Of a stretch of DNA of 34,044 bases, positions 1-34,044 are shown in pieces (position 1 is the stretch's first letter; each line of letters starts with the position of its first letter). The DNA comes from Sphingomonadales bacterium (GTDB lineage: Bacteria; Pseudomonadota; Alphaproteobacteria; Sphingomonadales; Sphingomonadaceae), in the NCBI GenBank assembly GCA_027485485.1, contig JAIXQY010000040.1:1-34044 (forward strand), given 5' to 3'. The notes under the pieces are model-generated. The model did not search any database, had not been told where the DNA came from, and worked only from the letters and a program-made list of their open reading frames with translations. The position numbers and the translations under genes were made by a program.

Positions 1-581
1 GTATTGTCTTGCGGCGTGTTGGCCAGATCGTGAACCAGATAGGAACGCCCGCCAGGCAGCGTCTCGCGATAGGTGGGCATGTGGCATTCGGTGCGGCCAT
101 CGGGCGTGACCACGCGATACTGGGCATCCAGCACGGTGGCGCAATCGCTGTTGGGTGTGACGGCCATCACCGTATCGGCCAGCTTCACCTTGGGCACCGG
201 CTGGCCGTTCAGCCACAGCTGGCCATTGATCATCTGCACTGTGTCGCCGGGCAGGCCGATCACCCGCTTGATCCAGTCATCCTTGGCGATCGGGGATTTG
301 ACCACAACGATGTCGCCGCGTTCCGGCAGGCTGCCGAGCAACCGGCCCTGCATCTGCGGCAGCACGTTGAACGACGGCGACAGATAGGAATAGCCAAAGG
401 GGAATTTCGACACGATCAGCCGATCGCCGACCAGCAGGCCGGGCAGCATCGATCCTGACGGGATATAGAAGGGCTTGGCGACAAAGCTGTGCACCGCCAG
501 CACGGCGAGCGCGAGCAGGAACAACTGCCAGGCCTCCTCCGCCCAGTTGATCTTCTTCTTGGTGGCAATGGCTTGGGTCAT
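1..581 (-). CDS. lepB: Signal peptidase I (3' end cut by window edge)
   Basis: Membrane-anchored serine/lysine protease that removes signal peptides from exported preproteins at the periplasmic face of the inner membrane. I translated the minus strand from ATG at 581; 193 residues are visible and the frame is open to the window edge. One hydrophobic anchor lies at about residues 18-36, directly followed by the catalytic box [15 protein letters not shown] with nucleophile Ser44. The general-base Lys105 lies in the second conserved box, [11 protein letters not shown]. The gene is last visible in a tightly coupled leftward operon; its ATG overlaps the acpS stop by 4 bp, implying translational coupling. 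In alphaproteobacteria lepB is usually followed by rnc and era, which would lie just outside the window. The identity is clear; only the C-terminus is missing. Confidence 0.96.
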
Positions 582-1009
582 GCTGGGCTCGCAGTGATCA
601 GCACGATGGCCTGCGCCCACGGGTGGTCGTCGGTCATCGTCAGATGGATGATGGGCTTATGCCCCGGCGGCGTGATTTGCGCCAGCCTTGCCGCGGCTCC
701 GCCCGACAGGGTGAGGGTGGGCTGGCCGCTGGGCAGGTTCACCACCGCCAGATCGCGCCAGAACACGCCCTGGCGAAAGCCGGTGCCCAGCGCCTTGGCA
801 CAAGCCTCCTTGGCGGCAAAGCGCTTGGCATAGGTGGCAGCGCGGGTGAGCTGGCGGCGGTTGGCCTTGGCCTGTTCGACATCGGTGAAGATGCGGTTGA
901 TGAACCGGTCCCCAAAGCGCGCGATGCTGTTCGCGATCCGATCGATGTTGCACAGATCGGACCCAAGCCCGATGACCGTGAGGCCGGCAGGAACGGCAAG
1001 TCCCGTCAT
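578..1009 (-). CDS. acpS: Holo-[acyl-carrier-protein] synthase
   Basis: Transfers 4'-phosphopantetheine from CoA to the conserved serine of apo-ACP, activating ACP for fatty acid synthesis in the cytoplasm. The 143-residue product has the usual family length. It carries the N-terminal motif [14 protein letters not shown] with metal-binding Asp18, and the second signature [15 protein letters not shown] with Glu68. The C-terminal [14 protein letters not shown] corresponds to the conserved 'SxSHxxxxAxA' strand, although the usual SHD triplet reads TDD here. It is a typical small AcpS-type enzyme, not an Sfp-type one. The start ATG overlaps the pdxJ stop by 4 bp and the stop overlaps the lepB start by 4 bp, so it sits inside a coupled operon. 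Confidence 0.96.
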
Positions 1010-1767
1010 GCGGCGCGGCTGGCGTCCATCAACTGGCGCATGTGGCGGATCGCGGCCTCCAGGCCGACAAACAGCGCCTCGCCCACCAGGAAATGGCCGA
1101 TGTTGAGTTCAGCCAGTTGCGGCAGCGCTGCCACCGGGCTGACATTGGCATATGAAAGGCCATGGCCGGCGTGGGTTTCCAGGCCCAGGCTGGCGGCATA
1201 GTCCGTGGCGCGGGCCAGCCGGGCCAGTTCGGCCGCCACAGCGTCATCGGCCACCGCATGGGCATAGGGCCCGGTGTGCAGTTCCACCACCGGCACGCCC
1301 AATTGTGCGGCGGCATCCAGTTGCCGCTGTTCGGGCGCGATGAACAGAGAGACGCGGATGCCGGCATCCGTCAGGCGCGCCACGATCGGTTGCAGGCTGT
1401 TGTGCTGGCCGGCGGCATCCAGCCCACCTTCGGTGGTGCGCTCGGCGCGGCGTTCCGGCACGATGCAGGCGGCGTGCGGCCGGTGCTTCAAGGCGATGGC
1501 GAGCATTTCATCGGTGGCGGCCATTTCCAGATTGATCGGCAACTGGATGGCGCCGGCCAGCGTGGCCAGATCATCATCGGTGATGTGGCGGCGATCTTCC
1601 CGCAGATGGATGGTGATGCCATCGGCGCCGGCCGCCGCCGCCAGTTCGGCCGCGCGCAGCGGGCACGGGTGCAGGCCACCGCGGGCGTTACGGATGGTGG
1701 CGACATGATCAATGTTCACGCCCAGTCTGAGATGGCTGGGGCGCAGATGGGTGGCGGTGCTGGTCAT
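1006..1767 (-). CDS. pdxJ: Pyridoxine 5'-phosphate synthase
   Basis: Condenses 3-amino-2-oxopropyl phosphate with 1-deoxy-D-xylulose 5-phosphate to make pyridoxine 5'-phosphate, the last ring-forming step of DXP-dependent vitamin B6 synthesis. The product is a 253-residue TIM barrel, the normal size. The signature [18 protein letters not shown] is at residues 14-31, and the barrel motifs [23 protein letters not shown] and [11 protein letters not shown] follow in order. The C-terminal GHGLSYANV and [17 protein letters not shown] phosphate-binding segments are intact. It has 4-bp overlaps with the upstream serine hydrolase and the downstream acpS, a pdxJ-acpS pairing that is very common in proteobacteria. 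Confidence 0.97.
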
Positions 1768-2801
1768 GCGTCAACCTCGCAGGCGGCGGCGGACAACAGC
1801 ATATGGCCAAGGCCGCTGCCCTGCCAAAGCTCGCCGAAATCGATAGTGTCACGGTTGGTCATGGCGATCAGCACGATGTTGCGTTCGGGCAGGATATAGT
1901 TACGCACCTGGACGCCGCCAATGGCCCCGCGCCGTTCGATCAGCAGAACTTCATCCTTGCAGCCGCGCAGATTGACGCGGAACGCCCATTGGCCCAGCGC
2001 GGCAAAGCCGTTGCCGGGCTTGCCGGCCCACATGATGTCGCGCTGCGCCTTGGGCAGCAGCTTGCCATCCACCAGTGCCTGATCAAAGCGCCACAGATCG
2101 CGCAGGGTGCCGGTGAGGGCGGCGGCACTGCCATAAGCGGCCAGGTTGATCGGACCCTCGCCGGCGGCCGTGACATGCGGGCCGGCCCAGGCCACGCTGG
2201 CCATGCCCAGCGGGCGGGCGATGCGCGTTGCCAGCAGGCTGGCCAGCGGCTGGCGGTTCACGGCTTCCAGCAGGCGGCCAGCCACCAGATAATCGCAATT
2301 GTCGTAATGAAAGCTCGCACCCGGTTGGTCCCGCACCGGTCCGGCGCACAGGCCGGAGAGCGGATCAAGGCTGCCGCGAAAGCCGGGACGGAAGGCAGCG
2401 CCATCATTGGCGTTGCTGTCGGGCAGGCCGGATTCATGGCCCAGCAGCAGGCGAACCGTGATGCGCGAACCGGTGGGGCCGCGAAATCCGGGCAGATAGC
2501 GGGTGATCGGTGCATCCAGCACCAGGCGGCCGGCGGCGACATCCTGCATGGCCATGGTGGCGATGATCTGCTTGGTGGCCGATGCCCAGCGCCAGCGATC
2601 AGACGCCAAAAAATCCGTTGGCTGGCGCGCGCGCTTCCGGGCGGTCGCGCTTTTCAGGCCAAAGCCTTGTTCCAGCATGACCTTGCCGCCTTCGGCCAGC
2701 AGCACCATGCCGGCAAAGCCCTGGCCATCGGCCACGGTGGCCACCCGGCCGGGCGCACCCGGCTGCGCCACGGCAGCAATCAGCGCGATCAGGGGTATCA
2801 C
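1764..2801 (-). CDS. Exported serine hydrolase, beta-lactamase/class C (PBP-like) family
   Basis: Serine hydrolase of the beta-lactamase/D-alanyl-D-alanine carboxypeptidase fold; the substrate is unknown. Of 345 residues, the first 13 or so are hydrophobic ([13 protein letters not shown]) and look like a short signal peptide or anchor, suggesting a periplasmic location. The SxxK active-site motif is SATK (Ser74, Lys77). The second motif, YxN, is HYDN (Tyr166, Asn168) in the family-typical context [17 protein letters not shown] did not find a clean KTG-type third motif; the C-terminal [25 protein letters not shown] is where it would align. The gene is wedged between pyrE and pdxJ with 4-bp overlaps on both sides, so it is co-translated with housekeeping genes. 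It could be a peptidoglycan-acting enzyme or an esterase; calling it a drug-resistance gene is not supported. Confidence 0.85.
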
Positions 2802-3379
2802 GCGGCGCGGCTGCCGGGCTTGACCGCCGGCAGCGCCGCCAGTTCTGGCGGCAGCGCATCGGGTTGATAGCTGGGCACATCCAGCCGGATCAGCGGGGTG
2901 AACGGCACGCCAAGATCGGCCGTGCCGTTGGAGCGATCCACCAGCGCGGCGGCATGGATCACCTTGCCGCCTGCGGCGGTCACAGCGGCAATCGCCTCCC
3001 GGCTGGACAGGCCGGTGGTGACGACATCTTCCATCAGCAGCACATGCTGGCCCGGTTCCAGCCGGAACCCGCGCCGCAACTCGAACGTGCCGGTGGGCCG
3101 TTCGACGAACATGGAATCCACGCCCAGTGCCCTGGCCAGCTCATAACCGCAGATCAGGCCGCCCATGGCCGGCGCGATCACCGCGGTCACGCTGGTCTTC
3201 ACCTCGGCAGGCAGTTTTGCAGCCAGGGCGCGGGCCAGGCGTTCGGCGCGGGCCGGGCTCATCAACACCCGGGCGCACTGAAGATAACGCGAGGATCGCA
3301 GGCCGGATGACAGGATGAAATGGCCTTCCAGCAACGCTTGCGCCGCGCGGAATTCGGCCAGCACCTCTTCATCGGTCAT
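2798..3379 (-). CDS. pyrE: Orotate phosphoribosyltransferase
   Basis: Joins orotate to PRPP to form OMP in de novo pyrimidine synthesis. I chose ATG 3379 (193 residues, reading [20 protein letters not shown]) because GGAG lies 8 bp upstream. An in-frame start at 3430 would add 17 poorly conserved Pro/Ala-rich residues. The substrate-binding [15 protein letters not shown] segment is near residues 20-35. The PRPP loop reads [18 protein letters not shown] at about 115-132, with the paired acidic residues ED before the VTTG phosphate-binding turn. The stop overlaps the next gene's ATG by 4 bp. The gene starts 53 bp downstream of spoT, so it may share spoT's transcript. Confidence 0.96.
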
Positions 3380-3432
3380 CGTCGTTTCTCCTGTCGCGGC
3401 CGCCTTGGCAGGCCGGCCCGCCCCCGGCAAGG

Positions 3433-5538
3433 CTACAAACGGACGCGCTCGGCCGAAACCACCGCCTTCACGGCGCGCAATCCGGTGAGGATGGTGGCGA
3501 GGTGGCCGGCGCTTTCCACCTCGATATCAACGATATCAGTGTGGAACTCGCGATCCCGGTGCTTCAGCGCCAGGCCAACGATATTGGCCTTGTGAGCCGC
3601 AATGCTGGCGGCCAGGCTGGCCAGCGCGCCCGGCTGGTTGTGCACCACCACGGCAATCCGGGCGGCGGCGCCGGCGGTTTCGGCGCCCCATTTCACATCC
3701 AGCCACTCGCCGCTTTCATCGGCCAGCTGGTCACAATCGATGATGTGCACCGAAATCGGCCCATCGGGCTGGCGCACGCCAACGATGCGATCGCCCGGCA
3801 CCGGCCGGCAATGATCGCAGAGCAGGAAACCGACACCCGGTGTCAGCCCTTCGATGGAAATCGCTGCCGCCGCCTTGGCCTTGGCCGAACGCGGCCGGCG
3901 GCTGAGTTCAGCGCCTGGCACCAACGCCTCGCTCACCTGTTCATCCGACAGGCGGTTTTCCGCCATGGCCAGTTCCATGGTGGCGCGATCGGGAAGCTTC
4001 AGCCGGCCCAGCGCCGGGCCCATGATCTCATCATCCAGCTTCACCTGCAGCCGACCGCCCAGTGCATCGAGCAGCTTGCGCCCCATCGACTGCAATTCCT
4101 CGCGCCGTTTCTGGCGAACATGGCGGCGGATGGCGGCGCGGGCCTTGGCGCTGGCCACAAAGGCTTCCCATGCCGGATCGGGTGCCTTCACCTTGCCCTT
4201 CAATATCTCGACCTGATCGCCGTTCACCAGCCGGGTGCGCAGCGGCACCACCCGGCCATTCACCTTGGCGCCCACACAGATATCGCCCAGATCGCTGTGC
4301 ACGGCATAGGCAAAGTCCACCGGGGTGGCATCGCGCGGCAACTGATACAGCTCACCCTTGGGGGTGAACACGAACACCTGATCCTGGAACATGGCCATGC
4401 GGGCATTTTCCAGCAGTTCTTCGGGGCTGGCGGCATCCTGCAGCACATCCAGCAGATCCTCGATCCACGGATAGGCTTCCCGCGCCGGCGCGCCATCGGC
4501 CCCCTGCTTGTAGGCCCAGTGCGCGGCCAGGCCATATTCAGCCTCTTCGTGCATCACCTTGGTGCGGATCTGCACTTCGATGCGGGCCTGTTCGCCGCCC
4601 AGCAACACGGAGGAGTGCAGCGAGCGATAGCCATTGGGCTTTGGCGTGGAGATGAAATCCTTGAACCGGCCCGGCACCATCGGCCAGCGGCCGTGGACGA
4701 TGCCCAACGTGCGATAACATTCCGACACATCTTCCACGATCACCCGGAAGGCCATCACGTCGGACAATTGTTCGAAGCTCATCTGCCGCGCCTGCATCTT
4801 GCGCCAGATGCTGTAAGGGCGCTTTTCGCGCCCGGTCACGCTGGCTTCGATGCCCTTGGAGCGCAACAGGCCCTCCAACGCGCCGGTGATGCGGTGCACA
4901 TTGGCCCCGGTGGTGCCACGCATGCGATCCATGCGCTGGGCGATCATCCCGCAGGCTTCGGGTTCCAGTTGCTGGAAGGCCAGTTCCTGCATCTCCTCCA
5001 TGAAGCCATACATGCCGATGCGTTCAGCCAGCGGGGCATAGATATCCATGGTTTCCCGGGCGATGCGGCGGCGCTTTTCCTCCTTGGGGATGTGGTGCAG
5101 CGTGCGCATGTTGTGCAGCCGGTCCGCCAGCTTGACCAGCAGGACGCGGATATCGGTGGACATGGCCAGCAGGAACTTGCGCAGATTTTCGGCCTGGCGC
5201 TCGCTTTCTGTCTGGGTTTCGATCTTCGACAATTTGGTGACGCCATCGACCAGCCGGGCCACATCGGCGCCGAACAGCCTCTCAATCTGTTCCAGCGTCG
5301 CCACCGTATCCTCGATGGTGTCGTGCAGGATGGCGGTGGCGATGGTCTTGTCGTCCAGCTGCAGGTCGGTCAGGATGCCTGCAACTTCGACCGGGTGGCT
5401 GAAATACGGGTCCCCACTGGCGCGCAACTGGCTGCCATGGGCCTTCACCGAAAACACATAAGCGCGGTTGAGCAGATCTTCATCCGCTTCCGGGTCATAA
5501 GCCTTGACCCGCTCGACCAATTCATACTGGCGCAGCAT
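3433..5538 (-). CDS. spoT: Bifunctional (p)ppGpp synthetase/hydrolase, RelA/SpoT homologue
   Basis: Makes and degrades the alarmone (p)ppGpp, the mediator of the stringent response. The 701-residue length is normal for a long RSH. Domains in order: an N-terminal HD hydrolase with FSHPVEVA and the metal-binding HD pair (His72-Asp73 in ILHDTIED); a synthetase with RFKD and GYRSLHSSV and the later [16 protein letters not shown]; a TGS domain at about 395-455 ([27 protein letters not shown]); and a C-terminal ACT domain at about 620-701. The RFKD sequence matches the RXKD motif of bifunctional Rel/SpoT enzymes, where hydrolase-dead RelA has EXDD. Together with the intact HD pair this argues for both activities. 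Alphaproteobacteria usually have just one such protein, also named rsh or rel. It lies downstream of rpsD, from which the terminator at 5627-5656 separates it. Confidence 0.97.
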
Positions 5539-5594
5539 AGCCGACTATCTTGGGGGGGATTGCGCCGGGCTGCAACGAAAAAGGGGCGAAGAGG

Positions 5595-5625
5595 GGCGCG
5601 GCGAAGCCGCGCCGTCAGACGACAC
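5595..5625 (-). repeat. Conserved hairpin element, copy A (downstream of rpsD)
   Basis: Read on the minus strand this is GTGTCGTCTGACGGCG followed by the rest of a hairpin. The stem is GGCGCGGC (5595-5602) pairing with GCCGCGCC (5606-5613) around a 3-nt loop. The same roughly 30-nt sequence, with four substitutions, follows the rpoZ terminator at 7043-7072. In both places it abuts the 3' T-run of an intrinsic terminator. Two of the substitutions form a compensatory pair within the stem. I do not recognise it as a named family. Confidence 0.7.
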
Positions 5626-5626
5626 A

Positions 5627-5656
5627 AAAAAGGGCGGCTTGAGAGCCGCCCTTTTT
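5627..5656 (-). terminator. Intrinsic terminator of rpsD
   Basis: A perfect 13-bp inverted repeat: AAAAAGGGCGGCT (5627-5639), loop TGAG, AGCCGCCCTTTTT (5644-5656). On the minus strand the GC stem is followed by at least five T residues, the classical intrinsic terminator for rpsD about 85 bp upstream. Being symmetrical it would also work on the plus strand. It separates rpsD from spoT. Confidence 0.9.
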
Positions 5657-5685
5657 CGGTCGCTGGCCGATCTGGCGCCAGCCTG

Positions 5686-5725
5686 CCCCGGCGAAGGCCG
5701 GGGGCGCGCATGGAACCATGCGCGC
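5686..5725. repeat. Two abutting palindromes in the rpsD 3' flank
   Basis: Hairpin 1: CCCCGGC (5686-5692), loop GAAG, GCCGGGG (5697-5703). Hairpin 2 starts at the next base: GCGCGCATGG (5704-5713), loop AA, CCATGCGCGC (5716-5725), a perfect 10-bp inverted repeat with almost no spacer. Both lie between the rpsD stop (5740) and its terminator. They could stabilise the rpsD transcript end or be remnants of REP-type elements. The 2-nt loop of the second makes it look more like a DNA palindrome than an RNA hairpin. Confidence 0.6.
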
Positions 5726-5739
5726 TCGCGGCGCTGCGA

Positions 5740-6351
5740 TCAGCGCGAATAGAATTCGACGACCAGGTTCGGTTCCATCTTCACCGGATAAGGCACTTCA
5801 TCCAGCGTCGGCACGCGGACATAGGTGGCCTTGTTGCCATCGACAGACACATATTCCGGCACGTCACGTTCGGACAGGCCCTGGGCTTCGAGCACCAGCG
5901 CCATTTCGCGGGCCTTCGGGCCGAGTTCGACCACGTCGCCCGGCTTCACGCGGGCCGAACCGATGTTGCAGCGCACGCCGTTCAGCCAGATATGGCCATG
6001 GTTGACGATCTGGCGGGCGGCGAACACGGTCGGCGCCCACTTGGCGCGATAGATCACCATGTCCAGGCGCTGCTCGAGCAAGCCGATCAGGTTCTGCGAG
6101 GTGTCACCCTTCATGCGCACTGCTTCAGCATAGACCTTGCGGAACTGCTTTTCGGTCACATCGCCATAATAGCCTTTCAGCTTCTGCTTGGCGCGCAGTT
6201 GCAGGCCGAAATCGCTGACCTTGCCCTTGCGGCGTTGACCATGCTGGCCGGGGCCATATTCACGCTTGTTGACCGGGCTCTTCGGACGGCCCCAGATATT
6301 CTCGCCCATGCGGCGATCGAGTTTATACTTGGCGTTTGAACGCTTTGACAT
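5740..6351 (-). CDS. rpsD: 30S ribosomal protein S4
   Basis: Primary 16S rRNA-binding protein that nucleates assembly of the 30S body domain. The 203-residue sequence is full length. The N-terminal segment contains [19 protein letters not shown], followed by a REYGPGQHG block and the globular domain. The S4 RNA-binding domain is evident at about residues 93-155 ([32 protein letters not shown]). No Cys zinc knuckle is present in the N-terminus, consistent with C-minus S4 forms. The start ATG 6351 has AAGGTG upstream. It is a stand-alone gene rather than part of the alpha ribosomal operon, transcribed divergently from rpoZ behind a structured leader. Confidence 0.98.
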
Positions 6352-6407
6352 GGTTCACCTTGCAGCTACGACCGGCCCTGATTGGCGCGGCCTTCCCGGT
6401 CTCGCCG

Positions 6408-6443
6408 CTCTGGCCATGGTCAGGCTTGGGCCTGGTGCCAGAG
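6408..6443 (-). other. Two-tier hairpin in the rpsD leader region
   Basis: Outer stem: CTCTGGC (6408-6414) pairs with GCCAGAG (6437-6443). Inner stem: CAGGC (6421-6425) pairs with GCCTG (6430-6434) around a TTGG loop. They are joined by an asymmetric internal loop. The structure lies 57-92 bp upstream of the rpsD start, inside the leader if the promoter at 6489-6517 is used. Ribosomal protein genes often have such autoregulatory leaders, but function here is inference. Confidence 0.45.
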
Positions 6444-6488
6444 TGGGCCACCGCTTCACCGGGGTGCGGGGCCAGATGCGAAGCGGGT

Positions 6489-6517
6489 CCGTTAGGGGGA
6501 TGCACCGTGCGAGTCAA
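6489..6517 (-). promoter_or_regulatory. Candidate rpsD promoter
   Basis: On the minus strand, TTGACT (6517-6512) is followed after exactly 17 bp by TAACGG (6494-6489). The -35 match is good and the -10 match is weak, as is common in alphaproteobacteria. It would give a leader of roughly 130 nt for rpsD. A second TTGACT on the plus strand at 6549-6554 could serve rpoZ, but I see no convincing -10 at the right distance. Confidence 0.35.
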
Positions 6518-6613
6518 GCCGGCGCACCTCGGCCGGCGGCCAATTTCCTTGACTTTGCCGCCCACTCACGTCACGGAGCCGCATTCCCACATTCGAAACT
6601 TCGGAGCCGTTTC

Positions 6614-6955
6614 ATGGCACGCGTGACTGTTGAAGACTGCGTCGACAAGGTTCCCAACCGGTTTGATCTGGTGCTGCTGGCCGCGCATCGCGCCCGCAAC
6701 ATCTCGTCCGGTTCGGAACTGACCATCGATCGCGACCGCGACAAGAACCCTGTTGTTGCCCTGCGTGAGATCGCCGAGCAGACCGTGCGTCCGGCGGAAC
6801 TGCGCGAATCGATGGTGGTCGGCATGCAGAAGGTGCAGGCCGAGGATGATGACACGCCGGATGTGATCGGTTCGTTGTCGGCTTCGGCTGAGGCGTTGCG
6901 GATCACGGCAGCGCAGCCGCCGCGGAATCAGAATATGGGCGGGGATTACGAATGA
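6614..6955 (+). CDS. rpoZ: DNA-directed RNA polymerase omega subunit
   Basis: Small subunit that helps beta' fold and assemble into RNA polymerase. I start at ATG 6614, giving 113 residues beginning [28 protein letters not shown]; upstream in-frame sequence is unlike the family and CGGAG lies 9 bp before the ATG. The conserved block runs from VEDC through [16 protein letters not shown] to [12 protein letters not shown], residues 5-55. The tail is acidic and family-variable. In many alphaproteobacteria rpoZ sits directly upstream of spoT in the same direction. Here rpsD lies between and rpoZ points away. Confidence 0.96.
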
Positions 6956-6960
6956 GCCGG

Positions 6961-6985
6961 CTGGAAATAGCGTAGCTATTTCCAG
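6961..6985 (+). other. Perfect 11-bp hairpin just after rpoZ
   Basis: CTGGAAATAGC (6961-6971), loop GTA, GCTATTTCCAG (6975-6985). It begins 6 nt past the rpoZ stop and is AT-rich for this genome. It has no T-tract, so it is not itself a classical terminator; the terminator follows at 7012. It may protect the mRNA 3' end or be a protein-binding palindrome. Confidence 0.55.
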
Positions 6986-7011
6986 ACTCGGCGAATTCCG
7001 GCCTGCGACCA

Positions 7012-7039
7012 AAAAAGGCGACCCTCAGGTCGCCTTTTT
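7012..7039 (+). terminator. Intrinsic terminator of rpoZ
   Basis: AAAAAGGCGACC (7012-7023), loop CTCA, GGTCGCCTTTTT (7028-7039): a perfect 12-bp stem ending in a T-run. It lies 56 bp after the rpoZ stop. It has the same architecture as the rpsD terminator at 5627-5656, including the short conserved hairpin immediately beyond. Confidence 0.9.
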
Positions 7040-7042
7040 CGT

Positions 7043-7072
7043 GTGTCGTCCGACGGCGTGGCTCCGCCACGC
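7043..7072 (+). repeat. Conserved hairpin element, copy B (downstream of rpoZ)
   Basis: Begins GTGTCGTCCGACGGCG and forms a stem GCGTGGC (7056-7062), loop TCC, GCCACGC (7066-7072). It is the counterpart of the minus-strand element at 5595-5625. The stem differs by a C-G to T-A pair exchange, so pairing is kept. It starts 3 bp after the rpoZ terminator T-run. Confidence 0.7.
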
Positions 7073-7167
7073 TCTTTCTTCTTCTTTCTTGCTTCAATCA
7101 CCCCAAGCGGACTCGGCGGCTCCGCCGCCGGCCGCGCCCGTACGACCCAGCCCCAATTCGTGCGTGC

Positions 7168-7199
7168 TCACCCCCAGCCCCTCCCGCAAGCGGGAGGGG
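7168..7199 (+). repeat. REP-like palindrome, copy 1
   Basis: Core CCCCTCCCGC (7178-7187), AA, GCGGGAGGGG (7190-7199), preceded by the asymmetric flank TCACCCCCAG and followed by AGCAG. It lies between the rpoZ terminator and the 3' end of the S9 peptidase gene (stop at 7213). The same core and flank recur at 28349-28440 (two copies) and 33401-33506 (two copies). No transposase for the repeat is in the window. Confidence 0.8.
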
Positions 7200-7212
7200 A
7201 GCAGCGCCCACT

Positions 7213-9411
7213 TCAATACCCCGTTGGCGCCACTGTCCGACCCAGGAACTTCAACCGCGTGATCCATGTGTGCACTTCCAGCCCTGGCGTGGCGTGAGTG
7301 GCGCCGGGATAGACCATCAGATCAAACGGCGTTCTGGCCCGTTGCAGGGCGGTCATCAGCGCGGTGGAGTTTTCGAACACCACATTGTCATCGGCCATAC
7401 CGTGGATCAGCAGCAGCGGGTCCTTGATCTTCCCGGCGTCGCCCAATGCGCCGGAGCGCTGATAGGGCCCGGCATCTTCCCTCGGGTTGCCCAGATAACG
7501 CTCGGTATAGGCGGTGTCATAAAGCTCCCAGCGGGTGACGGGCGCACCGGAAATACCGGCCGCAAACTGGCCGGGCGCGGCTTCCAACAGCTTCAGCACC
7601 ATATAGCCGCCATAGGACCAGCCGTTGACCGCCACCTTGTTGGGGCTGGCCCAGGGTTGCGCCTTGATCCAGGCCAGCGCCTGCAACTGATCCTGCACCT
7701 CAACCCCGCCCATGGCGTGGAAGATCGGTTCTTCAAAGGCCATGCCGCGATCATTGCTGCCGCGATTGTCGAGCTGAAACACCGCCCAGCCGCGGCTGAC
7801 CAGAAATTGTTCGATCGCCGCGGGAAAGCGCTTGCTGACATTGTGGGCGTGCGGCCCGCCATAAACCTGCAGCAGCACCGGGAACGGGCCAGGGCCGGCG
7901 GGCTTGAGCAGCCGCCAATCCATGGACTGGCCATCGGCGGCCGTCAGCGTGCCGAACTGCGGCACGACATGATTGGCCAGATAGGGCGCATAGGGGTGCG
8001 CAGCGTCCAGCCGGTTTTCGGCAATCCAGGCCAGGCGCTTGCCAGTTCCATCGGCCAGCCACAGCTGGGCCGGCTGGCTGGGCGTGCTGCCGGTGATGAT
8101 CAGGCGCTGCCCGGCATCATCCATCACCGCTTCGTGCCAGCCGCCGGGTGCGGTCAGCCGCTGCGGCTTGGCCCCGCTCTTGCGGAAATCGAGCGCATAG
8201 ACATGTTTTTCCAGGGTGGAATCGGCAAAGCCGGTGAACCACAGCCGGCCGCGCCTCTCGTCCACGCCCACCAATTCGTCCACCACCCAGCGGCCGCTGG
8301 TGAGCTGCTGCGCCGTGCCGCCGGCGAGGCGATAGAGGTGGCGATAGCCGCTGCGCTCACTCGCCCACAGGATGCTGCCATCCTTCAGGGCACGCAAACT
8401 GTCGTGCAGGTTGATCCAGCTCTTGGCAGTTTCGCTGGCCAGCACGCGCGCGGCACCCGTGGCGGCATCGACCGCCAAGATGTCCAGCCGCTGCTGGTTG
8501 CGTGCCAGCCGCTGAACATAGAGCGTCTTGCCATCGGCTGCCCAATCGACCCGCGCGACATAGATATCGGCCGATGCGCCCAGATCGACCTGCACCTTGC
8601 CCGAGCCATCCGGGTTGACCAGCCACAGCGACACATCGGCATTGGCCGTGCCGGCCGCCGGATAGGCCTGGGTGAACAGGCGGGTGCCATCGGCGCCGAT
8701 CGCGGCGCGGGTGACCTGTTTGACCGGGCGCTCGTCCACGCGGGTCACGGCGATGCGGCTGTCATCCGGTGCCCACCAATGGCCATCGAAGCGGCCGAGT
8801 TCTTCTTGGGCGATGAACTCGGCGACGCCCCAACTCACTTGGCTGCTGGCCTCGCCAGCGACCTGGCGGGCGGCGCCGCCGGCCAGGGGCTGCACAAACA
8901 GAGCGCCGCCCCGCACAAAGCTGGCAAAGCCGCCCTTGGGGCTGAGCCTTGCATCGGTTTCGGTTTCCGGCGTCTGGGTCAGCCGCTGCACGCTGCCGTC
9001 CAGCCCGGCGACCCAGAGATCGCCTTCCACCGGCACCAGCAGATTCTTGGCATCGGGCGCCCAGGCATAGTCGGTGATGCCCTTCACATCGGCAATGCGC
9101 TGGCGCTCGCGGTTCATGCGTTCGGCTTCCGAAAGCGCCGCACCGCTGGCGAGCTTTTCCGAATCGACCAGCATGCGGCTTTGCCCGGTGGCGGTGTCCA
9201 CCGCCCACAGATCAAAGCGGTCCTTGTCGCTGGCGCGACTTTTCAGCAGCGTCGTCAGCCGGCCGTCGGGGGAGAGCTTGAGCACGCGCGGGCGCGGCCC
9301 GGTGAGCGCGGGGGAAGCGAACACCCGCTCGAGGGTGAGCGGTTCCGCGGCGGCGTGGCTGGCCAGGGTCAACGCCAGCAGGGCAAGGCCGGTGAATAGT
9401 CTGGGCTTCAT
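7213..9411 (-). CDS. Dipeptidyl peptidase IV-type S9 family peptidase, exported
   Basis: Prolyl oligopeptidase-family serine peptidase that probably cleaves X-Pro or X-Ala dipeptides from peptide N-termini. Of 732 residues, the first 22 form a clear signal peptide (hydrophobic LFTGLALLALTLASHAAA), so it acts in the periplasm or at the outer membrane. An N-terminal beta-propeller domain (about 35-480) contains AEFIAQEELGRFDGHWW with the Glu pair 203-204 that in DPP IV binds the substrate amino terminus. The C-terminal alpha/beta-hydrolase domain has the triad Ser599 (GWSYGGYM), Asp674 (GMADDNVVFENS) and His706 (GATHATPG). The Glu pair plus ADDN context favour DPP IV over acylaminoacyl peptidase. 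It is monocistronic, with convergent rpoZ behind it and divergent rne ahead. Confidence 0.93.
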   Translation of the reverse strand: MKPRLFTGLALLALTLASHAAAEPLTLERVFASPALTGPRPRVLKLSPDGRLTTLLKSRASDKDRFDLWAVDTATGQSRMLVDSEKLASGAALSEAERMNRERQRIADVKGITDYAWAPDAKNLLVPVEGDLWVAGLDGSVQRLTQTPETETDARLSPKGGFASFVRGGALFVQPLAGGAARQVAGEASSQVSWGVAEFIAQEELGRFDGHWWAPDDSRIAVTRVDERPVKQVTRAAIGADGTRLFTQAYPAAGTANADVSLWLVNPDGSGKVQVDLGASADIYVARVDWAADGKTLYVQRLARNQQRLDILAVDAATGAARVLASETAKSWINLHDSLRALKDGSILWASERSGYRHLYRLAGGTAQQLTSGRWVVDELVGVDERRGRLWFTGFADSTLEKHVYALDFRKSGAKPQRLTAPGGWHEAVMDDAGQRLIITGSTPSQPAQLWLADGTGKRLAWIAENRLDAAHPYAPYLANHVVPQFGTLTAADGQSMDWRLLKPAGPGPFPVLLQVYGGPHAHNVSKRFPAAIEQFLVSRGWAVFQLDNRGSNDRGMAFEEPIFHAMGGVEVQDQLQALAWIKAQPWASPNKVAVNGWSYGGYMVLKLLEAAPGQFAAGISGAPVTRWELYDTAYTERYLGNPREDAGPYQRSGALGDAGKIKDPLLLIHGMADDNVVFENSTALMTALQRARTPFDLMVYPGATHATPGLEVHTWITRLKFLGRTVAPTGY

Positions 9412-9857
9412 CTGCCGGGTGTCCTTCTTTTCAAAAAACCTTGGCGATTATTGCAACATTGCGTCAATGCCGCACCCTTGCCGCTCCGCCAAGGGCCTGC
9501 TAGCAGTGATACAACAACAGTGAAAATTGTTGCCATCGTCGGCGTGTCTGCGCTGCCGCCGCCCCATTTCGCTTTCGATCTTGGGCAGGACGGTGTTTCG
9601 CAGGATGGCTCAGACGATCCGGGCCGGGCAACTGCCGGCCAGCGACGTTCTTGATGGGATACGGATGAACAGCACGCACGCCTTGGCCGATGGGATGCCC
9701 GCTCTGCGGCGTCCGGCCAACGCTGCGGCCTACGCTAATGCCGTGCCCGCGATTTTCGTTTCACAAACCTTTGGTCGGCCCCGCGCCGGCCTTTTCATAT
9801 TGCGCCGCCCGCCCTGTGCTCAACCGAGCCGGCGGGCCTGCACCACGGAGCTTTTCA
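9412..9857. other. Divergent intergenic region (S9 peptidase / RNase E)
   Basis: This 446-bp stretch has no supported gene. It must hold the promoters for the leftward peptidase and for rne, and most of it is probably the rne leader. An 8-bp inverted repeat CCTTGGCG (9439-9446) / CGCCAAGG (9487-9494) brackets the likely peptidase promoter region, and CAACA/TGTTG arms occur at about 9513-9532. I could not fix a confident -35/-10 pair for either gene. Confidence 0.5.
9807..9837 (+). other. Hairpin immediately upstream of the rne ribosome-binding site
   Basis: GCCCGCC (9807-9813) pairs with GGCGGGC (9831-9837). An inner stem GCTC (9818-9821) pairs with GAGC (9826-9829) around an AACC loop. It ends 9 bp before GGAG (9847-9850), the Shine-Dalgarno for the rne ATG at 9858. 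RNase E of E. coli is known to control its own mRNA through 5' leader hairpins; a similar role here is inference by analogy only. Confidence 0.4.
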
Positions 9858-12386
9858 ATGTCACATCGCATGCTGATCGACGCCCGCCACCCGGAGGAAA
9901 CCCGGGTGGCCGTGGTCAATGGCCAACGCATCGAGGAATTTGATTTCGAATCGGCTGACCGGCGTCAGCTGAAGGGAAATATCTATCTGGCCAAGGTGAC
10001 GCGGGTTGAACCCTCGCTGCAGGCCGCATTCGTTGAATATGGCGGCAACCGCCACGGCTTCCTGGCCTTCAGCGAAATCCACCCGGATTATTACCAGATC
10101 CCCAAGGAAGACCGCGACGCCCTGCTGCGCGAAGAGGCTGAACTGGTTGCCGAAGAAAATGGCCATGATGACGACCATGATGACGGCGATGATGTGCAGG
10201 AAGCCGGTGGCCATCATGACGAACCATCCGAAGCCTTGCGCCGCAAGCGCATGGCACTGCGCCGCCGCTACAAGATCCAGGAGGTCATCCGTCGCCGCCA
10301 GGTGATGCTGATCCAGGTGGTGAAGGAAGAGCGTGGCTCCAAGGGCGCAGCGCTGACCACCTATCTTAGCCTGGCTGGCCGTTACTGCGTGCTGATGCCC
10401 AACACCGCACATGGCGGCGGCATTTCCCGCAAGATTTCCAACCCGGCTGACCGCAAGCGCCTGAAGCAGGTGATGGCCGATCTGCACCTGCCGAACGGCA
10501 TGGGCGCCATCGTGCGCACCGCCGGCCTGAAGCGCAGTGCCGCCGATATCCGCCGCGATTTCGATTATCTCACCCGGTTGTGGGATGAAATCCGCGAGAA
10601 GACGCTGGCCAGCCAGGCCCCGGCGCTGATCCATGAGGACAGCAGCCTGATCAAGCGGGCGATCCGCGATATCTATAACCGCGACATCGAACAGGTGCTG
10701 GTGGAAGGCCGCGGCGGCTTCGAGGCCGCGCACCGTTTCATGTCCATGCTGATGCCCACCCATTCGCCGCGAGTGGTGGAATATGAAGGCACGGTACCCT
10801 TGTTCCAGCGTTTTGGCGTGGAAGGCCAGCTGGAGGGCATGTACCAGCCGGTGGTGCAGTTGAAATCCGGCGGTTATCTGGTGATCAACCCCACCGAGGC
10901 CCTGGTGTCGATCGACATCAACTCCGGCCGCTCGACCCGTGAATATGGCATCGAGGAAACCGCCACCAAGACCAATCTGGAAGCCGCCGACGAAATCGCC
11001 CGCCAGCTGCGCCTGCGCGACATGGCCGGTTTGGTGGTGATCGATTTCATCGACATGGAAAATGGCTCCAACACCCGCAAGGTGGAAAAGGCCATGAAGG
11101 AGGCGCTGAAGAATGATCGCGCCCGCGTGCAGATCGGCCGCATCTCCAGCTTTGGCCTGATGGAAATGAGCCGGCAGCGGCTGCGCACCGGCATTTTGGA
11201 AGCCTCCACCCATGTCTGCCCGATGTGCGAAGGCACCGGCATGGTGCGTTCGGTGGCATCGGCGGCGCTGGCGGCGCTGCGCGCCCTGGAAGCCGAAGCG
11301 CTGCGCGGTCGCCACAGCGATCTGAGCCTGCGCGCCGGTGAGGAAGTGGCGGTGTATCTGCTCAACCGCAAGCGCATCGAACTGGCCGAACTGGAAGAAC
11401 TTTATGGCGTGTCGATCGTCACCCGCCCGGATGATTCGCTGATCGGCCCGAATTTCGAGATTGATGCTGGCGGCCCGCCGCCGTCGAAGCGTGTGGAGAT
11501 GAGCCCGCTGCCGCCGGTGGTGAAGCTGGCCGAGGATGAGCCCGAAGCCATCGACAGCGATGATGATGGTGACGACGGCGAAGAGCGTGCCGAACGCGGC
11601 GAGCGCGGCGATGATGGTCGCCGTGGCCGTGGCCGCCGCCGCCGCCGTGGCCGTGGCCGCCGCGAGGATGGCGAAGAACAGACCAGCGATCAGGCCGGCG
11701 ACGATGAGGAGTCGCAGGACGATGAGCGGGCCAATGATGAGCAGGGCGACGACGATGGGCGCAGCGATGCGGCCCAGGCCGATGCCGGCGATGATGAGGA
11801 TGATGCCAGCAACGACGGTGGCGACAATGGCGGCAAGCGCAAGCGGCGTCGGCGCGGCCGTCGCGGCCGTCGCGGTGGCACTGGTGATCGTGCCGGTGGA
11901 CCGGTGAACGAAGCAGCCGAAGCCGAAGACAGCGCCGAAACCGCACCGGAAGCCGTTGCAGAAGCCGTGGTGGCCGAAACCCCGGCAGAACGGCCGAAGC
12001 GCAACCGCCGCAAGAAGAGCGATGCGCCCGCGGTGGAGGCGGCCCCGGCCGAAGCGCCGGCCCCAGAACCTGAAGCGGCACCTGAAGCCGAACCCGAAGC
12101 CGCCCCGGCCAAGCCCAAGCGCAGTCGCCGCAAGGCTGCAGAAGTGCCAGCCGATGCCGTGGTTGAAGCCCCGGCGCCGGAGCCTGTTGCCGAAGCCGCG
12201 CCGGCCAAGCCCAAGCGCAGCCGCCGCAAGCCGGCCGAAGCCGAGGCTGCGCCGGTGGAAGCGGTGGCGGCTGAGCCAGTGGCGGAAGCTGCGCCCGAGC
12301 CAGCGCCAGCGGCCGCCGAACCACCCAGTGAGCCGGCCCCGCCGCCGCGCAAGGGCTGGTGGCAGCGCACCTTCGGCAACGATTGA
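9858..12386 (+). CDS. rne: Ribonuclease E/G family endoribonuclease
   Basis: Single-strand endoribonuclease central to mRNA decay and rRNA/tRNA processing. I start at ATG 9858 (842 residues) because it has GGAG 7 bp upstream and begins with the family-like MSHRMLIDARHPEETRVAVV; the longer open frame from 9690 adds unconserved sequence. The S1 domain (about 35-165) carries an acidic Asp/His-rich insert at about 97-130. The DNase I-like site has Asp353 (VSIDINSGR) and Asp396 (VVIDFIDM), spaced 43 residues as in E. coli. The Zn-link CPMC has Cys454 and Cys457. From about residue 560 the tail is disordered, alternating acidic and RGRRRRRGRGRR-like blocks, with three PKRxRRK modules. It ends in RKGWWQR, matching the GWW motif known in Caulobacter RNase E to dock PNPase. 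Confidence 0.95.
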   Translation: MSHRMLIDARHPEETRVAVVNGQRIEEFDFESADRRQLKGNIYLAKVTRVEPSLQAAFVEYGGNRHGFLAFSEIHPDYYQIPKEDRDALLREEAELVAEENGHDDDHDDGDDVQEAGGHHDEPSEALRRKRMALRRRYKIQEVIRRRQVMLIQVVKEERGSKGAALTTYLSLAGRYCVLMPNTAHGGGISRKISNPADRKRLKQVMADLHLPNGMGAIVRTAGLKRSAADIRRDFDYLTRLWDEIREKTLASQAPALIHEDSSLIKRAIRDIYNRDIEQVLVEGRGGFEAAHRFMSMLMPTHSPRVVEYEGTVPLFQRFGVEGQLEGMYQPVVQLKSGGYLVINPTEALVSIDINSGRSTREYGIEETATKTNLEAADEIARQLRLRDMAGLVVIDFIDMENGSNTRKVEKAMKEALKNDRARVQIGRISSFGLMEMSRQRLRTGILEASTHVCPMCEGTGMVRSVASAALAALRALEAEALRGRHSDLSLRAGEEVAVYLLNRKRIELAELEELYGVSIVTRPDDSLIGPNFEIDAGGPPPSKRVEMSPLPPVVKLAEDEPEAIDSDDDGDDGEERAERGERGDDGRRGRGRRRRRGRGRREDGEEQTSDQAGDDEESQDDERANDEQGDDDGRSDAAQADAGDDEDDASNDGGDNGGKRKRRRRGRRGRRGGTGDRAGGPVNEAAEAEDSAETAPEAVAEAVVAETPAERPKRNRRKKSDAPAVEAAPAEAPAPEPEAAPEAEPEAAPAKPKRSRRKAAEVPADAVVEAPAPEPVAEAAPAKPKRSRRKPAEAEAAPVEAVAAEPVAEAAPEPAPAAAEPPSEPAPPPRKGWWQRTFGND

Positions 12387-12460
12387 AGCCAAACGCCAGC
12401 TAAGCCGGCCCAAAGAAAGCCTTCCTCCACCCATGGCGTCCGATGCGGCATGGATGGCGG

Positions 12461-13243
12461 ATGGATTTTCGACCTGCTTCCGGAAACGTCATTTTGGTGG
12501 GCGCCGGCCCTGGCGCTGCTGATCTGTTGACCGTGCGCGCCGTGCGCGCACTGGCGGCGGCCGATGTGGTGGTGCTCGATGGGCTGGTCGGTGCCGATGT
12601 GCTCGATCTGATCCCGGCCCACGCCCGGCGCATCTCGGTGGCCAAGCGCCGTGCTCGCCATACGTTGCCGCAGGATCAGATCGGCCAGTTGCTGGTGGCA
12701 GAGGCCCGCGCCGGCCACACGGTGGTGCGACTGAAGGGTGGCGACCCCTTTATCTTCGGCCGTGGCGGTGAAGAGGTGGACGCCTGCATCGCCGCCGGCG
12801 TTGCGGTGGAGGTTATCCCCGGCATTTCCGCCGCCAATGGCGCTGCGGCGGCGACCCAGATGCCGCTCACCCACCGCGATCATGCCTCCATCGTCAGCTT
12901 TGTGGCGGGCGAATGCCGCGGGCTCGCCGAGCAGAATTGGGCCGGGCTGGCCGGCAAGGGCCGCACCCTGGTGATTTACATGGGTCTGGCCGGCGCGGCG
13001 CCGATTGCCGAAAAGCTGATGGCCGATGGCCTGGCGCCCGACACGCCGGTGGCGGTGATCGAACGCGCCACCCAGCCCGGCATGCGCCGCGTCAACAGCC
13101 TGCTCGCCGATCTGGCCGGTCTGGTGGCGCGCGAAGCCATCGCCTCCCCGGCGCTCATCGTGGTTGGCGATGTCGCCACGCTCGGCCTGACCAACAGTGT
13201 TGATCTTGCACAGGAAAGTGAAGCCCCATGCCCCGTATCCTGA
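12461..13243 (+). CDS. cobA: Uroporphyrinogen-III C-methyltransferase (SUMT)
   Basis: Transfers two methyl groups from SAM to uroporphyrinogen III, giving precorrin-2, the precursor of the siroheme needed by the sulfite reductase encoded two genes downstream. I use ATG 12461 (260 residues); ATG 12443 in the same frame would add six residues. The N-terminal GNVILVGAGPGAADLLTVRA and central VVRLKGGDPFIFGRGGEE motifs are both characteristic of the tetrapyrrole methylase family and of SUMT. The IPGISAANGAAA and PLTHRDHA segments complete the SAM site. There is no fused CysG dehydrogenase/ferrochelatase domain, so precorrin-2 oxidation and iron insertion must be done elsewhere. It starts 75 bp after rne and overlaps the next gene by 16 bp. 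Confidence 0.95.
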   Translation: MDFRPASGNVILVGAGPGAADLLTVRAVRALAAADVVVLDGLVGADVLDLIPAHARRISVAKRRARHTLPQDQIGQLLVAEARAGHTVVRLKGGDPFIFGRGGEEVDACIAAGVAVEVIPGISAANGAAAATQMPLTHRDHASIVSFVAGECRGLAEQNWAGLAGKGRTLVIYMGLAGAAPIAEKLMADGLAPDTPVAVIERATQPGMRRVNSLLADLAGLVAREAIASPALIVVGDVATLGLTNSVDLAQESEAPCPVS

Positions 13244-13515
13244 CCGGCAACCGCCTGGAAACCGGCGATGTCTTGTGGTGGACTGGCACAGATTGGAGCC
13301 CGTTGATCCGCGATGCCGTCGCCATCGGCGATGAAGGTGAGGCCCTGGTGGCCCAGCTTGTCGCCGCCGAACGCATCAACGATCCGGCCCTGATCGATGT
13401 GACCGGCGAACCGGGCCACTGGCTCCCCACCACCACCCGTGAGCGCGTGCGCGCCTCCGGCCCCAGCGTCCGCGCCGATCTTGCGCGCGGCAGCCTTTCG
13501 ACAGAGGTCATCTGA
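13228..13515 (+). CDS. DUF2849 family protein
   Basis: A 95-residue protein of the uncharacterised DUF2849 family. Visible features are an N-terminal beta-rich stretch (RILTGNRLETGDVLWWTG, WSPLIRDA) and a C-terminal VRADLARGSLSTEVI tail. There is no signal peptide or membrane segment, so it is probably cytoplasmic. Its start overlaps cobA by 16 bp and its TGA shares one base with the cysI ATG (TGATG). This strict coupling between siroheme synthesis and sulfite reductase suggests an accessory role in sulfite reduction. The function is not established and I do not assign one. Confidence 0.85.
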   Translation: MPRILTGNRLETGDVLWWTGTDWSPLIRDAVAIGDEGEALVAQLVAAERINDPALIDVTGEPGHWLPTTTRERVRASGPSVRADLARGSLSTEVI

Positions 13516-15155
13516 TGTACCGCTACGACCAATATGATCAGGCCATCGTTGATGCCCGTGTCGCCGAGTTCAAGGACCAGGTGGCCCGCCGGCTGCGCAA
13601 CGAGATCACCGAGGATCAGTTCAAGCCGCTGCGGCTGATGAACGGCCTCTATCTCCAGTTGCACGCCTATATGCTGCGTGTGGCCATCCCCTATGGCACG
13701 CTCTCCGGCACCCAGATGCGGATGCTGGCGCACATCGCCCGCAAATATGACCGGGATTACGGCCATTTCACCACGCGCCAGAATATCCAGTACAACTGGA
13801 TCAAGCTGGAGCAGTTTGCCGATCTGCTCGATGATCTGTCGAAGGTGGAAATGCACGCCTTCCAGACCAGCGGCAACTGCATCCGCAACATCAGTTCGGA
13901 TCAGTTCGCCGGGGCCGCCGCTGATGAAGTGGCCGATCCGCGCCCCTATGCCGAGCTGCTGCGCCAATGGTCCACGCTGCATCCGGAATTTTCCTTTCTG
14001 CCCAGGAAGTTCAAGATCGCGGTGATTGCCAGCGACACCGATCGCGCCGCCATCCAGCTGCACGATATCGGCCTGCAACTGCGCCGCAATGATGCCGGTG
14101 AACTGGGCTTCCGCGTCTATGTGGGCGGCGGCATGGGGCGCACCCCGGTGATCGGCAGCGTGGTGCGCGACTGGATCCCGGTGGGCCAGTTCCTCAGCTA
14201 TTCCGAGGCCATCCTGCGCGTTTACAACCGCTATGGCCGGCGCGACAACATCTACAAGGCGCGCATCAAGATCCTGGTGAACGAGCTTGGAATCGAAGAA
14301 TTTTCCCGCCAGGTCGAGGCCGAATGGGCCGAACTCGCCCCGCTCGGGCTTGATGCACCGCAAGCCGAATATGATCGGATCATCGCCCAGTTCGCGCCGC
14401 CCGCCTTCGATCCGGCCGCGCCAGATGATCTTGATCTGTCTGATCCCGATTTTGCCGTGTGGGTCAGCCAGAATGTCCACCCGCACAAGGCGCCGGGCTA
14501 TGCCATCGCCACCATCAGCCTGAAGCCCAAGCGCGGCATCCCCGGCGATGCCTCCTCCGCACAGATTGATGCCGTGGCCGATCTGGCGACGCGTTATGCC
14601 CATGATGAAATCCGGGTGACGCACAGCCAGAATCTGGTGCTGGCCCATGTGAAAAAGGCCGATCTTTACGCGCTTTGGCAAGGGCTTGATGCCGTTGGCC
14701 TGGCCACGCCGAACCTCGATCTGGTCAGCGATATCATCGCCTGCCCCGGCATGGATTATTGCACCCTGGCCAATGCCCGTTCGATCCCGATCGCCCAGAA
14801 GATCGCCGCCAAGTTCGAGGATCTGGAAACCCAGCGCGACATTGGCGAGCTGAAGATCAAGGTGAGCGGCTGCATCAACGGCTGCGGCCATCACCATGCC
14901 GGCCATATCGGCATCCTCGGCGTCGACAAGAAGGGCGAGGAAGCCTATCAGCTGCTGCTCGGCGGATCGGGCGCGGAAGACACGTCGCTGGCCAAGATCC
15001 TCGGTCCCGGCTTTGATGAAAATGGCATCGTCGTCGCGGTGGAAAAGCTCATCGCCTTCTATCGCGGTGCCCGCAGCGGGCCGGACGAGCGCTTCCTCGA
15101 CACCTATCGCCGCCTTGGCCCCGCACCCTTCAAGGATGCTGTTTATGCTGGATAA
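13515..15155 (+). CDS. cysI: Siroheme-dependent sulfite (nitrite) reductase hemoprotein
   Basis: Reduces sulfite to sulfide by six electrons on a coupled siroheme-[4Fe-4S] centre. The 546-residue length fits the family. It has two ferredoxin-like half-domains and the two cysteine clusters that hold the cofactor: Cys410 and Cys416 (CPGMDYC) and Cys453 and Cys457 (CINGC). The substrate-side arginine/lysine motif TRQNIQ is at about residues 90-95. Neighbours cobA and cysH argue for assimilatory sulfite reduction rather than nitrite reduction, though the two cannot be separated by sequence reading alone. No CysJ flavoprotein is adjacent, so electrons may come from ferredoxin or an unlinked reductase. 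The stop lies inside the next gene (11-bp overlap). Confidence 0.94.
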   Translation: MYRYDQYDQAIVDARVAEFKDQVARRLRNEITEDQFKPLRLMNGLYLQLHAYMLRVAIPYGTLSGTQMRMLAHIARKYDRDYGHFTTRQNIQYNWIKLEQFADLLDDLSKVEMHAFQTSGNCIRNISSDQFAGAAADEVADPRPYAELLRQWSTLHPEFSFLPRKFKIAVIASDTDRAAIQLHDIGLQLRRNDAGELGFRVYVGGGMGRTPVIGSVVRDWIPVGQFLSYSEAILRVYNRYGRRDNIYKARIKILVNELGIEEFSRQVEAEWAELAPLGLDAPQAEYDRIIAQFAPPAFDPAAPDDLDLSDPDFAVWVSQNVHPHKAPGYAIATISLKPKRGIPGDASSAQIDAVADLATRYAHDEIRVTHSQNLVLAHVKKADLYALWQGLDAVGLATPNLDLVSDIIACPGMDYCTLANARSIPIAQKIAAKFEDLETQRDIGELKIKVSGCINGCGHHHAGHIGILGVDKKGEEAYQLLLGGSGAEDTSLAKILGPGFDENGIVVAVEKLIAFYRGARSGPDERFLDTYRRLGPAPFKDAVYAG

Positions 15156-15630
15156 TCAGGACCAACAGGCCGTGGCTGGTGCCGCCGCCCCGGCGCTGGA
15201 CGATGCGCCGGCGCGGCTGCGTTTCCGCGACGATGCGCCGTTTGAAAGCCCGATTGCCCCGCTGGCGGATTTCCTTGCGGGCGGCAATTTCGCCGCCGTG
15301 CGGATCGATCCGGGCGAGGATGTGCGCACCCTGCTGCCCCATCTTGGCCGGTTGAAGCTGGTGGAAATCGCCTTTCCCAAGTTCCGCGATGGCCGCGGCT
15401 ATAGCTCAGCCCGCATCCTGCGCGAAGCGGGATTTGTGGGCGAAATCAGGGCAGTGGGCGATGTGCTGGTGGATCAGCTCGGCTTCATGCGCCGGGTGGG
15501 GTTTGACAGTTTCGCGCCCAACCGGCCGCTGGATCCGGCAGTGGTGGCGGCCACGCTGGCGCGCTTCCCTCATGTCTATATGAAGGCCGCCGATGGGCTG
15601 GCGCCGGTGTGGGCGCTGCGGCATGGCTGA
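15145..15630 (+). CDS. DUF934 family protein, sulfite-reduction accessory
   Basis: A 161-residue member of DUF934, usually annotated as an oxidoreductase probably involved in sulfite reduction. The family block is clear at about residues 75-130: VEIAFPKFRDGRGYSSARILREAG, then GEIRAVGDVLVDQLGFMRRVGFDSF. I start at ATG 15145 with AAGGA 8 bp upstream; ATG 15136 in the same frame is possible. It overlaps cysI by 11 bp and cysH by 8 bp, so translation of all three is coupled. The N-terminal 45 residues are Ala-rich and probably flexible. The biochemical function is not established for the family. Confidence 0.88.
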   Translation: MLDNQDQQAVAGAAAPALDDAPARLRFRDDAPFESPIAPLADFLAGGNFAAVRIDPGEDVRTLLPHLGRLKLVEIAFPKFRDGRGYSSARILREAGFVGEIRAVGDVLVDQLGFMRRVGFDSFAPNRPLDPAVVAATLARFPHVYMKAADGLAPVWALRHG

Positions 15631-16378
15631 AGCCGGAGCCGTGTCTGATCCTGCGGCACGCGCCGTTGATGTGATCAGCACGGCGCCGGCTTTCACTTCG
15701 GCCGATGTGGCCCGGCTCACCGCCCATTATGCCGGGGTGCCGACCGAGGCCATGCTGGCCGATCTGCTGCGCGGCGAACTCCACGGCCGGGTGGCGCTGG
15801 TGTCGTCGTTCGGCACCGAATCGGCGGTGCTGCTCGATCTGGTGGCGGCGGTTGATCGCGCTATCCCATTGATTTTCATCAACACCCAGAAGATGTTCGG
15901 CGAAACCCTGGCCTATCGTGACAGTCTGGCAGAGCATCTGGGCTTCACCGATTTGCGGGTGTTCCGCCCCGATCCGCACCAGCTGGCCGCGCGGGATGCC
16001 AAGGGCTTGCGCTGGGGTTATGATCCCGATGGCTGCTGCGGTCTGCGCAAGGTGGAGCCGCTGGCCCGGGCGCTGGCGCCGTTCGATGCCTGGATTTCCG
16101 GCCGCAAGGGCTTTCAGTCCGGCCGCGCCGGCCTGCCCCGGTTCGAGCTGGATGCCGGCCGCCTGAAGATCAACCCGCTCGCCGATTGGGACAAGGCCCG
16201 CATCGACGCGCATTTCACCGCCCGCGACCTGCCCCGCCACCCGCTGGAAGCCGCCGGCTATCCCTCCATCGGCTGCCAGCCCTGCACCAGCCAGGCCCAA
16301 CCCGGCGAAGACCCCCGCGCCGGCCGCTGGCGCCACTGGGACAAGACCGAGTGCGGCATCCACCAACCGGCGTTTTGA
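15623..16378 (+). CDS. cysH: Phosphoadenylyl/adenylyl-sulfate reductase
   Basis: Reduces activated sulfate (APS or PAPS) to sulfite with thioredoxin or glutathione, feeding the sulfite reductase upstream in the operon. I use ATG 15623 (251 residues). The ATP-pyrophosphatase-like fold is seen in LVSSFGTESAVLLDLVA and FINTQKMFGETLAYRD. The cysteine pairs Cys138-Cys139 (CCGLRKVEPL) and Cys218/Cys221 (CQPC) are the [4Fe-4S] ligands of the APS-reductase type, and the catalytic cysteine is Cys244 in ECGIH near the C-terminus. Their presence favours APS as the substrate over the cluster-free E. coli PAPS type. It is the last gene of the operon; no strong terminator follows. Confidence 0.94.
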   Translation: MAEAGAVSDPAARAVDVISTAPAFTSADVARLTAHYAGVPTEAMLADLLRGELHGRVALVSSFGTESAVLLDLVAAVDRAIPLIFINTQKMFGETLAYRDSLAEHLGFTDLRVFRPDPHQLAARDAKGLRWGYDPDGCCGLRKVEPLARALAPFDAWISGRKGFQSGRAGLPRFELDAGRLKINPLADWDKARIDAHFTARDLPRHPLEAAGYPSIGCQPCTSQAQPGEDPRAGRWRHWDKTECGIHQPAF

Positions 16379-16694
16379 AGCGGTCCGTCGCGGCAGATTC
16401 TTCGAATGAGGCGATGATGTATAACGCAATGGTGGGGTTGTAGGACAGCGCCGCGTTATCACATTGAAAATATGTGTGATTTTATGAAGGCGCGATAGGC
16501 AACGCCGCCGTTTGCCCCGATAGTGAAGGATTCGCCGGCCGTCCCGCCGTGACAAATGGCCGAAAATGCTGGCCGTTTGACCAGATTCGTGTCCGGAAAA
16601 TGGCCTTTGGTGTCCGCTTTGTCCCCGCCGGTGTCCGGCGGCTGGCGGGGCGGTGGCGCAAACTGCGTCGCGATTTCCGGCCCAATTGCGCGCT
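16379..16694. other. Convergent intergenic region with 21-bp periodic motif
   Basis: A 316-bp gap between the 3' ends of cysH and the helicase gene, with no supported ORF. An AT-rich imperfect palindrome ATCACA (16458-16463) / TGTGAT (16475-16480) followed by TTTTAT could be a weak cysH terminator. GTGTCCG occurs at 16589, 16610 and 16631, exactly 21 bp apart, with an extra TGTCC at 16620. I see no tRNA or attachment site. Confidence 0.5.
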
Positions 16695-18686
16695 TCAATC
16701 CGGGTCGAGGCACGGCACCCCGCACGCCTGCAGCCAATCCGCAACGGCGTCATATTCGGCCGGCGGCCGGGTGGCGTCGGCGGCATCGCCCCTGGGCACA
16801 AAGATCACCATGCCCTGCCGCGCCCGGGTGAGCAGCACACGATAGGCGTTCTTCACATAATCGGCCCGGCCGAACCCGGTATCGCTGGCGCCAATCTGCT
16901 GCCATTTGGTGCCCCTGAACTGGCGGGCCTGCCAGCCTTCGGGTGTTCGGCGGTAATTCAGGTCCCAGGCCACCCCGGTCCAATCGAGTTCCAACCCCTG
17001 CACGTCAAATTCGGTGGCGGCATCTTCCAGCGCGTTGGAGGCGCGGACATCATCATTGCCGTTGAGGAACCAGTGGCACACGTCGACCGGCGCCTTCACA
17101 TGCAGGCCTTCGGGCTTGAGGCGCAAGGCGTTGGAACTGGCCACCAACCCGGCGCGCTCACCGGCGCGGCGCTGGCTGCGCAGCCACCGCCGCGCCGCTG
17201 CCAGATCGCGGGTTTGCCAGATGGGAAACTGCAACGGGTCTGGCCGAAGCGCCATGGCAGCCGCCCCATCTTCGGCCAGCAATGCCGCGACAAAGGCCGA
17301 CACCCGATCGGCCCGAAACGAGCGCACGGACACCGCCAGATGCAGGCCATCGTCCACCACCGCACCGCGCTGGGTGAGGTGCCAGCGCATGGCGCCATCC
17401 AATGGCCCGGTTTCGGACAGCAAATGCGGCGGCAAAAACAGCTGCCAATGCCGCAATTCGGCCTGCATGGCGCTCAGCCATTCGGCAATGCCGGCTTCGC
17501 CCCGGTTGATCTCCTGCCCCTCGCCAATCAAGCAGACAACAACACACCAATCCGGCCGCCGATCCATCACCGAGAGCAGAAACGCCGGCTCCGATTGGTC
17601 AAAGCCGGGCTGGCCTTTCTTGCGGCGCATGAAATCGCTGGTCATGGCGCGATCCCAGGCACGTTGGGCTTCGTCAAAGATCACGACATGTTCGGCTGGC
17701 ACCCGATCCGGGGCCAGATACTCATCGCGGAAATGATGGACATTCTGGATGAAGGCATCCGGTTCCCGTGCCTGCAGCATCCGGGATTCCGGCAAATCAG
17801 GCACGGCGCGCTTGCGCTTGCCATCGCGGCGCAAGGCTTCCTGCAACACCTGCACCAGCGGTCCATTGCCTGAGAGAAAGACGGCATGCTCGTCGGGGTG
17901 TTCGGGATGGCGCTGGCAGGCGATGTTGAGCCCGGCCAGCGTCTTGCCGGCACCCGGCACGCCAGTGACGAAGCATATGGCCTTGCCGCCAGTCTGGCGC
18001 ATGCGGGAGACCACAGCGGCAATCGCGCTGGCGGTGCGTATGAGATTCTGCTCGCCGGCCCCTGAACGGGAAATCTCTTTCACGTCGTGCCCGGCATAAA
18101 GCGCTTCGGCCGCTTCGACGATGCTGGGCGTCGGGCGATAGGCCCCATCTGCCCACGCCAGAGCATCGATCGCCGGCCCTTCGCCGTTGGCCAACAGACG
18201 CTGAATGGTTGGCAGAACGTCACCGGGGCTGAGGCAGAGTGGGTTATGCACCTTGTCTTCTGCCCAGAAGCCAAAGCCCAACTGTTGGGGCGGCGCCTCG
18301 CTGGCGATCAGGATTGGCACGATCGCCTTGTCATGACTGGTGACATGGAAATTCTTGAGATCAAGGGCATAGCCATGCACCTGTTCAATGGCGTGGCGCG
18401 GGAAGCTGCGTTCACCGACCTTATACTCGAGCACAAGGATCAGTGGGCCAATCACCAGCACGGCATCAGCCCGACGCCCCATGCGCGGAATGGCAAATTC
18501 CATGAAGATGTGAAGGCCAGTCAGCGTTGTTGCCAGTTCCTGCAGATGCGTGATGGCAAAGCGCCAGGCGGCGATCTGGGGCAATTCTGCCGGAAACTGC
18601 GTGGCATCGGCCAGATCACCCAATATGCGATTGGGCTCCAGCTTGGCAGCAACTTCACCATCCGCAACAAACCAGGCGCGTTTCAT
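16695..18686 (-). CDS. Predicted PD-(D/E)XK nuclease fused to DUF2075 helicase
   Basis: A cytoplasmic protein of 663 residues from ATG 18686; a TTG start at 18722 would lie in the preceding terminator's T-run. N-terminal 1-130: FMEF (Glu63), RRADAVLVIG (Asp74), LEYKVGE (Glu87-x-Lys89) and EQVHGYALDL (Gln102-x3-Tyr106), the order expected of a RecB-like PD-(D/E)XK nuclease. The rest matches DUF2075, a schlafen-like superfamily 1 helicase/ATPase: Walker A GVPGAGKT (242-249), Walker B VVIFDEAQRAW (DEAQ at 338-341), CLIGEGQEINRGEAG, a motif V-like EFDVQGLELDW and motif VI YRVLLTRARQG. No signal peptide. Neighbours are unrelated, so it is a lone gene. Nuclease-helicase fusions of this kind are often linked to defence or DNA repair; the function here is inference. 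Confidence 0.82.
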   Translation of the reverse strand: MKRAWFVADGEVAAKLEPNRILGDLADATQFPAELPQIAAWRFAITHLQELATTLTGLHIFMEFAIPRMGRRADAVLVIGPLILVLEYKVGERSFPRHAIEQVHGYALDLKNFHVTSHDKAIVPILIASEAPPQQLGFGFWAEDKVHNPLCLSPGDVLPTIQRLLANGEGPAIDALAWADGAYRPTPSIVEAAEALYAGHDVKEISRSGAGEQNLIRTASAIAAVVSRMRQTGGKAICFVTGVPGAGKTLAGLNIACQRHPEHPDEHAVFLSGNGPLVQVLQEALRRDGKRKRAVPDLPESRMLQAREPDAFIQNVHHFRDEYLAPDRVPAEHVVIFDEAQRAWDRAMTSDFMRRKKGQPGFDQSEPAFLLSVMDRRPDWCVVVCLIGEGQEINRGEAGIAEWLSAMQAELRHWQLFLPPHLLSETGPLDGAMRWHLTQRGAVVDDGLHLAVSVRSFRADRVSAFVAALLAEDGAAAMALRPDPLQFPIWQTRDLAAARRWLRSQRRAGERAGLVASSNALRLKPEGLHVKAPVDVCHWFLNGNDDVRASNALEDAATEFDVQGLELDWTGVAWDLNYRRTPEGWQARQFRGTKWQQIGASDTGFGRADYVKNAYRVLLTRARQGMVIFVPRGDAADATRPPAEYDAVADWLQACGVPCLDPD

Positions 18687-18727
18687 GCTGGCCAGGCTGC
18701 CAGGTGAAATTGTTCCCCGCAACGAAA

Positions 18728-18753
18728 AAGGGCGGCCCGTGAAGGCCGCCCTT
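18728..18753 (-). terminator. Intrinsic terminator of the TonB-dependent receptor gene
   Basis: AAGGGCGGCC (18728-18737), 6-nt loop, GGCCGCCCTT (18744-18753). On the minus strand the stem is followed by TTTTTCGTT. It lies about 25 bp past the receptor's stop codon and only about 40 bp before the helicase ATG, leaving very little room for an independent helicase promoter. Confidence 0.88.
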
Positions 18754-18775
18754 GTCCGTATTGGTGGCAGACGCC

Positions 18776-21700
18776 TCAGAACTTGGCGCGGATGCCCATG
18801 AAGTAGAAGCGGCCCATGCCGGAGACGGGGTAGGCCGACGACGAGATATAGGGCTCGGCGTTGGTCAGGTTGTTGATGCCGCCATAGAGGCTGAACCGGT
18901 CTTCCAGGATGTCGATGTTGAAGTTGACGTTGTGGATCCAGTAATCCGGAGCGAAGCCGGCCGGGCCGAATTCGGTGGCGATGCGTTCGATCTGGATGGC
19001 AGAGGCCGCCGCGGTGGACTGCACATATTGGACATTATAGCCAAAGGTGAAGGCATCGCGGTTCCAGGTGACCGAGCCGACGCCCGACCATTCCGGCACC
19101 GACAGTTCGCGCAGCGCCGGGTTGACCAGGTTGGGATCGCGCGGATCGAAGAAGCGGTTGACCTTCTCCGTCCAGTTGCCGTTCACGCCCACGGTGAAGT
19201 TGTTCTTGTCCCACAGGGTGAAGCGATAGTTGACCGAGAAATCGACACCGGCGGTTTCGATGCGGCCAAAGTTCAACTGGGTCTGGTTCAGCGTGCGGAA
19301 GCCGAACAGATTGGGCTGGTTGGCCGAGGTGTTGCCCGGCGCCGTCGGCCCGATGCGCTGGAACAGCGAGCAGAACTGGTTGGGGAAGGTGGTGTTGTCA
19401 TAGCAGGTGTTGACGATATCCTGCGCCGTGACCGCCGAGATCGCGTCGGTGATCTTGATCGAATAATAATCCGCCGACAGCGTCAGGCCCGGCAGGAAGC
19501 TGGGCTGGATCACCGTGCCCACGGTGAAGGTGGTGGCCTTTTCCTCGGTCAGGTTCGGGTTGCCACCGCTGGTGCCGGTGAAGCGGCCGGTGAGCGGATC
19601 ATTATAGTTGGCCAGGAAGGTGGCCGGGTTGGCGATGCCCAGCGCCGTGACGGCGGCAAGGCAGTTGGCTTTGCGGTTGGCCGTGGCGGTCTGGTTGATC
19701 AGATCGCACGGATCGGCCGGGCGGAAGGTGGCACCCTGCGCCGGATCGAACAGTTCGGCCACGTTCGGCGCGCGGATGGCGCGGGCATAGGTGCCGCGGA
19801 ACTTGATGTCCTTGATCGGAGCCCAGGTGCCGCTGACATTCCAGGTGAAGGCGCCGCCGATGGTGGAATAATCGGCATAACGGCCGGCCGCGCCCACGGT
19901 GAGTTCGTGGAAGAACGGCGTGTCCTTCAGGATCGGCACCTTCACTTCGCCGAACACTTCCTTCACGTCAAACGAGCCGCCGGCGTTGCGGGTGCGGTTG
20001 GACGGATCGAAGATCAGCTGCTGGTTGCCCGAAACATCGCCGATGAACTGGCCAACCAGATTGGCCGGGCCGGTTTGCGGGATGATGCCCAGTTCCAGGT
20101 TGCTGAAAGTGGAGGTGGATTTTTCCTTGCGATATTCGGCGCCGGCCGAGAAGCCGATGGCGCCGCCCGGCAGATTGAGGAAGCCGCCGGTATCGCCGGT
20201 GATCAGCGCGGTGAGCACGGTCTGTTCAAGCCGGAAGCGATCGGTGGTCGGCGTGGTGATCCAGTTCACCGCCGCCTGGCTGATCGAATTGGCGCCGCCC
20301 AGGATGTTGGCTGGCACGCAGGTGCCATCGCCGGGGCGGAAGGTGAAGAAGCCCGGTTCGATGAACGGGAAGGTTTCCGAGCCCGGGTGCGGGGTGGTGT
20401 TGCCGGTGCTGACGCGGCAGACCGGCTGGCCATTGGGGCCGCGCACCACATCGATGGCGGCGAACAGGCGATCATATTGCACCGAATTGGCCTGCGTCAC
20501 CACATTGTCGGTGCGGCCATAGTTGCCGACGACTTCATAGCTGAGGTGCGGGGTGATTTCACCCTTCACGCCGGCGACGATGCGATAGGTTTCGCGCAGG
20601 GCGTTGGATTCATTGTCACCCAGATCGGTGAAATCGCGCGACACGCGCAGACCGCCGCCGGCGTTGGATTCGGCCTGCAGCGCGGCGGGCGTGAACGGGT
20701 TGTCCGGGAAGATCAGCAGCGAATCATAGAAGGTGTTGTAGGGGTTGCGGCTGAGCGAGGTGTTGCGGGTGTATTTGGCATCCACCCACACTTCGGCGGC
20801 CGGCGAGAATTCATAACGGGCGCGCAGATTGGCATAGACGCGCTGCGATTCCGGCAGCAGCGAGGCGCCGTTGACGCGTTCCGGCGCACCATCGCCGCCG
20901 AACTGGTTCTGGCTGGTGGAAATCACGCCATCCTTGAAGATCTTCACGCCATTGCCGGGGGTGGAGACATAGCAGCCGCCGCCGCCAAAGCCGGTCCAGC
21001 CCACAAAGCTTTCGTTGCAATCCTGCACGCCGTTGCTGTTGAGATCGGTGGTGAAGCGGGCGAAATCGCCGCGGAAGATCAGGCCGGCGTTGGACGAGAT
21101 GCCGAAGGCCGGCTGGCGGCCGATGACGAACAGCGGCGCATTGGCGGCGCGATCGATCAGCGACTGTTCCGCCGCCGTGGGCGTGCGGCCGGGGAAGAGG
21201 GTGGCGAACTGCGCCGCCGTCGGGATGGACGGGCCGAAGCTGATGCGGCTGGTGCGCGGGCCGGGGCCACCGACGCGATAATAGCCGGCGAAGTTCGGCA
21301 TGGTGCCGGCGTTGATGTCACCCTGCTGGAAGCGGCGGAACGGGTTGGCATAGGTGGTGCTGTTGTTGCCGCGGCCGTTGTTGGCGGTGATCGGGCGATC
21401 GCCCTGCAGCACTTCGCTGTCCTTGGTGTAACCGGCGGCGAAGGTGATGTTGCCCTTGCCATCGGCGAAATTCTTGCCCCAGGCGCCTTCGATGCGGAAG
21501 GTCTGGCCATCGCCGAAATCGGAGATGCCGAACTGGGCATCGAGGTTGAGGCCTTCGAAATTCCTCTTCAGCACATAGTTGACGACGCCGGTGACGGCAT
21601 CGGCACCATAGACGGCCGAAGCGCCGCCGGTGAGCACGTCCACGCGCTCGATCAGGGCGTTGGGGATGGTGGACACGTCAACCGTCTGGCTGCCGGCCAC

Positions 21701-22081
21701 GCCGGACACGTGGCGCTGACCATCGATCAGAACCAGAGTGCGGTTGGCACCCAGCTGGCGCAGGCTCAGCGTGGCCTGGCCAACGCCGCCGGCGCCGCGC
21801 TCAAGCGAATCGGCAACGGTGCCGGAGGCGAGCAGGGCCGGGATCTGGCGCAGGGTGGCGGTGGGATCGCTGTTGCCAAGGGCGCGCAGCTGGGCGGCAT
21901 CAACCGTGGTGATCGGCAGCGGCGCGGTTTCGTTCGGGCTGCCGCGCAGGCGCGAGCCGGTGACGACCAGTTCTTCAGCAGCCGCTTCGGCCGCAGCGGC
22001 CTTTTCCTGGGCCTGGGCCATGGTGGCCAGCGAACCGGCCAGAACCGAGCTGGCAAGCAGCAGCGAGTATTTGTTGAACAC
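18776..22081 (-). CDS. TonB-dependent outer-membrane receptor
   Basis: Outer-membrane active transporter driven by TonB-ExbBD; the substrate is unknown. I prefer the GTG start at 22081 (1101 residues) because it gives a clean signal peptide, FNKYSLLLASSVLAGSLATMAQAQ, with GGGGG 8-12 bp upstream. The frame could be opened at 22147, but that prefixes a Cys/Pro-rich stretch. After the signal comes ELVVTGSRLRG, then the plug (about 45-165) with LRQIPALLAS, RTLVLIDGQRHVSG and STIPNALIERVDVLTGGASAVYGADAVTGVVNYVL. The rest is a beta-barrel rich in aromatic and Asn residues ending in the terminal Phe of RFYFMGIRAKF. It belongs to the long Sphingomonas/Xanthomonas type. An imperfect palindrome AGGTG-N7-CACCT (22098-22114) just upstream may be an operator. 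Confidence 0.94.
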   Translation of the reverse strand: MFNKYSLLLASSVLAGSLATMAQAQEKAAAAEAAAEELVVTGSRLRGSPNETAPLPITTVDAAQLRALGNSDPTATLRQIPALLASGTVADSLERGAGGVGQATLSLRQLGANRTLVLIDGQRHVSGVAGSQTVDVSTIPNALIERVDVLTGGASAVYGADAVTGVVNYVLKRNFEGLNLDAQFGISDFGDGQTFRIEGAWGKNFADGKGNITFAAGYTKDSEVLQGDRPITANNGRGNNSTTYANPFRRFQQGDINAGTMPNFAGYYRVGGPGPRTSRISFGPSIPTAAQFATLFPGRTPTAAEQSLIDRAANAPLFVIGRQPAFGISSNAGLIFRGDFARFTTDLNSNGVQDCNESFVGWTGFGGGGCYVSTPGNGVKIFKDGVISTSQNQFGGDGAPERVNGASLLPESQRVYANLRARYEFSPAAEVWVDAKYTRNTSLSRNPYNTFYDSLLIFPDNPFTPAALQAESNAGGGLRVSRDFTDLGDNESNALRETYRIVAGVKGEITPHLSYEVVGNYGRTDNVVTQANSVQYDRLFAAIDVVRGPNGQPVCRVSTGNTTPHPGSETFPFIEPGFFTFRPGDGTCVPANILGGANSISQAAVNWITTPTTDRFRLEQTVLTALITGDTGGFLNLPGGAIGFSAGAEYRKEKSTSTFSNLELGIIPQTGPANLVGQFIGDVSGNQQLIFDPSNRTRNAGGSFDVKEVFGEVKVPILKDTPFFHELTVGAAGRYADYSTIGGAFTWNVSGTWAPIKDIKFRGTYARAIRAPNVAELFDPAQGATFRPADPCDLINQTATANRKANCLAAVTALGIANPATFLANYNDPLTGRFTGTSGGNPNLTEEKATTFTVGTVIQPSFLPGLTLSADYYSIKITDAISAVTAQDIVNTCYDNTTFPNQFCSLFQRIGPTAPGNTSANQPNLFGFRTLNQTQLNFGRIETAGVDFSVNYRFTLWDKNNFTVGVNGNWTEKVNRFFDPRDPNLVNPALRELSVPEWSGVGSVTWNRDAFTFGYNVQYVQSTAAASAIQIERIATEFGPAGFAPDYWIHNVNFNIDILEDRFSLYGGINNLTNAEPYISSSAYPVSGMGRFYFMGIRAKF

Positions 22082-22186
22082 GTGAAAATGCCCCCATAGG
22101 TGAACGTAACACCTGCTTGTTGCCGGGGGCGGGAGGCAACACAACACGGAAATTGCCGGGGGAACGTGATCCGGGCAACATTAGCT

Positions 22187-22216
22187 CCGTCATGTGGCGT
22201 GGATGCCACATGACGG
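22187..22216. other. Perfect 12-bp inverted repeat between pckA and the receptor gene
   Basis: CCGTCATGTGGC (22187-22198), loop GTGGAT, GCCACATGACGG (22205-22216). It starts 18 bp past the pckA stop on the minus strand. No T-run follows on either strand, so a classical intrinsic terminator is doubtful. It could stop or stabilise the pckA transcript, or act as a binding site upstream of the receptor gene. Confidence 0.65.
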
Positions 22217-22233
22217 AATGATGAAAGCCAATG

Positions 22234-23841
22234 TCAGGCCGCTTTGGGAGCCGATTCGCGCACGCCCTGATCGACATGGGCTTCGAACTGGACGAAATTG
22301 GCGATGAACATGCCGACCAGCTTCTTGGCCTGCGCGTCATAGGCCGCCTTGTCGGCCCAGGTGTCACGCGGGTTCAGGATGGTGGCATCGACGCCGGGCA
22401 CCGAGACCGGCACGGCGAAACCGAAATTCTCATCCATGCGGAAATCGGCAGTGTTCAGGCTGCCATCGAGCGCGGCGTTGAGCAGCGCGCGGGTGGCCTT
22501 GATCGGCATGCGGGTGCCCGTACCGCCGGTGCCGGCGCCGCCGCCGGTCCAGCCGGTGTTGACCAGCCACACATCGACGCCGCCCTTGGCGATGCGCTCC
22601 TTGAGCAGATTGCCATAGACCGACGGGTGGCGCGGCATGAACGGCGCGCCAAAGCAGGTTGAGAAGGTGGCATCGGGTTCGGTGACGCCGATTTCGGTGC
22701 CGGCGACGCGGGCGGTATAGCCCGACAGGAAGTGATACATGGCCTGATCCGGCGTCAGCTTGGCGATCGGCGGCAGGATGCCGAAGGCGTCGGCCGTGAG
22801 CATGATGATGTTGCGCGGCACCGGGCCCATATTCTCGGCCGAGGCGTTGGGGATGAACTCGATCGGATAGGAACCGCGGCTGTTTTCGGCCAGGCTGTTG
22901 TCGTCCAGATCAATCTTGCGGGTGACGGGATCGATCACGACATTTTCCAGCACCGTGCCAAAGCGGCGGGTGGTGGCATAGATTTCCGGTTCGGCTTCGG
23001 CCGAAAGCCGGATGACCTTGGCATAGCAGCCGCCTTCGAAGTTGAAGACCGCCGTGTCGGACCAGCCATGTTCATCATCGCCGATCAGCGTGCGGCTGGC
23101 ATCGGCGGACAACGTGGTCTTGCCGGTGCCGGACAGGCCGAAGAAGATTGCGGTATCGCCATTCGGGCCAATGTTGGCCGAACAGTGCATCGGCATCACG
23201 CCCGATTGCGGCAGCAGATAATTCAGGATGGAGAAGACGGACTTCTTCATTTCGCCGGCATAGGCGGTGCCGCCGATCAGCACGGTCTTGGCTTCGAAAT
23301 CCACCGCCACCACGGTTTCGCTGCGGCAGCCGTGGCGGGCCGGATCGGCCTTGAAGCTGGGCAAATCGATGATGGTGTATTCCGGCAGGAAATCGGCCAG
23401 ATCGGCGAGGTCCGGGCGCACCAGCAAGGTGCGGATGAACAGGCTGTGCCAGGCAAATTCGGTGATGACGCGCACCTTCACCCGGTGTTCTGGCTGCGAA
23501 CCGCCAAACAGATCCTGCACGAACAGGTCGGTCTTGGTGGCGAGCGCGGCCTGGAAATCGGCCTTGATCGCGGCGAACTGCGCCGGCGTGATGCTCTTGT
23601 TCTTGTCCCACCAGATGGCGTTTTCGGTGGCGGCGTCGCGCACGATGAACTTGTCATTCGCGCTGCGGCCGGTGTGCTTGCCGGTCTTCACCACCAGGGC
23701 GCCATGTTCGGAGAGCAGGCCTTCGCCGCGCTGCACCGCCAGTTCCACCAGCGCGCCGGTCAGCAGGTTCCAGTGCAGGGTGGCGGGCGTTTCATAGCCT
23801 TGGGCAGCAAGGCTGTGGCTGGAAATCACGGTCGACGGCAC
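22234..23841 (-). CDS. pckA: Phosphoenolpyruvate carboxykinase (ATP)
   Basis: Converts oxaloacetate plus ATP to PEP, CO2 and ADP, the committed step of gluconeogenesis from organic acids. I choose GTG 23841 (535 residues, the usual family length) because a consensus AAGGAG lies exactly 7 bp upstream (23854-23849). The longer frame's MTRR start would sit on that same site. Conserved blocks: [10 protein letters not shown], the kinase loop [14 protein letters not shown] (P-loop), DDEHGW, and [13 protein letters not shown] with the RxxYP arginine. The gene is divergent from chvI. In many alphaproteobacteria pckA lies beside chvI-chvG and the HPr kinase genes, consistent with control of gluconeogenesis by that module. 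Confidence 0.97.
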
Positions 23842-23848
23842 GACATTT

Positions 23849-23854
23849 CTCCTT
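23849..23854 (-). promoter_or_regulatory. Ribosome-binding site deciding the pckA GTG start
   Basis: Minus-strand AAGGAG, a full match to the anti-Shine-Dalgarno core, with a 7-nt spacer to GTG 23841. An ATG at 23859, in the same frame, begins upstream of this site and would have no ribosome-binding site of its own. Confidence 0.8.
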
Positions 23855-23918
23855 GTCATGGGGCCCCCACAGCCCCGATCCGCATGCGCGGCAGCTTGAA
23901 CGGCCACCGGATGGCGGC

Positions 23919-23947
23919 GGCATATCGCACGCATACGTATTCGTCAA
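23919..23947 (-). promoter_or_regulatory. Candidate pckA promoter with internal palindrome
   Basis: Minus strand TTGACG (23947-23942), a 17-bp spacer, TATGCC (23924-23919). This is a good sigma-70-type layout, predicting a leader of about 70 nt. The spacer contains the 8-bp palindrome ATACGTAT (23933-23940), a plausible operator. The region is shared with the divergent chvI gene, so a regulator bound here could affect both. Confidence 0.5.
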
Positions 23948-24027
23948 AAGCTGCGATGCCATCCTGTCAGGCGTGCCAGCCCGCTCCACCCTTGCAACCG
24001 GGCGGCGGGCGCTTCACATTGGTGGGG

Positions 24028-24771
24028 ATGGACAACAATGTGCCGCCAGCCCCAACCATTGCCCTGGTTGATGATGATCGCAACATCCTCACCTCGGTGT
24101 CGATTGCGCTGCAGGCCGAAGGCTATGCCGTCCGCCTCTATTCCGATGGCGACAGCGCGTTGAAGGCGCTGCTGGAAAACGCCCCCGATTTGGTGGTGCT
24201 GGATATCAAGATGCCGCGCATGGACGGGATGGAGGTGCTGCGCCGCCTGCGCGAGAAAAGCCAGGTGCCGGTGATTTTCCTGACCAGCAAGGACACCGAG
24301 ATTGACGAGGCGCTGGGCCTGGCCATGGGCGCCGATGATTATATCGGCAAGCCGTTCAGCCAGCGCCTGTTGATCGAGCGCATCCGCGCCGTGCTGCGCC
24401 GCACCGCCAACCGCCGCGCGGCCGAGGCCGAACCCGAAGCCGCAGCGGCGGTGGAGCCCATCGTGCGCGGCCGCCTGACCATGGACCCGGCCCGCCACCG
24501 CGTGTGGTGGGATGGCGGCGATGGCCGGCGCGGCGACGTCGCGCTGACGGTCACCGAATTCATGATCCTGGAAACGCTGGCGGCCCGGCCGGGCTTCGTG
24601 AAATCACGCGACCAGTTGATGGATGCGGCCTACAGCCATGATGTGTATGTTGATGATCGCACCATCGACAGCCACATCAAGCGCCTGCGCAAGAAATTCC
24701 GGGTTGTCGACCACAAGTTCAAGGCGATCGAAACGCTGTATGGAGTCGGCTACCGCTTCAATGAAGACTAG
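24028..24771 (+). CDS. chvI: Response regulator, OmpR/PhoB family (ChvI)
   Basis: DNA-binding output of the ChvG-ChvI two-component system, which in alphaproteobacteria responds to acid or envelope stress and links to carbon metabolism. The ATG at 24028 follows GGTGGGG and gives 247 residues. The receiver domain (about 10-125) has the acidic IALVDDDRN cluster, the phospho-acceptor Asp59 in [12 protein letters not shown], a switch Thr in IFLTSKD and the conserved Lys in YIGKPF. After an Ala/Glu-rich linker comes a winged-helix domain (about 150-247) with the recognition segment [16 protein letters not shown] and the C-terminal YGVGYRF. It overlaps chvG by 11 bp. The name rests on the chvG/hprK/pckA neighbourhood plus the domain type. 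Confidence 0.93.
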
Positions 24772-26323
24772 GCCGGTGCGGCGTGCCGAGGATGCGGTGC
24801 ATGAATGGCGCCGCAACCTGGGCTTTGCGTCGCTCAGGGCGCGCATCTTTGCGGTGAACCTGGTCGCGGTGATCGTGCTGGCGATCATGCTGCTGTATCT
24901 CGACACGGTGCGATACCGGCTGCTGGCCGAACGCACCGATGCGCTGGCCAACGAGGCGGCGGCGGTGGCCCAGATGCTCAGCCGGCAGGAGACCGACCAG
25001 CGCGCCCGCGCCATCGATGGCCTGGGCCTGGCGCGCGGCGCACGGTTGCGGCTTTATGCCGGCGATGGCGTGCGATTGGCCGACAATTGGCAGAACCCGC
25101 GCAACCCGCGCTTCATCGTCGAAGATCCGCAGGCCTTTGGCTGGCGCCGGGCATCGGCCAAGACCATCGATCGGGTGCTGGATGCCGTGCTGGGCTTCCG
25201 CGATCTGCCGGCCTATGCCGAACCGGCCGCCGATGCGGCGGGGCGCTGGCCCGAAATTGCCGTGGCCCGCAAAGGTGGCCAGCCCGCCACCGGCCTGCGC
25301 CGGGCGCGCGATGGCAGCCTGCTGGTTTCGGCCGCCGCCGTGGCGCCAACCGGCGAAGCGGTGCTGCTGATCGATTCGGCCGAGGATCTGGCCGAACTGC
25401 TGCGCCGCGAGCGCCTCACCTCGGGCTGGCTGTTGCTCAGCGTGACGGCGCTCACCCTGTTCCTGTCGCTGTTTCTGGCGCGCACCATCGTGCGGCCGCT
25501 GCGCATGCTGGCGATTGCCGCCCATCGCGTGCGGCTGGGCCGCCGCCGCGAGGTGGTGGTGCCGCGCCTGCCCGACCGGCGCGACGAGATCGGCGCCCTG
25601 GCCCGCGCCATTTCCGACATGTCCATCGCCCTGCGCCGCCAGATCGATGCGACCGAGGCGTTCGCCGCCGATGTGGCGCATGAGCTCAAAAACCCGCTCG
25701 CCTCCCTGCGCTCGGCGGTGGAGGTGCTTGAACAGGTGGACAAGCCTGACCTGCGCGCGCAGTTGCTGGCGGTGATCCGCGATGATGTGGGCCGCATCGA
25801 TCGGCTGATCACCGATATTGCCGATGCCAGCCGGCTGGATGCCGAACTGTCGCGCACCGGGTTCCAGCCGGTTGATCTGGCGCGGCTGTGCACCGGGCTG
25901 GTCAGCGCCTATGGCATCACCGATCTGCCGCGCGGCGTGGTGGTTGGGCTGGTGCCGCCGCCCCCGTTGCTGCCGCTGATCGACGGCGATGCCGGCCGGC
26001 TGGCCCAGGTGCTGCGCAACCTGATCGACAATGCCATCAGCTTTTCGCCCGATGGCGGCCGCGTGGAACTGGCGCTGGCGGTGGCGGGCGATCATGTCGA
26101 ACTGACCCTATCCGATGATGGCCCCGGTGTGCCGGCGGCAAACCGCGGCGACATCTTCAAGCGCTTCTATTCCGAACGCCCGGCGGCAGAGGATTTCGGC
26201 CGCCATTCCGGCCTGGGCCTGTCAATCGCCGGGGCCATCGTGGCGGCGCATGGCGGCAGCATCACGGTGGCCGATGCGCCGGGCGGCGGGGCGCTGTTCC
26301 GCGTGAGCCTGCCGGTGGCGTGA
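24761..26323 (+). CDS. chvG: Sensor histidine kinase (ChvG)
   Basis: Inner-membrane sensor kinase partner of ChvI. ATG 24761 lies inside the end of chvI and gives 520 residues; the longer open frame upstream is chvI read out of frame. TM1 is at about 29-48 ([18 protein letters not shown]). A periplasmic sensing region of about 175 residues follows, then TM2 at about 225-245 ([19 protein letters not shown]) and a HAMP region. The HisKA motif [18 protein letters not shown] carries the phospho-acceptor His307. The HATPase domain has the N-box [11 protein letters not shown], the DDGPGV box and the G-box [17 protein letters not shown]. Its TGA shares a base with the next ATG (TGATG), coupling it to the HPr kinase fusion. 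Confidence 0.94.
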
Positions 26324-27669
26324 TGGCCGCTGAAACCATCCACGCCACCGCGGTGGCCCAGGGCGGCCGCGCCCTGCTGTTGCTGGGGCCGGCGGGCAGC
26401 GGCAAATCCGATCTGGCGCTGCGGCTGGTGGCGGCCGGCTGGCAACTGGTTGCCGATGACCGGGTGGTGCTGGCCCGCGACGGCGACCGACTGATCGCCA
26501 GTGCCCCGGCGCGGCTGGCCGGCCTGATCGAGGTGCGCGGCGTTGGCATCGTGCCACAGGCGACCCATCCGGCCATGGTGGCCCTGGCGCTCGATCTCGC
26601 CCGCGCGCCGGACCGGCTGCCGGCACCGGACTGGCTGGGCCTGGCCGGCGTGGCGGTGCCGGTGCTGGGCTTTGATCCGTTCGGCGCATCGGCGGTGGAA
26701 CGGGCGGCGCGGGCCTTGGCGAATCATGGCCTTGATGGCAGCAGTCTGCCCGTGCAACCGATCCTGATCGTCACCGGCCTGTCGGGCGCCGGCAAATCCA
26801 CGGTGCTGAAGGCGCTGGAGGATGCCGGGCACGAAGTGGTCGACAATCTGCCCATCGGCCTGCTCGACGGGCTGTTGGCCGCTGCCGCGCCGCGCCCGAT
26901 CGCCCTGGGGCTGGACAGCCGGACGCGGGCCTTTGATGCCAAGGCGCTGGCGGCGCGCGTGCTGGCCCTGCGCGATGCCGGGCGCGATGTGCGGCTGGTC
27001 TATCTGGATTGCGCCGATGATGTGCTGATCCGGCGCTTTTCCGAAACCCGCCGCCGCCACCCGCTGGCGCTGGACCGGCCGGCGATTGATGGCATCAAGG
27101 CCGAGCGCGACCTGCTGGGCCAGTTGACGCGCAGTGCCGATGTGGTGATCGATTCCACCGATCTTTCGGTCACCGATCTGCGCGCCCGGGTGACGGAGCG
27201 GTTTGGCGGCGGCTTCTCGCCGGGGTTGACCGTGACAATGTTGAGCTTCGGCTTTTCTGCCGGGCTGCCGCGCGAAGCCGATCTGGTGTTCGACATGCGC
27301 TTTCTGGCCAATCCGCACTGGGATGCCACGCTGCGACCGCTCACCGGCGAGGATGCGGCGGTGGCGGCCTTTGTGGAGGCCGATCCGCTCTATGCCGGCA
27401 CACTGGCGCGCATCGATGATCTGATCCAGAGCCTGCTGCCCGGCTATGCCCAGGAGGGGAAATCCTATCTCACCATCGCCATCGGCTGCACCGGCGGCCG
27501 GCACCGCAGCGTGGCGGTGGCGCGGGCGCTGACGGCGCGACTGGCCGCCGCCGGTCAATCCGTGGCGCTGGTGCATCGGGATATCGCAAAACAGGCCGGC
27601 GATGCCGCGGTGGTGGCAGGCGCCCCATTGACAGACTCGGGCAAAGCGGGTGAGGCCAGCAACCGATGA
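26323..27669 (+). CDS. HPr kinase/phosphorylase - RapZ fusion protein
   Basis: One open frame of 448 residues joins two proteins that are normally separate. Residues 1 to about 137 form the short alphaproteobacterial HPr kinase (hprK) catalytic domain: P-loop GPAGSGKS (22-29), LVADDR (42-47) and the signature GLIEVRGVGI (67-76). Residues 144 to 448 are a complete RapZ (YvcJ/YhbJ): P-loop GLSGAGKS (152-159), VVDNLP, LDSRTRAF, RRFSETRRRHPL, FGFSAGLPREADLVFDMRFLANP and GCTGGRHRSVAVA. HPrK (de)phosphorylates HPr on serine; RapZ binds nucleotide and, in E. coli, directs small RNAs to RNase E for glucosamine-6-phosphate control. The linker is six or so residues. GTG 26752 could restart RapZ, but I see no ribosome-binding site. 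It overlaps the EIIA start by 4 bp. Confidence 0.9.
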   Translation: MAAETIHATAVAQGGRALLLLGPAGSGKSDLALRLVAAGWQLVADDRVVLARDGDRLIASAPARLAGLIEVRGVGIVPQATHPAMVALALDLARAPDRLPAPDWLGLAGVAVPVLGFDPFGASAVERAARALANHGLDGSSLPVQPILIVTGLSGAGKSTVLKALEDAGHEVVDNLPIGLLDGLLAAAAPRPIALGLDSRTRAFDAKALAARVLALRDAGRDVRLVYLDCADDVLIRRFSETRRRHPLALDRPAIDGIKAERDLLGQLTRSADVVIDSTDLSVTDLRARVTERFGGGFSPGLTVTMLSFGFSAGLPREADLVFDMRFLANPHWDATLRPLTGEDAAVAAFVEADPLYAGTLARIDDLIQSLLPGYAQEGKSYLTIAIGCTGGRHRSVAVARALTARLAAAGQSVALVHRDIAKQAGDAAVVAGAPLTDSGKAGEASNR

Positions 27670-28067
27670 TCGGGTTGGTATTGGTGACGCACGGCAATCT
27701 TGCCGTGGAGTTCAAGGCGGCGATGGAGCATGTCGTCGGCGTGCAGTCGTGCGTGGACACCATCTGCATCGCGGCGGAAGACGATATGGAATTGCGCCGC
27801 GCCGATATTGCCGCCGCGGTGAAGAATTGTGACGGCTGCAAGGGCGTCATCATCCTCACCGACATGTTCGGCGGCACGCCTTCGAACCTCGCCATCTCGC
27901 TGCTCGGCCCGCAGGTGGAAGTGATCGCCGGGGTGAACCTGCCGATGCTGATCAAGCTGGCCAGCGTGCGCAAGACCTATACGGTGGAAGCCGCCGTGCA
28001 GGCTGCCCAGGATGCCGGGCGCAAATATATCGCGGTGGCCAGCCGTATGCTGGGCGAAGCGGCTTGA
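27666..28067 (+). CDS. PTS EIIA component, mannose/fructose family (regulatory PTS)
   Basis: Cytoplasmic phosphoprotein that accepts a phosphate from HPr. The 133-residue product is a single EIIA-Man domain: MIGLVLVTHGNLAVEF with the phosphorylated His9, the GVIILTDMFGGTPSNLA block at about 60-76 and the NLPMLIKLA segment. There is no IIB, IIC or IID partner in the window, so it is a regulatory rather than sugar-transporting PTS component, as is usual in alphaproteobacteria (often called ptsM or manX). The ATG overlaps the HprK-RapZ stop by 4 bp and the stop overlaps the HPr start by 4 bp. Confidence 0.94.
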   Translation: MIGLVLVTHGNLAVEFKAAMEHVVGVQSCVDTICIAAEDDMELRRADIAAAVKNCDGCKGVIILTDMFGGTPSNLAISLLGPQVEVIAGVNLPMLIKLASVRKTYTVEAAVQAAQDAGRKYIAVASRMLGEAA

Positions 28068-28342
28068 GCGGGGCCGTTGGCCCGGTTCGGGTTCCCATCA
28101 CCAACCGCCGCGGCCTGCACGCGCGGGCCAGCGCCAAGTTCGTCACCCTGGCCTCCGGCTTTGATGCCGACGTGACGGTGAGCCACGATGGCTCATCGGT
28201 GACCGGCACCTCGATCATGGGCCTGATGATGCTGGCCGCCGCCATGGGCGACGAGATCGAGATCAGCGCCACCGGCGCGCAGGCCGAGGATGCCGTGGCC
28301 AAGCTGACCGGCCTGGTGCTCGACAAGTTCGGCGAGGATTGA
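28064..28342 (+). CDS. ptsH: Phosphocarrier protein HPr
   Basis: Carries phosphate from enzyme I to EIIA, and is also a substrate of HPr kinase. The 92-residue product has the catalytic His19 in RRGLHARASAKFV and the regulatory Ser50 in TGTSIMGLMMLAA; the 31-residue spacing equals the His15-Ser46 spacing of classical HPr. Ser50 makes it a plausible target for the HPrK domain encoded two genes upstream. The start is TTG at 28064, overlapping the EIIA stop (TTGA); no ATG or GTG lies between there and the conserved VPITNRRGLHA. No enzyme I gene is in the window. A pair of REP-like palindromes follows the stop. Confidence 0.94.
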   Translation: MSGAVGPVRVPITNRRGLHARASAKFVTLASGFDADVTVSHDGSSVTGTSIMGLMMLAAAMGDEIEISATGAQAEDAVAKLTGLVLDKFGED

Positions 28343-28348
28343 GGCTTT

Positions 28349-28440
28349 CCCACCCCCGGCCCCTCCCGCAAGCGGGAGGGGAGCAGTGTGCGTCTGCCCC
28401 TTCTTCTCCCCTCCCGCTTGCGGGAGGGGCCGGGGGTGGG
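28349..28440. repeat. REP-like palindromes, copies 2 and 3, as an inverted pair
   Basis: Copy 2 (plus orientation): flank CCCACCCCCGG (28349-28359) and core 28360-28381. Copy 3 (minus orientation): core 28408-28429 and flank CCGGGGGTGGG (28430-28440). The two units face each other and form arms of about 36 bp around a spacer of about 20 bp, able to form a large hairpin or cruciform. They fill the ptsH to M28-peptidase gap and may terminate the chvI-ptsH transcript. Confidence 0.82.
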
Positions 28441-28452
28441 CATGCTGCAGCC

Positions 28453-29961
28453 ATGCGCCATCTCCTCCTCATAACCGCCCTCCTCGCCACGCCGGCCCTC
28501 GCCAAGCCCGATGCCGACACGCGTGCCTGGCTGGCCCGCACCGCCGAGCTTTCAAGCGATGCCATGGAAGGCCGCGATGCCGGCAGCCCCGGCCACGCCC
28601 GCGCCATCAGCCTGGTGGAAGGCTGGTTCAAGAAGGCAAGGCTGCAACCGGCGGGCTCGGGCGGCACCTTCCGCCAGACGGTGCCGCTGCACGAAGTGAC
28701 GGTGACGGCCGCCGCGATGCAGGTGGTCGCTCCCGATGGCAGCGCCGCGCCCTTGAAGTTCCTGCACGACATCACGCCGCGCCCGGCCACCGATCTGCCG
28801 GCCACGCTGTCGGGCGCGATGCGCTTTGCCGGTTATTGCAGCAAGGCCGAGGTGGGCCCCGAGCTGAACGGCAAGCTCGCCATCTGTTACGGCAGCCGCC
28901 GCGCTGGCCGCGCCCAGGCCGGCGAACGGCTGGCGGCGGTGACGGCGGCGGGCGCGGTGGCGCTGCTCACCATCGACGATGCCGCGTTCAGCGTGGAACC
29001 GCCGCGCTGGCCCGATGCCTATGCGCGGAGCGTGGCGCATGAAGGCGTGGCCCTGCCAGGCGATGTTCCGGGCGGCCTGCCGCAATTCCGCGTCAACGGC
29101 GCGGCGCTGGCCCGGCTGATTGCCGGTTCCGGCCGGCTGGCGGCGGCCATCCTCACCGATGCCGGCCTGCACCGCGATCTCGAAGGCTTCGATATGCCCG
29201 GCCGTTTCGAAGCGAAGCTGACGACGGCGCAGCGCCGCTTCACCAGCGAGCAGCTGATCGGCCTGTTGCCCGGCACCGACAAGGCCAAGGCCAGCGAGCC
29301 GCTGCTGTTGGGCGCCCATATCGATGGCTATGGCTTTGGCGAACCGGTGAATGGCGATGGGCTGTACAACGGCACCCTGGATGATGCCGGCTATGTCGCG
29401 CTGCTGGCCCAGTTGGCGGAGCGGCGCCGCGGCAAGGGCTTTGCCCGGCCAGTGCTGTTCGCGGCGTGGACGGCGGAGGAAAAGGGCCTGCTCGGCGCGC
29501 GCTGGTGGTTGCAGCACCCGACCGTGCCGAAGGAGCAGGTGGTGGGCGTGATCAACCTCGATCAGCTGCGGCCGTTGTTTCCGCTGAAGGCGCTCACCCT
29601 GCATGGCCTGGGCCAGCACACGCTGGCCGACATGGCCAAGCAGGTGGCGGACAGCCTGAAGATCGAAATCCGCCCCGACCGCGAACCGGAACGCAATCTG
29701 ATCCGCCGGGTCGATTCATGGCCGTTCATGGAAGCCGGCATCCCGGCGGTGAACTTCATCTTCGCCTACAACCCGCGCACGGAGGAAGAGCGCATCTACC
29801 GCGACTGGTATCAGCGGCGGTACCACCGCCCGCAGGATGATATCGGAACGCCGATGGACCTGGACGCGGCGCGGGATTTCAACCGGTTTTTCTACACGCT
29901 GGTGGAAACGGCGGCGAATGCGGCGGAGAAGCCGGTGGTGAAGGCGGCGGCCAAGCCCTGA
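28453..29961 (+). CDS. Exported M28-family zinc aminopeptidase
   Basis: Metallo-aminopeptidase of family M28 acting outside the cytoplasm. I start at ATG 28453 (502 residues) because it gives a signal peptide, MRHLLLITALLATPALA, while the longer frame from 28339 merely translates the REP pair. A PA-like insert spans about 90-230. The co-catalytic zinc ligands are His289 (AHIDGYG, with Asp291), the bridging Asp310 or Asp311 (TLDDAG), the Glu pair 342-343 (TAEEKG; catalytic base and ligand), Asp370 (NLDQL) and His458 (YHRPQDD). All expected ligands are present. The tail AANAAEKPVVKAAAKP is low complexity. Its TGA abuts the stop of the convergent acylase gene with no base between. Confidence 0.92.
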   Translation: MRHLLLITALLATPALAKPDADTRAWLARTAELSSDAMEGRDAGSPGHARAISLVEGWFKKARLQPAGSGGTFRQTVPLHEVTVTAAAMQVVAPDGSAAPLKFLHDITPRPATDLPATLSGAMRFAGYCSKAEVGPELNGKLAICYGSRRAGRAQAGERLAAVTAAGAVALLTIDDAAFSVEPPRWPDAYARSVAHEGVALPGDVPGGLPQFRVNGAALARLIAGSGRLAAAILTDAGLHRDLEGFDMPGRFEAKLTTAQRRFTSEQLIGLLPGTDKAKASEPLLLGAHIDGYGFGEPVNGDGLYNGTLDDAGYVALLAQLAERRRGKGFARPVLFAAWTAEEKGLLGARWWLQHPTVPKEQVVGVINLDQLRPLFPLKALTLHGLGQHTLADMAKQVADSLKIEIRPDREPERNLIRRVDSWPFMEAGIPAVNFIFAYNPRTEEERIYRDWYQRRYHRPQDDIGTPMDLDAARDFNRFFYTLVETAANAAEKPVVKAAAKP

Positions 29962-32127
29962 TCACTCCCCCGGCCGGTAGGTCTTTTCCACATGCCCCTG
30001 CAATTGTGCGTCGGTGAAATAGACCGGGCGGAAATTGTGGGTGGCATAGCGTTCGGCCTGGTCGCGGAAGTGCAGGCTGGCGGGGTTGGAATTGAGGCCG
30101 CCGGCGTGGACGGCGCGGGCTTCGGGGCCGTCCTTGCCGAAGCGGACGACGGCGACGAAGCTGTTGCCATAATCGCCATACCAGCGCTTCGTGCCCTCCC
30201 GCTGGCGCGAGCCGAAGCTGGCGAGGCTGCCCCAGTTGCCGCTGGCGAACGGCACGGCGACTGATGGCAGCTTGTCGTCATAGACTTGCGCGATGTTGCC
30301 GGTGAGGCGCTGGAAGCGGTTGATGTGGCCCCAGGGCGTGTCCCAGCCGCCGAAATCGCCGGCCAATCTGGCAACGGCGGCATCGAGGGCGGCGAGGCGG
30401 TCGGCATCGGGCACCTTGGCGCTGGCCAGATAGGGCACGATGGCTTCTTCATCCAGGCGCGCCACGGGGCCGAAGCGCTTCACCATCTCGTCGCCCCAGA
30501 ACATCGCGATGCTGGTGGCAACCGAGGCGGCGCCGGCGCGATAATCCCAGGCCTTGAGCGCGGCGACGGGCGCGGCCAGCCGGGCCTTCTGCGGCCCATC
30601 GGCCAGCGCATCCCATGCCTTCACCAGCGCCGGGATCGTGTCGGCAAAGCCCTGCAGATAGGGATCATAGGCGGTGGCGAGCAGGCCATCGAGATCGAAC
30701 GTGCGGTCCCCGCTGAGCAGCCGCAGCGCGTTCGGCCCGCGCGGGTTTTCGCCGGCGGAATCCATGTAACGCGGGAAGGCCGCCTGTTTCGGGCTGTCCG
30801 GGCCGGCGGCCGTCCATGGCCAGTTGTTGACGTTGAACACGAAACCGCTGCCCGGATTGGCGACCGATGGCAGTTGATCGAGGCTGTGCTCGCCCTGCCA
30901 GTCGGTGGCCGGGTCGCTGCCGTCCACCGGCTTTTTCCAGTCGAACTTGGGATCGCGGATCGGCACGAACTGCGGGTGGAGATAGGCGATCTCGCCCTTG
31001 CTGCTGGCGAACAGCGTGGCGTTGGACGAATTGGCGCGGCGCGAGGCGACTTGCAGATAGCTGGCCAGATCGGTCGTCTTGGTGCGCAGGAAGCTCTGTT
31101 CCAGCGCAGCGACCGGCCGGTGCATCAGGGCAATGGCGATCCATTTGCCATTTTCGCTGCGGATCACCGGGCCGTGGTGCGACCGCCAGGTGGTGAAGAC
31201 GCGGCTCTTCATCGTGCCGTCAGCCGCCTTGAAGGGCACGGCGATGGTCTTTTCTGCCAGCGGCCGCCAGCTGGTGCCGTGCAGATAATGCCACTTGCCG
31301 CCCTTCTTTTCGACGGTCAGCGCAAACTCATCGATATTGTCCACGCCCGAGCTGGTGTGCATCCAGCCGACATGACGGTTGAAGCCCTGATAGACGAAGA
31401 ATTGCCCCCAGGTGCTGGCGCCATAGGCATCCAGGCCCTGGCCGCTTTCCACCTTGGCTTCGCTGCGGAAATAGAAGCTGGTGTGCGGGTTGATCAGCAG
31501 CAGCGCATCGCCGCCGGTGCGGGTGGGGGCCAGCGCCATGCCGTTGGAGCCGGCGGGTTCGAGCAGCTCGCTGCCGATTTCGACGGCCGAGAGCTTCACC
31601 GGCTGGCCGGTGTAGAAACTCTCCAGCCGGCCCAGGTTGATGCTTTCGATGTCGCCGCCGATGCTGCCTTCGGAGAAGCTCAGGGCCATCCACGGTTCGA
31701 AATGGCTGATGACGCGCGGTTTCACGCCCGGATGGGTGGCAAGAAAATGATTCAGCCCATCGGCCCAGGCGGTGCACAGCGTTTTCAGCCAGCCCGGCGC
31801 GGCCTTGTATTGCGCCTGCAATTCGGCCGGATCAATGAACAGCTTCATCCGCAGATCGCGCCAGATGGCGGCTTCGCCTTCGGTTTCGGCCAGGCGGCCC
31901 ATGGCGTTGATGAAGTTGGTTTCAACGCGGTTGAAATCATCCTCGGCTTGCGCGTGCATCATGCCGAACACGGCATCCGCATCGCTTTTGCCCTTGATGT
32001 GCGGGATGCCGAAATCATCGCGGGTGATGGTGACGGCGGCCTTGCGGGCGGCCCAGCGATCCGTTTCGGGGGAGGCCAGCGCGGGCGCGGCAAGGAGGGA
32101 GGCGAGGAGCAGGGCGCGGATCATCAT
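29962..32127 (-). CDS. Penicillin acylase-family (Ntn) hydrolase, exported
   Basis: N-terminal-nucleophile amidohydrolase related to penicillin, cephalosporin, aculeacin and acyl-homoserine-lactone acylases. Of 721 residues, the first 18 (MMIRALLLASLLAAPALA) are a signal peptide, so it is periplasmic. The alpha chain runs to about 193 and includes VTITRDDFGIPHIKG. The precursor would cleave itself before Ser194 in EPAGSNGMALAPTRT, freeing the nucleophile of the beta chain. The conserved NPHTSF and the HGPVI segment follow. ATG 32127 and ATG 32124 are both possible starts. The upstream transporter gene overlaps it by 4 bp, so acylase and transporter are probably co-expressed. The natural substrate cannot be read from sequence. 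Confidence 0.9.
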   Translation of the reverse strand: MMIRALLLASLLAAPALASPETDRWAARKAAVTITRDDFGIPHIKGKSDADAVFGMMHAQAEDDFNRVETNFINAMGRLAETEGEAAIWRDLRMKLFIDPAELQAQYKAAPGWLKTLCTAWADGLNHFLATHPGVKPRVISHFEPWMALSFSEGSIGGDIESINLGRLESFYTGQPVKLSAVEIGSELLEPAGSNGMALAPTRTGGDALLLINPHTSFYFRSEAKVESGQGLDAYGASTWGQFFVYQGFNRHVGWMHTSSGVDNIDEFALTVEKKGGKWHYLHGTSWRPLAEKTIAVPFKAADGTMKSRVFTTWRSHHGPVIRSENGKWIAIALMHRPVAALEQSFLRTKTTDLASYLQVASRRANSSNATLFASSKGEIAYLHPQFVPIRDPKFDWKKPVDGSDPATDWQGEHSLDQLPSVANPGSGFVFNVNNWPWTAAGPDSPKQAAFPRYMDSAGENPRGPNALRLLSGDRTFDLDGLLATAYDPYLQGFADTIPALVKAWDALADGPQKARLAAPVAALKAWDYRAGAASVATSIAMFWGDEMVKRFGPVARLDEEAIVPYLASAKVPDADRLAALDAAVARLAGDFGGWDTPWGHINRFQRLTGNIAQVYDDKLPSVAVPFASGNWGSLASFGSRQREGTKRWYGDYGNSFVAVVRFGKDGPEARAVHAGGLNSNPASLHFRDQAERYATHNFRPVYFTDAQLQGHVEKTYRPGE

Positions 32128-33395
32128 GCCCCAAGGCTAGAGCCCGAACCCCCCTTGGGCAAGAGCGCCAAGCCTATCACAGACACCAGCGCCGCCGCCG
32201 CCAGATACCAGCCCACCGCGCCAATGCCATATTGGCTGGCCAGCGAGGCGCCGATCACCGGGGTGAGGCCGCCGCCGATGATGCCGCCCATGTTGAAGGC
32301 GACACTCGCCCCGGTATAACGCACCCGCGCCGGGAACAGGCCGGGCAGGAAGGCCCCCAATGGCCCATAGACAAAGCCCATGACAAACAGGCTGAGCGAC
32401 AGGAAGGCGAACACGCCGGCCGTGCCGCCGGCCATCAACGGGCCCATGGCCAGGCCCACCGCCATGGTGGCCAGGCTGCCCAGCATCAGCACCCGCGCCG
32501 GGCTGGTGCGATCGGCCAGCCAGCCCGCCGCAATGATGCCCACGGCCAGAAAAAGGATCGCCCCCAGTTGCAGCTGCAGGAAGTCCCCGCGGGCATAGCC
32601 CAGCTGCGTGGTGCCAAAGCCCAGCGCGAAGGCGGTGGCGATATAGAAGATGGCAAAGCAGGTGACGGCCGCCGCCACCCCGCACAAGGTCTCGCGGCCA
32701 TGGTGGCGCACCAGTTCGGCCAGCGGCACGGCCGGCGGCTTTTCATGGGCCAGCATGGCGGCGAAGGCCGGGGTTTCCAATATGGTGAGCCGCACCCACA
32801 GGCCGATGCCGACCAGCAGGATCGATCCGGCAAAGGGCAGGCGCCAGCCCCAGTTGAGGAATTCACCATCGTCCAGCCACAGGCCCAGCATCAGGAACAG
32901 GCCGTTGGCCGCGATGAAGCCCACCGGCGCGCCCAGTTGCGGGAACATGCCGTAACGCGCGCGCCAGCCCGGCGGGGCATTTTCCACCGCCAGCAGCGCC
33001 GCACCGCCCCATTCGCCGCCCAGGCCAAAGCCTTGCCCAAAGCGCAACAGGCACAGGATCGCCGGCGCGGCCACGCCGATGGCGGCATAGGTCGGCAGGA
33101 AGGTGATGGCGAAGGTGGAGCCGCCCATCAGCAGCAGCGAGGCGACCAACGTCGATTTGCGCCCCAGCCGGTCACCATAATGGCCGAACACCAGCGCCCC
33201 GATCGGCCGGGCGACGAAGGCAACGGCAAAGCTGGCGAAGCTGAGCAGCAATTGCAGATCGGCGTTGTCAGACGGGAAGAACAATGGCCCGAACACCAGC
33301 GCAGCGGCGGTGGCATAGATGTAGAAATCATAGAATTCGACCGCCGTGCCGACCAGGCTGGCGGCGAGGATGCGGCTGGCGGGGGCGCTGCGCAC
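32124..33395 (-). CDS. MFS transporter, metabolite:H+ symporter (MHS) family
   Basis: Inner-membrane proton symporter of the MHS group (ProP, KgtP and ShiA relatives), with about 12 hydrophobic segments. The N-terminal AASLVGTAVEFYDFYIYATAAALVF and the loop GHYGDRLGRKSTLV are diagnostic, as is the later LRFGQGFGLGGEWGGAALLAVE. The substrate (organic acid, betaine or another metabolite) is not determinable. I choose GTG 33395 (423 residues), which gives a normal short N-terminus and has GGGAGGGGAG upstream. In-frame alternatives are ATG 33452, ATG 33470 and GTG 33521. All of these would translate REP-like palindrome copy 4, and GTG 33521 would also translate copy 5. The gene lies between lysA and the acylase, with a 4-bp overlap to the latter. 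Confidence 0.88.
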   Translation of the reverse strand: MRSAPASRILAASLVGTAVEFYDFYIYATAAALVFGPLFFPSDNADLQLLLSFASFAVAFVARPIGALVFGHYGDRLGRKSTLVASLLLMGGSTFAITFLPTYAAIGVAAPAILCLLRFGQGFGLGGEWGGAALLAVENAPPGWRARYGMFPQLGAPVGFIAANGLFLMLGLWLDDGEFLNWGWRLPFAGSILLVGIGLWVRLTILETPAFAAMLAHEKPPAVPLAELVRHHGRETLCGVAAAVTCFAIFYIATAFALGFGTTQLGYARGDFLQLQLGAILFLAVGIIAAGWLADRTSPARVLMLGSLATMAVGLAMGPLMAGGTAGVFAFLSLSLFVMGFVYGPLGAFLPGLFPARVRYTGASVAFNMGGIIGGGLTPVIGASLASQYGIGAVGWYLAAAALVSVIGLALLPKGGSGSSLGA

Positions 33396-33400
33396 GGGCT

Positions 33401-33506
33401 CCCCTCCCGCCTGCGGGAGGGGCAGGGGGTGGGTCTCCCCGCCAGCGCCCATGCTTTGGTTTGACGGCATATTCCCACCCCCGACCCCTCCCGCGAGCGG
33501 GAGGGG
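33401..33506. repeat. REP-like palindromes, copies 4 and 5
   Basis: Copy 4 (minus orientation): core 33401-33422, flank CAGGGGGTGGG (33423-33433). Copy 5 (plus orientation): flank 33474-33484, core 33485-33506. Here the flanks face each other, opposite to the pair at 28349-28440. They fill the lysA to transporter gap, and the core of copy 4 lies directly in front of the proposed transporter start codon. Confidence 0.82.
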
Positions 33507-33511
33507 AGTTG

Positions 33512-34044
33512 TCACAACCACGGCGCTTTCGCATCCAGCGCCAGCATGGCCGCCGGCTGGTTGCGTTGCGAAACAATGGCCCAGTCCGCGCCCTTCACCA
33601 TCACTTCCGGCACCAATGGCCGCGAGTTGTAGGTGCTGGCCATGGTGGCGCCATAGGCGCCGGCGGTCATGAAGGCGACCAGATCGCCGGCGGCCACATC
33701 TTCCATCTCGCGGTCATCGGCGAAGGTGTCACCCGTCTCGCAGATCGGGCCAACCACGGTGGCGACCGTGCGCGCCGGCCGGGGGTGCACGGCCAATATG
33801 TCGTGCCAGGCGTTGTAGAGCGAAGGGCGCAGCAGATCGTTCATCGCGGCATCGACCACGATGAAATGCTTGGATGCGCCTTCCTTGGTGAGGATCACTT
33901 CGCTCACCAGCACGCCGGCATTGCCCACGATCATGCGGCCGGGTTCGAACATCAGCCGCCACGGCCAGCCGGCGGTGGCGCGCGCCACCATCGCGGCATA
34001 ATCGGCCGGGCTGGGCGGTGCCGGCTGATCCCGGCGATAGGGCA
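33512..34044 (-). CDS. lysA: Diaminopimelate decarboxylase (5' end cut by window edge)
   Basis: PLP enzyme that decarboxylates meso-diaminopimelate to lysine. Only the C-terminal 177 residues or so are present; the frame is open to the window edge, reading PYRRDQPAPPSPADYAAM before a chance internal Met. The C-terminal barrel motifs are clear: EPGRMIVGNAGVLVSEV (substrate/PLP phosphate region), the active-site GPICETGDTFADDR with its catalytic Cys and Glu, and MTAGAYGATMASTYNSRP. The end PWL is family-like. It is the first visible gene of a leftward group lysA-transporter-acylase. The N-terminal PLP-lysine domain lies outside the window. Confidence 0.95.
   Translation of the reverse strand, partial: PYRRDQPAPPSPADYAAMVARATAGWPWRLMFEPGRMIVGNAGVLVSEVILTKEGASKHFIVVDAAMNDLLRPSLYNAWHDILAVHPRPARTVATVVGPICETGDTFADDREMEDVAAGDLVAFMTAGAYGATMASTYNSRPLVPEVMVKGADWAIVSQRNQPAAMLALDAKAPWL

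Follow-up and report, generated by a model that had tools for sequence, protein, structure and literature searches.

The locus studied here encodes an HPr kinase (HprK) and RapZ in one reading frame, which raises the question of whether it yields a single fused protein, or whether RapZ is also produced alone from a start codon that lies inside the frame. We addressed this question within a window of Sphingomonadales DNA, by which we mean the whole stretch of 34,044 nucleotides that was analysed, and in the corresponding loci of related genomes.

The fused frame and its gene neighbourhood

In the open-reading-frame reading of the window, the frame runs for 448 codons without interruption, and Pfam and NCBIfam matches divide it into a short HPr kinase and a complete RapZ, as an earlier note made from the sequence alone had described (Table 1). 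The match to Hpr_kinase_C is partial, covering residues 4–77 (profile positions 7–81 of 171), and the kinase module scores 60 bits against PF07475, where the cut-off is 33.3. It carries a Walker A motif GPAGSGKS (residues 22–29), an aspartate pair DD (45–46) and the signature LIEVRGVGI (68–76), with the family signature (I/L/M)E(I/V)RGxG found at residues 69–76 together with Walker A and DD; residues G27, K28, S29, D45, D46, E70 and R72 are common to all 34 fused rows scored. Because the module is short, it scores under the cut-off of the NCBIfam full-length HprK model. The RapZ part reaches 320.7 bits against an NCBIfam equivalog cut-off of 244, with both Pfam domains present, and the whole fused protein has a single match in its own genome. 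An AlphaFold model from a 35-row alignment contains two confident modules (mean pLDDT 89.5, pTM 0.54), and the modest pTM would leave the relative arrangement of the HprK and RapZ modules unfixed. Foldseek matched the model to E. coli RapZ (5o5o, 8b0i) and to HprK/P (1kkl, 3tqf). Judged from its sequence, HprK-RapZ is a recurrent domain architecture built of known parts, and the fusion is not named in the titles and abstracts returned by literature searches that covered few subscription papers.

Table 1. Coordinates of the features at the fused locus, in positions of the window
Feature	Position	Strand	Remarks
Sensor histidine kinase, in chvG place	24623..26323	+	Longest possible ORF start
Fused hprK-rapZ reading frame	26323..27669	+	448 aa; ATG start, TGA stop
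HPr kinase module, residues 1–132	26323..26718	+	Pfam, conservation, fold match to HprK/P structures
−35-like hexamer TTGGCG (TTGGCA in near kin)	26716..26721	+	36 nt before internal start; weak in window
Linker, residues 133–143	26719..26751	+	AlphaFold pLDDT <50 at 139–143
−10-like stretch CAGCAG/AGCAGT	26739..26745	+	Poor in window
Internal GTG, residue 144	26752..26754	+	At ancestral RapZ start position; alignment of fusions
RapZ module, P-loop GLSGAGKS	26752..27669	+	RapZ-N 147–296, RapZ-C 303–421 (Pfam)
manX, mannose-family EIIA	27666..28067	+	
ptsH, HPr	28064..28342	+	RGLHARAS histidine site; SIMG serine site, Ser50, codon 28211–28213

The genes follow the order response regulator, sensor histidine kinase, hprK-rapZ, EIIA-man and HPr, in keeping with the operon-like row containing EIIA and HPr that had been noted before. 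The ATG of the fusion overlaps the stop codon of the upstream sensor kinase (TGATG), and its TGA overlaps the ATG of manX (ATGA). A gene for PEP carboxykinase lies on the minus strand at 22237–23934, upstream of the response regulator; in the matching Brucella operon, PEP carboxykinase is likewise described on the opposite strand upstream (PMC9491525). For Alphaproteobacteria, a review describes the chv genes, hprK, manX and ptsO together (PMC13104625).

The fusion is general in its genus and recurs beyond it

We took the genus of the window to be Sandarakinorhabdus, which gave the best matches among named contigs. Of its 24 genomes, 20 carry the uninterrupted fusion, two (G403 and G409) carry in-frame fragments of it at contig ends, and two (G398 and G408) match RapZ only, having lost hprK. 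In related genera, both genomes of g72 are fused; the six genomes of g63 comprise two with fused genes, three with separate genes and one without a match, and the three genomes of g4 comprise one fusion, one fragment and one without a match. At the level of the family, 393 of 397 genomes have a match, and 16 of the 75 loci examined are fused (11 in the genus, 5 outside). A named genome collection contributed 12 fused loci of 80 (L031–L040, L042 from Fodinicurvata, and L043). The class survey found a match in 285 of 385 genomes, with 5 of the 57 loci examined outside the family being fused (L132, L136, L138, L148 and L206). Since the family and class loci were picked for a high score, a spanning match or a long open frame, fusions are over-represented among them and these counts are not true frequencies.

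RapZ was placed in a tree of 212 rows, of which 33 are fusions; the duplicates L031–L040, L131 and L233–L236 were omitted from it, as were L128, L129, L229 and L230. The tree requires seven changes between the fused and separate states, at least four of which are forced by well-supported branches (quick method). Given these forced changes and the occurrence of the fusion in other families, sequence comparison indicates that the fusion is general in the genus of the window and recurrent beyond it. The statement that hprK and rapZ are separate neighbours in relatives holds for most of the relatives examined, and the search for the same architecture across Sphingomonadales that the earlier note had suggested has thus returned a recurrent one. 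That a sequencing or assembly error joined two genes is vanishingly improbable: the same architecture recurs across a large number of independently obtained isolates and metagenome assemblies, named Sandarakinorhabdus isolates among them, and the in-frame junction in many independent assemblies rules out the junction indel that would have explained the fusion away.

The linker stays open

Across the genus, the 22 genomes carrying hprK are all free of stop codons and frameshifts between the modules. In the other two frames stop codons are common: the 28 sphingomonad linkers contain 22 of them in frame +1 and 8 in frame +2 (L113 and L124 share genome G404, and the 28 fused loci therefore represent 27 genomes). 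Stop-free linkers as general evidence for fusion were set aside as circular, because 'fused' was defined by an open linker; only the genus data count here. Since all 22 of these genomes are open while out-of-frame stops are common, the genus data favour translation through the linker, to the extent that related species can.

These observations bear on the reading in which a promoter of its own drives RapZ, and passive read-through yields a long protein that is scarce and without function, the open linker being simply tolerated. Such an arrangement would sit well with the two genus species that kept RapZ after losing hprK, and with g63, where fused forms occur beside separate ones. We nevertheless consider it distinctly unlikely, as the linker carries neither stop nor frameshift in the genus (the relatedness of the species limits the weight of this point), out-of-frame stops are frequent, and the RapZ tree implies four or more changes between the fused and separate states.

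The HPr serine site follows the presence of the kinase

The motif around the target serine of HPr was compared between loci with and without HprK. Counting distinct HPr sequences only, all 118 from HprK loci (32 fused, 86 separate) have the serine motif with G or S in the fourth position, and HprK-bearing loci keep SIMG, SILG or SIMS. The two genus species that the survey of 24 genomes identified as hprK-less have DIME instead. At L056, where no HprK was found nearby, the motif is SIME; at L088, a locus that is cut off and starts inside rapZ, it is SIMG. In the family, 13 genomes are without a PF07475 match, and HPr was searched in eight of these, the other five being 66–84% complete; seven of the eight have SILD or AILD, and G017 gave no HPr match. 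Seven genomes with weak PF07475 matches have SILD too. In the 13 searched genomes with a good PF07475 match, by comparison, the HPr site has no acidic residue, and this includes G283 and G147, which are congeners of kinase-less genomes. The acidic residue that accompanies kinase loss, at the HPr target serine or at +3 (DIME, SILD, AILD), is found at L121, L122, L257, L259–L263 and L265.

With the loss of the kinase, serine phosphorylation looks to have been repeatedly replaced by a fixed negative charge that would act as a phosphomimetic. The two hprK-less genus species are sisters in the RapZ tree, nested among fusions, and for that reason a single event probably accounts for the HPr change in both. 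Their gene orders differ: one has rapZ directly after the sensor kinase, and the other has rapZ-manX-ptsH without a preceding sensor kinase. Because the serine motif is intact with HprK and acidic without it, the comparison speaks for a functional kinase module in loci that retain the motif, fusions among them. A short HprK is the usual form in Alphaproteobacteria, and these enzymes are described in PMC2937029 as missing ∼130 N-terminal residues and as being without the C-terminal region important for phosphorylase activity; the same source describes that the Brucella HprK phosphorylates the NPr serine in vitro.

A start codon is kept at the ancestral beginning of RapZ

The linker of every sphingomonad fused locus compared contains an ATG or GTG (28 of 28, not counting the twice-fetched copies L031–L040, L131 and L233–L236), and in 21 of the 28 it stands exactly 11 codons past the HprK match. 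When 27 fusions are aligned, all 25 residues in the start column are encoded by ATG or GTG (19 GTG, 6 ATG), and the two rows that are gapped have a GTG one codon upstream. Valine in this column is encoded by GTG in all 19 cases and never by GTC, GTT or GTA, against a background in which GTG makes up 56% of the Val codons in the fused genes. On the tree the start column has undergone two codon changes, between GTG and ATG only, compared with 8–18 in each of the 11 full linker columns (145–149 and 155–160) between the TTG column described below and the start. The codon columns exclude L029, and the codon-change counts additionally exclude the contig-end fragments L123 and L124. Separate relatives begin rapZ at a comparable place; at L017, for example, two codons separate the hprK stop from an ATG that lies 12 codons past a conserved Ala-Leu. 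Taken together, the comparison provides good evidence that the inner start has been preserved in the sphingomonad clade.

These data have to be weighed against an obligate fusion, in which the 47-kDa protein is the only product, and the Met or Val residue and the TTG owe their conservation to requirements of the protein or of codon use, such as a pause in translation between the two domains. No Shine-Dalgarno sequence was evident by eye before the GTG, in agreement with the earlier note's statement that no ribosome-binding site precedes it, and this would suit an obligate fusion. So would the non-sphingomonad fusions, of which only three of seven have a linker ATG or GTG: L042, L043 (with a TTG instead), L136 and L138 lack one, and at these four loci RapZ seems to be made as a fusion only. 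L136 (G436) and L138 (G566), one of them from a single-contig genome, have linkers without ATG, GTG or TTG, and are apparently obligate fusions. For the sphingomonad clade itself, the exclusive use of GTG for valine in the start column and the freely changing linker before it speak against this reading, and the sequence further upstream, described next, has the same bearing.

A promoter-like stretch precedes the internal start

In 23 of 27 rows the conserved Ala-Leu has TTG as its Leu codon, and in most rows this TTG stands 36 nt ahead of the start. TTG is a minor Leu codon (11.6% of Leu codons), and among the 40 remaining Leu columns its share does not exceed 36%. By codon-change count, four further Leu columns equal the TTG column. 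The four exceptional rows, with CTG at this Leu, have a five-codon insertion that carries TTGGCA at −36, and the distance from TTGGCA to the start is consequently held across the insertion, though the Leu codon that is TTG in other rows is CTG there. More distant fusions, of the outer clade, have TAGAAA, TAGAAG or TAAAAG ending 5–8 bases before the start. L029 has a similar arrangement, TTGGCA-N18-TAGAAG-N8-ATG, in another codon phase. The spacing kept across the insertion and the change of codon phase at L029 count against an obligate fusion, and the weak promoter match in the window itself counts in its favour; on balance we regard an obligate fusion as unlikely, while giving it more room than passive read-through.

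Pairs resembling TTGACA and TATAAT before in-frame ATG and GTG codons were scored to a maximum of 12, with a threshold of at least 8. In the 35 fused loci, this score is reached by 33% of 51 junction starts, compared with 0% of the 353 codons within RapZ and 0.4% of the 240 within HprK; in 164 separate loci the figures are 12% of 224 at the junction versus 1.3% of 1784 and 1.7% of 958. These comparisons are tempered by the fact that the scored sequences are also the ones that suggested a promoter, and by the non-independence of related species. The window's own internal site scores 6 of 12, among the weakest, and a generic promoter and terminator scan of 26200–28200 found nothing. At separate junctions TATAAT is mildly raised, occurring in 24 of 164 loci compared with 17.1 in shuffles; in the two coding controls the counts were 6 and 9 of 164.

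The promoter-like signal is not unique to rapZ, because manX starts score nearly as high (mean 6.8 for 26, versus 7.4 for 28 internal starts; the hprK start has a mean of 4.1). A perfect TTGACA lies at 27628–27633, 38 nt before the manX start and within the disordered RapZ tail, and was seen at 19 of 28 loci, made up of 19 of the 26 that are fused and neither of the two hprK-less ones; manX may have its own promoter too. Leaderless transcripts are common in this class, with 375 leaderless mRNAs reported for Caulobacter (PMC4117421) and 119 leaderless pairs of transcription start site and gene for Zymomonas (PMC7566282), and most of the alphaproteobacterial promoters analysed in PMC8407463 are described as lacking −7T while keeping the −35 TTG.

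The earlier note had proposed that the fusion ties kinase and RapZ together at 1:1 stoichiometry. This is doubtful, because the internal start is kept at all 28 loci, promoter-like sequence is enriched before it, and RapZ occurs without HprK in two congeners.

Discussion

Considering these lines of evidence together, we find it fairly probable that the locus gives two products, the fusion from an operon mRNA and RapZ alone from an internal start of the leaderless type. Most likely, the fusion originated through loss of the hprK stop codon ahead of an in-frame rapZ. An operon mRNA covering the sensor kinase, hprK-rapZ, manX and ptsH would be read from 26323 to give a 47-kDa HprK-RapZ, whose kinase module would phosphorylate the serine of the neighbouring HPr and would be tethered by the flexible linker to the sugar-phosphate sensor RapZ. 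A second mRNA, leaderless or nearly so, would begin within the gene and yield RapZ alone, of ∼33 kDa, from the GTG or ATG. The evolutionary extension of this reading is that selection has maintained the promoter and start of a once-separate gene inside the fusion, providing an operon-controlled fusion together with a free sensor from a leaderless promoter, and here our confidence is slighter, leaning only a little towards it.

What RapZ contributes can be considered in light of E. coli, where exchange of K270, K281, R282 and K283 is reported to abolish RNA binding (PMC7073468). In the present protein K281 is kept (K423), and the other positions are Q412, Q424 and A425 (the alignment to E. coli ends at R282/Q424). 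The absence of three of the four residues concerns an sRNA role and not membership of the RapZ family. The authors of PMC7073468 also describe the RNA-binding domain as confined to Enterobacteriaceae. The earlier note had connected the fusion with RNase E, a RapZ partner in E. coli, and the RNase E gene is indeed present elsewhere in the window; with the RNA-binding residues mostly absent, this connection is weak, and control of sRNAs through RNase E as in E. coli is considered unlikely. E. coli RapZ is also described as binding glucosamine-6-phosphate and activating the two-component system QseE/QseF, and the same authors speculate that control of a two-component system was the primordial role of RapZ (PMC7073468). 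By analogy, the two-component system encoded beside the fusion may be a target of RapZ here. The likeliest function of the fusion would be to couple the sensing of amino sugars or nucleotides by RapZ to the phosphorylation of the HPr serine, beside the two-component system, and free RapZ would serve partners that are out of the fusion's reach.

On our reading of the literature, the role of RapZ outside enterobacteria is not settled, and the recurrent joining of HprK and RapZ suggests that the two act together. If two products are made, two promoters would set the ratio of bound to free RapZ, and the retained internal start would make the locus a natural example of a gene fusion whose parts remain available on their own. 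Species with the fusion and species that have lost the kinase occur in one genus and provide a ready comparison.

Among known systems, the kinase module resembles the short HPr kinase of the Brucella type as described in PMC2937029, with the same loss of the N-terminal domain, the Walker A, DD and signature motifs, and similar neighbours (a two-component system, EIIA-man and NPr/HPr); unlike that kinase, it is covalently joined to the RapZ behind it. The second module has the complete N-terminal P-loop and C-terminal domains of the RapZ/YvcJ family, as in E. coli RapZ (5o5o, 8b0i), from which it differs by the kinase module in front and by lacking three of the four RNA-binding residues. The closest parallels for the proposed expression are IF2 and CheA, where an in-frame internal start gives long and short forms from one frame. 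In the same manner, the internal start described here would give the C-terminal part alone; in contrast to IF2 and CheA, the shorter product would here correspond to an ancestral, once-separate gene that retained its promoter through the fusion.
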